Below are positions 1 to 64,000 of a DNA stretch of 64,000 nt, piece after piece. Each line of letters begins with the position of its first letter. The first letter of the stretch is position 1. The notes beneath the pieces are model-generated. The model was given only the letters and a program-made list of their open reading frames with translations, was not told the DNA's origin and searched no databases. The position numbers were made by a program, and so were the translations under genes. The stretch is from Synechococcus sp. NOUM97013 (GTDB lineage: Bacteria; Cyanobacteriota; Cyanobacteriia; PCC-6307; Cyanobiaceae): positions 1,178,001 to 1,242,000 of the forward strand of contig NZ_CP047941.1 of assembly GCF_014279815.1 (NCBI RefSeq), written 5' to 3'.

Positions 1-467
1 CCGGTCGTGATTGTCGTTTCATGGTCACGCGCACCGAAATGTCAGGACTGCAGGGATGGTTTCTCCACCGCCTGGGTTGTTTCGCCGTGGATCAACAGAA
101 ACCTTCGCTAACCACCCTTCGTTTTGCCCTGGATCTGCTCGAAAGCGGACAGCAACTGGTGGTCTTTCCCGAAGGTCGGATCAATCGCACTGATGAACCG
201 ATCAAGCTCGAACAAGGCTTGGTGCGTCTTGCTCAGCTGGCGCATCGCCATGGTGTGAACGTGCAGGTTGTGCCAGTGGGACTTGCCTACAACCCTGCAC
301 GACCTGGTCCGCGTAGTCGTTCGGCCATCTGCTTCGGTCCTGCACTGACTGTGCAAGGAAAAGGGAAAGAAGAGACCCTCCGTTTCAACCACGAACTGGC
401 GGCCAGCATGCATACGGCTGAACAAGCGGCCCGGGAGTGCATCAATCGACCACTCCATTGCACGTAA
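1..467 (+). CDS. plsC: 1-acyl-glycerol-3-phosphate acyltransferase, C-terminal part
   Basis: The frame is open to the left edge, so the gene starts outside the window and only the C-terminal ~150 residues are seen. The FPEGR motif near base 168 is block III of the PlsC/LPLAT acyltransferases, which acylate lysophosphatidic acid at the membrane during phospholipid synthesis. The catalytic HX4D block would lie upstream. The stop at 465-467 is followed 10 bases later by the next gene in the same direction. The family call is good; the exact substrate (lysophosphatidate or another lysolipid) cannot be told from this fragment. Confidence 0.8.
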   Translation, partial: GRDCRFMVTRTEMSGLQGWFLHRLGCFAVDQQKPSLTTLRFALDLLESGQQLVVFPEGRINRTDEPIKLEQGLVRLAQLAHRHGVNVQVVPVGLAYNPARPGPRSRSAICFGPALTVQGKGKEETLRFNHELAASMHTAEQAARECINRPLHCT

Positions 468-477
468 AGTCCGCGCA

Positions 478-1026
478 ATGAAAATTGGTTCCATGCGTTC
501 ACGCCTTTTCTGTTCAGCGTTAGCCCTGACGGCAGGCTTGATCGCCAGTCCAGCCATGGCGCAGTCGGCGTCGGACGCCTCCAATTCAGCCACCAAGGTC
601 CTTGCTTCGACTGGCTCTGGTTTCAACGTTTCAGCTGTTGAGGCCTTGATCGAACGCGGTGATGCCGCCGTGGCAGCGGGCAACCTTGCGCAAGCCAAGA
701 AGGACTACGACAACGCCAGAACAGCCTCCAAGCAGTTGCTGGCCTTTTATCGCGATTTATCCGGTGCTTTCCGAGGCCTCGATGCCCGGATTCCGCGCGA
801 GATGGATACCAAAGGTCGTGAAGCGCTTGCCCTTTTGGCCCAGTCCAATCTCCGTCTTGCAGCCCTCTTCCGCCGCCAAGGCCAACCGGAAATCGCTGTC
901 CCAGTGTTGGTCGAGGTTGTTCGTCTGATGACTCCCGCCAAACCGGAAGGCCAAAAGGCTTACCAGAGCTTGATTGAACTTGGATTTGTTGAAACCCCAT
1001 ACCGTGGGGCCAGTGCTCAGCCGTGA
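478..1026 (+). CDS. Exported helical-repeat protein of unknown function
   Basis: A 182-residue protein with a clear signal peptide: positive start, hydrophobic stretch, and an AMA-Q cleavage site near residue 28. The mature part is mostly helical, rich in Ala, Leu and Arg, and resembles a degenerate TPR (repeated A..LL..SNLRLAALFRRQG pattern). It follows the acyltransferase by 10 bases, so the two are probably co-transcribed. A second start at 493 (MRSRLF) would also leave a good signal peptide. No enzyme motif is seen; it is probably a periplasmic or thylakoid-lumen protein of unknown role. Confidence 0.75.
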   Translation: MKIGSMRSRLFCSALALTAGLIASPAMAQSASDASNSATKVLASTGSGFNVSAVEALIERGDAAVAAGNLAQAKKDYDNARTASKQLLAFYRDLSGAFRGLDARIPREMDTKGREALALLAQSNLRLAALFRRQGQPEIAVPVLVEVVRLMTPAKPEGQKAYQSLIELGFVETPYRGASAQP

Positions 1027-1083
1027 TGCCAGGCGGCATTGGCCACCATCTGCCAGCATCAGGGCAGTTCACTCAGTGAGTTC

Positions 1084-1317
1084 ATGGTCCAGCCGGACGC
1101 CGTCTGCTCCGCGATCCGTCGTGCCATCCCGGACGCTCAAGTGAGCGTTGAGGATCTCACAGGTGGCGGAGATCACCTCCAGGTCAGTGTGGTGTCCGCG
1201 GCTTTTGATGGTCTGAACAAAATCCGTCAGCACCAGTTGGTGTACCGGGCTCTTAAGGAAGAGCTTGCTACGGAAGCGATTCATGCTTTGGCATTGAACA
1301 CTTCGACACCGTCCTGA
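1084..1317 (+). CDS. BolA family protein
   Basis: About 77 residues from the ATG at 1084, the usual BolA length; a longer TTG start at 1039 is less likely. The sequence has the BolA pattern: an early A-I-R..IPDA stretch, a GGGDHL turn, and a C-terminal segment with the conserved H-Q-x-V-Y and E-L..EAIHAL helix. BolA proteins bind monothiol glutaredoxins through a shared [2Fe-2S] cluster in iron-sulfur trafficking or redox sensing. The glutaredoxin gene begins 26 bases downstream, which supports the call. Confidence 0.9.
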
Positions 1318-1343
1318 ATTCTTCACCCTAAAACTTTTTCAAA

Positions 1344-1667
1344 ATGGACACTCAGACGAAAACCCGAATTGAAAGCCTGATCAAGTCGAGCCCTGTCTTC
1401 GTCTTCATGAAGGGGACCAAGTTGATGCCGCAGTGTGGGTTTTCGAACAATGTGGTTCAGATCCTCAATGCGCTGGGCATCAGCTTTGAAACCTTTGATG
1501 TTCTCTCAGATATGGAGATTCGCCAGGGGATCAAAGAATTTTCTGATTGGCCCACCATTCCTCAGGTTTACGTTCAAGGTGAATTTATGGGGGGTTCAGA
1601 CATTCTCATTGAGATGTATAACGACGGTACCCTCAAGGAAAAGCTCGACATTGCTCTTGCGAGCTAA
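1344..1667 (+). CDS. grxD: Monothiol glutaredoxin, CGFS type (Grx4/GrxD)
   Basis: A 107-residue protein with CGFS at residues 31-34, the active-site signature of monothiol glutaredoxins that bind a glutathione-ligated [2Fe-2S] cluster. The WPTIPQVY segment (cis-Pro) and GGSDI motif of the glutathione site are also present. It sits directly after a BolA gene; the two products are known to form a heterodimer in iron-sulfur cluster transfer. The last 35 bases overlap the 3' end of the hydrolase gene on the other strand. Confidence 0.95.
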   Translation: MDTQTKTRIESLIKSSPVFVFMKGTKLMPQCGFSNNVVQILNALGISFETFDVLSDMEIRQGIKEFSDWPTIPQVYVQGEFMGGSDILIEMYNDGTLKEKLDIALAS

Positions 1668-2523
1668 TCTCTGAACTCAGGAATTTGCTGACTGCATCAA
1701 TGTATTCATCATTGCCGTCGATGTAGGTCTTATGGCCTGCATCAGGCAAGATTGTCAGTTGTGCTTCGTTTCCTATCTGAACTTTCGCATCTTGCAAAGT
1801 TCCTGGTGTTGCTGTGTCGTGCTCACCGCATATCAATAGGGTCGGAACTGAGAGTTGACTCAAATTCGGGAAGAGATCAAGATCTCCAAGTACGCCTGAA
1901 TGCTCAAATTCACTCTGCCCCCACATCTGGTTGTAGAGGGATCCGTTGGTTCGCCGACGTTCTGCATTCAGTGTGTTAGTTGAATGACTTTTCCTTGAAA
2001 AATGCCGCTTGTCGAATTCAGTGCCGACGTCATCGATAACGCCCAATTCCGCATGAATTTCATCGACAAGCGCATTGCAATCTTCAACCCAGCGCCGTGT
2101 TGATAGCAGGGGAGACGAGAGCACCAAAGCACTGACGCGTTCGGGATGATTCAGGCAAAACTGCGCCATCACACTTCCTCCCCAGGAATGACCCAGCAGT
2201 GCGGCTCGCTCAATTCCGAGCTGATTGAGAATCGCTAAGGGCTCAGAAGCGAAGCGGTTCAGCGTCATCTGCTCAGGCAACAGTGCTGCCGGAGACGTAA
2301 ACGACCCCAGTTGGTCGTAAAAAATCAGAGGCCTCTGGTCGGCCAGTTCGTGCAGGGCGTCATAGAGACCGATACTGGAACCCCCTGGTCCGCCGTGGGT
2401 CAGCAGCAATGCCGTTCGCGATCGCTCTGGATCTGTATGGGGTATGTAGAGCCTGATTTCGATATCACCGCCTTCGACTGGGACGCTCAGGACCCTTTCG
2501 AGCGAATGGCGATTGATGGCCAT
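1633..2523 (-). CDS. Alpha/beta hydrolase, proline iminopeptidase-like
   Basis: A 296-residue alpha/beta hydrolase. The HGGPG oxyanion-hole motif is at residues 43-47, the nucleophile elbow GHSWGG places Ser at 113, the acid is probably the Asp in GEHD near 236, and the His is in DAGH at about 264. HGGPG is typical of the S33 peptidase family (prolyl aminopeptidases), but esterases share it, so the substrate is unknown. It has no signal peptide. It is convergent with grxD, overlapping it by 35 bases. Confidence 0.85.
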   Translation of the reverse strand: MAINRHSLERVLSVPVEGGDIEIRLYIPHTDPERSRTALLLTHGGPGGSSIGLYDALHELADQRPLIFYDQLGSFTSPAALLPEQMTLNRFASEPLAILNQLGIERAALLGHSWGGSVMAQFCLNHPERVSALVLSSPLLSTRRWVEDCNALVDEIHAELGVIDDVGTEFDKRHFSRKSHSTNTLNAERRRTNGSLYNQMWGQSEFEHSGVLGDLDLFPNLSQLSVPTLLICGEHDTATPGTLQDAKVQIGNEAQLTILPDAGHKTYIDGNDEYIDAVSKFLSSEISSQEQCRAFP

Positions 2524-2537
2524 GCCGAATGCAGAGA

Positions 2538-2807
2538 TCAGTACTGGTTGGGATGCTCGTAGAGGGTTCTGACGTCTCCATCGGGTCCGATGAAGCTGGA
2601 TGGATCAAGGATCCAACGTTCGATCAGCAGTTCCAACTTGCCCATTTCCCTTGGATCCAGATCACCGGTTCTGCGTAATGCATGCAGGTAGCCATCTGCG
2701 TAGAGTCGCAGTTCTGACGGGCCGTGGTAGCGCGTGGTCAGCTCCTGGCAGGCATCACACAGTGCCTGGAAGTGGCGGATTGCTTCCGGGTGCTGAAGGA
2801 ATGTCAT
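2538..2807 (-). CDS. Small conserved cyanobacterial protein (DUF6761-like)
   Basis: An 89-residue soluble protein, 14 bases upstream of the hydrolase gene on the same strand. It contains RYHGPSELRLYADGYLHALRR and a later ERWILDPSSFIGPDGD segment, which I recall from short cyanobacterial proteins grouped as DUF6761; the number is from memory. No catalytic motif or membrane segment is visible. Function unknown. Confidence 0.7.
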   Translation of the reverse strand: MTFLQHPEAIRHFQALCDACQELTTRYHGPSELRLYADGYLHALRRTGDLDPREMGKLELLIERWILDPSSFIGPDGDVRTLYEHPNQY

Positions 2808-2884
2808 CTTTGTTGAGGACGGCAGCCTCTGCTACCAGCGTGCCAGAGGAATGGGCTTAGCGTAAGGCGACATTTGGATGCCGT

Positions 2885-3649
2885 GTGACCTCTTCCTCCC
2901 ACGATCTTCTGATTCATGGATCCGGTCAGGCTCCGGTACAGCAGCAAAGTGCGCCTTCCCCCGCGGCTCGCGAACCTGCAAGGATCCTCGTGGTTGAACC
3001 CCATCCGACCTTGAGGACGGTTCTGGTTCAGCGCCTTCGCCAGGATGGCCACCTCACGGCAGCTGTTTCGTCTTGCGCAGAAGCTCTTGAGCTCTGTCAG
3101 GAACAGGCTCCAGACCTGCTTGTAAGCGCAGAACTGCTTGAACAAAGTTCAGCTCTGAGGCTTGGTCAGCAGTTGCGTTGTCCCGTGATTGTGCTGACGG
3201 CACGGAGCGGTGCTGAGCCCGTTGTGGGTCTACTCGACGATGGCGCGGACGACGTCTTGCGCAAACCGTTTGGTCTTGAGGAACTGGCAGCACGTTGTCG
3301 CACGCTGCTCAAGCGTGGTCGGAGTGGCCTTCAGGAGCGAGTGACTGTTGGGCCACTTGAAGTGCACGTCTTGCTTCGGCAAGTCACCTTGCGTGAGCAG
3401 CCCGTTGAACTCAGCCCACGCGAATTCGCACTGCTGTGCGCTCTCTTGATGCCGCCGGGGATGGTTCGGAGTCGTCAGGAACTGCTGCGCATGGCCTGGC
3501 CTCCGTTCAGTGGCGGTCCCCGTTCCGTCGACACCCAGGTCTTAACTTTGCGTCGCAAGCTTGAGCAGGCTGGTCTCGGTGAAGGTGGCGGGATCACCAC
3601 GGTTCGACAGCAGGGTTACCGATTCAGTCTTGACAACCTTCCCGAATAA
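2885..3649 (+). CDS. OmpR-type response regulator with a degenerate receiver
   Basis: A 254-residue protein starting with GTG. An N-terminal tail of about 32 residues precedes a receiver domain (about 33-145) and a winged-helix DNA-binding domain (about 153-250, with LSPREFALL and the VDTQVLTLRRKLE recognition helix). In the receiver the acidic pair is E38-P39 and the phosphoacceptor position in the PDLLVSA strand is Ala82 instead of Asp. Thr105 and Lys127 are kept. It should bind DNA but cannot be phosphorylated in the usual way. No histidine kinase gene is adjacent. Confidence 0.85.
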   Translation: MTSSSHDLLIHGSGQAPVQQQSAPSPAAREPARILVVEPHPTLRTVLVQRLRQDGHLTAAVSSCAEALELCQEQAPDLLVSAELLEQSSALRLGQQLRCPVIVLTARSGAEPVVGLLDDGADDVLRKPFGLEELAARCRTLLKRGRSGLQERVTVGPLEVHVLLRQVTLREQPVELSPREFALLCALLMPPGMVRSRQELLRMAWPPFSGGPRSVDTQVLTLRRKLEQAGLGEGGGITTVRQQGYRFSLDNLPE

Positions 3650-3669
3650 ATAGCCACAGGGCGGTCTTT

Positions 3670-3879
3670 TTGAACGTCAAGCCTGGCCAGCTGGTGATTG
3701 TGCAGAACGAGGCCATGCTTGGAGTCCAGTGCAGCCAGGATTGGTGGATGGGACAGGTTCTCCATTGCACCGATGGCGCGGAACCTCTAAGCAACCACAA
3801 CCTTTTTCAAATCATCGATGTCAACCCAGCGGTAGATCCGAGCATTGGCTTGATCAGCCTGGAATGCCCATGGGAATGA
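3670..3879 (+). CDS. Small conserved protein (DUF3104-like)
   Basis: A 69-residue protein from a TTG start, 20 bases after the regulator gene. It reads as a short beta-rich protein: KPGQLVIVQNE, a WWMGQVLHC segment and a NLFQIIDVNP segment, a pattern I associate with DUF3104 of marine cyanobacteria (from memory). It could be an SH3-like barrel. The 3' end overlaps the gene on the opposite strand by 26 bases. Function unknown. Confidence 0.65.
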   Translation: MNVKPGQLVIVQNEAMLGVQCSQDWWMGQVLHCTDGAEPLSNHNLFQIIDVNPAVDPSIGLISLECPWE

Positions 3880-4414
3880 CCAGCCACTTCAACTGAAGTG
3901 CCAGAGCAACGGCCACTTCGGTCGCAAGCATGGCCAAGGCAAGACTGAACAACAGCTGGTAGGTCCAGGGTGGTGTCAGCCGACCAATCGAAGCGGTATC
4001 GAGGCCAGTCTGTTTTTGAAGAATCGAGAGGAATTGGTCAAACCGTTCCAGGCGTTGAGGAAGCAGTCGATGACCATGTCCCAAGGTTTTGATGTAGTAA
4101 ACCGTTCCTCCCTGGCTAGTGCCGACAGGCACCAGGCGTTTGACCTCTTCCCAGCGCAGCGACCAGCCTCGACGCAGCAACCAGCGGCACCAGACCGGAT
4201 GCCCCACATGAATTCCAGATTGATCCACAGAGACTTGTTCACTGAGCATGGCCAACACCAAGGCCAAACCAATGGGGGCTGCAATCCAAAGCATGGGTTG
4301 CAGATCGACGGGGGCCATCAAGGGCAGAGGAAAGACCAGTGCCAGATACACACACACCAAGGTTCCACGAATCAAGGGTGAAAGTCGGAACTGGTCTTTA
4401 ACAGATTCAGCCAT
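3854..4414 (-). CDS. Membrane protein with a PH-like cytoplasmic segment
   Basis: A 186-residue protein. Two transmembrane helices lie at about residues 15-60, followed by a soluble part with VDQSGIHVGHP and WSLRWEEVKRLVPV that resembles bacterial PH-like membrane domains, and a third hydrophobic segment at about 150-180. It follows the 97-residue protein gene by 3 bases and is likely in one transcript with it. Function unknown. Confidence 0.7.
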   Translation of the reverse strand: MAESVKDQFRLSPLIRGTLVCVYLALVFPLPLMAPVDLQPMLWIAAPIGLALVLAMLSEQVSVDQSGIHVGHPVWCRWLLRRGWSLRWEEVKRLVPVGTSQGGTVYYIKTLGHGHRLLPQRLERFDQFLSILQKQTGLDTASIGRLTPPWTYQLLFSLALAMLATEVAVALALQLKWLVIPMGIPG

Positions 4415-4417
4415 GGT

Positions 4418-4711
4418 TCAGCGGTCGTCTGGAGAGCCTGGCAAGGGCTCAATCACGTCATTCGGTCGATAGTCGCCATTGAAAACTTCGGCTTCTCGCC
4501 CTTTCCAAAAATCACCGAGACGCATCAGATCTGCATGCGCTTCCTGCAGGGCTTGAAGGTATTTCTCAGGGGTCATCTGATCTCGCGACTCCTTGAGCTT
4601 GGTCAGGCGGAGCATCTGAAGCATCCAAGGTTTGCTTAGCTCACCACGACTTTCCAGATAACGGGCTAAATCAGCAGAACTGGGTTGTGGTGCCGAAGAC
4701 ATGATGTTCAA
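4418..4711 (-). CDS. Conserved hypothetical helical protein
   Basis: A 97-residue soluble protein, probably all-helical, with an SADLARYLESRGELSKPW start and a DLMRLGDFWKGREAEVFNG segment. A second ATG nine bases in (4702) is an equally good start. It is 3 bases upstream of the membrane protein gene and 49 bases downstream of crtH is on the same strand, so all three may be transcribed together. No function can be given. Confidence 0.65.
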   Translation of the reverse strand: MNIMSSAPQPSSADLARYLESRGELSKPWMLQMLRLTKLKESRDQMTPEKYLQALQEAHADLMRLGDFWKGREAEVFNGDYRPNDVIEPLPGSPDDR

Positions 4712-4760
4712 TCCTTCAACGAAACCTTAAGCAGACCAGTTGCAAGGATGCGGTGGTCAT

Positions 4761-6311
4761 TCAGGCAGGAAGCGCCCACGCGTTCAGACCGAGATCAGCT
4801 CCAATGCGGTGGCTGCAGGCATAACCACTGAAGGCAACGGCATTAAGCCCTTGACCCGGAAAACAGGAATCACCGACGCAATACAAACCGCTGAGACCGG
4901 TTCGATTGAAGGGCATCGGAAGTAAGCCGGGCAATTGCGTTGCTGGGATTGGTCCGTAAGTTCCACCCATCCGACCAAGGAACCGACGGTGGGTGCGAGG
5001 CGTGCCAATTTCCTGGAGCTCAACCGCCTCGCCAAGACCCGGCAAGATGGCTTCAAGTCGTTTGATCAAACGCGCGGCATCCTGGTGTTTCTTGCGCTTG
5101 TAGTCCGTCGGTGACAACTGGGACCAGGGGTTGATATCACTCATCGTGAAGGTGTGGACGATGTGTCGGCCTTCGGGTGCAAGAGAAGGATCAAGCAACG
5201 TCGGGATTGAAACGAAGATCACCCCCTGCTCAGCCTCAAGATCGTCCCAGTCCTCGAGCAGTAAGTGATGACAGTGGAATCCTTCAGGAATCACATCGGC
5301 GCGCACGCCCAAATGGAGTGAAAGAAACGAGCTCGACGGTTGATAGCGCCTGCGCCAGGTGGATTCAGCTTTGGGCGTGTCTTGTTGGCCCACAAGGGTG
5401 CGTTTTGGGGAGCCTTCTCCCGCAAACGTGTCCCAGCGGGTGGCATTGCTGACAATGCGTTTTGCCTGGATCGTTTCTCCGTCAGCGAGCTGAACGCCGA
5501 CAGCCCTGCCGTTCTCCACAATCACGTCCGTCACACGGGATCCATAGCGAATGGATCCGCCGTGAGCTTCAAGGCCGGCAACCAATTTCTCGGCGATTCT
5601 GCCGACACCACCCTTTGGATAGTTGATTCCACCCGCGTGGCGATCCGAAAAGACCATTCCGGCATTGATCATCGGCGTTCGATCAGCCGGCATCACGGAC
5701 CAACAGAAACACTCCATATCGATCAGGCGCAGCAATTCCTGGTCTTGGATGTGCTTTCGCGCCACGTCGCCAACATTGAATGGCAACCAGCGCGCCAGCC
5801 CTAGGCAGGCGAGCGGCGCTTTGAAGAACACCTTGGCGAGATAGGCCGGATCTTCCAGCGAGAGCAATGGCATGGCATCCAAACAGCGGAAAACCTGCCA
5901 ACAGGTGTCGTAAAAAGCTTGGATGCCCTCGGCTTCGTGGGGAAAACGATCGCTCATGCGGGCGATGAAGCTGTCGTAATCCCGGTCCACAGCCATGGTG
6001 AGCCCATTGGGCAAGTGGTATTCCAGTTGCACAGGGTCGGGAATGGTTTCACACGACTGCCCTACGTCCGCAAGCGCGCGTGTGAGCAGGTTGGTGTGTC
6101 CATGCTCGCCGAAGCCAAAGATCATGGAAGCGCCGACATCAAACGTGAAGCCATCACGCTTGAAGCTGCCTCCCGAACCACCGGGGATCAGATAGCGCTC
6201 AAGAACCAGCGTTTTGGCACCTTTTGCGGCCAACTGAGAGGCGGTGACCAATCCTCCAATACCTGACCCGATGACGATCACATCCCATTCAGGGTTCGCA
6301 CTCACGGTCAC
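4761..6311 (-). CDS. crtH: Prolycopene isomerase (carotenoid isomerase)
   Basis: A 516-residue flavoprotein of the phytoene-desaturase superfamily. The FAD-binding GSGIGGL motif is at about residues 15-21, followed by the E-R binding the ribose (LVLERYLIPGG), and a C-terminal CVGDSCFPGQGLNAVAFSG segment typical of CrtH/CRTISO. The enzyme converts tetra-cis-lycopene to all-trans-lycopene, completing the plant-type desaturation route used by cyanobacteria. Length matches the family. It is followed by two small genes in the same direction. Confidence 0.93.
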   Translation of the reverse strand: MTVSANPEWDVIVIGSGIGGLVTASQLAAKGAKTLVLERYLIPGGSGGSFKRDGFTFDVGASMIFGFGEHGHTNLLTRALADVGQSCETIPDPVQLEYHLPNGLTMAVDRDYDSFIARMSDRFPHEAEGIQAFYDTCWQVFRCLDAMPLLSLEDPAYLAKVFFKAPLACLGLARWLPFNVGDVARKHIQDQELLRLIDMECFCWSVMPADRTPMINAGMVFSDRHAGGINYPKGGVGRIAEKLVAGLEAHGGSIRYGSRVTDVIVENGRAVGVQLADGETIQAKRIVSNATRWDTFAGEGSPKRTLVGQQDTPKAESTWRRRYQPSSSFLSLHLGVRADVIPEGFHCHHLLLEDWDDLEAEQGVIFVSIPTLLDPSLAPEGRHIVHTFTMSDINPWSQLSPTDYKRKKHQDAARLIKRLEAILPGLGEAVELQEIGTPRTHRRFLGRMGGTYGPIPATQLPGLLPMPFNRTGLSGLYCVGDSCFPGQGLNAVAFSGYACSHRIGADLGLNAWALPA

Positions 6312-6339
6312 GCGTTAGCTCTTTCTTGAGGTTTAAACC

Positions 6340-7293
6340 CTAGGAAACTCCAGCAGCAGCGAAGGGTGGTGTCGCCGTCAGGATCACCTCTGTCCGGACA
6401 GGTTGAGCCAGCAGGTCCTGGCAACGTTCCTGGATTCGATCGCGAATCAGGTCAATGGCTCCACCATCCATGGGCTGACTCGGGTTGAGATACACCACAA
6501 CAAAGGCGGTGCGGCCAACCTGATAAACAGTGAGATCGAGCAGCCAGCAGGACAATCCCGCAAGAAGATCCTCCAGGGCTAAGCGCGTGCTGCGAATCAA
6601 TTCGGTTTCCGCCGAAGCTCCAGCAGCCTGGCTCAGGGCTGTGATGAATCCCTGAAGCGGTTCTCGCAACACCACAAGACTCACCACCAGCACGAGGAGT
6701 GAATCCGTGATGGGAATCAGGTCGGACAGCATGGTTCCCGTGAGCAGCGGGGCCCCAAGCAGGGCCAGGCCTGTGAGTCCGCTGATCAAACCGTCCAGTC
6801 GTGCTGCCTTGGCCTCTGTCAAAAGAATCTGTGATTGACAGCCCGTCCGTTGCCAATCGCGGTGATGACGCCATGCCAAACCCCAGCAACTGGCAACCAT
6901 GGCAATGGAATACCAGGCAACTGGACCAAGGCGAACCGTTGTCACGGGTTGGCCAAAGCTGTAGTCGATCACTGTGCTGAATGCTGAAACAGCCGCGAAC
7001 GAAAGAACCCCAATTAACAACAACGACCGGAACAGGACATACAGGGCTTCCTGACCGTCATAGCCATAGGGATAAGCACGATCTGGAGGCCGCACCACAT
7101 TGCGGCTGATTCTTGCGGCGACCAGTCCAGAGCCGACCATCACCGCGGAATAGAGACCATCCAAGAGCAGCGCATAGGAGCCTGAGATCACATGGACAGC
7201 GATGCCTGCGACTGCCATCAGTGCGCTGGCGAGAACACCGATCCTGAGGGAGCGATGCTCAATCAAACGATCTTCAGGCCGGACAGGCGACAT
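6340..7293 (-). CDS. Cation diffusion facilitator family transporter, altered metal site
   Basis: A 317-residue protein with about six membrane helices and a short C-terminal cytoplasmic domain, the layout of CDF (cation efflux) transporters. The usual helix-2 metal signature DAxHxxxD reads DGLYSAVM here, so the His and second Asp are missing; in helix 5 the segment [10 protein letters not shown] keeps an Asp but lacks the usual His. Substrate is therefore uncertain. Its start overlaps the end of trmFO by 20 bases. Confidence 0.8.
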
Positions 7294-8665
7294 GAACAGA
7301 GCCTTGCTTCTCCGTTGCTAGCAGGAGATCCTGCAGAGCCCTGTCCCGGTAGGCCCCATAGCGTCGCCTTTTATCCCGAATCCGTTCCGGCAACGCAGGC
7401 AGTAGGCCGAAATTGGGAGGCATCGGTTGAAACTTGCCGGATGGCGCTTCGCTGATGAAATGCGTCAACGCGCCAATCATGCAGGTTGGTGGAAGGTCGA
7501 TCGGTGCTTGCCCTTTGGCCAGCCGTGCAGCGTTGGTCCCAGCCAGCCACCCCCCAGCTACAGCCGCAGCGTACCCCTCGGTGCCCGTGATCTGGCCGGC
7601 GGCGAGCAGTCGCTCTCGGCGTTTGAACTGAAGTGTGGGCTGCAGCAGTTCTGGTGCTTCCAGAAACGTATTGCGGTGCATCACACCAAAGCGAACGAAC
7701 TCGGCCTGTTCGAGTCCTGGAATCATGCGAAGCACACGTTTCTGCTCGCCCCACTTGAGATTCGTCTGAAAACCCACAAGGTTCCAAAGGCGACCGTCCT
7801 TGTCTTCCTGCCGTAACTGCACGACGGCATAGGCACGCTTGGCACGCCGGACATCTCGGTCATTGACGTCGCCCCAGCGTGGGTCCCACAAGCCGATCGG
7901 TTTCAGAGGGCCGTAGCGCATGGTGTCCTCGCCACGACGGGCGAGTTCTTCGATCGGTAAACAGCCTTCGAAGAACGTTGCATTGTCCTTCTCAAAATCC
8001 TTCAGTTCGGCTTGCTCCGCAGCAAGCAGTGCATCACGAAAGGCGTGATACTCAGCCGGATTCATCGGGCAGTTGATGTAGTCCGCATCGCCCTTGTCGT
8101 AGCGACTGGCGCGGAATGCCCTTTCCATGTCGATGGTTTCGCCATCAACGATTGGACTGGCTGCATCAAAGAAGTGACAGTCATCACGTCCCGTGAAGGC
8201 GCGCAGGTCTTCGGCCAGGTTTTCACTGGTGAGTGGTCCTGTCGCCAAGACTGTGATCTGGCTTGGATCCGGCAAGGCCATCTGCTCGCGCCGCTCAACA
8301 GAGACAAGCGGATGCTGTTCGAGCGCTGCCGTTAGAGCAGCGCTGTAGCGCCCGCGGTCAACAGCCAAAGCTCCGCCAGCAGGAACAGCATGGGTATCTG
8401 CTGTTCGGATGACCAGAGATCCGAGGCGCCGAAGCTCTTCTTGCAGCAAACCTGCAGCCCGGTCACTGCTTAATGCTCCGAAGCTGTTGCTGCACACAAG
8501 CTCCGCGAATTCACTGCTGTGATGGGCCGGTGAGCGCTTCTGTGGACGCATCTCAACGAGATGGACACGAACACCAGCTTGTGCAACTTGCCAGGCCGCT
8601 TCCGTGCCAGCAAGACCGGCACCGATGACAACAACCGAAGTTTCGTCCAAGGCGAGCGATGACAA
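7274..8665 (-). CDS. trmFO: Methylenetetrahydrofolate-tRNA (uracil-5-) methyltransferase
   Basis: A 463-residue protein with the N-terminal FAD motif [12 protein letters not shown] (residues 16-27), the [21 protein letters not shown] segment split around the conserved VCSNS, and the C-terminal [16 protein letters not shown] motif of TrmFO. It methylates U54 of tRNA using methylene-THF and FADH2. Length fits the family. It is the upstream gene of the CDF transporter and overlaps it by 20 bases. Confidence 0.95.
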
Positions 8666-8707
8666 CCAATCTCAACCCTATCGATCGGTTGAGAATGCGT
8701 TCCGAAT

Positions 8708-8830
8708 TCAGGCGCGGCTGCGCTTCAGCATCATCTGAAGCTGACCCACTGCAGCCCTGCTGATGTTGAAGGCTGCCCAGCCCAGTGCCAGAAGGATGGG
8801 GGAAGCCACGAGGACGAGCCGGAGATCCAT
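8708..8830 (-). CDS. psbY: Photosystem II protein PsbY
   Basis: A 40-residue protein (start codon at 8828-8830, stop at 8708-8710) with one transmembrane helix: VLVASPILLALGWAAFNI, followed by a basic tail ending KRSRA. This matches the PsbY pattern, where an N-terminal MD-R-LVLV leads into a helix ending W.AFNI..AA..Q. PsbY is a peripheral single-helix subunit of photosystem II near cytochrome b559. It is too short for usual gene finders. It lies 43 bases upstream of trmFO on the same strand. Confidence 0.85.
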   Translation of the reverse strand: MDLRLVLVASPILLALGWAAFNISRAAVGQLQMMLKRSRA

Positions 8831-8890
8831 GGTTTGTAGGGATGGTGGGGTGATCTTAAGGACTGCGGGCGCCGCTCACGACAGACACGG

Positions 8891-9424
8891 TCAGTCCGTT
8901 TGGTTTTGCAGCAATTGTGACCAAGCTCGGGCTAAGTCGGCGTAATGCGCTGCATGGTCGCGTTGGTCGTTCACTTCTTGGTCTGTGAGGACTCGTTTCA
9001 CAGTGGCTGGCACACCTGCCACAAGGGAGCGAGCCGGAACATCGCGGGTCACAACAGCCCCGGCAGCCACAAGGGACCCCTCACCAACCGTCACTCCATT
9101 CAGCACGATCGCTCCAATTCCCACAAGGCAGCCGTCTTGCAGCGTGCATCCATGCACGACAGCACGATGCCCAATTGTGACGTCGGAGCCAATCAACACT
9201 CCCTGGCCAGGATCGCCGTGCAGAACAGCACCGTCCTGAACGTTGCTGCGTTGACCAATCGCGATGGGCGCCATGTCGGCTCTGGCCACTGCTGTTGGCC
9301 AAAGGCTGGAACCTGCCGCCATTTGAACGTCACCCATGACGACCGCTGTCTCCGCCACCCAAGCGGTGGGATCGATGCGTGGTGATGTGGCCAGAGAGTT
9401 GGCTTGAGCGGATGGAACGGTCAT
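8891..9424 (-). CDS. Gamma-carbonic-anhydrase-like hexapeptide-repeat protein
   Basis: From the ATG at 9422-9424 the protein has 177 residues; a longer version starts at 9457. It shows the left-handed beta-helix pattern of imperfect hexapeptides (I-G..S.V.D.AV.H, V.IG..V.IGH.A..HGC). Three His positions ([15 protein letters not shown]) match the zinc-binding histidines of gamma carbonic anhydrases and PaaY/CaiE-like proteins. Whether it has carbonic anhydrase activity cannot be told; the protein is shorter than CcmM and lacks RbcS-like repeats. Confidence 0.85.
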
Positions 9425-9626
9425 AGGACGGGCTCTGGATGCACGAAAAGAATTCAAGAGGAGACTGTGCAGGCCTCATCGACAGCATTCACTGCTGCTC
9501 GCCGGTGCGGAAGCCAAAGCATTCATCAGGTCAGAACGGCATTTCGAGGGTGTCTCGAGCGTTGCTGTGAACCGTTCAATGCCGATCCTCTTGGACGAAG
9601 GATCGTCTGGGTGATACTTTTTTGAG

Positions 9627-9640
9627 GTGCCTGATGGCAC
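9627..9640. repeat. Small inverted repeat upstream of tRNA-Lys
   Basis: GTGCC and GGCAC are separated by TGAT, giving a 5-bp hairpin. It lies ten bases before a second, longer palindrome in the leader of tRNA-Lys. It has no T-tract on either side that would make it a convincing terminator; a run of six T lies just upstream on the plus strand. Confidence 0.4.
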
Positions 9641-9649
9641 ACCCTGACG

Positions 9650-9664
9650 CGGAACACTGTTCCG
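9650..9664. promoter_or_regulatory. 15-bp perfect palindrome 11 bases upstream of tRNA-Lys
   Basis: CGGAACACTGTTCCG is a perfect inverted repeat of seven bases around a central base. It lies directly in front of the tRNA-Lys gene, where it could be an operator or a processing hairpin. The spacing is unlike the cyanobacterial LexA box I know (GTAC-N4-GTWC type). No function is claimed. Confidence 0.4.
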
Positions 9665-9675
9665 TTCGGCAGGCG

Positions 9676-9746
9676 GGTCGCTAGCTCAGCGGTAGAGCAC
9701 TCGGCTTTTAACCGATTGGTCCTGAGTTCGAATCTCAGGCGACCCA
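9676..9746 (+). tRNA. trnK: tRNA-Lys (UUU)
   Basis: The acceptor stem GGGTCGC pairs with GCGACCC at 9739-9745, followed by discriminator A. D-arm, anticodon loop CTTTTAA (anticodon TTT), and the TTCGAAT T-loop are all in place. The outermost anticodon-stem pair (C27-T43) is mismatched. No CCA is encoded. The response-regulator gene starts about 47 bases downstream. Confidence 0.95.
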
Positions 9747-9793
9747 TACGCCCAACCATTGCTTCATCATGGAGGGAGCCTTCGATCTGGCTG

Positions 9794-10180
9794 ATGGACG
9801 GTTGTGCACGTGTTGCTGTGGTTGATGATGACCACCGCCTGCGAACTCTGATTCAGGAAGAACTCGTCGATGAGGGTGTGCACCCGGTCCCATGCACATC
9901 CGCTGAGGAGCTGCTCGAGTTGATCAAACATGATCAGTTTGATCTCATTCTTCTCGACTTGATGATGCCTGGCATGGATGGCATGAGTTGCTTAAAAGCA
10001 CTTGAAGACATACCTTGCAGAGCTCCAATTCTCGTTGTGACGGCTTTGAGTGACGAGCTCAAACGTCAAGAGGTAATGAGGCATGGGGCATCGGAGTACA
10101 TCTTGAAGCCGGATCTTTTTGAGCGTTTACCCGAACTGCTCAATCAATATCTTCCTGATCGGAAGCCAAATCAGGACTGA
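9794..10180 (+). CDS. Single-domain (CheY-like) response regulator
   Basis: From the ATG at 9794 the protein is 128 residues, just a receiver domain; longer versions would run into tRNA-Lys. All key residues are present: acidic DDD at 11-13, phosphoacceptor Asp55 in DLILLDLMMPG, the T in LVVTA, and K in YILKPD. There is no output domain, so it acts by protein contact or phosphotransfer. It faces a histidine kinase gene and overlaps its 3' end by 41 bases, so the pair is very likely a cognate system. Confidence 0.9.
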   Translation: MDGCARVAVVDDDHRLRTLIQEELVDEGVHPVPCTSAEELLELIKHDQFDLILLDLMMPGMDGMSCLKALEDIPCRAPILVVTALSDELKRQEVMRHGASEYILKPDLFERLPELLNQYLPDRKPNQD

Positions 10181-11339
10181 GGGTTTGAGCGGTTGGAAAA
10201 ATCATTGAAATCTTGATACCACTGTAAGTTTCATGCCCTCGATTGGTTTTTGGTCTTGCTGTAATCGTTCCATTCATTCCTGTTACGAGAGCTTTGACAA
10301 CGGCAAGGCCCAGTCCACTACCCTCCCCACGACTGGGATTTCTGTTTTCTTCAAGTTTCACAAACCGATCAAAGAGGTTGTCAGTAAAAAGATCAGAAGT
10401 AGTTGTTGAGCCTCCGTCGGTCACAAGGAGTTCTATGCAGTCGTTTGTCATGTTTCCGTGGAGCACGAAACGATGATCGTTTTTGCTAAATCGCAGAGTG
10501 TTATCCAGTAACTGATTCATAACTTTGCTAAAAGCAGAATGATCAAGTTCGATTTCGCACGATAGGCATTGCTCTGGTATCGAAACCAGTACAAAACGTC
10601 TTCTTGTGCTGTCTAAAGAACCAAGCCATTGCTCTATGAATACACGTAATGGATGGTGTTCAAAAGACCATGAGAACTGATCAGTATCGAGTTCGGAAAG
10701 GACTACAAGCTTGTCCACGAGGCTGACCATTCTTCTGGTCTCGTTGCGAACGTCCTCAAGTGGTCGAGGCAATGTATCGGTAGAGCCAGAGCGTGAAAGT
10801 CGTTTCAGACTTCCACTAATAATTGCAAGAGGGGTGCGCAGCTCATGCGCGAGTTTATTGATGAAGGATCTTTGTTGCTGCAATGCTTTTTCAAGCGGAT
10901 CTAGGTCGCGAAAAATGATTAATAGATATGGCTCGCTGATCTCAGAGATTGGCTTCCAACTCACCATTCGTTGAACATTCGATGTTTGAAGTGCATCATT
11001 GACCAACAAAGGTTGAATGGATAGCAGCATTTGGCCATCTCCGCGTCTGGCTTGGGACAATGGATGCTGAGGATCTTCGTAGGGCAGATCTCGTTGATCG
11101 GGGTGACGAAAAGATGCGACCTGTTGAATAGGCTTTCCAATGAGTCGCAACGCGAGGCCATTGCCGAGCCATTGAGCGGAAGCGCGGTTCACCCATCGAA
11201 CTTGTTGATGCTCGTCAAGAATGAGCATGGCTTCTTCGGTGGCATCAAAAGCCACACGAAGTAGACCCAATGACTGGCGCAACTGCGCAACGAGTTCATT
11301 GGGTTCCTGGTTCGATTGATTGGAGTGATCAGCAGCCAT
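10140..11339 (-). CDS. PAS-domain sensor histidine kinase (soluble)
   Basis: A 399-residue protein. Residues about 20-150 form a PAS-like sensor domain (ATEEAMLILDEHQQVRWVN), then a HisKA domain with phosphoacceptor His165 in HELRTP, and an HATPase_c domain with the N-box NQLLDNTLRFS and G-box GEGSGLGLAVV. No membrane helix is seen, so it is cytoplasmic. It overlaps the upstream PAS gene by 11 bases and the convergent response regulator by 41 bases. The DNA looks AT-richer than its neighbours by eye. Confidence 0.92.
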   Translation of the reverse strand: MAADHSNQSNQEPNELVAQLRQSLGLLRVAFDATEEAMLILDEHQQVRWVNRASAQWLGNGLALRLIGKPIQQVASFRHPDQRDLPYEDPQHPLSQARRGDGQMLLSIQPLLVNDALQTSNVQRMVSWKPISEISEPYLLIIFRDLDPLEKALQQQRSFINKLAHELRTPLAIISGSLKRLSRSGSTDTLPRPLEDVRNETRRMVSLVDKLVVLSELDTDQFSWSFEHHPLRVFIEQWLGSLDSTRRRFVLVSIPEQCLSCEIELDHSAFSKVMNQLLDNTLRFSKNDHRFVLHGNMTNDCIELLVTDGGSTTTSDLFTDNLFDRFVKLEENRNPSRGEGSGLGLAVVKALVTGMNGTITARPKTNRGHETYSGIKISMIFPTAQTLSPDLASDQEDID

Positions 11340-11706
11340 GGGGGCCTTCCAAAGGCCTCAAAGTTGCTGCAAAACTCCAACCCTCTTGATCATCTTTTTC
11401 AGCTACAATGAAATGTTCGCTGCGTATAACAGAGCCGTCAGCACAGATCGTTGCTAACTCCAAGGGATGATTCACAACTTCTGATGACTCGGTGAGTTTG
11501 AAGCGAGCAAAACCAGCATGGTGGAGTTCCCTGAATTGCTGAGGGAGGATCAATCCGATGGTTTGACCAACAAGTTTGGTGTCCCATCCATAAATCAATT
11601 CGAAGCGCTGGTTGAATTCCACCACCAAACCATTTGAGTCTGCCCTGACGAAAGGCAGGTCGTGTCGCTCACGTAAAGCGGCTACAGCACCTGGGGTCCA
11701 ATCCAT
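11329..11706 (-). CDS. Stand-alone PAS domain protein
   Basis: A 125-residue protein that is little more than one PAS domain: DLPFVRADSNGLVVEFNQRFELIYGW followed by VGQTIGLILPQQFRELHHAGF and a final core strand. The last 11 bases overlap the start of the histidine kinase gene in another frame, so translation is probably coupled. It may supply an extra signal input to the kinase. It has no Cys in the position that binds flavin in LOV domains. Confidence 0.85.
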   Translation of the reverse strand: MDWTPGAVAALRERHDLPFVRADSNGLVVEFNQRFELIYGWDTKLVGQTIGLILPQQFRELHHAGFARFKLTESSEVVNHPLELATICADGSVIRSEHFIVAEKDDQEGWSFAATLRPLEGPHGC

Positions 11707-11790
11707 GGAAAGCGACTCGCTCGACTCAGGCTAGGCACTGAAAGCCAACTCTTCTACCGACGAGCCCGTGAAGCTCTACAATGAACTGGA

Positions 11791-11864
11791 CGGGGCGTGG
11801 CGCAGTTTGGTAGCGCGGGTGCTTTGGGAGCACTAGGTCGCAGGTTCGAATCCTGTCGCCCCGA
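11791..11864 (+). tRNA. trnP: tRNA-Pro (UGG)
   Basis: The acceptor stem CGGGGCG pairs with CGCCCCG at 11857-11863, with discriminator A. The anticodon loop TTTGGGA carries TGG, and the T-arm GCAGG-TTCGAAT-CCTGT is complete. Total 74 nt, no encoded CCA. Confidence 0.95.
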
Positions 11865-12246
11865 TTCGAGAAAAAATGTCTTGGGTTGTGAATCGTGTTT
11901 TACGACCGCATTTCGAGATTGTTCAAGGCGACTAATAAGTCTTCAACAGGCTATTTCAATGATTTGAACGGTTCCTTCTTTGTGATGATTCAATTGGTCT
12001 ATAGCCAACGACAATGGGTGAATTGAGTTTTTCTTGATTCATAGCTGATGAATTGATTGCAAATTTACATGGTAATCAAAGAGAATTGTTGATCTGTTTT
12101 CTTCTGATCAGCTTCTTTGCCGTTTTATTGATGTGTTCTTCTTAAGGCCATGGTTATTTTGATGCGTTATTCGCTGTTAGCGTTGACCAAAGTCGCTTAT
12201 AAGCTACCCGCTGAGCCCATTGTGACGGAATAGGCGGTTGAGAGCC
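11865..12246. other. AT-rich non-coding stretch after tRNA-Pro
   Basis: About 380 bases without a credible gene. The stretch is visibly richer in A and T than its surroundings, with many short TGATGA / GAATTGA / TTCTTC runs. I found no repeat of the tRNA-Pro 3' end that would mark an attachment site, and no clear terminator or conserved RNA. It may be the scar of lost DNA behind a tRNA gene or an untranslated regulatory region; neither is shown. Confidence 0.5.
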
Positions 12247-13080
12247 CTATTGCCCTGGTATGGCGACCAGTTGCTCCTCGAGCAACATATTGAATGTCAG
12301 TAATTGTTCATCGCTTAATTGTTGTCTTGACGTTGCTTGAAAATTCTGATTAAGGAACTCTCTGGCTTGTTCCTGCTGCCAATTCAGTCGTTGAAGGATT
12401 TCATCACTTTGTTTCACGAGGTCGGATCTTCGCAGTGGCACAGAAGTCTGTTGCGGATCACTGCCCGGTGGCAAGTCACGTAAGCGTTTGAGGTAAGCGA
12501 CTAAATCGTTGAATCGCGTCAGTCGATGCCTGCTGCCATGGCCAAAAGCTCGCTCCAGGTAAATGCGTTCCTTATCCCTATCCCATCCGATTCTTTGCAG
12601 TTCCAAGTCGATTGCAGTCAGTTCTTCACTCCAGTCGTCTGGATCTGTTGGCGCTTCACTGGGTGGCAACGGCCTTGTGGCGCTAGTTGAATGCCCTTGG
12701 GGTGTTGGGTTCGCTTCCCCCACATGTTCCTCGGCTTGTTCCTGTGTCGACATCTGCGAAGTCGTCGACGAAATGTTCTCCTGTGCCTCACCTGCTGGAG
12801 CCGGTGGCTGTCTCACGATCGGATTTTTTCTGATTGCTGTGTGCTTTCTGGATTCACCTTGATGTTCGACTGAAGGCTCAGCTGACGGTGGATGCCCCTG
12901 CGCGTTACCCGTTGTTCCAGCGCAACGGTGCTGCAACCGAGCTATGGCGAGATCTTCGGCCTCCATCACCGTCCTCCCCTCGCCCAGAGCGCTTCCAAGG
13001 GACCGATCTCCTTCAAAGCCTTCCACCAGCACCACGCATCGGGCCTGATCGAGGTGGCAAAGCTTGGATTGGGTCTGCAT
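12247..13080 (-). CDS. Unknown protein with a duplicated C-terminal helical module
   Basis: A 277-residue protein in three parts. Residues 1-55 are a folded segment of unknown type (ARCVVLVEGFEGD, EAEDLAIARLQHR). Residues 60-150 are a low-complexity linker rich in Pro, Ser, Thr, Gln and Glu. Residues 150-275 hold two copies of a ~45-residue module, each with L.R..W, R.[YF]L...F, SR..L and a closing L-rich helix; the copies are divergent. I recall the W..E..R.YL...YG.RSR..L pattern from other cyanobacterial proteins. Divergent from terC. No function assigned. Confidence 0.7.
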   Translation of the reverse strand: MQTQSKLCHLDQARCVVLVEGFEGDRSLGSALGEGRTVMEAEDLAIARLQHRCAGTTGNAQGHPPSAEPSVEHQGESRKHTAIRKNPIVRQPPAPAGEAQENISSTTSQMSTQEQAEEHVGEANPTPQGHSTSATRPLPPSEAPTDPDDWSEELTAIDLELQRIGWDRDKERIYLERAFGHGSRHRLTRFNDLVAYLKRLRDLPPGSDPQQTSVPLRRSDLVKQSDEILQRLNWQQEQAREFLNQNFQATSRQQLSDEQLLTFNMLLEEQLVAIPGQ

Positions 13081-13117
13081 TCCGCTGTTGAAGGTCCAAT
13101 ATTTCTAGGCTGCATCC

Positions 13118-13837
13118 ATGGATACAGCTGCTCTCCCTTCTCTCACCGCCTGGATGGACGGTGTCGATCAGCTGAGTGAGCTGCTACCGCTGCTGCCTGT
13201 TCTCGTCAGTCTGGAGCTTCTGCTCTCCGCGGACAACGCCATCGCGTTGGCGGCTATCGCACGTGGCCAGAAGGACCCGACCCTGGAGAGACGCGCCCTC
13301 AACCTTGGCATTGGCATGGCTTTTGGTTTGCGGGTTGCATTGATTCTTTTGGCTCAATTTGTTCTTGCTTTTCCACCCATTCAGCTCATTGCAGGGCTTT
13401 ATTTACTTTGGCTTTGTATTCGTTATTTTCAGAGTCTTTCAGACCAGGCAGCTGATGCCGATCAGGTATCTACGACGGGCAGCGTGAGCTTTGGGCGAAC
13501 AGTACTCACCTTGGCAATCACAGACCTGGCATTTTCTATCGACAGTGTTGCCGCAGCTGTCGCGATCAGCGATCAGATTTTGTTGGTTGTGACCGGGGCT
13601 TTAATCGGAGTGGTTGCGTTGAGATTTACCTCTGGTCTGTTCATCCGGTGGCTACAGATTTACCCGCGCCTTGAAACAGCAGGCTTTCTCGCTGTTGGTT
13701 TTGTGGGATTGAAACTCTTGGTGTTGCTTCTATGGCCCACCCTGCATCCATCCGAGTTGTTCACTTTTCTGTCTGTGATGTCCCTGTTGATCTGGGGGTT
13801 TTCACGTCGCGATTCATTACCAGCTGAAGAGGTGTAA
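13118..13837 (+). CDS. TerC family membrane protein
   Basis: A 239-residue protein with seven or so membrane helices. The ADNAIALAAIA segment near residue 38 and DLAFSIDSVAAAVAI near 145 are the paired acidic motifs of the TerC family (LysE superfamily). Members are linked to metal-ion efflux and, in plants, to thylakoid membrane assembly. The exact substrate here is unknown; Mn2+ is a plausible guess. It is followed 3 bases later by a DUF6464 gene. Confidence 0.92.
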   Translation: MDTAALPSLTAWMDGVDQLSELLPLLPVLVSLELLLSADNAIALAAIARGQKDPTLERRALNLGIGMAFGLRVALILLAQFVLAFPPIQLIAGLYLLWLCIRYFQSLSDQAADADQVSTTGSVSFGRTVLTLAITDLAFSIDSVAAAVAISDQILLVVTGALIGVVALRFTSGLFIRWLQIYPRLETAGFLAVGFVGLKLLVLLLWPTLHPSELFTFLSVMSLLIWGFSRRDSLPAEEV

Positions 13838-13840
13838 TCA

Positions 13841-14185
13841 ATGTTGGTGGAGTTACGACAATCTGGCAGCGAACACGTTCTTGATCGCGTCGAACTTGAT
13901 GAGCCACCTCAACCCGGACGATGGTTTCTGCATGGTGACACCAGTTATTTCGTGATGCAGCGACGGCATCGCTACCGACTTCACTCTGGGGTTTACCAAT
14001 TGAGTTCTGTGATCTTGATGGTCAAAGCTCAGGCTCAACCCAATGATGCTCGTTGGTTCCGTCATGGTTGGGTCATCGGTGATCCCCACTGCCGTTTCAA
14101 TGCACGTAGCCCATTGATTCGCTGTGCAGTTCTCCCTGACGGTCCGTGCGAACGTTGCACCCATCGGTCTTCTGTTCATCCATGA
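13841..14185 (+). CDS. DUF6464 family protein
   Basis: A 114-residue protein ending in IGDPHCRFNARSPLIRCAV followed by GPCERC. The Cys cluster (three to four Cys in the last 40 residues) and the IGDP.CRFNARSPL segment are the pattern I know as DUF6464 in cyanobacteria. It may bind a metal. It begins 3 bases after terC, and its stop overlaps the start of the next gene (ATGA). Confidence 0.8.
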   Translation: MLVELRQSGSEHVLDRVELDEPPQPGRWFLHGDTSYFVMQRRHRYRLHSGVYQLSSVILMVKAQAQPNDARWFRHGWVIGDPHCRFNARSPLIRCAVLPDGPCERCTHRSSVHP

Positions 14186-14406
14186 AGCGAGAGCGCTGTT
14201 GGGTTTGGTTTCGTGGTGGCTTAAACGAACCCTCACATTGGGTGAGCGGGTTTTATGCCACCACCGATGAACAGGAAGGTGTGTTGATCCAGCACGGCAG
14301 CTACCGAGACACACGGGTGCCTGAGTGGCGCATCACGCAACAGGAGCCTGTGGACCTTCACGCAGCTCCGGCCATTCCTGACGATGCGGTTTGGCAAATC
14401 AGTTAG
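14182..14406 (+). CDS. Small hypothetical protein
   Basis: A 74-residue soluble protein. The ATG at 14182 overlaps the TGA of the DUF6464 gene, and the TAG stop is directly followed by the ATG of the next gene, so three small genes run in one transcript. It is rich in Trp (WVWFRGG, HWVSGFY, EWRI, WQIS) and probably beta. A longer frame from 14146 is less likely. Function unknown. Confidence 0.6.
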   Translation: MKRERCWVWFRGGLNEPSHWVSGFYATTDEQEGVLIQHGSYRDTRVPEWRITQQEPVDLHAAPAIPDDAVWQIS

Positions 14407-14631
14407 ATGGAAGCGCCGCCGATTACGACTGTTCAGGCACGTGCGAAGGCCGTTTTGCTTGAGTTCCTGAAGTTCAGGGTGCTCGCCGCCGAAGACGGCT
14501 TCTTTGTTAACAACGATCGCCAACAACGGCGTGAGTGGCTGTCTGTGATGCATCCACAGTCTCTTGTCCTCACCGATGAGCAGCTTGATCAGGTCTGGAT
14601 CCAGGCGCATGCGCTCTACGGCTCTCATTAA
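14407..14631 (+). CDS. Small hypothetical helical protein
   Basis: A 74-residue protein starting directly after the previous stop. It has an N-terminal helix rich in Ala/Leu (ARAKAVLLEFLKFRVLAAEDG) and a second acidic helix (LTDEQLDQVWIQAHAL). It is tightly linked with the DUF6464 gene and the protein before it. Function unknown. Confidence 0.6.
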   Translation: MEAPPITTVQARAKAVLLEFLKFRVLAAEDGFFVNNDRQQRREWLSVMHPQSLVLTDEQLDQVWIQAHALYGSH

Positions 14632-14665
14632 GGGCGTCTGCGCCGCCCCCTAGGGTGAAGGATTC

Positions 14666-14670
14666 AGGAG
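14666..14670 (+). promoter_or_regulatory. Shine-Dalgarno site in front of an ATC codon (DEAD helicase)
   Basis: AGGAG lies 7 bases before ATC at 14678. That ATC is in frame with the helicase, and the reading frame back to the stop at 14651 has no ATG, GTG or TTG upstream of 14732. The site supports a rare-codon start at 14678. Confidence 0.5.
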
Positions 14671-14731
14671 CACGACGATCAGCCAAGCCCCTATCGCCAC
14701 ATCCGCTCAGGCCTGTTTCGATGACCTCGGA

Positions 14732-15970
14732 TTGGGTGAACCCCTGCTCAAGGCTTTACGCGAGAAGGGCTATAGCCACCCATCCCCGATTCAGGAGCAA
14801 GCCATTCCAGCCGTGATCAAGGGTCGCGACGTGATGGCAGCTGCACAGACTGGCACCGGCAAGACAGCTGGCTTCACGCTTCCTTTGCTGGAACGGTTAC
14901 GACATGGGCGTCGCGCTACACGCCGGCAAGTGAGAGTTTTGGTGCTGACGCCGACGCGTGAGCTGGCTGCGCAAGTGCTTGAGAATGTGCGTGCTTACAG
15001 CCGACACCTGCCTTTGCGTAGTGATGTGGTGTTTGGAGGGGTCAAAATCAATCCACAAATTGCCCGTCTTAAAGATGGGGTTGATGTTCTTGTTGCGACG
15101 CCTGGCCGATTGCTTGATTTGCACCAGCAGGGAATGGTGGCGTTTGATCGGCTCGAATCTCTTGTCTTGGACGAAGCAGACCGCATGCTGGACATGGGCT
15201 TCATCCATGACATTCGTAAGTTGATTCGCTTACTGCCTGAGCATCGTCAAACTCTTTTGTTTTCTGCGACATTCAGTGCACCGATCCGCAAGCTTGCGAC
15301 AGGCTTGCTTCACAAGCCACTGCAAATTCAGGTTGCACCAGAAAACCAGACCGCCCGTTCAGTTGATCAGGTCGTTCACCCTTGCGATATGAAGCGCAAG
15401 CCTGATCTGTTGAGTCACCTTATTCGCTCCGGTGGTTGGCAGCAGGTCCTCGTTTTTTCTCGCACCAAGTATGGAGCGAATCGTGTGGCAGAACGATTGA
15501 ATAAGGAGGGATTGGCTGCTGCTGCGATTCACGGCAATAAAAGTCAAGGTGCGAGAACTCGTGCACTCCAAGGTTTCAAACAAGGTGATGTGCGTGTTCT
15601 TGTTGCTACGGACATTGCCGCTCGCGGCATTGATATTCAACAACTGCCCCATGTCGTGAATCTCGACCTCCCCAATGTTGCTGAGGATTATGTTCATCGC
15701 ATCGGCCGCACAGGCAGAGCTGGGGAGACTGGTCATGCAATTTCGCTGGTGGCAGCTGAAGAAGCTCTGTTGCTCAAGGCGATTGAACGATTAACCGGAG
15801 AAGCTCTACGTAAGGAAACAGTCAATGGATTCGAACCGACTGTTCTCACGGCACCACCATTGGATCTCAGCGGTGGACGCCGCAACCATGGCAGCAATCC
15901 AAGACGGCGTCCGGGATCCAGCACCAATCGACGCTCTTCTCAATCTCCGTCTCGAAAACGCAGCCGCTGA
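14732..15970 (+). CDS. DEAD-box RNA helicase (RhlE-like)
   Basis: A helicase of about 412 residues from TTG at 14732, or about 430 from an ATC at 14678. Motifs in order: Q-motif region ([13 protein letters not shown]), Walker [26 protein letters not shown], and [10 protein letters not shown]. The C-terminal 50 residues are basic and rich in Arg, Ser, Asn. The aromatic Phe of the Q motif (at 14717-14719) lies upstream of the first canonical start; with AGGAG placed before the ATC, the true start is probably there. It unwinds RNA duplexes in ribosome assembly or RNA decay. Confidence 0.93.
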
Positions 15971-15999
15971 TGTTTGAGCGGCTGATGACGTCTTGAACG

Positions 16000-17010
16000 T
16001 CAGCCCATCTGGTCGCCAGTGTTTGCATTGAGTTGTTGACCAAGGACCTTTCCAATGCTCCTGCTTTTCCCTTCCAATTGCGCTTCGCGGATCAACAGAG
16101 GACAACCTGAACTGCTGACGACAACACCAGCTGCATTTACATCCAGAACTTTGCCGGGCTGCTGCTGACCTGTTGGCCAACGGCCAACCAGTGCCTTGGC
16201 ATCATCGCTGAGATTTTCTCTCAACCTTTCGATTAATGGTTCTGTAGCCATCAGTTTCAAACGTTTGCCTCGCCATTGCGTGACAGCTCCTGGGTATAGG
16301 CCCATCACTTTTCGATGAATGGAGAGTGCCGAATCCGACCAATCCACAACGAAGTCTTCTTTTTTGAGCATGCGTGCGTAGCAGGCCTGGTCTTCGGTTT
16401 GTCGCCGCACGTTGAGCTTCGCTAAACGTTCTGATTCACAGCCCAATCCAGCCGACTCAATCAAGGGAATGGCATCCAACATCATTGATGCTGTGAGCTT
16501 GCTCAGGCGCTCTGCCAGAACCTGCGCATCATCAAGCAACCCGATCTCAATCGATCGCTCGATCAAGACGGGCCCTGTGTCCAAGCCTTCTTCCATGGCC
16601 ATGACTCCAACACCGGTGCGCTCATCGCCTTCGAGCAATGCCCATTGGATTGGTCCTGCCCCACGCCATCTGGGCAGCAACGAACCATGTCCGTTCCAGC
16701 ATCCCCGCGGGGGTTGTTCAAGAACACTTGCCGGCAGGATTTGACCGAAGGCAACAACAACCGACAGATCAGCACCGAGTGCTGCGAGCTCCTGCTGACA
16801 CTGAACGTCTTTCCTAATCCTTTCGGGTGTGAATACCTCTAGGCCTAACTCGAGCGCTCTTGCTTTGACCGGTGAAGGGATCAGTTGCTTACCGCGACCA
16901 CGTCGACGGTCAGGCTGAGTGACGACCCCGACAATCTCATGTCCCGCTGAGCAAAGAGCGTCAAGGGTGGGCACTGCGTAGGTCGGAGTGCCCCAGAACA
17001 GGATCTTCAT
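16000..17010 (-). CDS. fmt: Methionyl-tRNA formyltransferase
   Basis: A 336-residue protein with the N-terminal formyltransferase fold. FWGTPTYAVPTLDAL opens it, and the catalytic segment NGHGSLLPRWRGAGPIQWAL, with the conserved Asn and His and the SLLP loop, lies near residue 105. The C-terminal domain is present. It formylates initiator Met-tRNA. It is the last gene of a minus-strand run acsF-tldD-pmbA-fmt, 27 bases after pmbA. Confidence 0.95.
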   Translation of the reverse strand: MKILFWGTPTYAVPTLDALCSAGHEIVGVVTQPDRRRGRGKQLIPSPVKARALELGLEVFTPERIRKDVQCQQELAALGADLSVVVAFGQILPASVLEQPPRGCWNGHGSLLPRWRGAGPIQWALLEGDERTGVGVMAMEEGLDTGPVLIERSIEIGLLDDAQVLAERLSKLTASMMLDAIPLIESAGLGCESERLAKLNVRRQTEDQACYARMLKKEDFVVDWSDSALSIHRKVMGLYPGAVTQWRGKRLKLMATEPLIERLRENLSDDAKALVGRWPTGQQQPGKVLDVNAAGVVVSSSGCPLLIREAQLEGKSRSIGKVLGQQLNANTGDQMG

Positions 17011-17037
17011 CGCTGTGTCGCAGTAGTTAGCTCGAGC

Positions 17038-18405
17038 TCAGGCGTCACCTGTGATTGCAAGACCATCCACCCAGATATGCGGACAAACGCCTTCGTGGGT
17101 GACAACGGGTGTGCGCTCAATTTGAACGATTGACTTCAGCACATCGCGGATATCACCTGCGATTGTGGCTGCTTCGATGGACGTTCGTTCTCCATTGTTG
17201 ACAAGCCATCCATCGAATGGAAGTGAGAACGCCCCTTGGCTTGCTTTCACCCCTGCATGCAGAGCGTTGAGACTTTCCACCAAGACGAATGTGTCTGACG
17301 TGTTGGTGTGATCGAGATGGTCTGCGTCTGTGGTCGTGCCGGGTGCACGCGTAATTTCAAACCAATCAGGCCCTACTGAGACCTTGGCCCCCATACCTGC
17401 ATGACCGGTTGGTGTGACACCAAAACGGCGCGCTGTTGCCTCTGAGTGGAGGAAGTTTTTCAGTTCTCCGTTGCCGATCAAAGGCAATGGACGTGTAGGT
17501 GTTCCTTCTCCGTCAAATGGCATTGCCCCGATATGGGCCGGATGCAGACCGTTGTCAGTGAGATTGAAGAACGGAACTGCAAGTTGTTCCCCGATGGAAT
17601 CTTGTTTACTGAGACTCACACCGTCGAGAACAGCACGAGCATTGAACATGCTGCTAAAAGAACCAATCAGATCGAGAAATGCTTCTGGTGTGAAGCACAC
17701 CAGATAACGACCGGTGTCAATCGGTTTGTAATTCAAATGGCTGATCGTGCGCTCTGCTGCCTCATCAATGCAGCCACTCAAGTCGAGCTCGCGACTTCCC
17801 AGTGCAAGCCGTACTGCTCCACCACTCCTTGGTTTTCGTCCATTTTCTTCAGCACGAGCCATCAAGTAAACGGTGGCTTGTGTGCGCTGAGCTTGGCGGA
17901 GAGCACCGTCACTGTTCAGATAGATCCGCTCACTGCTTCCTTCATTAAGAGCGTTGTAAGGAAGAGTATTGATGGCGGGATGGCGTCCAAGCAGATCCTT
18001 TTCGGCATCAAGCAATTGCTCGAGCAAGACTTGAATCCCTTGAGACTCCTTCATGGGCCGATCCAGCTCAGGCACGTCAGCTTTTGCTAGCGGGGAGAAT
18101 CCTGGTACGTCATCGGGATTGCCAAATGCACTGGCTTGATGTGCACCCATCAGTGCTTTCTCGAGCCCTGAATCTGATAAATCAGATGTGCTGGTGATCC
18201 CTACTAGTCCCTGCTGATTCCACACACGAACCGTGATGGAGCTTCGTTGTGAGGCTTTTAACTGCTTTGGTTCTCCACGATCGACTTGGACCGATGCGCT
18301 GGAGCTGCGACTAGCGCCGAGATCCCATTGAGAAATGCCCTCGCGTTTCGCCAGTGAGTTGAGTTGGTCTTGGAGTGCTTGTACGTTGATCGGTGAATTG
18401 GACAT
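17038..18405 (-). CDS. pmbA: TldE/PmbA protein (TldD partner)
   Basis: About 455 residues from ATG at 18405, with TTG at 18411 overlapping the tldD stop as an alternative. It has the N-terminal RSSSASVQVDRGEPKQLKASQRSSITVRV strand region and C-terminal GNGELKNFLHS and GHAGMGAKVS segments, but no HExxH zinc motif. This is the non-catalytic partner of TldD in the heterodimeric TldD-TldE protease. It follows tldD directly. Confidence 0.9.
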   Translation of the reverse strand: MSNSPINVQALQDQLNSLAKREGISQWDLGASRSSSASVQVDRGEPKQLKASQRSSITVRVWNQQGLVGITSTSDLSDSGLEKALMGAHQASAFGNPDDVPGFSPLAKADVPELDRPMKESQGIQVLLEQLLDAEKDLLGRHPAINTLPYNALNEGSSERIYLNSDGALRQAQRTQATVYLMARAEENGRKPRSGGAVRLALGSRELDLSGCIDEAAERTISHLNYKPIDTGRYLVCFTPEAFLDLIGSFSSMFNARAVLDGVSLSKQDSIGEQLAVPFFNLTDNGLHPAHIGAMPFDGEGTPTRPLPLIGNGELKNFLHSEATARRFGVTPTGHAGMGAKVSVGPDWFEITRAPGTTTDADHLDHTNTSDTFVLVESLNALHAGVKASQGAFSLPFDGWLVNNGERTSIEAATIAGDIRDVLKSIVQIERTPVVTHEGVCPHIWVDGLAITGDA

Positions 18406-18407
18406 GA

Positions 18408-19856
18408 TCAACGGCCTCCAACAGTGATGGAGTCAACTTTGACGTGAGGTTGACCGACGGTGACGAAAACGCTGCCACTCACGGATCCGCAGTAACCAGC
18501 GGCAAGGTCAAGATCATCGGCGCACATGGAGATCTTCGGCATCACTTCCTTAGCATCACCAATGAGAGTGGCACCTTTAACTGGTTGACCAAGTTTTCCA
18601 TTGTTAATCAGATAGCCCTCCTCAACAGAAAAATTGAATTGTCCAGTTGCGCCGACGCTACCTGCACCCATTGATTTGCAATAGAGCCCTGTTTCCACGG
18701 AACTAATCAGATCATCAACGCTGTGGGGGCCTGCGGCGATATAGGTGTTTCGCATCCTGCTAGCTGCTGCAAAACCGTGGTTTTGGCGACGACCGCTGCC
18801 AGTACGTTCATGACCAGTTCGCATTTCACCTGCGCGATCACTGATGAATCGCTTCAACACGCCGTTCTCAATCAGAACCGTGCGTTGTGGTTCCATGCCT
18901 TCATCATCCATGGAGAGCGATCCAAAGGCGCCTTCACTAAGGCCTTCATCAATTGCGGTCACTGCAGGGTGTGCGATGGATTCACCGATGCTCTCCGCGA
19001 ATGGTGTTGATCCGCGTTCCACCTGAGTCGTTTCGAGAAGGTGTCCACAGGCTTCGTGGAAAATCACACCACCGAAACGGTTGGCCAGTACAACTGGCAT
19101 CTGACCTCCGTCGACATAATCGGCCCGAAGCATGGTTGCTGCGCTTTCACAAACGTCTTCTGCCGAAGCGTTGATGTCCCAGTTGCGCAGATCATGGGGA
19201 CGATCGGCACTTCCGTACCGACGGGAGATGCTCGAACGATGCTCACCATCGGCAGCGAGAACACTCAGTCCTGATGATTGATGCAGACGGATATCCCTGG
19301 CAAAAGTTCCGTCGCTCGCAGCTACCAAAACTTCTTGCCAATCCCGCGAAAAGCTGCCACGCCGAACTTCTAGATGTTTCCCACACTTCTGCAGGCACTG
19401 AGTGCCCTCGAGCAGACGTTGCGTAATGGTGTCCAGCTCAGGTGTTTGTCCAAGCCAATCTTCTTTGCTTTGACCGTAGTCACGAAGCTTGCCAAGGCCA
19501 TCGAAACCGTGTTCGGCAGTGAGTGTTGCGGGGTTGAGCTAAAGCATGGCTAAGGCTTGCTCAAGAGCCTGATGAAGACCTTGGTCGCTCAGGTCATTGG
19601 TGCTGACGAAGCCGTCCTGCCCACCTCGAAACACACGAATGCCTGCACCCATTCCAAAAGCAGGACTGACACTGGTGATTTTGTCTTGTTCCGCCAAAAC
19701 ACCCAGATGATCAGTCCTTTCCAGGAAAATCTCCACGAGATCAGCACCAGAACGAGCACCAAAGTTCAGCAACGTATCGAGACGTTGCCGCCAGGGGCTA
19801 TGGCCTGGGTTCAGATCGGAGAACAAGGCCATAACATTCAGATTGGAGGTTTGCAT
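18408..19856 (-). pseudogene. tldD: tldD metalloprotease gene interrupted by an in-frame TAG
   Basis: One reading frame of 483 codons runs from the ATG at 19854-19856 to the TGA at 18408-18410, broken by a single TAG at 19539-19541 (codon 106). The 105-residue upstream part is the TldD N-terminal domain. The part after the TAG continues without another stop for ~376 codons and keeps the zinc motif HEACGH, the [12 protein letters not shown] segment and the TldD C-terminus ending VGGR. The frame is otherwise intact and shows no other damage. The first in-frame start after the TAG is TTG at 19328, about 70 codons later. It could be a recent pseudogene, a read-through gene, or a sequence error. 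acsF's stop overlaps its ATG; pmbA follows. Confidence 0.85.
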
Positions 19857-20938
19857 CAGCGCACGCTGGGCTGATAGTTCTCGCTGCGCACCGGAGACAT
19901 CAAGAACAAAGAGGCCATCTGTCCACCATTGGCAATCCAGTGGGGCAGTTTGCGCAGGAACTTGAGTGGAGCAGGAGATGAACTTGCGTCCACCGATTCC
20001 AATGCAGCATTGTTCGTGACCAGATTCTCCAGACCGTCATAGAAACGAGGATTCTTAACGTCGAGAACTACAGGGAAGACCCTCGCTGAAGTTTCGTTGG
20101 TCTTGTCAATCACCATCCGGTCGTACTCACGCGCATCGAGACCAAGAGCTTCATAGAACTCTTTGCGTGCCACATCACGCACATACATGGTGGCGAAAAC
20201 AGCCAACAGGAAGAAGCGACACCACAATCTTGCACGCAGACCACGAACGGTTTTGGGTTGCGACTTCATCAGAGCGTCAAAGAAATCTCCATGACGGTTT
20301 TCGTCTTGGCACCAATTTTCAAAGAAGTTGAAAATCGGGAAAATTTTACTTTCGGGATTCTTTTCGAGATGACGGAAGATCGCAATGTAGCGCCAATAAC
20401 CAATCTTTTCGGAAAGGTAGGTCGCGTAAAAGATGAACTTGGGTTGGAAGAAGGTGTATTTCTTGTTGGCTGTGAGGAAACCGAGGTCGAGTTGCAACCC
20501 GAAATCACTCATTGACTTGTTGAGGAAACCTGCATGACGGGCTTCGTCGCGAGCCATGTGTGCAAAACACTCGGCCAGCAGGGGGTTGCTGTTCTTGATG
20601 CGGCGGCTCAGTTCCTTGTAAAGCAGGAAGCCTGAAAACTCCGATGTGCAGCTTTGCTCAAGAAATTCGACAAAAACACGTCGCGTTTCTGGGTCAAGCT
20701 TGTCAGCTGCGCCATCAAACTCGTCATTGCGCACGAAGTGATGGCGGTTGTAGTCCTTGCGGAATTCTTCGCAAATGGCCTCAAGCTCCGCCTCGTTCGG
20801 GCGAAGGTCCATCGCGGCCATCGCTTCGAAATCCGTCGTGTAGAAGCGTGGGGTGAGGATTGTGTCCTTCACCGGGTCCTTCACCGCAACGGCTGAGTCG
20901 GCGGATTTCGCGTCAGTGACGGCGGTGGGGGGCACCAT
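19856..20938 (-). CDS. acsF: Mg-protoporphyrin IX monomethyl ester (oxidative) cyclase
   Basis: A 360-residue protein with the two diiron ligand motifs of Acs[10 protein letters not shown] near residue 130 and DENRHGD near residue 215. It makes the isocyclic ring of chlorophyll in the oxygen-dependent route, forming protochlorophyllide precursors at the membrane. Its stop shares four bases (ATGA) with the start of tldD, so translation of tldD is probably coupled to it. Confidence 0.96.
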
Positions 20939-21010
20939 CGGATCTAGCGTGTCTTGCAGACCAATGTAAGTGCCCCGGTGGCTTCTTCGGGGCCGGTGTA
21001 ACGCAGCTGA

Positions 21011-21487
21011 TCAGTTGCCACCAAACCACTTTTGTCCGTTTAAGCGCTGAAGCAGTCGCGACTGCAGCAGTGCCAGGTTGATTCGCTTCTCATCAATCAG
21101 AAATGATTCCAGCAGGCTGGGATCACTACCGGTTTCAGCCAGGGCAATGGTTTTCCCAGATGTGATGGAGTCGCTTTCAAAGCAAAGCCAGAAGCGCCGG
21201 TCGGACGGCAGGACCCCTTGGACCATCCAGCAATTTCCTCCGACTACGGGACGATCTCCTTCGACCAGCTCCAGGCTGATCGGCGCTTGATGGCGTTCCG
21301 TCAGTGATTGCTTCAGGGCAGGGAGCAGATCGTCGTTGATGAATGCCGCGAAGGGTTTGTCCTCCGGTTTGGGTTTCGGTGCTGGTTTTGCTGGTTTAGC
21401 TGCCGAGTTGGCTTTGTCAGTCGCGGCAGGTTGTGCTGCTTGAGATGATTTGCTTGCCTTGGCAGATTTCTCGGGGGTTTCGCTCAC
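21011..21487 (-). CDS. DUF2996 family protein
   Basis: A 158-residue protein. Residues 1-45 are a low-complexity Lys/Ala/Pro tail. Residues 45-155 form the folded part: KPFAAFINDDLLPALKQSL, GGNCWMVQGVLP and FLIDEKRINLALLQSRLLQRLNGQKWFG. This is the DUF2996 pattern known from cyanobacteria and chloroplasts. No catalytic residues are apparent. Upstream of acsF by 72 bases on the same strand. Confidence 0.8.
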   Translation of the reverse strand: MSETPEKSAKASKSSQAAQPAATDKANSAAKPAKPAPKPKPEDKPFAAFINDDLLPALKQSLTERHQAPISLELVEGDRPVVGGNCWMVQGVLPSDRRFWLCFESDSITSGKTIALAETGSDPSLLESFLIDEKRINLALLQSRLLQRLNGQKWFGGN

Positions 21488-21541
21488 CGGACGTCAATCG
21501 CTGGCCGGACTGTAGTCATGCCCGGGTGCTCGACACCAGCC

Positions 21542-22054
21542 TCACCACTCATCCGACAGGGCTTGATTCCAGTCGTTGGGTGCTCCTGATGTTCTGACGT
21601 CTTGAGCAACGGTGTCATTGGATGACGCCTTGACCTGAACACTGGTGTCTGTGGGCGCCTTCGCTCCAGTTCGGATGACGCGGAATGGCACCGAAACCGT
21701 GGGTGAAGGATCACGCACATCCCTTTCAGGCCAGAGGATGGTGGTCTGACCACCCGACGTTTGACGTTCCTCGTCCTGCGAAGTGTTTTGTGCTGTTCCT
21801 CCGTACGAATGGCGAACCTCACGCTGCAGCGGACGCCGATTGGTCCGAGTGACTGCTGATAAGGCACCACCTGAACCGAGCACAGCTCCAGTTGTTGCAG
21901 CAACAGTCATCCACACGCCAATGGGCAAAGCAGGGAGCTCCCACGTGAGGATCCGAAGACTGCCTGACTTACCCAGATTCATTCCGCCAACAAGCAGTGT
22001 GAGCAGTAGCGGTGACAGGCAGGGGATCAGCAGAAGCCGCTGGAGGGGTGTCAT
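21542..22054 (-). CDS. Short membrane protein with a polar C-terminal tail
   Basis: From ATG at 22054 (overlapping the ubiX stop, ATGA) the protein has 170 residues. Two hydrophobic helices lie at about 5-25 and 42-62, followed by a ~110-residue polar, disordered-looking tail with many Arg, Thr and Ser. It is the third gene of the zam-ubiX-this run. No family is recognised with confidence. Confidence 0.65.
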   Translation of the reverse strand: MTPLQRLLLIPCLSPLLLTLLVGGMNLGKSGSLRILTWELPALPIGVWMTVAATTGAVLGSGGALSAVTRTNRRPLQREVRHSYGGTAQNTSQDEERQTSGGQTTILWPERDVRDPSPTVSVPFRVIRTGAKAPTDTSVQVKASSNDTVAQDVRTSGAPNDWNQALSDEW

Positions 22055-22659
22055 CGGCGAGGCCCCTGCCAACGTTGTTGGTCCGTCAGGGATTCACCCA
22101 GCGAGTCGAACAACCGCATCACCAGGAAATCGAGCATGTCGTCAATGCTTTCCGGCTGGGTGTACCAGGCAGGAATCGGTGGAGCAATCCTGGCACCGGC
22201 TTCCGCCAGTGTCGTGAGGTTGCGCAAGTGAAGCAAATTCCAAGGCATTTCCCTGGGTGCGATCACAAGCGGACGACCTTCCTTCAGGTGCACGTCAGCA
22301 CAACGTTCGAGAAGATCTCCCGCTAACCCAGCCGCCATCCGCCCGACAGTTCCCATCGAGCACGGAACAACCACCATTCCGCTGGTGGCGAAACTGCCGC
22401 TTGCAACAACTGCCGACTGGTCATCCCATCGATGGCAGATCAGGGTTCCTGTTTCGATTTGGAAGCGGTCTCTCCAGAACTGCTCCTGAAGCTTGGGGTC
22501 AACGGGAACCGAGATGGACCGTTCTGCACGCCAGACCTCATGGGCACCACGGCTCACGATCACGTGCACCGTGCGGTCTCGGCGCATCAACCACTCGAGT
22601 GTGCGCTCAGCAAGCTGCTGAGCGGATGCCCCGCTGATCCCGATCACATAAGGATTCAT
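22051..22659 (-). CDS. ubiX: Flavin prenyltransferase UbiX-like
   Basis: A 202-residue flavoprotein. GISGASAQQLAERTLEWL at the N-terminus is the FMN-binding start, and the C-terminal VPCSMGTVGRMAAGLAGDLLERCADVHLKEGRPLVIAPREMPWN matches UbiX/Pad1. The family attaches dimethylallyl to FMN to make the cofactor of UbiD decarboxylases, used in quinone synthesis. ATGA overlaps link it to the gene before and the gene after it. Confidence 0.9.
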   Translation of the reverse strand: MNPYVIGISGASAQQLAERTLEWLMRRDRTVHVIVSRGAHEVWRAERSISVPVDPKLQEQFWRDRFQIETGTLICHRWDDQSAVVASGSFATSGMVVVPCSMGTVGRMAAGLAGDLLERCADVHLKEGRPLVIAPREMPWNLLHLRNLTTLAEAGARIAPPIPAWYTQPESIDDMLDFLVMRLFDSLGESLTDQQRWQGPRR

Positions 22660-25037
22660 TCCTCGCTCACAGACACGGGAAGAGGCTCAGACACTGCTGG
22701 CGTTTCCGAAGGAACCACCTCAAGGTCAATTTGATTCCTGAGAACATCAACTTTGAGCACCTTCACATCCACGGGATCACCGAGTTGATACACACGCCTG
22801 CTGCGACGGCCCACCAGTCGGTTTTGCCTTGATCGGTATTCATACCAGTCGTCGTTGAGGGAGCTGACGTGCACAAGCCCTTCGACCATGGACGGTGGAA
22901 TTTCGACAAAGAAGCCGTAGCTCTGAACGCCACTGATGATTCCGGCCTGCACCTGATCGATCATTGGTTCGGCGCTACGCGCTTTGGCCATGGCAACCAC
23001 GTCTCGCTTGAGTTCGTGTACCTGGCGCCGACGGGCGTTCAACCGTTGCACGGTGCGTTCCCGCAGCACATCCGACAGCTTTTGGTCCTGGGATGGAGTG
23101 AACAAGGGCCAATCGATTGTTGACGCAGCGCCACGATGTCCGAGCTGGGCTTTTTCCTTTTGACGAACGGTTGGCCTGTCTTTGCCTTCATTTAAGAGTT
23201 GACAGAGCACGTGCTGATTGACCAGATCAGCCTGATGGAGTGTTGGGCAGCACCATGGAGCCTGTGGGGTCAGCCGGTCCATCGCGTTCGTGACGCCCGT
23301 TGTTGCAGCCAGGTCGCCGGTGCTCGTTTGATTGTCTTCACCGGAATCTGCAGGAGTCGACAGGGAGCTTGCATCAACGACTGCCAAGTTTTCGACACCG
23401 GTCTCACTCGCCAGTGAATAGGAGCTTTCCGGAAGTGCCTGACGCAGTTGCATGCTGAGCACCCTGCTTGATGCAAGCCCTGAGAGTGCAGTTGCAAGTT
23501 CAGATGCCGACGGCGCTCCATCTTCATCCAACTCGAGAGGGACATCGAGTGCGATGGCGGCCTTGGCGACATCATTCAGTGCGGACTCCTCGGGCTGAGC
23601 AGCATCGAGAACGATCGCCGGCAGTCCGAGAGATCGCCGATGGTCTTCCCAGACGCGGTGAGCCTGACGAACGAAAACGGACAGCAAGGAGTGGGCACAG
23701 GCCACATTCAACGGTGTGGTCCAACGGTGACCGTCGCCATCCGGCGAGATCAAATTCAGATCAGAGAGCCCCTCGATCAGTGGGGGCTGAAGATCGAGTT
23801 CGATCCTTCCTTCCTCTCGCTCAGCCTGATGCAGCGTGCGAGCACAGAACACCACTGTTTCCAGTTGCCCAATCTGGTCTTTGTGAGGTTTGAGTGCTGC
23901 TGGAATTGCACGAGACTTGGGTTTTCTGTCATCCAGCGCTTGCAGAGCGTCAGCACCCACTTCGGCGACCGGTTTGATCCTGCTCAAACAGAATTCCCAG
24001 TCACGCCACTCACCCTCGCTGCTCAGATCAAGCCGCATTGAAACAGCCTCTTGCTCGACGCCCACAGCGAAGTTGCTGGCTTTGGTTAACGGCGCGCTGA
24101 GCAAAGGCAACCACTTCTCACCGAGACAGACAGATTCCGCCTGATTCATCAGCCATTGATCAAGACTGTTGCCAGGGGTGAGGCGTTCAGCGACTGCAGG
24201 AGCGTGGATCCAAAGACGGGTTCCGCCGTTGTGAGGCGCGACATGAATGGCTGGCAGACACGGTGAATCAGCTGCGGTCCAGCCACGCAATAACAGCGCC
24301 GGCTGTTCGATCAGATTGACCCTCTTTTTGGCAGAAGGTGCTTTCAGGCTGGCCCTTGGCGCTGTTGAACGCTGATGAAGATTGGCCTTGGTGAGCATCA
24401 GCTCGCGATCGACCTCACCGCCTCCATCAAGGGGGAGTGATCGCGCGACATGACCCCGAGCGGGGAACTGGGCAACGGGGTAGCGGTCGAGGACGACTTC
24501 AGCAACGGAAGGCCCCTTGTCGTGTTCGGCGTGGGCAGCGTCATCCGGAGACAACTCGATTGATGCGAGCAGGCGGTCATCCAGCGGTACCGCTACCAAA
24601 CGATCATCCTGATGTTCCACGGAGGCCAAAAGGCTTGTTGTGGAGCGCTCGAGAATGCACTGAACACCACCTTCGGGAGAACGGCGTCGACCACCCTCTC
24701 GTGTCAATCGGACGAGCACACGATCGCCGTTCCAAGCGTGATTCAACTGGTGGTCGCGGATGTAAATGTCGTCTCCACCGTCGTCGCGGATCGCGAAGCA
24801 AAACCCTTTGCTGCTGCAGCGAAGGCGCGCCTCGACGAGGTCGTTGGAATCGCCGCGACTGACCCCACCTTCCTCATCAATGGTGAGAATCCCAAGACGA
24901 TTCAGGCCCTGCAAAGCCAAGTCGAGAGTTTGTTTTTCTGAACGATTGGTCAGCCGGAGAATCTTCTCGAGTTTGGCTGTCTCCAGACTTCCCTCAGCAG
25001 GAACCTGGTCGAGCAGATCGGCGACCGTGAATTTCAT
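22656..25037 (-). CDS. Zam/RNase R-like protein without catalytic residues
   Basis: A 793-residue protein built like RNase R: N-terminal helix-turn-helix-like and cold-shock domains (residues 1-130), RNB region (about 230-640), and C-terminal S1 domain (about 690-775, SGVQSYGFFVEIPPSMVEGLVHV). The four-Asp catalytic motif DxDDA of the RNB domain is absent: the matching stretch reads RGWTAADSPCLPAIHVAPHNGG. The downstream TSPIRRYADL motif is reduced to TLHQADL. It probably does not cleave RNA. In picocyanobacteria homologues are called Zam (acetazolamide resistance). Start of an operon with ubiX. Confidence 0.85.
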   Translation of the reverse strand: MKFTVADLLDQVPAEGSLETAKLEKILRLTNRSEKQTLDLALQGLNRLGILTIDEEGGVSRGDSNDLVEARLRCSSKGFCFAIRDDGGDDIYIRDHQLNHAWNGDRVLVRLTREGGRRRSPEGGVQCILERSTTSLLASVEHQDDRLVAVPLDDRLLASIELSPDDAAHAEHDKGPSVAEVVLDRYPVAQFPARGHVARSLPLDGGGEVDRELMLTKANLHQRSTAPRASLKAPSAKKRVNLIEQPALLLRGWTAADSPCLPAIHVAPHNGGTRLWIHAPAVAERLTPGNSLDQWLMNQAESVCLGEKWLPLLSAPLTKASNFAVGVEQEAVSMRLDLSSEGEWRDWEFCLSRIKPVAEVGADALQALDDRKPKSRAIPAALKPHKDQIGQLETVVFCARTLHQAEREEGRIELDLQPPLIEGLSDLNLISPDGDGHRWTTPLNVACAHSLLSVFVRQAHRVWEDHRRSLGLPAIVLDAAQPEESALNDVAKAAIALDVPLELDEDGAPSASELATALSGLASSRVLSMQLRQALPESSYSLASETGVENLAVVDASSLSTPADSGEDNQTSTGDLAATTGVTNAMDRLTPQAPWCCPTLHQADLVNQHVLCQLLNEGKDRPTVRQKEKAQLGHRGAASTIDWPLFTPSQDQKLSDVLRERTVQRLNARRRQVHELKRDVVAMAKARSAEPMIDQVQAGIISGVQSYGFFVEIPPSMVEGLVHVSSLNDDWYEYRSRQNRLVGRRSRRVYQLGDPVDVKVLKVDVLRNQIDLEVVPSETPAVSEPLPVSVSEE

Positions 25038-25162
25038 CAGAACGGAAATGAAAACCGGTCTTCAGGACCGGGAGGATGCATCGTTCGAGCGCGTGCAGCG
25101 AAAGACCGCGCTAACTCACGATTTGATCAGTTTACGGGCCGGTGGAGGTGGACCAGACAGCC

Positions 25163-25468
25163 TCACTCCTCGGGTGATGCCAACGAGCCACTTCCATTCA
25201 GCATCGGCCAGAGCAGCTTGATGCCGATGATCAAGAAACCCAGCGATGCCGCGAGTTGCAACCAATCGGCTGGCACAACAGTTGAGAGAGATCCCCCAGC
25301 CAAAGCCCCGATCAGGCTTGCCAGCACAAGGGCACTGGACGAACCGATGAACACGGCGAGCGGCCGGTCTGATGTGCCGCTGATGGCCACGGTTGCCAGT
25401 TGGGTTTTGTCGCCGAGTTCAGCAAGGAACACCGTGACGAATGTGGAGATCAGCAGCGCAAAATTCAT
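25163..25468 (-). CDS. GDT1/TMEM165 (UPF0016) half-size transporter
   Basis: A 101-residue protein with three membrane helices and the AELGDKTQLAT motif near residue 16. The GDT1/UPF0016 family transports Mn2+ or Ca2+ across membranes; in Synechocystis a member (Mnx) exports Mn2+ to the thylakoid lumen. Single-motif proteins of this size work as dimers with a second copy, and another copy lies 42 bases upstream. Confidence 0.9.
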   Translation of the reverse strand: MNFALLISTFVTVFLAELGDKTQLATVAISGTSDRPLAVFIGSSSALVLASLIGALAGGSLSTVVPADWLQLAASLGFLIIGIKLLWPMLNGSGSLASPEE

Positions 25469-25510
25469 TGGGCGAATGGCAGAGGGACAAGGGGGATCAA
25501 ACGCGTGACA

Positions 25511-25840
25511 TCACGCAGCTGATGCATTCAGGAGTGACTGCAACGCTTGTGAACCAAGCCACAGACCCAAACCCAGCATCAAGAGCCCTGCCATCTGCTC
25601 CAACCGTTCCGGTGGCATCAACTTGGACAGCCAGCGTCCGACAAGAACTCCCACCAGACTGGAGCAGATCAAGGCCAGAGCCGCACCTCCGAACACCAAC
25701 CAAGGTTCACCGGATTGTGCTGACAGCAACAGTGTTGCCAGCTGCGTCTTGTCACCGAGCTCGGCAAGAAACACCGTGGTGAATGTTGTCACCAGAACCG
25801 CTGAGAAGCCTGGACGCTGGGAATTGCCGGCTTCAGTCAT
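25511..25840 (-). CDS. GDT1/TMEM165 (UPF0016) half-size transporter
   Basis: A 109-residue protein with the same layout as its downstream neighbour: the AELGDKTQLAT motif near residue 25 and three membrane helices. The two genes are diverged copies, and together they give the two ExGD motifs found in one polypeptide in larger members. Its start overlaps the stop of the YkgJ-like gene (ATGA). Confidence 0.9.
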   Translation of the reverse strand: MTEAGNSQRPGFSAVLVTTFTTVFLAELGDKTQLATLLLSAQSGEPWLVFGGAALALICSSLVGVLVGRWLSKLMPPERLEQMAGLLMLGLGLWLGSQALQSLLNASAA

Positions 25841-26208
25841 CGCACGGTTCGAGAAGATCGGATTTGGCTTTCGAACTTACGCAGTTCTCGGCTGCGGCCG
25901 CCATGCACCGAACGAATCTGCTGTCGGCAACAGCTGATTGCAAACGCATCCGCCTCTGCATCGTCAACGCCAAACAAGCTGCACAAGCTGCTGACGCGAC
26001 AGAAGTCAGGTCGCGTGTCGTAGATCCGACAACGCCTGGATCCCGTATCGAAATGGAGGCACCAACCATCAGGGCCCACCATGCTCAGATAAATCTCCTG
26101 TTGCTCAGGGCTTAAGGCTTCAAGCGCCTCTGGCCGCTCATCCGGGGCCAGACGACAACAGGCTCCGCAATGGTCCATGCAGGACCAGATGGGATCGGGT
26201 CGTGTCAT
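25837..26208 (-). CDS. YkgJ-family cysteine-cluster protein
   Basis: A 123-residue protein with CMDHCGACC near residue 10, WCLHFD and CRIYDTRPDFCR, and later CSLF and SCCR segments. The spacing fits the YkgJ / zinc- or iron-chelating family (CxxCCxxC ... C..Y..RP..C). It likely holds an iron-sulfur cluster or zinc. It overlaps the GDT1 gene, suggesting a shared metal-related transcript; that link is an inference. Confidence 0.85.
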   Translation of the reverse strand: MTRPDPIWSCMDHCGACCRLAPDERPEALEALSPEQQEIYLSMVGPDGWCLHFDTGSRRCRIYDTRPDFCRVSSLCSLFGVDDAEADAFAISCCRQQIRSVHGGRSRELRKFESQIRSSRTVR

Positions 26209-26343
26209 GACACAGCCTCGACCATCGGCAAAAAGGGTGATGGCTGTGACAACCCATCACAGAGGATCACTCTGATCCAGTCACCTGGGCTTGAAGACCC
26301 GTAGCCTTGCTCAGGCATCATGCCGCTCATCCGCTTTCCATCC

Positions 26344-26451
26344 ATGGGTCTTGATTTCCACTTGATCGCCAATTTCGCGGCACTGGCCCTGATCACACTT
26401 GCCGGTCCGGCCGTGATCTTCATCCTGTTTTACAAGCGCGGCGCGCTCTGA
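26344..26451 (+). CDS. psb30: Photosystem II subunit Psb30 (Ycf12)
   Basis: A 35-residue protein with one helix: a short start [10 protein letters not shown], then [19 protein letters not shown] and a YKRGAL end. The AGP..IF.L....RG.L ending is the Psb30/Ycf12 signature. Psb30 is a single-helix core subunit near PsbJ and cytochrome b559. It is too short for usual gene finders; ATG at 26344, stop 26449-26451. Its 3' end overlaps the chloride channel gene by 22 bases. Divergent from the YkgJ-like gene. Confidence 0.88.
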
Positions 26452-27794
26452 AGCTTGCTTAGGCCGTGATACACCGGATCCCTGCACACCAGTCGTCCGG
26501 TGTAGGCGGCAAGCACTGCGGCCAAGACAACACCAGCAAAAAGCTGTTGGTCTCCGGCCAGCCTCCAGGAAAAAATGATCGAGACCAGGGGAAGCTGTGT
26601 GGCTCCAGAAAGCCCTGCGGCGAGCCCCAGGCCGATTCCCATCTGAGTGCTCACACCGACGATGGCGCAGATCGTGTAGCCGAGAACGGCACCGAACGTC
26701 AGTGACGGATCGATTAGACCTCCCGGGACACCAGGGCTGAGGGCCAGCATCGGACCAATCACTCGCACAATAGTGATCCACAGGGATGTCACACCGCTGA
26801 CCAGTTTTTGATCAGATGAAAAGGCATTGGGCATGCCTTGATCGATCAATTGACGCACCAGTGCCTCACCGTCGGACGTTGAGGTTCCCCAGCTCAGAAG
26901 AGCCAAAACACTCAATCCGGCTCCAAGGCACAGCCCTGTCTTGACGGGGCGAGCACGCACCATCGGAGCAAGACGCTTTGTCAGCCAAACCAGACCTTTG
27001 TTGAACACACCGCCGATCAATCCGCAGACAATCCCGATCGGGATGGCCATCAGCAACTGTTCTGATTCAGGTGCGGCGATGTTGAGAACTCCTAGCCCAA
27101 ACATGGGCTCACCACCGATGTTGGAGAAACCAGCGGCTGCCACGCTGATCACCAGGGCTGGCCAGATCGTGACGATGGCGTAATCAGCTGTCAGCTCTTC
27201 CAGCATGAAAACGGCACCCAGCAGCGGTGTGTTGAATCCACCCGCGAGTCCAGCGCCTCCACCGATTGCCACCATCTGTCGCTCGCTGAGTGAAGGCAGC
27301 CAAGAGCCGAATCGACGATGACAGGCCCGAGCCACGGCGGCACCGAATTGAACAACAGGACCTTCGCGTCCCAACGGAAACATCGCGACAGTGGCGATGG
27401 ACCACAACACACCGCGTTGCACGGTTCCAGCTGCAGCCATTGCTTTGGGGAGGCGTGACGGGTCCTCCAGAGAGTTCATGGTGGATGGAATGCCCGAACC
27501 CGCTCCGGCTTGCCAGGGCCCCCGCTGCAGAAGCAACAGCACAGGCATCACCACCAGAGGCAGCAACGCGATGATCAGTCCCTGCCCTCCCCAACCAGTC
27601 GTCGCTGAAGTGGGCAGCAAGGCGTAGAGCTGTTCCTGAACACGATCAACCAGGTTCAAAGGCAGACAGGCCAGGCCGATCAGCACACCAACGATCACCA
27701 GACCGAAGAAGTGCCTGACAACAGCTTTGAGACGTCCTTGATAAGGAAGCGTTCCTGGGATCAGAACGGATTCATGGCGTGTGTCCGGACTCAT
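26430..27794 (-). CDS. ClC-family chloride channel or exchanger
   Basis: A 454-residue membrane protein with the ClC motifs in order: GSGIP, GREGP (with the gating Glu), and [15 protein letters not shown] in place of GxFxP. No CBS domains follow. ClC proteins move Cl- with or without H+ exchange. The missing Phe in the third motif is common in bacterial subgroups. It overlaps recJ upstream by an ATGA and psb30 at its 3' end. Confidence 0.92.
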
Positions 27795-29683
27795 GGGCGC
27801 AAGCCGAGGCCTACACAGGCCTCCTTCAACAGACCCGCAACGTAAGGGTGTTCCGCACGACTGTCTTCGCTGTCCAGCACACCCTCCTGATTGACCCGGC
27901 AGACCAGAACATCTCCACTTGGATTCACAAGCTTCAGGCCATCGGGCTCAAGTCGTTCCACCCGGTATCGGCCCTGAGGGCGATGCAATTCCATCACGTT
28001 GTGATGCGCTCGCAAGGATTTGACTTCCAACTGGAATCGGGTCTCACCACGCCAATGGTTTTGTGTGAGATGGAAGGCCACATCAACAGTTTGAGGAAGA
28101 ACAGCATGATCAGGCCAACGCCAGACGATGGCCTGCCGTTCAACGTTGTTCTGTTCGAGGGTCAAGCGCAGATGACCGCCTCGAAGGGCTTGCTGGTCAG
28201 CGACGCGACATCCTCTTGCCCAGAACAACGGTTTGGGGTGACCAGCACCAAATGGTTCCAGTTGTTGGAGATCCTTCCAAAACTCGTGATTGATCTGCTG
28301 TAGCTCCAGCAGAGCCTCAGGCTCCACGAGCAGCGAGTCTCCTCGATGGATCAGCCAATCGGCAGCCAGGTCATTGAGCTTCTCGTGCAAAGCACTGACA
28401 GCGTCGATCCGCACGGTGAATCCGCCTGCTGCCGGGTGCCCTCCATGGCGTTCCAGCAGAGCAGTGCAGTGTTGAAGCGCCTGATCAACGGCAAACCCCT
28501 CCGGTGCTCGCACTGAAGCCCGCATCAGCCCATCGGAATCGCTTGCCAGCAGAGCTGCCGGACGCTGATATCGCTCCACCAAGCGAGCCGCAACGATGCC
28601 GATCACTCCGTGATGCCAGTGACTCTGCGCCAGGAGTAAAAATGCCGGCAAGGGAGATGGATCGCTGTCCAGCAGGGCAATCGCCTCCGCTTCGATGGCG
28701 TCACAGAGTTCCCGGCGCTGTCGATTCAGGGCATCGCAGCGACGTCCCAGTTCAAAGGCTTGATTGGGATCATCTGCCGTCAACAGATCGACGACGAGCG
28801 CTGGTTCGCCGATCCGGCCCACTGCATTGATTCTGGGCGCCAGTTGAAAGCCGATGTCGTCAGCTCGCAGTGGACGATCTCCAAGACCAGCAAGTTGCTG
28901 AAGCGCCTGAACGCCAGCACAGCGACTGCGGTGTAGGTGTTTCAGCCCGTCCTTCAGGAGAACACGATTGGCGCCAGTGAGCGGAGCCATGTCCGCCACT
29001 GTTCCAATGCAAAACAGATCACGTGCCGTTCTGATTGCCTCAGGTTTGTTCAACTCAGCTGCCAGCTCTCGTGCCAGCACATAGGCCAGTCCCACACCGG
29101 CGAGGCCCGCGTACGGCGATCCTTCGGGTGTGGTGGCTGGATGAATCAGTGCCAGGGCTTTGGGTCGCGATGCGGGCAGTGTGTGGTGATCCGTCAGGAT
29201 CACTTCAACGTTGAGTTCTTCGGCTCTGGTCAGCGCTTCATGGGCTGCCACACCGTTGTCGACAGTGACGAGAAGACCCACCCCCGCTGTGTGCAACTCC
29301 TCCACCATTCCAGGATTCAGTCCGTAGCCATCGGCCATGCGACTGGGGATTGCGGCTTGGGGTGCGGCGCCCATCGCTGCGAAGGCCCGCATCAGCAACG
29401 CAGTGCTGGTCATGCCATCGGCGTCGTAATCGCCGCAAATGGCGATCGCCTCATGGTCATGACAAGCCTTTTTCAGACGCTGGAGCGCTGCTTCCAACTC
29501 AGGAAAGTGGTCATGTGCTGCCGGGAGCGGCTGGTCACTCAGCAAGGCCTCGAGGCTTGCGTTGGTGTGAAGCCCTCTTCGGAACAGAACAGCTTTCAGT
29601 GCTGGCGGCAGATTCACCGGATGCAGAGGGTCTCCCTCGATCGGCGCGGGAAGTTGCCATTGCTGTTCCCTCTGCCCGGCCAA
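27791..29683 (-). CDS. recJ: Single-stranded-DNA-specific exonuclease
   Basis: A 630-residue protein with the DHH phosphoesterase motifs: CGDYDADGMTSTALL near residue 85 and ILTDHHTLP near 165, and the DHHA1 motif GGHPAAGGFTV near 420. RecJ degrades single-stranded DNA 5' to 3' in recombination and mismatch repair. The C-terminal OB domain is present. Length fits. Its stop overlaps the start of the ClC gene. Confidence 0.94.
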   Translation of the reverse strand: MAGQREQQWQLPAPIEGDPLHPVNLPPALKAVLFRRGLHTNASLEALLSDQPLPAAHDHFPELEAALQRLKKACHDHEAIAICGDYDADGMTSTALLMRAFAAMGAAPQAAIPSRMADGYGLNPGMVEELHTAGVGLLVTVDNGVAAHEALTRAEELNVEVILTDHHTLPASRPKALALIHPATTPEGSPYAGLAGVGLAYVLARELAAELNKPEAIRTARDLFCIGTVADMAPLTGANRVLLKDGLKHLHRSRCAGVQALQQLAGLGDRPLRADDIGFQLAPRINAVGRIGEPALVVDLLTADDPNQAFELGRRCDALNRQRRELCDAIEAEAIALLDSDPSPLPAFLLLAQSHWHHGVIGIVAARLVERYQRPAALLASDSDGLMRASVRAPEGFAVDQALQHCTALLERHGGHPAAGGFTVRIDAVSALHEKLNDLAADWLIHRGDSLLVEPEALLELQQINHEFWKDLQQLEPFGAGHPKPLFWARGCRVADQQALRGGHLRLTLEQNNVERQAIVWRWPDHAVLPQTVDVAFHLTQNHWRGETRFQLEVKSLRAHHNVMELHRPQGRYRVERLEPDGLKLVNPSGDVLVCRVNQEGVLDSEDSRAEHPYVAGLLKEACVGLGLRP

Positions 29684-29771
29684 TCTGTTTGCAATCGATC
29701 GATGGCTGCATTGTGATGCTTTTGCACAGCTCAGAGATCCACCAAGCTGGAGATTGGTTTGATCCGTTGTT

Positions 29772-30527
29772 ATGCCCAGCCTGCAAGCAGTGTTTTGGGA
29801 TGTGGATGGGACGCTTGCTGAGACGGAACTCCAGGGCCATCGCCTGGCCTACAACCGTGCATTCAAGGAGTTCGGGCTGGATTGGATCTGGGATGAGGAT
29901 CTCTACACCGATCTGCTGACCATTCCAGGCGGCCGACAACGGATGCAGAGTTACAGCGAGCGGCTGGGACAACGCCTGAATGATGCTTCGCTCGATCGAC
30001 TGCGGGTGATCAAACAACGCCATTACCTTGATGTGGTGGCATCGGGTGCTGTTCAGCTCAGGCCAGGAGTTCCAGATCTTCTTGTGGAGCTCAACGCTTC
30101 AGGTGTGCAGCAGTGGATTGTGACCAGCAGTGGAAAGGCTTCCGTTAAAGCGCTGCTGCGTTCGCTGAGCACTGACATCAAGGATGTCTTTCAGGGCATG
30201 GTCACCGCCGACGATGTCGAGCACCACAAACCAAACCCTCATCCCTATCTGCGCGCTCTGGAATGGAGTGATGTCTCTTCTGACCATGCATTGGCCGTTG
30301 AGGATTCAGCAGCTGGCCTTCAGTCGGCCTGCAGTGCACGTCTTCGTTGTCTGATGACCCCTTCAGCCTGGGATCAGGATTGGCAGTTGTTTTCTGAACG
30401 GGCGCAGGCGGTTGTGGACCATCTCGGAGGTGAGCAAGCTCCGACCGTCCATCACGGACCCACTTGTGCTGAAGGCAGGATCACGCTGGAGTACCTGCAA
30501 TCGCTGCTCTCATTTCCGCTTCGATGA
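29772..30527 (+). CDS. HAD hydrolase, CbbY-like
   Basis: A 251-residue HAD phosphatase with motif I DVDGTLAETE near residue 10, Thr/Ser of motif II in IVTSSGK near 118, motif III Lys in HHKPNPHPYL, and motif IV VEDSAAGLQSA. CbbY-like members dephosphorylate sugar phosphates such as xylulose-1,5-bisphosphate. The substrate here cannot be told from sequence. It overlaps ycf20 by 4 bases. Confidence 0.9.
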   Translation: MPSLQAVFWDVDGTLAETELQGHRLAYNRAFKEFGLDWIWDEDLYTDLLTIPGGRQRMQSYSERLGQRLNDASLDRLRVIKQRHYLDVVASGAVQLRPGVPDLLVELNASGVQQWIVTSSGKASVKALLRSLSTDIKDVFQGMVTADDVEHHKPNPHPYLRALEWSDVSSDHALAVEDSAAGLQSACSARLRCLMTPSAWDQDWQLFSERAQAVVDHLGGEQAPTVHHGPTCAEGRITLEYLQSLLSFPLR

Positions 30528-30862
30528 CGGTTCAGATCACCCGCTACGAGCAACTGCAGAGACGGGTCGGGGTCCATATGGCTCAGGCTCTTGTGGGACC
30601 CTGGCGGCGTCGCAGTGTGGGTGTTCTCTCCCTGCTGATTGGTTTCATCATCGGCAGCAACGTGACAATGTATTGGTTTCAACGTTCTGGTCAGAATCGA
30701 CCTGCTGCGGTGTTGGCCATGGTGGTCATCCTCGAAGTGATGGTGAGACTGAGAAGCACCGTCAGACGCGAACCCTGGCCCTTGTCATGGCTGGCGCTGG
30801 ATAACCTCCGAATTGGAACGGTGTACGCCGTCGTTTTGGAGGCGTTCAAACTTGGGTCTTAA
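30524..30862 (+). CDS. ycf20: Ycf20 / DUF565 membrane protein
   Basis: A 112-residue protein with two hydrophobic helices (RRSVGVLSLLIGFIIGSNV and RPAAVLAMVVILEVMV) and a conserved [21 protein letters not shown] end. This is the Ycf20 family, found in cyanobacteria and plastids, with a reported role in thermal dissipation of excess light. ATGA overlap with the HAD gene; overlaps the next gene too. Confidence 0.85.
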   Translation: MTVQITRYEQLQRRVGVHMAQALVGPWRRRSVGVLSLLIGFIIGSNVTMYWFQRSGQNRPAAVLAMVVILEVMVRLRSTVRREPWPLSWLALDNLRIGTVYAVVLEAFKLGS

Positions 30863-31838
30863 CCATCAGAGTGCCTGGCTTCCGCATCCAGCCCCAGAGG
30901 GGTTTGAGACGTTTGTGAATTCCCTGGGTTGGACCTCGAACCATGCCTGGTGTGAACACTGGGATGCACTGGGTGGTCTGTCCTTCGCGCGGGAGTCGTG
31001 GCCTGTTCCTGTGGATGATTCATGGGTGGCCTTCCTCGCTTTGCCGCTCCTCAGCCGTATCGAACAGGCTCTTGCCTGTGGGCGTCCCACCCTGTTGGGT
31101 GTGAGTGCCTTGCCAGGCTGTGGAAAATCCACGCTATGCAGCTGGGTCAAGACGGCGTCGGTTCAGCTCGGCTGGCGTGTGGAACATCTATCGCTGGATG
31201 ACTTCTATTGGCCCGCAGAAGCTCTCGAACGGAGCATGGCAGGAAATCCATGGAAGGTTCCTCGAGCCCTTCCGGGTAGTCATGACCTCATCCGCATGGA
31301 TGACGCTCTGCGCCAATGGCGCCGATCTGGCGTGATTGCAGCACCACGATTCGACAAAGCGTTGCGTCAGGGCCGTGGTGATCGCAGCGGCTCCACGACG
31401 GCAGATGCCGACGTTGTGCTTCTTGAAGGGTGGTTTCTTGGTGTTGCGGAAGGCAAGAATCCAGCGCAACTGGAGGATCCAAGCCTTTCAGAGGCTGAAC
31501 GGTCTTGGAGACCGAAAGCGATTGATGCTTTGCGCCAATACGAGACGATCTGGAGCCAACTCGATGACCTCTGGCATCTCCGAGCCACTCGGACCGAAGC
31601 CTCATCCCATTGGAAAGAACAGCAACTGATCACGCTGAAACATCACAGCGGAGTCGATTTCAGCCGCGGCGATCTGTCCGATTTCAACCGCATGGTGCAA
31701 ACCGCTCTGCCTCCCACTTGGATGCAGCAGCTTGACCAAGCCAATGTGGTGGTGGATCTCAGCAACAGCCGATGCGTTGAAAAGATCCACCGAAACGACG
31801 ATCAGCTCTCTGCTTCGTCTGCTTCAGCCACTGGGTAG
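30852..31838 (+). CDS. glyK: D-glycerate 3-kinase, plant type
   Basis: About 328 residues from TTG at 30852 (a further TTG at 30813 is possible). P-loop [14 protein letters not shown], then SLDDFYW, and the conserved [15 protein letters not shown] segment are those of the plant-type glycerate kinase. The enzyme makes 3-phosphoglycerate in the last step of photorespiration. It has no signal sequence. The 3' end overlaps rpmF on the opposite strand by 37 bases. Confidence 0.88.
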
Positions 31839-31978
31839 ACAAATCCTTGAGCGCGACCGCTCAACACGGATTTACCGATGGAAAGAGCACGTTGTGCAGC
31901 GGTGGCAGCTTTGGCTTTCCACACCGCATGACGCTGGTTGCGCTTGCTTTTCGAGGTTTTCTTCTTCGGGACGGCCAT
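31802..31978 (-). CDS. rpmF: Ribosomal protein L32
   Basis: A 58-residue basic protein starting [18 protein letters not shown], the standard L32 N-terminus. It lacks the two pairs of Cys that bind zinc in C+ L32, so it is the Cys-free form usual for cyanobacteria. Too short for many gene finders. ATG at 31976-31978, stop at 31802-31804; the coding strand is opposite to glyK and overlaps it by 37 bases. Confidence 0.95.
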
Positions 31979-32065
31979 CTCGGGCGGATCTCTGCCAAAC
32001 AGCCATGATCTACTTCCAAGAGCCCACTCGTCAAATCGCTAGTCTTTGCGGAACGCAGCAGCGGT

Positions 32066-33928
32066 GTGAGCCCAGAGCAGCCGACCCAGTCAGAACAGGG
32101 TGTTCCCGCATCCAAAACCGCTTCTGAAGAGCGCCCGAGCGGTCCTTTTGCGAGGTTTCGTCCTGAACCTCCCCCGAGTTACAGCACACTCCTGAAGGAG
32201 ATCAATTCAGGATCCGTTCAAGACCTGGTGTTGATCCCGGGTCGCCGGGAAGTGATTGCGACCTTTTCTGATGGCCGCAAAGTCACCGTTCCAATCCTGG
32301 CCAACGATCAACAGATTCTGCGCATTGCTGAAGCATCCGGGACTCCGCTCAATGTCAAGGATGTTCGTCAGGAACAGGCTCTAGCAGGTCTGGCAGGCAA
32401 TTTTGCATTGGTCGCCTTGATTGTGATCGGGCTGTCATTGCTGTTGCGCCGTTCTGCGCAAATGGCCAACAAAACCATGGGGTTTGGTCGCAGTCAGCCT
32501 CGAACAAGTGCTCAAGACGACGTCACTGTTCGATTCGAGGATGTGGCCGGCATTGGCGAAGCGAAGGAAGAACTCCAGGAAGTGGTGACCTTCCTCAAGC
32601 AGCCTGAAACATTCATCAAGTTGGGTGCGCGCATCCCTAGAGGAGTGCTGCTAGTTGGTCCACCAGGGACGGGAAAAACTCTTTTGGCAAAAGCGATCGC
32701 TGGCGAAGCCGGGGTTCCGTTTTTCTCGATTGCAGCTTCCGAGTTTGTTGAGCTGTTTGTGGGGGTCGGTGCAAGCCGTGTCCGGGATCTGTTCCGGCAG
32801 GCCAAAGAGAAATCACCGTGCATTGTGTTCATTGATGAGATTGATGCCGTGGGCCGTCAGCGCGGCGCGGGCATCGGTGGGGGCAATGACGAACGGGAAC
32901 AGACGTTGAACCAACTGTTAACGGAGATGGATGGGTTCGCGGACAATTCCGGAGTGATCTTGCTTGCTGCGACCAACCGCGCAGATGTGCTCGATACAGC
33001 TCTGATGCGTCCCGGCCGATTTGATCGCCGCATCCAGGTGGGTCTACCGGATCGTCGCGGTCGTGAAGCGATTTTGTCCGTTCATGCCAGAACGCGACCG
33101 TTAAGTGATGACGTCTCGCTGGCTGACTGGGCTAGGCGCACTCCAGGATTTTCTGGCGCTGATCTGGCCAACCTCCTCAATGAAGCTGCGATCCTCACAG
33201 CGCGACACGAAGTGTCTTTTTTAGGCAACAGGCAACTAGAGGAAGCGCTTGAGCGCATCACCATGGGACTGACAGCCGCACCTCTCCAGGACGGGGCCAA
33301 AAAACGACTGATTGCTTATCACGAAATTGGTCATGCCCTGGTGGCAGCCTTGACGCCTCATGCTGATCCGGTTGACAAGGTCACCTTGTTGCCACGCAGC
33401 GGAGGTGTCGGGGGATTCACCCGTTTTTTCCCCGATGAAGAAATCATCGATTCCGGCCTGGTGACCAGGGCCTATCTGCAGGCTCGCTTAGTGATGGCCC
33501 TCGGTGGACGTGCCGCTGAGATCGTCGTGTTTGGAGATTCCGAGGTCACGCAAGGGGCCAGCGGAGATCTGCAGATGGTGACGCAACTCGCCCGCGAAAT
33601 GGTGACACGATTCGGATTCTCGGATCTGGGTCCTGTCGCTCTTGAAGGACAAGATCAGGAGGTCTTTCTGGGTCGCGATTTGATGCAGACCCGTCAGGCC
33701 TACGCGGAAAGCACCGGACGGGAGATTGATCGGCGAATCCGTGAATTGGCGAGCCAATCGTTGCAACAGGCCATTGCATTGCTGACCCCAAGGCGAGAAT
33801 TGATGGACCTGTTGGTGGAGGCGTTAATTGAGGAGGAAACGCTGCAGTCGGATCGTTTCCATGCACTGGCAGGGATCGACGCAACGGCGGATCGCCCTAG
33901 CCTGGATCAGCTGCCTGCTAAGGCTTGA
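32066..33928 (+). CDS. ftsH: FtsH-type ATP-dependent zinc metalloprotease
   Basis: A 620-residue AAA+ protease starting at GTG. Walker A GPPGTGKT is at about residues 197-204, Walker B FIDEIDA near 254, SRH region near 305, and the zinc motif HEIGH near 418. FtsH degrades damaged thylakoid proteins, notably D1. Only one membrane helix (about 112-132) is visible; the usual first helix is absent although the frame remains open for about 19 codons upstream with no hydrophobic run. Its stop overlaps the start of the UPF0182 gene. Confidence 0.95.
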
Positions 33929-36735
33929 GCCGGCTGAATCAAGGCGTTCATAGGTCGTCGGGAACATGGGCGCGTTGGACGCTGCTGTTGATCCCTGGTC
34001 TCTGGTTGCTGGCCAGACTCCAGGTCGAACAGGCCTGGTTTGCTCAGTTCGACCTGGCGCATCTCTACAGCCAGCGGCTTGGATATCAGCTGATAGGAGG
34101 AGCGGTGTCGCTTCTCTTGGTTTGCATCTGCGCCATCTGGAGACATCACTGGATGCGTGCCTACGTGCCGACACCGCAGGGAGATATTCCGACCCTGCGC
34201 GGTGGCACTTACACGTTGTCGCTGCTGGCCTGCCTCACGGTTCTGTTGTCGGTGTTGGGCGTCTCCACACGGCTTGCTTGGCTCGCCTGGACGGACCCGA
34301 TGCATCTGGGGCAGTGGTGGAGCGTTCCTTTCGACCCAGGGTGGCCATTGCTGAGCTTCAGCATTGTGTTGCTCCTGCTTGTGACTCTCGGGTTGACGCG
34401 GATCCGTCGCCTGAGCCTCGCGTTCCTCTACAGCAGCGTCTGCATTTGTCTCGTTGCCGCCCGCAGCTGGGCGCTCTGGACTCTGGCGATTGCGATTCCC
34501 GATTCTGGCCGGATTGAATCTGTTCTCGGTGCAGATTTGAGTTTTGGGCTGGGTCGGTTTTCTGCCATCGCACTGGCGATTGAGCTGTTGTTGATCCTGC
34601 TCTTGCTAACCCTCAGCACGTCGCTATGGAGTCGCCTAACGCGTCCACCTTGTCTGAGTGATTGGGGTTTTCCCGGTTGGCACCCCCGTGAACGTCAGCT
34701 GCTCAGACCAGCTTTCGCTCTGCTGTTGTTGGTTTTGGCTGCTCTGGTGTGGCTGTCGCGTCATCAGTTGCTCTGGACTGAGAGCGGACTGGTAGCTGGC
34801 GCAGGTTGGGTGGATGTTCACCTCGTGCTGCCTTTACGGGCTGGGGTCGCGTTACTGCTGGTCCTGTTGGCAGTCGCTTTCGTGCCCTGGCCCAACATCA
34901 TTCAGCGGCATCGCAGACGGTTGAGGATCACGTTCTTTGGTCTCGCCTGCTTGGCACTGATCACTGAACTTTTGCTGGCTCCGGCGCTTCAGTGGATGGT
35001 GGTCCGTCCACGCGAATTGAGGTTGGAGACGCCTTATTTCGAGCAATCGATTAAGGCCACAAGACATGCCTATCAATTGGATGCTATCCGCACCACCGAA
35101 AACAGGCCCAATCAGAAGCTAACTACTGAAGACCTGGAGAAAGGACAAAGCACACTTGGGAATATCCGCCTCTGGGACAGTCAACCCCTTCTGGCATCCA
35201 ACCGACAACTGCAACAGCTTCGCGTTTATTACCAGTTCGCGAATGCATCCGTCGATCGCTATCCACTCAGTGCAGAGCGTGCTGAGAACCAGCAGGTGAT
35301 CATGTCTGCACGTGAACTCGATCAGGCGGCTCTTCCTGCAGGCTCCAGAACGTGGCAGAACAGGCATTTCGTGTTCACCCATGGGTTCGGTTTCACCCTG
35401 AATCCTGTCAACATCCAGGAACCCGATGGTCTTCCTGCCTACTTCATCCGAGATCTTGGTCGATCCACGCAGATTGAAGGCAATGAAACACTCGGAATTA
35501 CACAGGATGATGTCAAGCGCGAAGTCCCAATCGGTCGTGCAGCCCTCTATTTCGGCACTCTGTCATCTCCCTATGCAATTGCACCGTCAAGGATTGAAGA
35601 GTTTGATTATCCGGAGGGGGATAAGAACACCTACAACCACTATTCAGGCAAAGCCGGAGTGCCTCTCCGACAACTCTGGCAGCGTATTACGGCCTCGATC
35701 TATCTCGCTGAACCACGTCTGTTAATTACGAGTGCCTTGACTTCGGAATCACGTCTGCAGCTGCGACGTGATGTCAAGCAACGCGTCAGAGCCCTAGCGC
35801 CCTTCCTTGAGTTTATGGGTGATCCATACCTTGTTTCAGTTCCGCTTGAGCAAGGGTCAGCTGGTTATCAACAGGATCAGCATCAATACTGGATTGTGGA
35901 TGGTTTCACCACGTCACGCACGGTTCCCTATGCATCGACGTTGCCTGATGGCCGTCCGATTCGTTATTTGCGTAATTCAGTAAAGGCAGTTGTCGATGCT
36001 TACAACGGATCGGTGCATCTTTACGTCAGTGAACCTGATGATCCCATGATTCAGGGATGGGCTCAGTTGTTCCCCGACCTGCTACGCCCACTGGACGAAA
36101 TGCCGAAGAAATTGAAATCACATCTTATGGTTCCCCAAGCTCAATTCGAGCTTCAGGTGCAACAACTTCTTCGTTATCACGTCACCGACGTTAGGACTTT
36201 TTACAACGGAGATGATGTTTGGCAGGTGCCGAAAGAGCTGTATGGAACCAAGCAAATCCCTGTTGCACCGTATCACATAACAGCTCAGCTTCCATCCAGC
36301 GATGAATCTGAATTTTTGTTGTTGCAGCCCTTGTCCCCACTTGCTCGTCCCAATCTGTCGGCATGGTTAACTGCTCGCAGTGATGGTGAAAACTATGGGA
36401 AGCTTGAGTTGATTCGTTTCCCCAGTGATGTCGCAATTTTTGGTCCTGAGCAAATTCAGGCATTGATTAACCAGAATCCGCGGATTAGTTCACAATTTGG
36501 ATTGTGGGATCGTGCTGGTTCACAGGTGATTCAGGGGAATCTACTGGTTTTACCGGTTGGCGATTCATTGTTGTATGTCGAACCTATTTATATCAAAGCC
36601 AGGCAAGGTGGGCTGCCGACATTGGCGCGAGTCGTTGTCAGTGATGGAAGCAATGTGGCGATGGCTAGTGACCTCGCTTCAGCACTCGATAGTCTGCGCA
36701 ACGACCGCAGCATCGTGGTGACTGATACGCCATAA
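33925..36735 (+). CDS. UPF0182 family membrane protein
   Basis: A 936-residue protein from TTG overlapping the ftsH stop. Seven or so membrane helices fill the first ~350 residues, followed by a large extracytoplasmic part with [24 protein letters not shown], and [16 protein letters not shown]. These are features of UPF0182 proteins, found in actinobacteria and cyanobacteria and of unknown function. It is probably co-transcribed with ftsH. Confidence 0.92.
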
Positions 36736-36758
36736 AAAAGGCCCATCGATATGGGCCT
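36733..36758 (-). terminator. Rho-independent terminator of the peroxiredoxin gene
   Basis: The stem AGGCCCAT / ATGGGCCT with a CGAT loop ends, on the minus strand, in a run of six T at 36734-36739. It lies 40 bases past the peroxiredoxin stop. The UPF0182 stop overlaps it on the other strand, so the hairpin may also act in that direction with less efficiency. Confidence 0.85.
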
Positions 36759-36798
36759 CCTGAATGGACTCAATGCTGAACTGAATTGTTCGAAGTGA

Positions 36799-37389
36799 TC
36801 AACCGATCGCAGAGAAGTAATCCTTCGATCCCTTGGGATCTTCCAGCATCGTGGCAGCACCGGGCGTCCAGTTGGCAGGGCAAACCTCGTCGGGGTTGGA
36901 CTGCACGTATTGGAATGCCTGCAGAAGACGCAGGGTTTCATCAACGTTCCGGCCCACGGGCAGGTTGTTGATGGTGGCGTGCACAATCACACCGTCGGGG
37001 TCGATCAGATACAAGCCACGCAGTGCCTTGCCTTCGTCATCGAGGATGTTGAAGGAGTTGCCGATCTCCTTGTTGAGATCAGCGACGAGGGGATAGTTGA
37101 TATCACCAATGCCACCCTCATTGCGTGGGGTCTGGATCCAAGCCAGGTGGCTGAACTTGCTGTCGACGGAAACGCCGAGGATTTCGCAGTTCTTGCTGGA
37201 GAAATCGGCATAACGGTCGCTGAAAGCCGTGATCTCCGTGGGGCACACGAAGGTGAAATCCAGGGGATAGAAGAACAGCACCACGTATTTGCCGCGGTAC
37301 TGGGACAGGGAGATCTCCTTGAACTCCTGATCCACCACAGCGGTGGCGGTGAAATCGGGGGCCTGATGGCCCACGCGCAGCGAGGACAT
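36799..37389 (-). CDS. 2-Cys peroxiredoxin (AhpC/Prx1 type)
   Basis: A 196-residue protein with the peroxidatic Cys in DFTFVCPTE (about residue 49) and the resolving Cys in DEVCPANW (about 170). It reduces H2O2 and alkyl peroxides, taking electrons from thioredoxin. A typical GG-L.. and YF.. C-terminal motif (sensitive to over-oxidation) is seen as GGIGD and KDYFSAIG. Single-gene transcript with its own terminator. Confidence 0.95.
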
Positions 37390-37554
37390 GTTTGTGATGC
37401 GAGAGTTGGCAGGAAAGCGAACGGAGCTAGGTCGTAGTCGTTCCGACTTCCACTTGCGCTAATCAAGCTATCACGGCTGCTTGGGCGACTGCGTGGCCAG
37501 GTTCTGCGGGATTGCTGCCCGAGCTCGTAAAGTTGTCGAATGATTCAGTCATCA

Positions 37555-37833
37555 ATGTCCTGGGATCCTGCCCTTCTCAGGAAGTTCAGCAGCACAGGGC
37601 ATTTCCGCTTGCTCAACCAGGTGCGCAGTGAGCTCAGCACCCAGCCTCTTGAGCGGGATCCGCAAACGAGAGCTCTGTTGCTCAAAGCACGTCCTCATCG
37701 TGGTCAGCCGGTTCGACAACAACGACGGCCCAATGCAATTCCTGATGGGCGTGTGTCCCTCAACGATGATCATGGCGAGCAATCATCACCTAAATCGTTC
37801 CGGGAACGACTCAACGCCATCGAGATGCGCTGA
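37555..37833 (+). CDS. Small conserved hypothetical protein
   Basis: A 92-residue basic protein from ATG at 37555 (97 residues from 37540). The N-terminal 35 residues (MSWDPALLRKFSSTGHFRLLNQVRSEL) look conserved and folded; I recall similar openings in other marine cyanobacterial small proteins. The rest is Arg/Pro/Gln-rich and probably disordered. No function is recognised. It is divergent from the peroxiredoxin gene and runs into a CAU tRNA. Confidence 0.6.
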   Translation: MSWDPALLRKFSSTGHFRLLNQVRSELSTQPLERDPQTRALLLKARPHRGQPVRQQRRPNAIPDGRVSLNDDHGEQSSPKSFRERLNAIEMR

Positions 37834-37884
37834 GCGTTTGGGACACACCAAGTTGTATGATTACGCCTGGCCAAAAGGCCTTTC

Positions 37885-37958
37885 GTCAGAGTAGCTCAGC
37901 TGGTTAGAGCACAGGATTCATAACCCTGAGGTCGAGAGTTCAAGTCTCTCCTCTGACA
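37885..37958 (+). tRNA. tRNA with CAU anticodon (probably elongator Met)
   Basis: GTCAGAG pairs with CTCTGAC at 37951-37957, with discriminator A. The anticodon loop TTCATAA holds CAT. The D-arm GCTC..GAGC and T-arm GAGAG-TTCAAGT-CTCTC are complete. A CAT anticodon can be initiator Met, elongator Met or lysidine-modified Ile; the acceptor 1-72 base pair is a normal G-C, so it is not an initiator. Elongator Met is more likely than Ile2, but I cannot exclude the latter. Confidence 0.85.
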
Positions 37959-38075
37959 TTTTATTCCACTTGATTGACGACGAGTGAGTCGAACAAAAGT
38001 GGAACGTAGATATGAAAAGGCTGACCAATGTCTAGCCATTTCAATTTCAGATTGATGGATTTCGGAGCCTTTGAT

Positions 38076-39068
38076 TCAAGCGCGCCGGGAAGGTAGCAGA
38101 GCCATGGGATCCAAAGCTGCACCTCCAGCGCGGCGAATCTCAAAGTGAAGATGAGGGCCGGTACTTCGTCCTGTGCTTCCCATCAAGGAGATCTTGGAAC
38201 CCTGAGGAACCAGCTGACCCTTTTTCACCAAGAGTCTGCTGTTATGCGCGTATCGGGTTGAAGAACCATCGGGGTGGGCAATTTCCACCATGTATCCATA
38301 ACCGCCGCTGCTCCAGCCCGAAAACGTGATTAAGCCGCTTTTTGCAGCATGGATAGGTGTACCAACATTGTTGGCAATGTCGATGCCTTTGTGCATGCGT
38401 CCCCAGCGCCATCCGTAGCCAGACGTGAACACACCTTTGGTTGGCCAGGCATAAGACTGGTTCTCACCAAATCCTTCAAGATCGGCAAAACTTGGTAGTT
38501 GCGGCCAGCTGGCACCGCCTGATTGCAGTGGGCGAACAGCCAGCAATGACTGGGCGTTCGCGACACGGACTTTGCTGCCAATTGTCAATTTGCTGAGCTC
38601 GATGCCTGGATTGAGGCTCCTGAGCTTTTCAATGGAAATGCCATGGTCGCGAACCAGGCTGGCAAGACTCTGATTCGGTTGAATTTCAACAGTGTCCTGG
38701 GGGGCAGGAGGCGCACTCAATGGCGCTGACGCGCGAAGGTTGTCCCCAAGAAATCTCGACGAGACAAGAACCTGTTCCTGGCTCGTCTTGGGCAACACAA
38801 CCCAGGATCCAGCTTTCAACAGCACTGAGGACGACTTGTCGTTGATCTCAGCAAGTTCAAGCAGAGAAAGATCCAACTCTCTGGAAATGCTGCTCAGTTC
38901 GCTGTCTGCGGCCAGAGGGACCCAGATGTATTCAGGAGTGGTGGAGACGGCTGCCAACAAGGGCGGTGGCGGCACATGCTGCGAGTCGGCGTAGCCAGAC
39001 AGCTGCGACACTGTGAAGAGAGCACTGCTTGAGGTCAGAGCGGTGACAACGAAGAGCAGTGGCTTCAT
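38076..39068 (-). CDS. LysM-type M23 metallopeptidase, exported
   Basis: About 330 residues from ATG at 39068. It has an N-terminal signal-like hydrophobic stretch, two LysM-like repeats (residues about 45-95 and 125-175), and a C-terminal M23 domain with zinc ligands in the H..GIDIAN segment (HKGID) and HLHFE. It is probably a peptidoglycan hydrolase acting in cell-wall remodelling. A longer start at 39107 adds 13 residues. Confidence 0.9.
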   Translation of the reverse strand: MKPLLFVVTALTSSSALFTVSQLSGYADSQHVPPPPLLAAVSTTPEYIWVPLAADSELSSISRELDLSLLELAEINDKSSSVLLKAGSWVVLPKTSQEQVLVSSRFLGDNLRASAPLSAPPAPQDTVEIQPNQSLASLVRDHGISIEKLRSLNPGIELSKLTIGSKVRVANAQSLLAVRPLQSGGASWPQLPSFADLEGFGENQSYAWPTKGVFTSGYGWRWGRMHKGIDIANNVGTPIHAAKSGLITFSGWSSGGYGYMVEIAHPDGSSTRYAHNSRLLVKKGQLVPQGSKISLMGSTGRSTGPHLHFEIRRAGGAALDPMALLPSRRA

Positions 39069-39176
39069 CAAACAATGCGTGAGGAACAGTCCCGAAGAAG
39101 CCGCCACAACCCGGGATCGGGCTGAAGGTAGCGAGCGGAACAGGTTGGTGCAAGGGCTGGCGTGGCAGCTCGCCGA

Positions 39177-39674
39177 TCACCACAGCTGGAGGCGCACACC
39201 CGCCTGAAAACAGACGATCGCGCACGCTACGGAAAGGTTCAGGCTGCGGACACCGCCTTGGCCATCCTCCGCGGCACTGCAAGGCATCGGAATCGTAAGT
39301 ATTTTCTCACATTGGTCTCGGATTGGATCTGGGAGACCTGTGTCTTCCCTGCCGAACAGGAGCACGTCGCCCTCGTGAAAGGTCATGTGCTGCAAAGGTT
39401 CACCACCGCGTCGGCTGCATCCGATCAGCCTTGACGGCTGAGTCAGGTCAGAGCGGAATTGCTCGAAATTCGAATGCACGGAGAGATCCACGTGCGGCCA
39501 GTAATCGAGTCCTGCCCGTTTGAGCTGGCGGTCATCGATCGAGAAGCCAAGTGGTTCAATCAGGGAAAGGGGAAGCCCGAAGGCAGCACAGGTTCGGGCG
39601 ATGTTCCCGGTGTTGGGTGGAATGCGCGGTTCAAACAGAGCCACCCTGAGGGGAGGAGTGATTTGATCGGTCAT
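39177..39674 (-). CDS. trmL: tRNA (cytidine(34)-2'-O)-methyltransferase
   Basis: A 165-residue SPOUT methyltransferase. NTGNIARTCAAFG near residue 21, LFGREDTGLP near 106, and LNLSVACAI near 146 are the three conserved motifs of the TrmL/TrmH knot. It methylates the wobble base of tRNA-Leu. The C-terminus is short. Its start overlaps the end of the cobU-like gene by 4 bases. Confidence 0.92.
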   Translation of the reverse strand: MTDQITPPLRVALFEPRIPPNTGNIARTCAAFGLPLSLIEPLGFSIDDRQLKRAGLDYWPHVDLSVHSNFEQFRSDLTQPSRLIGCSRRGGEPLQHMTFHEGDVLLFGREDTGLPDPIRDQCEKILTIPMPCSAAEDGQGGVRSLNLSVACAIVCFQAGVRLQLW

Positions 39675-40225
39675 TGAGGAACAGCGACTCCGACGGAATG
39701 CAGGTCAACTGCACGTCCCTGTACAACAAGCCAGCTGGCATCGGCATGACGTTCGAGCACTTGAGCCAGCTCTCCTTGACGGTCACGGAATGTACCGCCG
39801 ATCGCTGTCGCTGGAACCACGCCCCATCCCGTTTCCTCAATCACGATCACGACAGGTTGCGAGCGCTCCGATAAGGCTCGCAGCAGGGTGTCGATCACGG
39901 TGAGCCACTGATCAGAATCGAGGTCGAGATGGGAGGCCGTGAAGCCGCCCAGGGCATCGATCAGCAGGGTCTGGTTTGGGGGGATTGAGTGCATTGCACC
40001 AGACAGATCCGCTCCACACTCCACAACGCTCCAGTGTTCGGGACGTCGCTGCTGATGGCGAGCGATGCGTTGTTGCCAACGCGCGTCGTTGGGCCGTGGT
40101 GCCGAGGTGGCGATGTAGGTCACCTCGGGTTGTTGTTCAACGAGATGTTCAGCCCAGCGGCTCTTGCCACTGCGACTGGGACCGGTGACCAGGACCAAAC
40201 CAGGAACCAGATCAACCACCACCAT
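39671..40225 (-). CDS. cobU: Adenosylcobinamide kinase / guanylyltransferase
   Basis: A 184-residue protein with the P-loop GPSRSGKSRWAEH near residue 15, VTYIATSAP and RQGELAQVLERHADASWLVVQG. It phosphorylates adenosylcobinamide and attaches GMP during B12 assembly. The metH gene at the right end needs this cofactor. The gene overlaps the pcxA end by 14 bases. Confidence 0.93.
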   Translation of the reverse strand: MVVVDLVPGLVLVTGPSRSGKSRWAEHLVEQQPEVTYIATSAPRPNDARWQQRIARHQQRRPEHWSVVECGADLSGAMHSIPPNQTLLIDALGGFTASHLDLDSDQWLTVIDTLLRALSERSQPVVIVIEETGWGVVPATAIGGTFRDRQGELAQVLERHADASWLVVQGRAVDLHSVGVAVPQ

Positions 40226-41360
40226 TCATGCCACGCAACGTGGCTACGGAGGATGGGCTCACGCGGTTGAGGTAGCGGAAAATCCAGTATTTGAAGATGG
40301 TCGCCAGGATCACTGGGAACGTGGCGATAAAGAGCAAGATGAAATTCTCACGAGCGGGGAATCCAAAATGGTTGGCAATACCGTCGAGCAGAACAGTCCA
40401 GCCTTCGGGGCTGTGAAAACCAACAAAAATATCTGTGAAAAGGATGATCGCGAAAGCTTTGGCCGAATCGCTTAAGCCATAAACAGCTTCATCAAAGAAT
40501 CCGCGCAGAACGCGTAATTCTTCCCTGCTCAAGATGCAAACCACGACAAAGGCGATGGTGGCAGCCAAATCCGCCAGCACATTCTTGATTGCATGGGTGC
40601 TTTCCGAATCAGCTTCTTCTTTCAGTTCTGCGGCTTTGACGGCCAACTTCTGCTGGAGCTCATCCTGGCTTGGAATCGAGTCTCCTCGGAGCAGTGCATC
40701 AAATTCGATTTCTGCCTTGTAAACCCTCAGTTTTTCGACAGCTTGTTCTTCAAGCTGGGGTTTGGGGTAACTCAGAAAGGGAAGATCAGGAGCAAAATGA
40801 TCAACAGCAGGACTGATGATGTAGGTGCGGCTGACCTGCTGAACCAGCAGGGGCACGAGGATCAACAGCAGCAGCACCTTCAATGAAATCAGCGTCGAAT
40901 CCCTCCTTCGGCGGAAGCCAGCGACCAACGTTGCTTCTGCTGCAGGGTTCAGTTGACGACGCAGAGTGTCAAAAATGCCAAGAAGAGACCTTGGCAGTGG
41001 ATCCGGCGACCGGCTGATCGTGGGCGCGTTACTGGCTCGGCGGGGGTTATAGCGGTTGACGACGCTTTCAATCAGCTGCAGCTGCCTCAGCTCCTGGGGA
41101 TCGAACTGGGCACGTTGATATTCGAGCTTGTCGAGGGATGAGCGAGCGACGTTGATCGCAGCTCTGAATTTGCGTAAAACTGTGGCCTGAACAGAGCTCG
41201 GGACGGAGAGCTCGAGATCAGGCCGGATCGGGCGGTCGCCGTAATACTCGAGCTCAAGACTCTGGATCAACAGCGCAGCTTCATAGCCGCGATCAAGATC
41301 AGCATTGGCATTCAGGGCTTTCGCCTTGCCGAAGGTGTCAAGCCAGTTGCGTCCTGCCAT
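40212..41360 (-). CDS. pcxA: Proton extrusion protein PcxA (CemA family)
   Basis: A 382-residue protein. A soluble N-terminal part (about 1-160) precedes a hydrophobic segment (LISLKVLLLLILVPLLVQQV) and a C-terminal region with three more helices, ending in ...FKYWIFRYLNRVSPSSVATL. This matches PcxA/CotA/CemA, which is needed for light-dependent proton extrusion at the cytoplasmic membrane. Length matches. Confidence 0.93.
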   Translation of the reverse strand: MAGRNWLDTFGKAKALNANADLDRGYEAALLIQSLELEYYGDRPIRPDLELSVPSSVQATVLRKFRAAINVARSSLDKLEYQRAQFDPQELRQLQLIESVVNRYNPRRASNAPTISRSPDPLPRSLLGIFDTLRRQLNPAAEATLVAGFRRRRDSTLISLKVLLLLILVPLLVQQVSRTYIISPAVDHFAPDLPFLSYPKPQLEEQAVEKLRVYKAEIEFDALLRGDSIPSQDELQQKLAVKAAELKEEADSESTHAIKNVLADLAATIAFVVVCILSREELRVLRGFFDEAVYGLSDSAKAFAIILFTDIFVGFHSPEGWTVLLDGIANHFGFPARENFILLFIATFPVILATIFKYWIFRYLNRVSPSSVATLRGMNGGG

Positions 41361-41367
41361 CGTGTCG

Positions 41368-42045
41368 TCAGCGGGAGAAGATCCACCAGGTAGCCATCGG
41401 AACTATGGTGCCGACCACCAAGAGAACGACAACCCATGTGAAGGCGTTGCTGTCTTGGGTTTCCTCAGCTGTTGGCACGTTGGTCGGGAGCGCTACACGT
41501 TCGACCTGCACCGGTGGGCCTGGATCTTCACCACCGTTCAGAACGGTTTCGATGCGCTCCACACCATCCAGGGTGGCCTGACGGAAACGATCTCCATCGC
41601 GCAGTGGTTGGCTCATCGTGGTCCGACCGGTGCTGCGCAGCAACGATTCAGGCAACTGTTCCAAAAGCTCCGGCGATGCGACCACCGCAGCCTGTTTGCT
41701 TTGACTTTCTTCCAGGAAAATCAGCAAAGGACGGTCGGTCTGACGGGTTTCGGCTTCCCACCGCCCTAGTAATTCTTCGCCGAAGGCTGGCAGGCTCAAG
41801 CCGTAATCCAAACGGCGCACGGTGACCAGACGCGCGTCGACATGAAACTGATCCAACTCCTGCAGGCGTGCGGTGATTTCGTTGCGACTGGCACGACTCA
41901 GAACATCAGCTGAATCCACAACAGATTCCTCTGGAGGTGCGGATGGAAAGTCTTGAGCTGAAACGGCCATGGCCGTCGGGGCCACGAGCAAGAAACAGAG
42001 AAGAGTTGCTAGCAACCCGCCTGTGAGCTTGGTGATTCGGTTCAT
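41368..42045 (-). CDS. TPM-domain protein (Psb32-like)
   Basis: About 225 residues from ATG at 42045 (MNRITKL). Signal peptide ending AMA, then a TPM domain (VVDSADVLSRASRNEITARLQELDQFH; DRPLLIFLEESQSKQAAVV) and a C-terminal membrane anchor at about residues 200-220. The TPM domain family includes cyanobacterial and plant Psb32, which protects photosystem II from photodamage. The anchor matches that family. A longer start at 42075 is less likely. Confidence 0.85.
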   Translation of the reverse strand: MNRITKLTGGLLATLLCFLLVAPTAMAVSAQDFPSAPPEESVVDSADVLSRASRNEITARLQELDQFHVDARLVTVRRLDYGLSLPAFGEELLGRWEAETRQTDRPLLIFLEESQSKQAAVVASPELLEQLPESLLRSTGRTTMSQPLRDGDRFRQATLDGVERIETVLNGGEDPGPPVQVERVALPTNVPTAEETQDSNAFTWVVVLLVVGTIVPMATWWIFSR

Positions 42046-42075
42046 GAGCCGCCTCGTTGTCGTGACAGTCTGCAC

Positions 42076-42483
42076 TCAGCTGGACAAGCTGTCGCGGTGC
42101 AGAGACATGATCGCCCCCATCACCGCTTCAGCGCGACCCTCCGGCAGAGACACACGCTCGCAGAGTTGCTTCAGGAAAGTGTTCTCTTCAGGGGTGACCT
42201 TGCGATCGGCATAAGCAAGCTGAACAGCGAGTGCAAGGGCTGTTTCCTGCTGGAGAGAAGTCAAGGCCGGTAAAGCCTCATCGACCAGCTTGTTCACTCC
42301 GGATTCTCGGAGTGTGTGCAACAGGCGATCGAACAGGGAACCCATCTCCTGATCTGTGCAGTTTTTGTAGGGCGTCCGAAATTCCAGTGAGCGTCTTAGG
42401 GCGTGCGCTTCCTCGCGACCGAGGGCTCCATCACAGGCGACAGCTGCAAGAGCAATGGCGGCAAAAGCATCTGCGTCGGTCAT
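42076..42483 (-). CDS. TerB-like protein
   Basis: About 135 residues from ATG at 42483. An upstream extension to 42675 runs through the start of the divergent gene and is unlikely. AFAAIALAAVACDGALGREEAHAL and VQLAYADRKVTPEENTFLKQL show the helical TerB layout, with the acidic pattern D..V...E repeated twice. The role of TerB-like proteins is unclear; they may bind metals. Confidence 0.8.
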   Translation of the reverse strand: MTDADAFAAIALAAVACDGALGREEAHALRRSLEFRTPYKNCTDQEMGSLFDRLLHTLRESGVNKLVDEALPALTSLQQETALALAVQLAYADRKVTPEENTFLKQLCERVSLPEGRAEAVMGAIMSLHRDSLSS

Positions 42484-42550
42484 ACCGGCTCGTCGGTCCT
42501 GACCCATTTGAGCAAGAGTGATCCGATCTGACTGCACCTTGCCGTTCACC

Positions 42551-43216
42551 ATGCCCGGCTCTGCACGCCTCTGTTTGTTCTCTGGCCTTCTTGTGCTGGG
42601 CTTGGCCGTGTTCAATGCACTTTCAGCTGACACATTCCCACCAGCGCTCCAGAGAGCCGAAGTCCTAGCGGGCATGGCTGGCGTTGGCTTGATGCTTGTC
42701 GCGGTGTTGTGGACCCGCGCTGTGCCCCTGAACCCTGAGGCTGTGAAGCTTGAGGGTGATCAGGGTCTGGTGATCGCGGAGGGGCTGACGAATGAACTGC
42801 GGACAGAGCTCGCCTGGGGTAGTCACCAATTTCTGACGGCCACATCAGCAGCGTCGATGCTTGTGTACTGGGATGACACCGTTCTGATTCGACGAGGGTT
42901 GATCACTGACCGCGTGTTTCACCCCGGTGAAATCTGTCGCCGCTGCATGAAGCGTCAGGAATTGATTTCGCTGGTCAAGACAGCGTTGTATCCCGGCCGA
43001 GAGGAATTTGATGCTGTCTTGCCCGGCTTGCCTGCGGTCATGGTGCAACCTTTGGGAGAACGGGGCTGGATCGTGTTGGGTGGCTGGTCGGAACGTTGCT
43101 TCACCCTTGCTGATGAGCGCTGGCTCAAAGGATGGGCTGAGCGACTCAGAACTGAACTGGAGCGGACTGCTGCCGACGGTCCGGCGGTGAATCCTGCTCT
43201 TCAGCCTGGAACCTGA
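42551..43216 (+). CDS. Cofactor assembly of complex C subunit B (CCB-like)
   Basis: About 221 residues from ATG at 42551. Two membrane helices at about 5-25 and 40-60 are followed by a soluble part: TELAWGSHQFLTATSAASMLVYWDDTVLIRRG and WIVLGGWSERCFTLADERWLKGWAERL. This is the CCB2/CCB4 pattern, whose members insert the covalent heme c(i) into cytochrome b6f. It overlaps the lptC end by 71 bases. Confidence 0.85.
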   Translation: MPGSARLCLFSGLLVLGLAVFNALSADTFPPALQRAEVLAGMAGVGLMLVAVLWTRAVPLNPEAVKLEGDQGLVIAEGLTNELRTELAWGSHQFLTATSAASMLVYWDDTVLIRRGLITDRVFHPGEICRRCMKRQELISLVKTALYPGREEFDAVLPGLPAVMVQPLGERGWIVLGGWSERCFTLADERWLKGWAERLRTELERTAADGPAVNPALQPGT

Positions 43217-44333
43217 CCTGAGATTCCACCTTGCCTCCAGGGTTGGTGAACGTGATCAATCCCTTCTCACCCACACGACCTTCCAATCGACTGGCCCGTG
43301 TGATCTGGTTATTCGCCTCCCGCTGAAGTTGAACATTGCCTTCTGCGAGAACCTCTGCTGATTCCCAGTTCCACAGGCATCGATCGGCACTCAGCCTTTC
43401 ACCTGGTTGTTCAATCCTGCAATCCGACAAAACATCGACCGTGGTGTCGTTGAGATTCGCTTTGAATCGCCCACCAAAAATCTGCGCTTCATCCAGATCA
43501 GCCTCAAAGGATTGCTCGCTGCGGATGGTCTGTTCACGGAAGTTCCATGTGGTGTCTTGAGCGCGAAGCACGCCCTTTTCACGAGGAATTTGGACGTTGA
43601 CCGGTGCTTGCACAGTGATATCGCCTTGGATGGTGTTACCAACCAGGTTCAGACCTTCCAGTTGTTCCAGAACCGTTCCTTCTTCATCACGACGCTGACC
43701 GAGCACTGGACCCTTCGCCTGCAAAATGCCGCTGTCGAGATTCCACTGGGCTTGACCGGTTCGCAACGTCGTGTCCGCGTTGGATGCGTCCGCATCCTTG
43801 TCCCAGCGTTCCAGCTCGACCACACCATTGAGCGTGAGGTCGTTGGTCCGTTGCTGCAGCTCCGCTTCAGTGGCCACAATCCGTGAGGTGCCATCCGTGG
43901 CCCGAGGACGCTGCTCGATCAGCAGCACTCCTTGTTCCGGTTTCCAGCGCAAGCGGTCTCCCTGGATTAACAATTTCGTTCCGTTCAACTGCTGAAGCCG
44001 GACGTCACCTTCCAGCAGGATCTGTTCTCCGTCGTTGACAACAAGCGCTAAATCCGATTGCACTCGAAATGATGGTTTGCCGTCTTTGTAGAGCAGAGCA
44101 ATCGGTTGTCGGGCGCGGACCAGTTGTCGGCTGAGTTCATAACGCGCTTCTGGACTGTTGAGACTCCAATCCATCAAGCCGTCGGGCTTTTTCTGATCAA
44201 GCTTCAGCGAGCGAAACACGAACGGAGGTGCTGCGCTCGTGGTGCCGGACCCTCCATCAGCGCATCCGCTCAACGCGGTCATGACCGCCAGTGCAGCCAC
44301 CCCCAGCGCGCCTCTGGACTGCATCTTCACCAT
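43146..44333 (-). CDS. lptC: LptC/LptA-like lipopolysaccharide transport protein
   Basis: About 395 residues. The N-terminal lipobox LSGC with a preceding hydrophobic stretch predicts a lipoprotein. The rest repeats beta strands (VNDGEQILLEGDVRLQQLNGTKLLIQGDRLRW; TLNGVVELERW; WESAEVLAEGNVQL), the jelly-roll pattern of LptC. It would carry lipopolysaccharide across the periplasm. Its start overlaps the metG stop (TGATG). Long for LptC alone; it looks like a two-domain LptC. Confidence 0.82.
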   Translation of the reverse strand: MVKMQSRGALGVAALAVMTALSGCADGGSGTTSAAPPFVFRSLKLDQKKPDGLMDWSLNSPEARYELSRQLVRARQPIALLYKDGKPSFRVQSDLALVVNDGEQILLEGDVRLQQLNGTKLLIQGDRLRWKPEQGVLLIEQRPRATDGTSRIVATEAELQQRTNDLTLNGVVELERWDKDADASNADTTLRTGQAQWNLDSGILQAKGPVLGQRRDEEGTVLEQLEGLNLVGNTIQGDITVQAPVNVQIPREKGVLRAQDTTWNFREQTIRSEQSFEADLDEAQIFGGRFKANLNDTTVDVLSDCRIEQPGERLSADRCLWNWESAEVLAEGNVQLQREANNQITRASRLEGRVGEKGLITFTNPGGKVESQVRFQAEEQDSPPDRRQQSAPVQF

Positions 44334-45877
44334 CACAACGGCGCGTCGAGTTCGAGACGCTGCATCACTGGTTCAGGCTTTGGCAGTGAATCTCCAGGGG
44401 TCAGCTGACCCCAGACAAGGACATTCTTCCAATTCTCTTGAATCGGTTCAAGGTTCAGCTGGCTGAGAATCCTGGCGCTTAGATCGGGAACGATGGGGCG
44501 GAGAAGAGTCCCGACGAAACGGGCGCATTCGAGAACGGCATAGAGGTCCTCGCCCACCTGTTTCTCCTGACCGGGTTGTTTCATACGGCTCCAAGGAGCC
44601 TGTTCATTGAGAAAACCATTGGCGTCGATGGCCAGCTGGAGAATGGCCTCGCAGGCTTTATGGAACGCAAGATCCCGAATCGAATCACGAACAACCGCCG
44701 TGGTTTGCTCAGCTTTATCGCGCAGCACGTGGGTTGAGCGAACAGCGTCAACATCCACAGGCAGGGAATCATCAAACCATTTTCGTGACATGGAAGAGGT
44801 TCGGTTCAGCAGATTGCCGATGGTGTTAGCCAAATCGTTGTTGACCAGATCTAAAAAGCGTTGCTGTTGGAAATCGCCGTCTTCACCGAATTGGATATCG
44901 CGCAGCAAATACCAGCGCACAGCATCGGTGCCACATTCTTGAAGGAGATGTTCGGGGTCGAGAACATTGCCAAGTGACTTGCCCATCTTCTGGCCTTCCC
45001 GAGTGAGGAAGCCATGACCGAAGACCCTTCTGGGCACGGGCAAACCTGCGGACAGGAGCATTGCCGGCCAATACACAGCATGAAAACGAAGGATGTCCTT
45101 TCCAATCACGTGCACATCGGCAGGCCATCCGACTGAGGCCAGTCGATCGAGGTCGACTGGACCACCGTCGTCGAGCAGAGCCGTTAAGTACCCGAGCAGA
45201 GCATCGAACCACACATAAAAGGTATGGCCTGGATGCCCCGGTACTGGCAAACCCCACGACACATTGACGCGGGAGATTGAAAAGTCGCGTAGGCCTCCGG
45301 CCACAAAGTTCTCCACTTCACGCTTGCGACTGCCTGGGGCAATAAATCCCGGTTGAGCGATGAGGGATTCGATTTGTTCCTGAAACTGCGACAGGCAGAA
45401 GAAAAGGTTCTCTTCATCGCGCCACTCCAGGGGCTTGCGATGGATCGGACAGTCAGGTGATTCCGCATCGGCTGGATCATCCTTGAATTCCTCGCAATCA
45501 ACGCAGTACCAACCCTCCTGGTGGCCTGTGCGGATATGACCAGCCGCCTCACAGCGGCGGAAAAACTCCTGAACCAGGGGGAGGTGTCGCTCACTGGTGG
45601 TGCGCACGAACCGGTCGTTGCTGATGCCCCAGTCCGTCCACAGCTGGGTGTATTGGCGTGAGATCAGATCGCAGTGGTCCTGTGGACTGATCTGCTGCGA
45701 TTCCGCTGTGCGCTGAATCTTTTGACCGTGCTCATCAACACCAGTGATGAACACCACGGCGTTTCCTTCCAAGCGTTGGAACCGCGCTAGGGCATCACAG
45801 GCGATCGTGGTGTAGGTGCTGCCAAGGTGAGGCTTGGCGTTGACGTAATAAAGCGGAGTTGTGAGGCTGTAGGTCAT
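44333..45877 (-). CDS. metG: Methionyl-tRNA synthetase
   Basis: About 514 residues from ATG at 45877 (MTYSLTTPLYYVNA). The HIGH-equivalent is HLGS near residue 16, and KMSKS is KMGKS in GQKMGKSLGNV near residue 300. The CP domain holds four Cys (CVDCEEF and CPIH), a zinc-knuckle. No C-terminal dimerisation domain is seen. It charges tRNA-Met. Its stop overlaps the lptC start. Confidence 0.94.
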   Translation of the reverse strand: MTYSLTTPLYYVNAKPHLGSTYTTIACDALARFQRLEGNAVVFITGVDEHGQKIQRTAESQQISPQDHCDLISRQYTQLWTDWGISNDRFVRTTSERHLPLVQEFFRRCEAAGHIRTGHQEGWYCVDCEEFKDDPADAESPDCPIHRKPLEWRDEENLFFCLSQFQEQIESLIAQPGFIAPGSRKREVENFVAGGLRDFSISRVNVSWGLPVPGHPGHTFYVWFDALLGYLTALLDDGGPVDLDRLASVGWPADVHVIGKDILRFHAVYWPAMLLSAGLPVPRRVFGHGFLTREGQKMGKSLGNVLDPEHLLQECGTDAVRWYLLRDIQFGEDGDFQQQRFLDLVNNDLANTIGNLLNRTSSMSRKWFDDSLPVDVDAVRSTHVLRDKAEQTTAVVRDSIRDLAFHKACEAILQLAIDANGFLNEQAPWSRMKQPGQEKQVGEDLYAVLECARFVGTLLRPIVPDLSARILSQLNLEPIQENWKNVLVWGQLTPGDSLPKPEPVMQRLELDAPL

Positions 45878-46038
45878 CGCTTCGGCGTTCTCCTGTGGCC
45901 CCTTGCTCAAGGGTGGGATCTTAACGACACCCTTCCCAGCTCACCTCATTGATTGCCACCTGAAATCGGCGGTTTGTTTGATGCGTTAGCCATTCCGGTT
46001 CCACCGACCCGTGTTCTGATCGCTTTTGGGAATTCGCC

Positions 46039-47808
46039 ATGACCCTCAATATCGATGCGGTGGACGTGCTGGTGTGGGGAGGAGGGACTGGAGGCGTCGC
46101 TGCGGCACTCCAGGCAGCACGTGGAGGGGCATCCACCCTTCTATTAACCCCCGGCGCCTGGTTGGGGGGGATGGTCAGTGCCGCTGGTGTGTGTTGTCCG
46201 GATGGAAACGAACTCACGCCCTGGCAGACGGGACTTTGGGGAGCATTCCTTCGCGAGCTGGAACGCCGTGAACCGGAAGGTCTTGATCACAACTGGGTGA
46301 GTTGCTTCGGCTACCGACCGACGACCGCTGAATGCGTTCTGCAGGATTGGGTGCGCAGTGAACCACGCCTGCAGTGGTGGTCTGGTTGTTCGTTGAAGGA
46401 GGTGGAGCGCCAGGGAGCACGAATTCATGCGGTTCAGGTGGCTGTTGAGAACCACCTCCAACGGATTGCTTGTCAGGTTGTGATCGATGGCAGTGATCGC
46501 GGTGATCTCCTGCCTCTGGCGGGTGCGGCCTATCGCTTCGGCTGGGAAGCCCAGGAGCAGTGGGACGAACCCAGCGCGCCAACACTGCAGAGACTGCAAT
46601 CAGACCCTTTCTTCATCAACCAGCCCGTTCAGTCGCCCACCTGGGTGGTGATGGGGCAGCTTCAAAGCGACCCCTTGGCGTGGCCGGACCAAGGCTTCAC
46701 CGCTGGTCACTCGTCTGGGCGATTGCCAGCTCCCTTTGAACTGGCCTGTTCAGCCTTTGGTTTGACCAAGACCCTGACCTACGGGCGTCTGCCCTCAGGG
46801 TTGGTGATGCTCAATTGGCCCTTGCATGGCAATGACTGGCATCAGGATCTGGGCCGTGCCTATGCCAGTGATGCACAGGCTGAGGCGTCATTGTTCCGCG
46901 ACATGCAGGACCACAGTCTTCAGTTCGCCGCAGCTCTGAAAGACGCCACTGACGGTCGACTGTCGTTGGCGCATGCCTTTCCGAGCGAATCTGGTTGTCC
47001 CTCTCCCTGGTTGGCTCCGATGCCCTACTGGCGTGAGGGCCGGCGCATGGTGGGCCAAAGCACGGTGATCGAACAGCACCTGCTACCGCAGGACAGCCAA
47101 CGCATGGTTGCGATGCCACCCGCGGATGATTCGGGGACGCTGCAAACCATTGCCATCGGGAATTACGCCAATGATCACCACTATCCAGGAGAGGACTGGC
47201 CATTGGCTCCCAAAAGTTGTCGATGGGGCGGCCGCTGGACCGGGACACCTTTTTCCATTCCCTATGGCGCTCTCGTGAGTGCAGACATCGACAATCTGCT
47301 TGCAGCAGACAAGGCCTTCAGCACCAGCCATATGGCCAATGGTGCAACGCGACTGCAACCATTGATTTTGAATGTCGGTCAAGCTGCAGGCATGGCAGCA
47401 GCTCTCGCCGTAGAGACGGCGACTCAGCCATCGGCGTTGTCTGTCCGCGATCTGCAGATGCGCCTGATCAACGATGCCCATGCTCCTTCAGCTGCAGTTC
47501 CTCTCTGGGACACGCCTTGGCATCACTCGCAATGGCGTCAACGCCAGATTCGAGCGCTGGACTCCGATGCGCTTGAGCCAGCATCAGCTCAAACCCATCG
47601 CGCGGGTGCCGTCAGGCAAGGGTGGATCCACCGGGATGATCAGGGTGGTTTCCGGTTTGAGCAGACGGGGCTGCAAGCCCTTCCCTTGATCACCCTTGAG
47701 CCGGCTGTTCACGCCAGACTCGAGCAGATCGAAGCATCGCAGTCAGTGACGCTTCACGGTGTCCATAACCCCTGGGGACCCTGGCTTCGGGTCACCAGCC
47801 TTGACTGA
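46039..47808 (+). CDS. FAD-dependent oxidoreductase
   Basis: A 589-residue protein with the FAD-binding motif GGGTGGVAAALQAA near residue 14 and the FAD_oxidored family segments VVIDGSDRGDLLPLAGA and NGATRLQPLILNVGQAAGMAAALAV. No signal peptide is visible. The family includes enzymes of unknown substrate; no membrane segment is seen. It ends 6 bases from the RNase II stop, in the convergent direction. Confidence 0.85.
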   Translation: MTLNIDAVDVLVWGGGTGGVAAALQAARGGASTLLLTPGAWLGGMVSAAGVCCPDGNELTPWQTGLWGAFLRELERREPEGLDHNWVSCFGYRPTTAECVLQDWVRSEPRLQWWSGCSLKEVERQGARIHAVQVAVENHLQRIACQVVIDGSDRGDLLPLAGAAYRFGWEAQEQWDEPSAPTLQRLQSDPFFINQPVQSPTWVVMGQLQSDPLAWPDQGFTAGHSSGRLPAPFELACSAFGLTKTLTYGRLPSGLVMLNWPLHGNDWHQDLGRAYASDAQAEASLFRDMQDHSLQFAAALKDATDGRLSLAHAFPSESGCPSPWLAPMPYWREGRRMVGQSTVIEQHLLPQDSQRMVAMPPADDSGTLQTIAIGNYANDHHYPGEDWPLAPKSCRWGGRWTGTPFSIPYGALVSADIDNLLAADKAFSTSHMANGATRLQPLILNVGQAAGMAAALAVETATQPSALSVRDLQMRLINDAHAPSAAVPLWDTPWHHSQWRQRQIRALDSDALEPASAQTHRAGAVRQGWIHRDDQGGFRFEQTGLQALPLITLEPAVHARLEQIEASQSVTLHGVHNPWGPWLRVTSLD

Positions 47809-47814
47809 TCACGC

Positions 47815-49683
47815 TCAGGCTTCTCTGGCGACGAGTTGGAGTTGATCGCGTTGTGAGTCAACGTGGTGGACTGTTAATGCCAACGCGTCTCCAGGGTTAG
47901 ACCCTTGTGGACATTCGGCAGCCAGATCCATGGCGAGAGCCTCGATGCGGACTAACCCCAGACGATCCTGCGGTCTCAGCCAGCGCAGAAAATCGGCGCT
48001 CCAGCTCTGATCCTGGTGCTGTTCGAACCAGATCTGTTGCCAGTGGCGCTGGTCTTCCCTGGCAATGGAGATCCCTTCGCGAACGGCTCCGTCGAACTGC
48101 TCCAGCAGTGCTTGAAGATCTTCTTCGGAACGGGGTTCCAGGCCATCGAGCACAGCGGCGATCTGCCGTTGCACCACGAGATCGCCATAGCGGCGGATGG
48201 GTGAGGTGGCCTGCGCGTAGGCCGGTAACCCGAGGCTGAAATGGGCCGCAGGTTGGGTTCCCATCAGTCCTCGGCTGAGACCGCGTTTGATCGCTGCAAA
48301 ACGCACGGCGCCTTCCGGGAGATCTTCGAGTTGGGCCGGTGAGGGCAGATCTCCAGGTAACTGACTGCGGTAAGGGAGCGCCAGGTCATGATCCAGACCA
48401 AATTGAGCCGCGACAGCTCCCGCCAGGATCATCGCTTCAGCCACCATCGAACGGGCGGGTCCCGGCTCGGTGATCTGCACGCTCAATGCCTCATCACGGC
48501 AGCGAATGCGTCCCTCTGGAAGATCCATCACCAAAGCTCCTTGCGACACACGCCACTGCCGCCGCCGTTCCAGCAAGGCATGCAGGTCCGCCAGATCGGC
48601 TTCTTCCGGCGGCGCAAAATCGATCAGCTCGTCTGCATCCTCATAAGTGAGTCGATAGCGCGGCTTCACCCAGCTTCTTTGGATGCCGTAATTCGCGATG
48701 TCACCGTGATCATCGAGTTCAACCCAGGTGCTCCAGGCAGGATTGCGTTGACCGGCAAGAAGGCTGAACGGTCCTGTGGAGAGTTCCGAGGGAAACATGG
48801 GAAGAATTCCCCTCGAGAGATACAGGCTGCTGCCACGTCGGCGAGCTTCCTGATCCAACAGTGAGTCTTCGTCAATCAGCCGGCCAGGGTCGGCAATGTG
48901 GATCCAAAGACGTTGGGAGCCGTCGTCCCGACGTTCCAGTGCGACCGCATCATCAATGTCGCGTGTCTCGGCATCATCAATCGTGAAGCTGGCTTGCCCT
49001 GTGAGATCAAGACGCTTGTCATCACCGGGTCGGGGGCTCTCATGGTCTGCCATGAGCAGTTCCACCTGTTGGACCAGCGCGTCGCTGAAACCGTTGCTCC
49101 AGGTGGTGCCGCCCATCGCGGAGATCTGATGAGGATCCCACTGATCGAGGTCGATCAGAAGAGCGCGCAGTTCATGGCGTTCTGGCAGCACGCGGGCTGA
49201 CTTCAGCGTCTGAACCAGCTGATCGTTCAAGTCTTGGGGCTCTCTTTCACCGGCCACAACGCTTTGAAGTTCCTTAATCCAGCGCTGATGGCCCGGATCC
49301 AGAGCACTGAACATCAAGGGGTTTCGAGACTTCAGCTGGTCAATCCATTGCCGGCTTCGCTGCGCTTCAAGCGACTGTTTTCGCCGCTCGCCCCGTCTTT
49401 GCTTGATCTCACTGCCTGGCCGGGCCTGGACCATGCCCTGCTTCCAACGAAACAAATCCTGCTCAGTTTTCAGCGCGAGCCAGCACGCCGCGCGCTGGAT
49501 TGGCTGGTCAGAACCACAGGCGAGCTCAGCGAAGCCGGCAAGATCAATCGTCTCAGCTGATTCTGAGAGTAAGACCCATAATTGGCCCCATTCGCGACGA
49601 TTGGGACTGAATTTGTTGAGGTCGTTGAGATCAAAAGACCAAGGAGAAACCCCCAGGCGAGTGGGTTCCTCGGAACCACTCAT
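47815..49683 (-). CDS. rnb: Ribonuclease II family exoribonuclease (intact catalytic site)
   Basis: At least 622 residues from the ATG at 49683. The RNB domain has the Asp cluster ETRDIDDAVALE near residue 240, and the later TSPIRRYGDLVVQRQI motif, so it should be active. The frame stays open for another 57 codons to 49854 and reads as a conserved N-terminal beta-domain (KPGDLVGI, LAVVVALQG, VVPSRQVELI). No ATG, GTG or TTG is there; CTG at 49852-49854 follows GAGGG by 7 bases and may be the true start. It lies downstream of rpsR on the same strand. Confidence 0.93.
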   Translation of the reverse strand: MSGSEEPTRLGVSPWSFDLNDLNKFSPNRREWGQLWVLLSESAETIDLAGFAELACGSDQPIQRAACWLALKTEQDLFRWKQGMVQARPGSEIKQRRGERRKQSLEAQRSRQWIDQLKSRNPLMFSALDPGHQRWIKELQSVVAGEREPQDLNDQLVQTLKSARVLPERHELRALLIDLDQWDPHQISAMGGTTWSNGFSDALVQQVELLMADHESPRPGDDKRLDLTGQASFTIDDAETRDIDDAVALERRDDGSQRLWIHIADPGRLIDEDSLLDQEARRRGSSLYLSRGILPMFPSELSTGPFSLLAGQRNPAWSTWVELDDHGDIANYGIQRSWVKPRYRLTYEDADELIDFAPPEEADLADLHALLERRRQWRVSQGALVMDLPEGRIRCRDEALSVQITEPGPARSMVAEAMILAGAVAAQFGLDHDLALPYRSQLPGDLPSPAQLEDLPEGAVRFAAIKRGLSRGLMGTQPAAHFSLGLPAYAQATSPIRRYGDLVVQRQIAAVLDGLEPRSEEDLQALLEQFDGAVREGISIAREDQRHWQQIWFEQHQDQSWSADFLRWLRPQDRLGLVRIEALAMDLAAECPQGSNPGDALALTVHHVDSQRDQLQLVAREA

Positions 49684-49857
49684 CTGGGGGTGAATGAGCT
49701 CAACCTGTCGAGAAGGAACAACCTGTTCCTTGGCTTTGAAGCCGACTCGCAGACGCCGTTTGCTGCCTTGAAGGGCAACAACAACAGCAAGCTGAGCAGA
49801 TTTAGCGTCGCTGATGCCGACCAGATCTCCCGGTTTGCAGTCAGCGTTGGCCAGAAA

Positions 49858-50079
49858 TCAACCCTCGGGATTCACGAAGGGAAGAAGAGCCACAATGCGA
49901 GCTCGCTTCACAGCATTGGTGAGATCGCGTTGCTGCTTAGCGGTAAGTCCGGTAAGACGACGTGGAAGAATCTTGCCGCGCTCAGTGATGAACTTCTTGA
50001 GCAGATCCACATCCTTGTAATCGATGGGATCGCCAGGCTTGATCGGCGAAAGACGCTTCTTGAAGAAAGAGCTGGACAT
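49858..50079 (-). CDS. rpsR: Ribosomal protein S18
   Basis: A 73-residue basic protein with [46 protein letters not shown], standard S18. It is preceded by rpmG, the L33 gene, on the same strand, a usual pair. The RNase II gene follows. Confidence 0.97.
49862..49866 (-). promoter_or_regulatory. Shine-Dalgarno-like site before a CTG codon (RNase II)
   Basis: On the minus strand GAGGG sits within the last codons of rpsR, 7 bases before CTG at 49852-49854. That codon opens the in-frame extension of the RNase II gene, which has no canonical start. The spacing suggests translation coupled to rpsR. Confidence 0.4.
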
Positions 50080-50120
50080 GGAAGATCAGGAACGGTGGGA
50101 AGACGAAAAGGCCTGCAAGA

Positions 50121-50315
50121 TCACTTGATCTCCTTGTGGAGAGTCATCTTGTTGCAGTGGGGACAGAACTTTTTGATCTCCAGCCGTTCGGTGGTGTTCC
50201 GGCGGTTCTTCTCGGTCGTGTAACGGGACACGCCGGGGGAACGCTTGGCGGGATTGGACCGGCATTCGGTGCACTCGAGAGTGATCACGATCCGGACGCC
50301 CTTGTTCTTGGCCAT
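50121..50315 (-). CDS. rpmG: Ribosomal protein L33
   Basis: A 64-residue protein from ATG at 50315: [18 protein letters not shown], then [17 protein letters not shown]. Two CxxC pairs bind zinc, so this is the C+ form of L33. Longer starts at 50357 or 50385 are not supported. It precedes rpsR by 41 bases. Confidence 0.96.
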
Positions 50316-50443
50316 AAAGGACGTTGCGCCGCAGGTGCGAAGCGAAGTGACAAACATCCACCTTACAGGTCCACCTCACCACCAATTCCTTTCACCCGGG
50401 TGGATGGGAGTTCGTAGGATCACGCGCCGAGTTCCACCTCCCG

Positions 50444-52900
50444 ATGCGGGTTTCTCTCTCCTGGCTACAGGATCTTGTGCAGGTGAATGAACCCGCTGAT
50501 GAGCTGGGTGAACGGCTGTCGATGGCCGGTTTCGAAGTCGAGGAACTCGACGATCTTTCGAGCCTGGCGCAGGGTGTCGTGGTCGGTCACGTCCTGGAAC
50601 GTGAAAAGCATCCCAATGCCGACAAGCTGAGTGTCTGCAAAGTGAATGTCGGTGCAGGCGAGCCGTTGCAGATTGTCTGTGGTGCCAGAAATGTGCGTGC
50701 AGGGATTCATGTTCCTGTCGCCACTGTGGGTGCTGTACTCCCGGCGGTGAATCTCACCATCAAGGCGGGTGAGCTCCGCGGCGTCAGTAGTGAGGGAATG
50801 ATCTGCTCCCTGTCTGAACTTGGACAGAGCAGCGATGTGGATGGGATTGCCATCCTCGAGGATCTGGCCAACGACCTGCCAGCACCTGGTTCACCCATTG
50901 CTCCTGTGCTCGGTCTCGATGACACGGTGCTGGAGCTTGCAATCACGGCGAATCGTCCGGATGGTCTCTCCATGACAGGGATCGCCAGGGAAGTGGCGGC
51001 CTTAACGGGAGCTGCTCTCTCCCTGCCGGAAGCGAAGGCTCCCCAGCCGATCGAATCCCTTCAACCTGACGCCGCGTCGGCGGTAGCGATGACATCCGGA
51101 GGGATCTATGCCCTCACGGAAGTTCAGGGCGTTGATGGTTCAGCGCGCTCTCCTCAGTGGCTGCAGCAGCGACTGCAACGGGGAGGGGTCAAGCCCGTCA
51201 ATGCCGTGGTGGACATCACCAACCTGGTGATGCTTGAGCAGGGTCAGCCGCTGCATGCATTCGATGCCGACGCTCTGGAATCTCTCTGCGGTCAAGGCAT
51301 CCAGGCCTCTGACTTTGGGTTGCGACAGGCCCACAGGGATGAACTGTTCACAGGTCTCGATGGCCGCGAAATCAAGCTCGACGAACGCGTGCAGGTGGTG
51401 ACCTGTCGCGATCGTGCTGTGGCCGTCGCGGGTGTGATGGGCAGTACTGAGAGTGGTGTGACCGACAGCACCAAGCGCATCTGGCTGGAATCTGCACTGT
51501 TCACGCCCACATCGGTGCGTAACAGCAGTCGTGCCACCGGGCAACGAACAGACGCCAGCACCCGTTACGAGAAAGGTCTGCCCCGGGAGGTCACCTTGTT
51601 GGCCGCCGGTCGGGCTCTGTCGTTGTTGGCTGAGATGCAGGGAGCGCAGGTCGGAACGTGCTGGCAATGTGCTGCCGAGCAGGGGCCGGAACCGATCGTG
51701 ACGCTGCGGAGGAGTGCACTGCACCGCCTGCTGGGTCCTTTGGCGGCGACGGACGAGACGAACCCTGCCGTTGATCTTTCTGACGACCAAGTCGAAGCCT
51801 GTCTGTCTGCTCTCGGCTGTGCACTGACCCCCTGCGAAGAGGGATGGGCGGTGGTTGTACCTCCGTCCAGGCGGATGGATCTCCTGCGCGAGGTGGACCT
51901 GATTGAAGAGGTGGCCCGGCTCGTGGGCTTTGATCGATTCCAGTCCCACCTGCCGGATCCCATCCGACCAGGTCATCTCACCTTGACGCAGCAGGCGGAA
52001 CGTCGCCTGCGTCAGCGCTTCTCCGCCATTGGTCTTCAGGAGATCACCACGCTGTCACTCACCAGTGCTGATGAGACAGATCCCAATCGCATCGGGATCA
52101 GCAACCCGTTGCTCGCGGAGACCAGCCACCTGCGCACCTCGCTCTGGCAGGAGCATCTCCAGGTCTGTCGACGCAATCTGCAGGCATCACAACCGGGTTG
52201 CTGGCTGTTTGAAATCGGCCATGTGTTTCGCCCCGAAGGAGAGTCGATTGCTCAGGACTCGCGACTCAGCGGTGTCATCTGCGGAGAGCGACGCCTGTCC
52301 CGTTGGCAGACGAGCGGCAAGCCACAACCGCTGAGTTACCACCAGGCCCGCGGTGTTCTGGCATCAGTGCTGGCGTCCCTGGGGATTGACGTGCAAGACA
52401 AGCGACTGAGCGACGATCAGCGCTTGCACCCCGGTCGTGCCGCCAGCCTTGTCGTGGAGGGGCGCCCACTGGGATGTTTTGGGCAACTCCATCCAGCGCT
52501 GTGTGAGAGCGAGCAGTTGCCTGCTGAGACCTACCTGTTTGATCTGGATCTGGCGCGCTTGCTGGCTGCAGCAACGCGCAGCAACCGTTGGAGCCCTCAA
52601 TTCAAGGCCTACTCCACGCTGCCTGCTTCAGAACGCGATTTGGCCATGGTGGTGCCGCGCAGTCTCGCTTCAGGTGATCTGCTGCAGGCCATCCGCAAAG
52701 CGGGCAAGCCTTTGCTGGAATCCGTGGAACTGATCGATCGCTTCGAAGGCGGTCAACTCAGTGAAGATCAATGCAGCCAGGCATTCCGTCTGCGCTATCG
52801 CGGCAAAGACAGCACACTCACCGATGAGCAGATTCAACCGGTGCATGACAAGGTGCGCCAAGCCCTGGTCAAGCAATTCCAGGTTGAGCTGCGCAGTTGA
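50444..52900 (+). CDS. pheT: Phenylalanyl-tRNA synthetase, beta subunit
   Basis: An 818-residue protein with the N-terminal tRNA-binding EMAP-like domain (HPNADKLSVCKVNVG), B3/B4 editing domain (NAVVDITNLVMLEQGQPLHAFD), B5 domain, and C-terminal FDX-ACB domain (YSTLPASERDLAMVVP). It works with PheS, which is not in the window. It overlaps rlmD by 32 bases at the 3' end. Confidence 0.96.
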   Translation: MRVSLSWLQDLVQVNEPADELGERLSMAGFEVEELDDLSSLAQGVVVGHVLEREKHPNADKLSVCKVNVGAGEPLQIVCGARNVRAGIHVPVATVGAVLPAVNLTIKAGELRGVSSEGMICSLSELGQSSDVDGIAILEDLANDLPAPGSPIAPVLGLDDTVLELAITANRPDGLSMTGIAREVAALTGAALSLPEAKAPQPIESLQPDAASAVAMTSGGIYALTEVQGVDGSARSPQWLQQRLQRGGVKPVNAVVDITNLVMLEQGQPLHAFDADALESLCGQGIQASDFGLRQAHRDELFTGLDGREIKLDERVQVVTCRDRAVAVAGVMGSTESGVTDSTKRIWLESALFTPTSVRNSSRATGQRTDASTRYEKGLPREVTLLAAGRALSLLAEMQGAQVGTCWQCAAEQGPEPIVTLRRSALHRLLGPLAATDETNPAVDLSDDQVEACLSALGCALTPCEEGWAVVVPPSRRMDLLREVDLIEEVARLVGFDRFQSHLPDPIRPGHLTLTQQAERRLRQRFSAIGLQEITTLSLTSADETDPNRIGISNPLLAETSHLRTSLWQEHLQVCRRNLQASQPGCWLFEIGHVFRPEGESIAQDSRLSGVICGERRLSRWQTSGKPQPLSYHQARGVLASVLASLGIDVQDKRLSDDQRLHPGRAASLVVEGRPLGCFGQLHPALCESEQLPAETYLFDLDLARLLAAATRSNRWSPQFKAYSTLPASERDLAMVVPRSLASGDLLQAIRKAGKPLLESVELIDRFEGGQLSEDQCSQAFRLRYRGKDSTLTDEQIQPVHDKVRQALVKQFQVELRS

Positions 52901-54269
52901 TGGTCTCCATGAACACCAGACATTCCAAATGGGATGTCTGGGGGAAGAAGTCGATTGGCTGGATCGCTTCGATTCTGTAGGGACCCTGATCACCGGCTAA
53001 ATCATGGAGATCCCTTGCCAGGGTTGCGGGATCGCAACTGAGATAGGCCATCCGCTTGGGTGGTTGCTGGAGGATCATTGCCAACACGTCGGGGCTCAAA
53101 CCCTTGCGAGGAGGGTCCACCACCAATGCGTCGTGGTGTGGAAGCAGCTGTTGTAGATGCTGGACCACGTCTCCATCCATGAATTCCGTGTTGTGCAGAT
53201 TGTTTCTTGATGCATTGCGCTGGGCATGACGAACGGAGGCCGAACTGAGCTCCAACCCGGTCACGCTGTGGCCTTGAGCAGCCATCGGCAGCGCAATCGT
53301 TCCAATTCCGCAGTAAGCATCAATCACGTTCAAGTATTCCCCTGATCTGGAGAGCCAGTCACAAATCAACTCCACTGCTCGTTCAGCACGGGCTGTGTTC
53401 ACCTGAAAAAAAGTGGTGGTTCCCAGTTCGAGCTTGAGTCCGCAGAACTGTTCGTCAATCGCATCTTTCCCCTGCAGACAGACGGTTGTTTCACCAAGCA
53501 CGGTGTTGGAGCGACGGGGTTGCAGGTTGAGGGTCACGCCTTTCACCTGGGGCCAACGTTTCATCCATCGCTCACTTAAGGCATCGATTCCAGGCAAAAC
53601 TTCTGTCGCTGAGACCAGAGAAATCAAGACTTCACCGGTGCGGACGCCAATCCGAAGCCCGAGATGGCGGAGTCCCGCTTCGCCCCGGAAATCAGAATCG
53701 ATGACCCAGCTAGTGGATTCCAGATCCGACTTGATCTCCGGAATCAAGGCATCCAGCCTTGGATCGAGAACCGGACAATGGTTGAGGTTGACGATGCGAT
53801 GACTGCCGCGTCGGTAATACCCAAGTCGAAGTTTGCTGTCCTCCATCAAGAGAGGAATTAGTGCACGATTGCGGTAGCCCAGCGATTCAGCTTCAGGGCT
53901 GATCAGAGGGCTGAAGTTGGCACTGAGCTTGCCAATCCTGGTGAGTGTGTTGTGAAGACGCTCTTGTTTCCAAGCGTTCTGCCCATCCACGGAGAGATGT
54001 TGAAGGGAACAGCCACCGCATTTGTGGGCGAGAATGCAAGGAGGCCGACGCGCATCGGGCGACGGCTTGAGCGTTTCCAGGCGACGGGCCAACCACATTC
54101 GCCGTTGGCGTTGCTGGATCTGGACCTTGGCCTCTTCCCCTGGAAGCAGTTCCGGGACAGTGATGATCCAGCCATTCCAGCGTGCGAGTCCGCGCCCTTG
54201 CTGGTCCAGGTCTTCGCCGAGCACCGTGATGATGAGGCCCGGATGTGGCGTGTCCTTGATCGCTGTCAT
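52869..54269 (-). CDS. rlmD: 23S rRNA (uracil-C5)-methyltransferase RlmD-like
   Basis: About 466 residues from ATG at 54269. TRAM domain (GLIITVLGEDLDQQGRGLARW), then a four-Cys iron-sulfur site (PPCILAHKCGGCSLQHLS; C later in NHCPVL), and the SAM domain with NVIDAYCGIGTIALPMA, VVDPPRKGL and a catalytic Cys in YLSCDPATLARD. It is of the RumA/RlmD type; exact rRNA position is not proven. The last 32 bases overlap pheT. Confidence 0.9.
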   Translation of the reverse strand: MTAIKDTPHPGLIITVLGEDLDQQGRGLARWNGWIITVPELLPGEEAKVQIQQRQRRMWLARRLETLKPSPDARRPPCILAHKCGGCSLQHLSVDGQNAWKQERLHNTLTRIGKLSANFSPLISPEAESLGYRNRALIPLLMEDSKLRLGYYRRGSHRIVNLNHCPVLDPRLDALIPEIKSDLESTSWVIDSDFRGEAGLRHLGLRIGVRTGEVLISLVSATEVLPGIDALSERWMKRWPQVKGVTLNLQPRRSNTVLGETTVCLQGKDAIDEQFCGLKLELGTTTFFQVNTARAERAVELICDWLSRSGEYLNVIDAYCGIGTIALPMAAQGHSVTGLELSSASVRHAQRNASRNNLHNTEFMDGDVVQHLQQLLPHHDALVVDPPRKGLSPDVLAMILQQPPKRMAYLSCDPATLARDLHDLAGDQGPYRIEAIQPIDFFPQTSHLECLVFMETINCAAQPGIA

Positions 54270-54349
54270 TGCAATGGCGTAACACCCCACGGCACCCAGC
54301 CATGACAGGGGTTGAAGCGCTTTAAACTCTCCACAGCATGCCAGCCGTC

Positions 54350-54844
54350 ATGAGCGTTGTAAGGGATCTGATCCTCCAGGCCGATGACGACCTGCGTTAC
54401 CCCAGCAGTGGTGAGCTGCGCTCCATGGTGGAGTACCTCAGCCAGGGATCTGTGCGCCTGTCGGTCGTGAAGATCCTCACCGACAGCGAAAAGAAGATCA
54501 TTGATGAATCGGCCAAGCAGCTGTTCAGCTTGCGTCCGGAATATGTGGCTCCGGGCGGTAACGCTTACGGCCAGAAACAACGGGCCCAGTGCCTGCGGGA
54601 TTACAGCTGGTACCTGCGCTTGGTGACCTACGGCGTTCTCGCTGGAAGCACCGAGATGATTGAACAGATTGGTCTGATCGGTGCCCGTGAGATGTACAAC
54701 AGCCTTGGTGTTCCGATGCCGGGCATGGTGGATGCGATGCGTTGCATGCGTGAAGCAGCGCTGGTCCTCCTCTCTGAAGAGCAGAAATCCATTGCTGCTC
54801 CCTATTTCGACTATCTGATTCAGGGCATGCAGACCAGCACCTGA
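54350..54844 (+). CDS. apcD: Allophycocyanin alpha-B subunit
   Basis: About 164 residues from ATG at 54350 (MSVVRDLILQADDDLRYP); an ATG at 54338 adds four residues. The bilin-binding Cys lies in QCLRDYSWYLRLVTYGVLAG. EYVAPGGNAYGQKQRA and IGLIGAREMYNSLGVP are typical of ApcD, the terminal emitter of the phycobilisome core that passes energy to photosystem I or II. Length fits. A terminator follows 25 bases later. Confidence 0.92.
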   Translation: MSVVRDLILQADDDLRYPSSGELRSMVEYLSQGSVRLSVVKILTDSEKKIIDESAKQLFSLRPEYVAPGGNAYGQKQRAQCLRDYSWYLRLVTYGVLAGSTEMIEQIGLIGAREMYNSLGVPMPGMVDAMRCMREAALVLLSEEQKSIAAPYFDYLIQGMQTST

Positions 54845-54868
54845 TTGGTTTTTGCCCAAGATTGCACT

Positions 54869-54891
54869 GGCCCTGCTTGAAGGGCCTTTTG
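54869..54891 (+). terminator. Rho-independent terminator of apcD
   Basis: GGCCCT and AGGGCC form a perfect 6-bp stem around a GCTTGA loop, followed by TTTTG. It lies 25 bases past the apcD stop. Confidence 0.85.
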
Positions 54892-54912
54892 TTGGCTTAC
54901 ATGTCTCACCTA

Positions 54913-54937
54913 AGACGCAATATCAGTCTCAACTTGC
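54913..54937 (+). repeat. Direct repeat, left copy, with internal hairpin
   Basis: AGACGCAATAT-CA-GTCTCA-ACTTGC. The AGACGCAA at 54913-54920 can also pair with TTGCGTCT at 54934-54941, giving an 8-bp hairpin. The right copy is at 55817. Confidence 0.7.
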
Positions 54938-54995
54938 GTCTCTTATTGGTTGCGTTGCTCCTGTTTGGATAGATTCAGTGATCTACTGTCTTGCG

Positions 54996-55014
54996 AGGGC
55001 GGGCAGGCCCTTTT
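54996..55014 (+). terminator. Weak terminator-like hairpin
   Basis: AGGGC and GCCCT form a 5-bp stem around GGGCAG, followed by TTTCTGTTCTTTC. If real, it could end a short RNA starting after the apcD terminator. The stem is short, so this is uncertain. Confidence 0.35.
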
Positions 55015-55598
55015 CTGTTCTTTCGCTGTTGTCGACGCATCGCGGCATCTGTGGTCACGCAGCAGAGGCCGCCGACTTAAGTCGCAAGCGTCTTACTTGG
55101 TAAGCGTGATGGGTCTCTTGCAGTGTCTCGCGTGAGAACATTGGTTTTTGCGCAGGCGGTTCAAAGTGCTGCTGTGACGCTGTTGGTCAAAGTTGGAAGA
55201 CTTTGGCTTCTCATTGATGTTGTTGTCGTTCGCCTCTGCCGAAAGTCGCATTGAGCGATGTCCAGAGTTTGCGTCACTGTGTCAACAGCAGAGACGCAAA
55301 CAAAAGAAGTGCCTCGAAGACTGGCTTTTGATCAGGTCCTAACCTTCTTGGACATGGACAGAGCACGTCTGGACACTGCTTTGACGCCTCTGCTTGTAGT
55401 TCTGTCGACTGCGCATCGATCCATGGAGCGATCGCGAAACACCATATTCAGGTTTTTCCAGCCTTGTCAGTGTCAGGACTCAGTGCTCGCTCCATGCAAA
55501 TGAAACCATTGAAAAATTCGATTTTGATGCAAACAGGACAAGTGCTTCGTTGGGCCAGTCTCTGCAAGTGATCATTCAGAAGTCCTGGATCAGCCGTC

Positions 55599-55615
55599 AA
55601 TGAGACTGTCTCATT
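55599..55615. repeat. 17-bp perfect palindrome around GAGAC
   Basis: AATGAGAC-T-GTCTCATT is a perfect inverted repeat of 8 bases around one base. It has the shape of a dimeric DNA-binding-protein site. A further ATGAGAC half-site follows 11 bases later. Confidence 0.75.
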
Positions 55616-55812
55616 ATTCTGCTATGAGACCATTGCTTGGTCTTAGGTCATGTCGCGCTCTGGACGACTGACACGGCTTTTTTCGTGTTTCTTGGGTCTT
55701 TGTTGGTCGTGAGTCGATGCTGGATCGCCAGCTTTTTAAACCCATTCGCTTTGTTGAACGGTGGCGCTCAGTGCGTTGCTTGTGATCAATGCTCAATGTC
55801 TCGTTGGTTATG

Positions 55813-55848
55813 CATGAGACGCAATATGTGTCTCATGTCACGACTTGC
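55813..55848. repeat. Direct repeat, right copy, with an 8-bp inverted pair
   Basis: CATGAGAC (55813-55820) and GTCTCATG (55830-55837) form an 8-bp inverted repeat with a 9-base spacer. The AGACGCAATAT and ACTTGC parts repeat the left copy at 54913. It lies 7 bases from the stop of the RHH/J-domain gene. Confidence 0.7.
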
Positions 55849-55854
55849 CTAGGA

Positions 55855-56946
55855 TTAATTGGATGCTTCTTTTTGTCTGTAAAGCTCCTTCAGCATCTGG
55901 TACGCCTCGTTCAATCGACGCATCGCTTCGGTGGAACCACCTGAGTCAGGATGCACCTCGATTGCTTTGCGTTTGTACGCATCGCGAATGGAGCGAAGCG
56001 TGAGCGATTGACCTGCCTGGGTTGGTAGATCCAGTTGCTTCAAGGCTCCATGCAGGGTCATCGTCGACTCCAGCGTCTCGAATGAGGTCACTTTGCGACT
56101 CCGTTTGAAACGACTCACAAAGCGACGAATGAGCGTTGGGATTCGATCGGGGACGGATCCGCTTGCGAACGGATCTTCCAAGACAGCTGCGGCCACGATC
56201 ACCTGTTCGAATCGTGGCGATGGAACCATCCATTCGGGGCAGTACTGCTGCATGGAGTGATTCACCTGACTCCAAGTGAAGGTTCGTCCTTCGCTGCCAT
56301 CGATATGAGGCCAGATGTCACGGGCCATCCAAAGCATCACCGCTTCCATCACGGTGGCTCCTGGGGCTGAGCCATAGAGATTGATCCAGTGATTCAGGGC
56401 CACCTCAAACCATTGCTGCAGTTCTGATTCGCGGACCACCGGTACAACAGGAATTTCTGTGCTGGCTTGAGGGGGAGTGCTGAGACTCTCGCGAATGGCA
56501 CTGCTGCGCTTGCGCACAAAACCGGGAAGATCAATGCCACCGCTAGCGACCGATGAACGCTTAGGAGGATCATTGAGATTGGGCTCTGACCAGTTGGAAT
56601 CGTTTGCTGTTACGGGGTCAATGGCGCCGTTGGACCCCACCAGCACAATCGCTCGGTCTTCGTCATATTGAGGATGAATGGGTTGTGCTTCTGCAGAACC
56701 AATCGGTGATGCTGCTGTTGTGTTGTCACCAAGGGAAGTGTCCCTGTTCTCCTTCCTCTCGGGCGGTGCCAGATGCTCAGTCTCGGCAGCTGAAAGCACC
56801 TGGTCTTCATCGTCCGGCTGAAAAATCTCTTCGAGAAGGCGGCGTAAGCACTCACCTCTGGATCGAATTTTCCAATCCTTGCGAAGGCAGTCGATCTGAT
56901 CGACAAGCTCTTCCGGCAATTCCAGGCTGATGCGTTTGCCGCTCAT
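55855..56946 (-). CDS. RHH-type DNA-binding / J-domain fusion protein
   Basis: A 363-residue protein with an unusual layout. Residues 1-45 (KRISLELPEELVDQID, then SRGECLRRLLEEIF) fit the ribbon-helix-helix (CopG/MetJ-like) DNA-binding fold. Residues 46-170 are a charged, disordered-looking linker. Residues 170-290 form a helical middle part of unknown type (QQWFEVALNHWINLYGSAPG; EAVMLWMARDIW). Residues 300-360 form a J-domain with the HPD motif (AIEVHPDSGGS), which recruits DnaK. It sits next to the GAGAC repeats; a binding link is only a hypothesis. Confidence 0.8.
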   Translation of the reverse strand: MSGKRISLELPEELVDQIDCLRKDWKIRSRGECLRRLLEEIFQPDDEDQVLSAAETEHLAPPERKENRDTSLGDNTTAASPIGSAEAQPIHPQYDEDRAIVLVGSNGAIDPVTANDSNWSEPNLNDPPKRSSVASGGIDLPGFVRKRSSAIRESLSTPPQASTEIPVVPVVRESELQQWFEVALNHWINLYGSAPGATVMEAVMLWMARDIWPHIDGSEGRTFTWSQVNHSMQQYCPEWMVPSPRFEQVIVAAAVLEDPFASGSVPDRIPTLIRRFVSRFKRSRKVTSFETLESTMTLHGALKQLDLPTQAGQSLTLRSIRDAYKRKAIEVHPDSGGSTEAMRRLNEAYQMLKELYRQKEASN

Positions 56947-56979
56947 GAACGCGCGCTTACCAAATCCACAAACAACCGG

Positions 56980-58581
56980 TCATTGGCCCTGCAGGCGACG
57001 CAGCCACTCCTGCTGAGCGCGGATGGCTTCACGGTATCGCTGCTCCAACGAAGTGTTCACCCTCTGGGGCATGATCATTGCCGGTGGCATCAATGATGAG
57101 CCTCCGGCTCGCGGTGACACGATCATTGGGGGCTGCACCGGTTGTGTGGCGGGTTCGGCCTGTGGTGCTGGCGTGGTGGTTGGCTCAACACGCAGATTGA
57201 CCGCTGGAGGTGCCTGCTGGGGAGTCACCGTTCGGGTCTTGGCTTCGCTTTCAGCCTTGCGCGCTGCCTCCAGCATCTGTTCGCGTTGACGAAGCATCGC
57301 CAGTTGCGTCACGGGCACAACACTGAGCAAATGTCCCGGCGTGGCATCTGCTGGATACACAAGACTGACTTTGACAGGATTAATCGACCCTTTTTTGAGA
57401 TTTAGATCAGAAATTGAGAGGCTTTGTCCCGAACGCATCCCGACATGAACCTCCTTGTATCCCTCATCCGTTTGGATACCGATGGACCCACGGAATGCTG
57501 TGAAGGGTGAGCGTCCTGTGGCAACTGGATGACTGAGCACCAACTCATGGGCACCATCTCCAGAAAGATTCATTTCTACATCAAATCTCACTCCATAAGT
57601 ACCAACATTATTGACTGCTGAATCAATCATCCGTGTGCTGAGTTGATTCACCTGGATATCTCGTGTCCCGAAATGATGTTTGCGTGTGCTGGTTAAAGGC
57701 ACATGCAACGGTCCTTGTCCTAGATCATGTTGGATGACTGCTTCATATTGATCACCGAGTGCAACACCTGCCACTCGCGAGAACACTTTTCCTGTTTCGA
57801 TTTCTCGTATGCGATTCAAATAGATTCGGCCTGGAGCTAATCGACCTCGATCGAGAACGGCGATAAGTTCATGTTCCTGTTGCGTTTCTTCAGCAGCTAC
57901 AACAGCCATATGGAAAGGACCATTGCTCGTTCCACGCAGCAATCCATTCATGATTCCCCTGGCTGGGAGAACCGTGCTGACAATGACTTTACGGCTATTG
58001 GGTGGAATGACAATCTCTTTGGACAGCTTGCGGTCAAGCTCACCTCGCAGAATCTGAACGGCTGTTGCATCTCCAGGGCCAGTATTCCAAGGCCTGGGGC
58101 CTAAGGGTTTGACACCCATCAATTTGTTGGGGTGATAAGGAGCCTCAAAGCTGTTCTTTACAGAACCTTCTGTGAACGTCAGGGTGACTGGTTTTGATCC
58201 TGGATTAATCGCGATTGCAGCAACCGTCAGCAGGCCACGATCTCTTCTTCCACCCAGTTTGCTTGAATCTTGAGGATAGTATTTATGGTGCATATGCACA
58301 CCAAATGCACCGTTGAAGGTGAACGTTGCATTGTTGAGAGGCTGGTTATTTTCGGATGCGATTCCGCTGCCTGGTGCGGTGTTCACCAGGATTCCCGGTC
58401 CCTTCACAATCTCCGGCTGATTGGAGTGCAGAACGGGAATGTTGTTGAAGTTTCCATTGAGCGCTCTCGCGCTTTGACCCGCCATCAGAGGCACGTAGGC
58501 ATACGCCGGACGCATCAAGGCAGTCCCGGCTGTCGCGAGAGAGACGCCTGCCAGGACCAGTGCTGGGAAATTTTGAGACAT
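56980..58581 (-). CDS. DUF3370-family exported protein
   Basis: About 533 residues from ATG at 58581. N-terminal signal-like region (FPALVLAGVSLATAGTALMRPAYA), then the DUF3370 segments VPLMAGQSARALNGNFNNIPVLHSN and AFGVHMHHKYYPQD, a beta-rich body, and a C-terminal Pro/Gln/Ala-rich tail with a coiled-coil-like end (RYREAIRAQQEWLRRLQ). Function unknown; probably extracellular or periplasmic. Confidence 0.8.
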   Translation of the reverse strand: MSQNFPALVLAGVSLATAGTALMRPAYAYVPLMAGQSARALNGNFNNIPVLHSNQPEIVKGPGILVNTAPGSGIASENNQPLNNATFTFNGAFGVHMHHKYYPQDSSKLGGRRDRGLLTVAAIAINPGSKPVTLTFTEGSVKNSFEAPYHPNKLMGVKPLGPRPWNTGPGDATAVQILRGELDRKLSKEIVIPPNSRKVIVSTVLPARGIMNGLLRGTSNGPFHMAVVAAEETQQEHELIAVLDRGRLAPGRIYLNRIREIETGKVFSRVAGVALGDQYEAVIQHDLGQGPLHVPLTSTRKHHFGTRDIQVNQLSTRMIDSAVNNVGTYGVRFDVEMNLSGDGAHELVLSHPVATGRSPFTAFRGSIGIQTDEGYKEVHVGMRSGQSLSISDLNLKKGSINPVKVSLVYPADATPGHLLSVVPVTQLAMLRQREQMLEAARKAESEAKTRTVTPQQAPPAVNLRVEPTTTPAPQAEPATQPVQPPMIVSPRAGGSSLMPPAMIMPQRVNTSLEQRYREAIRAQQEWLRRLQGQ

Positions 58582-58791
58582 TTGCGACCAGCCAGGGCGC
58601 CCTAAGGGGCTCAAGTTCCAAACTTAATCGTCAGATGAAAAACCGCCAAGTCGGGATCAAAGGCACACCTGCAGCTGTCTTCTCGCCAGGATGGTGCCCC
58701 TTGAGACTTCGAAGTCATGTTCCCTCCTTTTGCCTGTGTTCCCTGCGCTGACGGAGACTGGGAACGTCATCACAAAGACAGGAAACTGCGG

Positions 58792-58899
58792 ATGCTCCGC
58801 TTTTGGCGCGATGGTCTGGAGCGTCAGATCGCAGCTGTGTCAGCAGCGATCTCAACCTTGGAGCAACAGATCGAGCGTGATCAACCTGGCCAGGGTTGA
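58792..58899 (+). CDS. Small coiled-coil protein (possible)
   Basis: A 35-residue frame beginning MLRFWRDGLERQ and ending in an amphipathic helix (AISTLEQQIERDQPG). AGGAA lies 7 bases upstream. Similar short proteins with FWRD.LERQ occur in other marine cyanobacteria as I recall. The longer frame from 58717 is less convincing. Its 3' end overlaps the sigma factor gene on the other strand by 19 bases. Confidence 0.4.
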   Translation: MLRFWRDGLERQIAAVSAAISTLEQQIERDQPGQG

Positions 58900-59465
58900 G
58901 TTCTGAGCTCGTGTCTCAAGCTGTTGAGACCCCTTTTCAGTCGCCGCTGAACCGTCATGGCGCTCACACCGATGCAGCGTCCGGCTTGTCTGAGACTCTG
59001 CCCTTTCAGAATCACATGAGTGACTGCCTGACGTTCCGGCCTGTCCAGGTCGGCAAGGGCAGTCATTACTTCCATGCTGTGTTCAAGCTGCTCGTGCTCT
59101 GTTCCCACGGGTTCCATTGACTGCAGATGATCCAGGTCATTGGTGATCAACGATCGGCGTTGCTTTGCCGCGTTCATTAAGGCGGATTCATCTGACTCAA
59201 CTGCCTGATCCCGACGGGGAATGCGCACCAGGGCCGCACCATCTCTGAGGTAGTGCAGGATTGCTCCTCGAATGTGGGGTTTTGCAAATGCTGCAAACGG
59301 CACCGACCTGTTGGGTTCAAAGCGTTCCGCAGCTCGCAGAAGACCGAGTAAGCCCACTTGTCTGAGGTCCTCCTGATCCTGTCCGCTGTTCGCGGAGTAA
59401 TACCTCGCAACGGGGTCAACGATGCTCAGGTGTTGTTCAACCCTGGCGTTGCGGCTTTTGTTCAT
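58881..59465 (-). CDS. Alternative sigma factor (SigF/group 3 type)
   Basis: About 194 residues from ATG at 59465. Region 2 reads QEDLRQVGLLGLLRAAERFEPNRSVPFAAFAKPHIRGAILHYLRDG, and region 4 holds the helix-turn-helix LRQAGRCIGVSAMTVQRRLKRGLNSLR. Region 1 and most of region 3 are missing, typical of short alternative sigma factors. It would direct RNA polymerase to a special promoter set; no anti-sigma gene is adjacent. Confidence 0.9.
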   Translation of the reverse strand: MNKSRNARVEQHLSIVDPVARYYSANSGQDQEDLRQVGLLGLLRAAERFEPNRSVPFAAFAKPHIRGAILHYLRDGAALVRIPRRDQAVESDESALMNAAKQRRSLITNDLDHLQSMEPVGTEHEQLEHSMEVMTALADLDRPERQAVTHVILKGQSLRQAGRCIGVSAMTVQRRLKRGLNSLRHELRTQPWPG

Positions 59466-59528
59466 TGTGTCCATTGGTCTGTCGATTCAGAACTCCTCAA
59501 AGGGGGTGTCCTCTCAGACAGTCACCGT

Positions 59529-60422
59529 TCACACCTGAATGTCATCGGTGGGATCACCAAGAGCTGGGACAACCTGACGGAGCAGTGCTTCGGCACCGTT
59601 GTGCTGGATCCAGTTCTGATCGGATTGTTCGGTGGCCAAGAGATACCCCGCAAATCCGAGAGCATTGATGCTGAATCCGTTGGCCTGTTCGCATCGCCGC
59701 CGGATCAAAGCCATCCAGGATCGCGTCAGTAAGAGGTTGTAGGGCGCCTGTGGGAGCTCACAGGACTCTTTGTTCCCCAACCTCAATGCATTGGCCAGGT
59801 GGCGATACAGCGCGTGCAGTTCCCGGGCTTCGTCATGTGGATCCATGCAGCTTGGTCGCCTGGCGATCATGCAGCTGCGTGTGAGTGGGTCATTGTTCAG
59901 GTCCCGCTTGGCTGACCTGGCATCAAGCAGTCGCTCGAACCATTCGACACGTGGACAACTGCGTGCATCGGACTCTCTAGGCAGCAATTGAAGGTGCCGA
60001 TGCGGTTGACTCGCGCCAGCCAAGGGTCCGCTGTTCAGAAACCAAAGGCCTGTGCTGTCGTTGTCCACGCTGACCAGAGCCCGCCAGTCCTTGAGCGTGA
60101 GCCAGTCCACCTGGGAAGCCCACTCCCGCGTGATCAAGAGCATGTGCCCTGTTTGGACGGGATATTTGTTGAGGATCAGAACGTGATCGTTGCCAACGTT
60201 GTCAATCGCCAGCTCGGGATCCCAGGGGCGAAATGGATTGATCTTGGGACCTTCGCTGCGGTGATGTTTGGGCAATCGATCGTTCAACTCCCGCAGTTCA
60301 AATTGGTCTGCGTTGGGTCCCTGGATCTCGACTCTTGAGGTGCTCAGTGGCACCAAGGCTTGCTGCCTCAGAGCCTGTTCCGATCGCTCCAAGGCTTTTT
60401 TCCAGTAGATCTGATCAGCCAT
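59529..60422 (-). CDS. ATP adenylyltransferase (Ap4A phosphorylase)
   Basis: About 297 residues from ATG at 60422. INPFRPWDPELAI and the HIT-like motif GASQPHRHLQLLP (His triad) are those of Ap4A phosphorylase. It splits diadenosine tetraphosphate with phosphate, a stress-linked nucleotide. An extension to 60467 overlaps the SpoIID gene. The two genes overlap by 8 bases even from the shorter start. Confidence 0.88.
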   Translation of the reverse strand: MADQIYWKKALERSEQALRQQALVPLSTSRVEIQGPNADQFELRELNDRLPKHHRSEGPKINPFRPWDPELAIDNVGNDHVLILNKYPVQTGHMLLITREWASQVDWLTLKDWRALVSVDNDSTGLWFLNSGPLAGASQPHRHLQLLPRESDARSCPRVEWFERLLDARSAKRDLNNDPLTRSCMIARRPSCMDPHDEARELHALYRHLANALRLGNKESCELPQAPYNLLLTRSWMALIRRRCEQANGFSINALGFAGYLLATEQSDQNWIQHNGAEALLRQVVPALGDPTDDIQV

Positions 60423-61338
60423 CCCGACGGATCCTCGCAAGCGTCGCGCCGTTGTAATACCTGTCAAGAATTTGGTTGTACGTCAGTCCCTGTTGCGCCA
60501 GCTTCTGTGCACCGTGCTGACTCATGCTCGCTCCGAGATGACTGTGGGCTTCATCCACGATGGCCTGCGTGGCTGCATACAGCGATTCCACCAATCCACC
60601 TTGATGACTCAACACCAGCCCTCTGGTGGCCTCTGTGGCCTTGCGTGTCTGCGCGGTTGAACTGGCCTGTCCTGCGTAGGCCTGCCAACGGGTCGTATCA
60701 CCAAGGTTCCAATCCGAGCTGGCAGGACGGATCAGATGCACTAAGCCGTAGGAGCGGGCAGCAACGGCTTGCGCTTTCAGGGCCTCTTCATTCCAGGCAC
60801 TAGGCATTTCGGCACCCACCACGGAGGAGACATAGCGCTCCATGTTGATCTCATTTACTGCAATCCAGCCTTGTCCCCGGTTGAACAGATGGATGATCCC
60901 CTGATAGGTCCGCCCGTTCACTTTGACGGTTCCCTCAGGTGTTCCGCAGCGCACTCGCGTTCTTGAGACTGCTGTCAGCAGGCTTTTGAGACTTGCTGGT
61001 GCCACCGGCTCTCCTGCCATCGTGCTGCAGGTGGATAGACCCTGTGGCTGAACGACACGAATAGGTTGCTGACTCAGCAAAGCAACCCGCAGGAGTGGAT
61101 CGATCGTGGTGTCGTCTGGCGCGACTGCAGTGGCCTGGTTTGGTTCTTGTTCGCCCGCTTGATCGGTGGAGTGTTGCGGAAAGCGACTTGCGCTGTGATC
61201 GCCTTCAAGCAGGGCACTGAGTAGCGCCTCGGTCTCCGATGTCGTTGAACTGGAGAACCCTCCCGTGAGCGAAGCGACCGTTGCCGCAGTGCTCACACTC
61301 GCGATCAGCGTTAGCAACAGTGGTCGGAGAAGACGCAT
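60415..61338 (-). CDS. SpoIID/LytB domain protein, exported
   Basis: About 307 residues from ATG at 61338. A signal-like N-terminus (LLRPLLLTLIASVSTAATVA) is followed by a low-complexity stretch and the SpoIID domain: EINMERYVSSVVGAEMPSAWNEEALKAQAVAARSYGLVH and GLTYNQILDRYYNGATLARI. SpoIID family members cut peptidoglycan glycan strands lacking stem peptides. Here it is probably a cell-wall enzyme. Confidence 0.9.
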   Translation of the reverse strand: MRLLRPLLLTLIASVSTAATVASLTGGFSSSTTSETEALLSALLEGDHSASRFPQHSTDQAGEQEPNQATAVAPDDTTIDPLLRVALLSQQPIRVVQPQGLSTCSTMAGEPVAPASLKSLLTAVSRTRVRCGTPEGTVKVNGRTYQGIIHLFNRGQGWIAVNEINMERYVSSVVGAEMPSAWNEEALKAQAVAARSYGLVHLIRPASSDWNLGDTTRWQAYAGQASSTAQTRKATEATRGLVLSHQGGLVESLYAATQAIVDEAHSHLGASMSQHGAQKLAQQGLTYNQILDRYYNGATLARIRRDG

Positions 61339-61362
61339 ATCCGCTGCAGCGGCGTTGGAATC

Positions 61363-62091
61363 ATGCCTCAACTGAGCTCAGCTGGCTGGCAAGGACGCGC
61401 ACTCGTTGTGGGTGGTGGGGGGATCGGACGTGCTGTTCGTCAGCATTTGGCAGAGCGGTGTCCCGATCTCGATGTGTCCCTGGCCACGCGCTGCCCAGCG
61501 ACCCATGACGAGTGGCTTCTCGATCTGGAGTCCGATGACAGCCTCGCAGCGCTCACGGAACGTCTCTGTGACGCCTCACAGCCTTTACGTTTGCTGTTCA
61601 ACGCCACGGGTCGTTTGCATGGCCCCTCGATCCAACCTGAAAAACGGTTGAAGCAGGTTCAGTCGGCCGCGTTGATCGAGTCGTTCCGGATCAACGCAGC
61701 AGCTCCGCTTCTGCTTGCGAAAGCTGTTGAGCCGGCTCTGGATCGAAGCCAACCCTTCCATTTCGCAAGCCTGAGTGCTCGTGTCGGGAGCATCGGCGAC
61801 AACCGTAGTGGTGGTTGGTACGCCTACCGCAGCGCAAAGGCTGCACAGAACATGATGCTTCGTTGCCTGAGTTTGGAATGGGCACGACGGTTTCCTTTGG
61901 CAACTGTGACGCTGCTGCATCCCGGAACCACCGACACCAACTTGTCCAAACCGTTTCAAAGCTTTGTGCCCAAGGAGCAGCTGTTCACTCCTGAACGCGC
62001 TGCCGGTCATCTGATTGATGTGCTGCTCGCGCAGGCTCCTGAGCACACCGGCCGGTTTCTGGCCTGGGACGGTCAGGTCATCCCCTGGTAA
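61363..62091 (+). CDS. SDR-family oxidoreductase
   Basis: A 242-residue short-chain dehydrogenase. The cofactor motif GGGGIGRAVRQHL is near residue 18, and the active site YAYRSAK (Tyr, Lys) is near 152. NATGRLHG replaces the usual NNAG. The substrate is unknown. It is divergent from the SpoIID gene. Confidence 0.9.
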   Translation: MPQLSSAGWQGRALVVGGGGIGRAVRQHLAERCPDLDVSLATRCPATHDEWLLDLESDDSLAALTERLCDASQPLRLLFNATGRLHGPSIQPEKRLKQVQSAALIESFRINAAAPLLLAKAVEPALDRSQPFHFASLSARVGSIGDNRSGGWYAYRSAKAAQNMMLRCLSLEWARRFPLATVTLLHPGTTDTNLSKPFQSFVPKEQLFTPERAAGHLIDVLLAQAPEHTGRFLAWDGQVIPW

Positions 62092-62480
62092 GCGCAGGCT
62101 TTCAACAACTCCAGAGGAATCACATCCGTTGCACTGAACGCTGTGGCTTCAAGCCTCACGGGTGGGGCCATCCCATCGTCGTGGGCCTGTTTCCAACGTG
62201 GAGCGCAGACGCACCAGTGATCGCCGGGTCGAAGCCCTGGGAATGAAAAGGCCGGCACCGGCGTACTGAGATCGTTGCCCTGGGCTTTGCTGTAGCTGAG
62301 AAAGCTTTCGGTCATCACACAGCAGACGCTGTGTTGTCCGAGATCTGCAACATCTGAGCGACAGAAGCCATCGCGGAACCATCCGGTCATCGGTTCACAG
62401 CTGCAGAGCTCGAGAGGGGAGCCAAGAACGTTCAGATCGCTGTTCTGGTCAGCATTCTGGGCAGATGACTCGGAGCTCAT
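62073..62480 (-). CDS. DUF2237 family protein
   Basis: About 135 residues from ATG at 62480. NVLGSPLELCSCEPMTGWFRDGFC, LGQHSVCCVMTESFLSYSKAQGNDLSTP and GLRPGDHWCVCAPRW are the DUF2237 pattern, with several conserved Cys. Function unknown. The 3' end overlaps the SDR gene by 19 bases. Confidence 0.85.
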   Translation of the reverse strand: MSSESSAQNADQNSDLNVLGSPLELCSCEPMTGWFRDGFCRSDVADLGQHSVCCVMTESFLSYSKAQGNDLSTPVPAFSFPGLRPGDHWCVCAPRWKQAHDDGMAPPVRLEATAFSATDVIPLELLKACAYQGMT

Positions 62481-62591
62481 GATGAAGCAGAAACCCCCAG
62501 GAGTCTGCCGAAGGAGTGGCACATTGCGCGACAAGGTGGTTGACGGATCCCGGGGGCTAGGCGTTAAAGGTCAATCAGTCATGCCTCCTCG

Positions 62592-62822
62592 ATGGATTGG
62601 GAGTTCACTGAAGACGCGGCGTTCCTCGCCCTCTGCGATGCCTTCCGCGAGAGCGGAGAGTCCTCGGCCATTGAGTTCTTGGCCAACGGGGAAGGCGCAT
62701 TCCATTTCCAGGATCTTGCGCAAAATGCGGCAGGGGAAGGAATTGACCTGAGCGAGTCAAGTGCTCTTGAGGAGTTTCAGCAAGAAGTGATCGACACGAT
62801 GGAGAAGCTCTGCCAAGACTGA
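62592..62822 (+). CDS. Small acidic hypothetical protein
   Basis: A 76-residue acidic protein starting MDWEFTEDAAFLALCDAF. It is probably helical and soluble, with an EFLANGEGAFHFQDLAQNA middle and an EEFQQEVIDTMEKLCQD end. Single-gene appearance; no family recognised. Confidence 0.6.
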   Translation: MDWEFTEDAAFLALCDAFRESGESSAIEFLANGEGAFHFQDLAQNAAGEGIDLSESSALEEFQQEVIDTMEKLCQD

Positions 62823-62854
62823 TCGGCAGAGCTCCATCCAATTCGCGGCTCGGG

Positions 62855-63127
62855 TCAGCCGTAGAAGAAGCTGATTTCCTTGTCTTTCAGACCCTCCCAG
62901 CCTGCAGCGATCAGTCGCCCATTCAGGGTGTCCTGATCGAAATGCTTCGCGCCTGTGCGAACCACGCGATTGCGCATCGATTTGCGCACACCGCTGCGTT
63001 TGCGCTGGCCCTCGAGATCCATCACCTCCCGGTAAAGCATCAGCATCTCTGCGGGCAGCGCAGAACCGTCGAGATCGATGCCGGCAGCAATGGCCTTGTC
63101 GATGGCGTCAGGCCCACTCAGATCCAT
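62855..63127 (-). CDS. Conserved hypothetical protein
   Basis: About 90 residues from ATG at 63127 (MDLSGPDAIDKAIAAGIDLDG). It contains MLMLYREVMDLEGQRKRSGVRKSMRNRVVR and a hydrophobic end. An extension to 63175 is less likely. It lies 66 bases downstream of metH on the same strand. Function unknown. Confidence 0.6.
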   Translation of the reverse strand: MDLSGPDAIDKAIAAGIDLDGSALPAEMLMLYREVMDLEGQRKRSGVRKSMRNRVVRTGAKHFDQDTLNGRLIAAGWEGLKDKEISFFYG

Positions 63128-63193
63128 GGTGGTTGAACAGTTGATGGCCGCAGCAGTCTGCAGCAGCCACCTCACTGGGTCGGGACCGATGTA

Positions 63194-64000
63194 TCAGGCA
63201 CTGAAGTAGCGAGCTGTGCTGTGCAGGGCCACTAGGGCAGTGGTGCTCTGCTCCGGATGGAGCTGGTCGCTTTCATCCATGCTGAGTCCGATCCGCTCGG
63301 CGCCCAGCCAAAGCAGCTGTTGACGCGAATCGGAAACATTGGGGCACGCCGGATAACCAAAGGAATAACGACTGCCCCTGTAACGCTGGGCCAGAACATC
63401 GCGCAGTGGCATTCCCTGAGCGTCCGCAAAGCCGCATTCACGGCGGATGCGGGCATGGGTCCATTCGGCCAGTGCTTCGGCCATCTGAACCGCTAATCCA
63501 TGGAAGTAGAGGTAATCGCTGTAGGAATCGGCTTCGAACAGGCGCTGAGCAAATAGCGAGGCCTGCTCACCCATGGTCACCGCCTGCATGGGGAGCACGT
63601 CAGTGGGGCGTCCGTTGTCGAGATCGCGATAGAAATCCGCGATGCAATATCTGTTTCCGCTTCGTTGGCGGGGAAGTGCGAAGCGTCCGAGCTCACGGGA
63701 ACCTTCCGGATTGAAGACCACCACCTCATTGCCATCGCGACCGCAGGGGAAATAGCCGTAGGCCACTGCCGGGTGCAGCAGTTGTTCTTCGACCGATCGC
63801 TTCAGCCACTGTTGGAGCACCGGCTCTGCCTTGGCCTCCAGGTCAGCCTCATAGGCTTCGCGCGATTGGCCTTTGGCCTTGCGCATCTGCCACTGCCCTG
63901 CAAACAGAGCCTGCCGATCGAGATAAGCGATCACCTCTTCGAGGGGAATCTCAGATTCACCCTGCAAAACTTTTGACCCCAGGAAGACCGGCTGAACAGC
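63194..64000 (-). CDS. metH: Cobalamin-dependent methionine synthase, C-terminal part
   Basis: The frame is open to the right edge. The visible ~268 residues are the activation (SAM-binding) domain of MetH: LDRQALFAGQWQMRKAKG, PVAYGYFPCGRDGN-like region, YSDYLYFHGLAVQMAEALAEWTH, and RYSFGYPACPN. It regenerates methionine from homocysteine with B12; the cobU-like gene in this window makes part of that cofactor. Confidence 0.93.
   Translation of the reverse strand, partial: AVQPVFLGSKVLQGESEIPLEEVIAYLDRQALFAGQWQMRKAKGQSREAYEADLEAKAEPVLQQWLKRSVEEQLLHPAVAYGYFPCGRDGNEVVVFNPEGSRELGRFALPRQRSGNRYCIADFYRDLDNGRPTDVLPMQAVTMGEQASLFAQRLFEADSYSDYLYFHGLAVQMAEALAEWTHARIRRECGFADAQGMPLRDVLAQRYRGSRYSFGYPACPNVSDSRQQLLWLGAERIGLSMDESDQLHPEQSTTALVALHSTARYFSA

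Follow-up and report, generated by a model that had tools for sequence, protein, structure and literature searches.

A candidate dif-like site with accessory repeat arrays at the replication terminus of picocyanobacteria

What does the 1.0-kb non-coding gap between an apcD-like gene and a ribbon-helix-helix (RHH) protein gene do in Synechococcus sp. NOUM97013? The gap lies in a 64,000-nucleotide stretch of DNA (the window, to which unprefixed positions refer), and the original prediction described in it a cluster of GAGAC/GTCTC sites that could be a multi-site operator, an RNA locus or a degraded mobile unit. The gap and its neighbors contain the following features, with distances measured from the core center at 55284.

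54338-54844, plus strand: left-flanking apcD-like phycobilisome gene, directed toward the gap (Pfam Phycobilisome, 1.8e-58)
54845-55854, unstranded: non-coding terminus region, 1.0 kb, between convergent genes
54903-54942, unstranded: left end of the outer GTCTYA/TRAGAC/GTCTC repeats (at 54903, 54911, 54926 and 54938)
55090-55129, unstranded: outer repeats GTCTTA and GTCTC (at 55090, 55113 and 55125)
55259-55264, plus strand: TGTCCA, -22.5 from the core center
55270-55298, unstranded: core palindromic site TGCGTCACTG-TGTCAACAG-CAGAGACGCA (27-mer at 55271-55297)
55349-55354, plus strand: TGGACA, +67.5, the commonest position in the family
55355-55360, plus strand: TGGACA, +73.5
55370-55375, plus strand: TGGACA, +88.5, the second common position in the family
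55558-55562, unstranded: outer repeat GTCTC
55599-55645, unstranded: outer repeats, comprising the palindrome AATGAGACTGTCTCATT, TGAGAC and GTCTTA
55798-55837, unstranded: right end of the outer repeats, GTCTC and CATGAGAC-N9-GTCTCATG
55855-56946, minus strand: rhhJ, which encodes an N-terminal RHH part and a C-terminal DnaJ-like part (Pfam RHH_1 and DnaJ, both narrowly above the cut-off)

The excess of GAGAC/GTCTC sites is real. The gap (54845-55854) holds 13 sites where 1.55 are expected (Poisson P ~1e-8), given a background of 1.53 per kb. This density comes from 679 sites counted over 444 kb of the 2.55-Mb genome, made up of the 64-kb window and 380 kb from sampled stretches. Thirteen is the maximum per 1 kb in this sample, yet clusters of 9-10 exist. 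The next densest 1-kb segments hold 10 sites, in G000:C1:1140001-1160000 (L333), and 9 sites, in 1720501-1740500 (L338). The predicted palindromes at 55599-55615, 55813-55837 and 54913-54941 are all present, and so is the end repeat AGACGCAATATnnGTCTCA, with copies at 54913-54931 and 55817-55835 that are 89% identical over 19 bases. The 12-bp end repeat was rejected as a genome-wide repeat family, with one exact copy only, and with up to 2 mismatches it gave 68 matches genome-wide versus 45 for the reversed pattern. A search of the genome for other copies of the whole region returned short matches only (best E 0.19). Relatives that share the gene order show the pattern too: 25 same-genus loci contain 76 GTCTCA motifs, versus 11.9 expected, within 350 bp of the core. 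These results support one half of the proposed multi-site operator, a DNA-binding region with multiple sites; the operator half does not hold, and a promoter operator was rejected because the gap lies between convergent genes (apcD-like on the plus strand, RHH-DnaJ on the minus strand) that both point inward.

The original prediction passed over the most conserved part of the region, a palindrome at 55267-55301 that holds just one GAGAC. When the DNA was searched against 31 genomes of the same genus, including its own, 22 matched, nearly all at window positions 55269-55300, a stretch with one GAGAC site only. The core follows the 29-bp pattern TGCGTnnCTG-N9-CAGnnACGCA, in which inverted arms of 10-11 bp (TGCGTAnCTGY) surround a 7-bp spacer. 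The exact 27-base pattern was found in 170 of 300 family genomes, a count that still includes G196, whose match is off-terminus, and G256, whose match looks like chance. These genomes represent 31 of 59 genera, and the pattern is mostly single-copy. It occurs in 127 of the 197 better assemblies and in 23 of the 24 same-genus genomes of the 300-genome sample, and the reversed pattern, used as a control, in 4/300. The core at the terminus of G196 is of the TGCATA type, unlike its exact match elsewhere. Two exact matches were found in four genomes (G003, G289, G167 and G304); the second ones in G003 and G289 lie inside an open frame with no TGTCCA nearby. A stricter pattern gave 72 matches in a collection of named species, 70 of them with cyanobacterial titles. 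The remaining two are a "Bifidobacterium" metagenome-assembled contig with rhhJ and a Propionivibrio sequence (L162). The former (L104, labelled Bifidobacterium breve) carries both site and rhhJ and is probably a picocyanobacterial contaminant.

Diverged cores adjoin rhhJ in Prochlorococcus-like genera that lack the exact pattern (22 loci examined). Several are symmetric, with the same change in both arms (TGAGTA or TGCATA), as in TGAGTAnCTG...CAGnTACTCA and TGCATAACTG...CAGTTATGCA. Four have unlike arms, in some cases with one arm changed and the other unchanged (L301, L304, L307 and L317). All eight genomes of genus g18 contain GTRCTG-N9-CAGTAC in the stretch downstream of rhhJ, which we read as the same core with one base fewer per arm. 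Upstream of it in the alignment is a tandem of the TGTCCTTT(n)nATGTCCA type, 11 bp apart, in 7 of the 8 genomes and a variant of it in the remaining one. No core within 3 mismatches was found in genus g9 (8/8 genomes), G055, G279 or G051. We also observed that in 11 of 126 distinct host loci (L034, L036, L037, L052, L053 and six others) the core palindrome is perfectly extended by 7-16 bp of unrelated sequences; in 110 viral loci the extension never exceeds 6 bp.

Two further layers of motifs surround the core. Within 350 bp of the core, 125 host loci contain 221 TGGACA motifs versus 41 expected, 231 GTCTCA versus 50, and 170 GTCTTA versus 31. In 120 viral loci, TGGACA is enriched over the same distance (224 versus 40 expected), and GTCTCA falls outside the top 14 motifs. 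The inner layer is mirrored, with TGTCCA mainly to the left of the core and TGGACA mainly to the right. Two main peaks, near 67 and 89 bp, with a weaker one between them near 78 bp, indicate ~11-bp phasing, and a further weaker peak near 56 bp has the opposite orientation. These putative arm-type sites thus lie around the core in helical phase. The outer layer, AGTCTYA, is found mostly 100-500 bp from the core in host loci. The GAGAC/GTCTC cluster therefore appears to consist largely of AGTCTYA-type repeats, the outermost of the three layers of the site.

The site is closely linked to the gene that we name rhhJ in the present analysis. The order apcD, gap, rhhJ is kept in all 21 same-genus loci examined, and a rumA-like gene lies on the far side of apcD in 20 of them, the remaining locus being cut by the contig start. 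Across 154 site-bearing host loci, which include some same-species loci from two collections, rhhJ was found in 140, and the site lies beyond its 3′ end in every one of these (140/140), at a median of 420 bp from the last aligned residue. In 11 of the 14 loci where rhhJ was not found, including L162 from Propionivibrio, the site is within 1.5 kb of the end of the stretch. Of the other three, L076 is a mobile-element-like copy, and L116 and L120 keep apcD and rumA on the opposite side. The gene is present in 48 of 53 genomes tested; it is absent from the four g9 genomes tested (G038, G119, G174 and G188) and from G055.

The site lies at or near the replication terminus. The distance between dnaN and the site, taken along the shorter arc in 57 chromosome-sized records or single-contig genomes, has a median of 0.485 of the chromosome and is at least 0.45 in 52 of them; the lowest values are 0.39, in G225 and G160. 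In this genome, as in many others, dnaN is found at coordinate 1 or close to it. All 13 stretches sampled ahead of the site in this genome have positive third-position GC skew; the 8.7 kb beyond the site retain a slight positive value (0.023), and from 1.26 Mb on all 9 stretches are negative. The raw skew agrees except in two near-zero stretches. These signs place the switch in GC skew within ~30 kb of the site.

A conserved tyrosine recombinase is encoded ~0.48 Mb from the site, at G000:C1:1717773-1718972. Its orthologues, of ~390-430 aa, were found at 51-76% identity in 47 of the 48 genomes searched, a subset of the 53 tested with PF00589, and the sole miss was G055. PF00589 matched at E 0.01 in all 53 genomes and exceeded the cut-off in 49. 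All 29 aligned orthologues (30 fetched) share the residues R254, K281, R346, H369 and Y378. In the structure model (mean pLDDT 79, pTM 0.47), an N-terminal domain of alpha-beta-beta-beta-alpha topology is followed by a core-binding region and then by a catalytic domain. The best Foldseek match was archaeal XerA (E 2.9e-5), followed by integron integrase and lambda Int (E 1e-3). The VIA scores of four structures are tied within ~1 unit: Brujita integrase (Z 10.3, rmsd 13.1, 240 aligned), XerA (10.1, 12.5, 218), XerH (9.0, 8.2, 237) and lambda Int (8.7, 8.1, 229).

The protein scores far below the cut-off of the NCBIfam Xer models (XerS 17.0/267 bits, XerA 14.4/220, XerD 13.3/329.6), and its extra N-terminal domain (pLDDT 92), beyond the core-binding and catalytic domains, sets it apart from the Xer subgroup. 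This domain alone had no Foldseek match at E 0.001, and its best VIA hit was the ribosome-hibernation factor HPF (Z 4.7, 65 aligned, rmsd 2.9-3.1). No integrase N-terminal or arm-binding domain was among the fold matches listed for it, and we do not claim it as an integrase arm-binding domain. The only protein of the phage collection that is similar to the host recombinase at an E threshold of 0.001 is the integrase of phage PSS2 (NC_013021, 89367-89984; over 43% of the length), and the match consists of three records of this one phage. From the near-universal presence of the recombinase and the shape of the site, we infer that it acts at the core. Genus g9 keeps the recombinase in 4/4 genomes tested, yet has neither rhhJ (4/4) nor the core (8/8), and G055 lacks core, rhhJ and recombinase altogether.

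Copies of the core are also found in viruses. At least 120 viral stretches in IMG/VR carry it, versus 3 for the reversed-pattern control. One of these, in L201, lies within T-runs on a contig with an integrase; it is probably a chance match, yet it is counted. Within 3.5 kb of the core, 56 of the 120 stretches examined encode a protein of the L214 family, which is matched best by the large terminase subunits of cyanopodoviruses; a ThyX-like protein (named by eye) is encoded in 20. The published genome of the uncultured cyanopodovirus MedDCM-OCT-S28-C3 (AP013539) has a perfect core in a 944-bp unannotated stretch after terL (L349:4741-5684). Together with 12 named cyanophage isolates it was examined for the core, which was found in S28-C3 alone. 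The core is absent from S-RIP2, P-SSP7, KBS-S-2A, a 37.5-kb part of PSS2, S-CBP1 and MED4-184, and from the terL regions of S-SBP1, S45-C4, NATL1A-7, DSL-LC07, S-RIP1 and KBS-P-1A. With one carrier among these 13, the site belongs to some phages, mostly uncultured. A result that placed 77 of the 120 viral sites inside long open reading frames came from a crude picker and was set aside.

Most carriers appear to lack an integrase. Among 22 long viral records that bear the site, one has a PF00589 match (1/21 contigs and 0/1 for S28-C3); the 21 contigs are those of at least 30 kb among the 80 of 120 with a given length, and most may be fragments. An integrase is present, and the core absent, in P-SSP7 and S-CBP1; S-RIP2 lacks both. 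Integrases were found in 0/12 site-bearing contigs of at least 41 kb versus 13/24 published T7-like cyanophages, a difference whose Fisher P of 0.002 carries no weight because the phage groups compared differ. T7-like cyanophages with an integrase are reported to integrate at tRNA-Leu (PMC8776855). None of rumA, apcD, rhhJ or the next gene was found in the 120 viral stretches examined, and only 7 spacers are common to the 72 host and 82 viral ones; integration at the host site is thus unsupported. The second core copies in G167 (L398:3306) and G304 (L399:4422) each lie beside a DUF3854 protein gene in a mobile-element-like stretch. A phage capsid gene is found on the same contig in G167, and an HTH protein accompanies the copy in G304.

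We believe, with a probability of a little under 60%, that the gap is a replication-terminus site that works like dif, with one recombinase and accessory arrays. A dimer of the recombinase would occupy both 10-11 bp arms of each site; it would pair two sister sites and exchange strands in the 7-bp spacer, which would turn chromosome dimers into monomers. TGTCCA may be bound by the extra N-terminal domain of the recombinase or by another host protein. The outer repeats may be recognized by the RHH-DnaJ protein, which would confine the reaction to the terminus or to division. The accessory sites would provide direction and timing. By carrying the core and TGTCCA, phages may exploit the host recombinase, either to resolve multimers or to integrate transiently. 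Multimers of plasmids with cer sites are resolved by a host enzyme, and a similar resolution of phage multimers would fit better than integration. Several observations weigh against this dif-like reading. Genus g9 keeps the recombinase without a recognizable core, so that action of the recombinase at the core is not proven; the 7-16 bp palindrome extensions (11/126) go beyond what a recombinase needs; some diverged cores have unequal arms, and G279 and G051 have no core within 3 mismatches; the recombinase gene is ~0.48 Mb away, and its Xer model scores are far below the cut-off. Against the phage part stand the mostly different viral and host spacers, and no phage was seen integrated at the site.

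A terminus-organizing complex that acts without recombination is, in our view, an unlikely alternative, although one to be taken seriously. The RHH-DnaJ protein would bind the core and the repeats, as in MatP/matS, and anchor or condense the terminus. This would agree with the RHH domain of rhhJ, with repeats arrayed over ~1 kb, with the linkage of gene and site (140/140 loci where rhhJ was found), and with the joint loss of core and rhhJ from g9 and G055, while g9 retains the recombinase. However, the arm (10-11 bp), 7-bp spacer and arm design exceeds what an RHH site needs, and the 120 viral stretches have core and TGTCCA with few outer repeats and no rhhJ gene. A conserved structured RNA or a bidirectional terminator, with the palindrome forming a transcript hairpin, is very doubtful. 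The core does fold well (z -2.7), the palindrome is extended in 11/126 host loci, and the arms often change together. On the other hand, no Rfam match was found in the region at E up to 1, a terminator-like consensus match already lies just 3′ of apcD (54869-54886), and the complementarity of the arms is incomplete in the window's genus. The position at the terminus would be left unexplained, as would the mirrored, ~11-bp-phased TGTCCA/TGGACA, which point to a DNA-bound protein, and the RNA locus of the original prediction is thus not favored.

The location near the skew switch and opposite dnaN would also suit a replication-fork barrier or other termination signal. We give this very little credence: known fork barriers are polar and multiple, whereas the site is usually single and near-symmetric, and a phage would have no obvious gain from it. 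Equally improbable is a phage-derived attachment site or degraded mobile unit that sits at the terminus by happenstance. The same core does occur on viral contigs and in two mobile-element-like stretches, and the recombinase is integrase-like. Nevertheless, the core is kept at a fixed position in the gene order (140/154 host loci), no element was seen there, and the recombinase is conserved at 51-76% identity, which leaves the predicted mobile unit unsupported.

The dif-like reading bears on a gap in what has been reported for cyanobacteria. One study failed to predict dif in any of the five cyanobacteria it tried; it describes XerCD as present but divergent there, and suggests that this divergence and that of dif, together with weak GC skew and an origin that had not been identified, may account for the failure (PMC3025954). 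Elsewhere, xerC is listed as a rare gene in cyanobacteria (PMC5101192), and one review gives Anabaena as the only cyanobacterium with an FtsK homologue identified so far (PMC7766704). Xer proteins are described as simple recombinases without an arm-binding domain, and one cyanobacterial group is assigned a separate "Cyan" subgroup instead of Xer (PMC8138268). No dif or terminus site of Synechococcus or Prochlorococcus is named in the titles and abstract openings of the literature searched, which covered papers outside subscription. The site looks like a candidate for the long-missing place where picocyanobacteria of ocean and lake untangle joined chromosomes. With a 29-bp site, a recombinase candidate and a partner gene linked to the site, dimer resolution in the most abundant photosynthetic cells becomes directly testable, and the reading offers a possible reason why some integrase-less cyanophages keep a core-bearing non-coding stretch beside the terminase gene. 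We tentatively propose, as something quite possible, that picocyanobacteria, and hence Prochlorococcus and marine Synechococcus, resolve dimers by a lambda-integrase-like three-domain recombinase at a terminus site armed like attP, with a dedicated RHH-DnaJ partner, and that integrase-less cyanophages carry a copy of the site to use this host machine.

The locus can be compared with four kinds of known system. MatP/matS organizes the terminus with an RHH-domain protein and repeated sites, and the present locus likewise has an RHH-domain protein gene and repeated sites at the terminus. Unlike matS, these repeats lie beside the gene within ~1 kb, the protein has a DnaJ-like domain, and its binding is only proposed. 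The locus shares with lambda Int/attP, a system of complex arm-binding integrases, a core with outer repeated sites in helical phase, and the modeled recombinase similarly appears to have N-terminal, core-binding and catalytic parts; in contrast to attP, the site is chromosomal, conserved in the family and free of a mobile element, and the N-terminal domain matched no arm-binding structure. Like the mobile elements that exploit Xer (IMEX, such as CTXphi and LME-1), the integrase-less carriers found here, mostly as fragments, bear the dif-like chromosomal site of the host. Unlike IMEX, they are tailed cyanophages, many with cyanopodovirus-type terminases, and no copy was seen integrated at the host site.

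The single-recombinase Xer/dif systems (XerL/dif of Legionellales, XerH/difH, XerS/difSL and XerA/dif) are described as all having palindromic terminus sites of ~28-31 bp, like the present core, and mobile elements carry copies of their sites as they do here (PMC9765430, PMC5357621). Also common to both are a short spacer between inverted arms and one tyrosine recombinase, a candidate in our case. The locus agrees with these systems in its terminus position, in an armed site of 28-31 bp that is usually found once per chromosome, and in a conserved recombinase with intact catalytic residues. It differs in its arm, TGCGTAnCTGY, in the extra phased TGTCCA copies and in the AGTCTYA arrays, and recombination at the site is a proposal; its recombinase differs from Xer in its length of ~390-430 aa, its extra N-terminal domain and the lack of an NCBIfam Xer assignment. 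Because the recombinase fails the Xer models, we do not file the locus as a member of Xer/dif. The dif site of Legionella is reported to be a 29-bp intergenic terminus site with perfect 10-bp arms that needs the single recombinase XerL, and it was recognized through the dif mimic of a mobile element (PMC9765430). Legionella dif/XerL is the closest precedent for the present site, which differs from it by its extra layers and its RHH-DnaJ partner.
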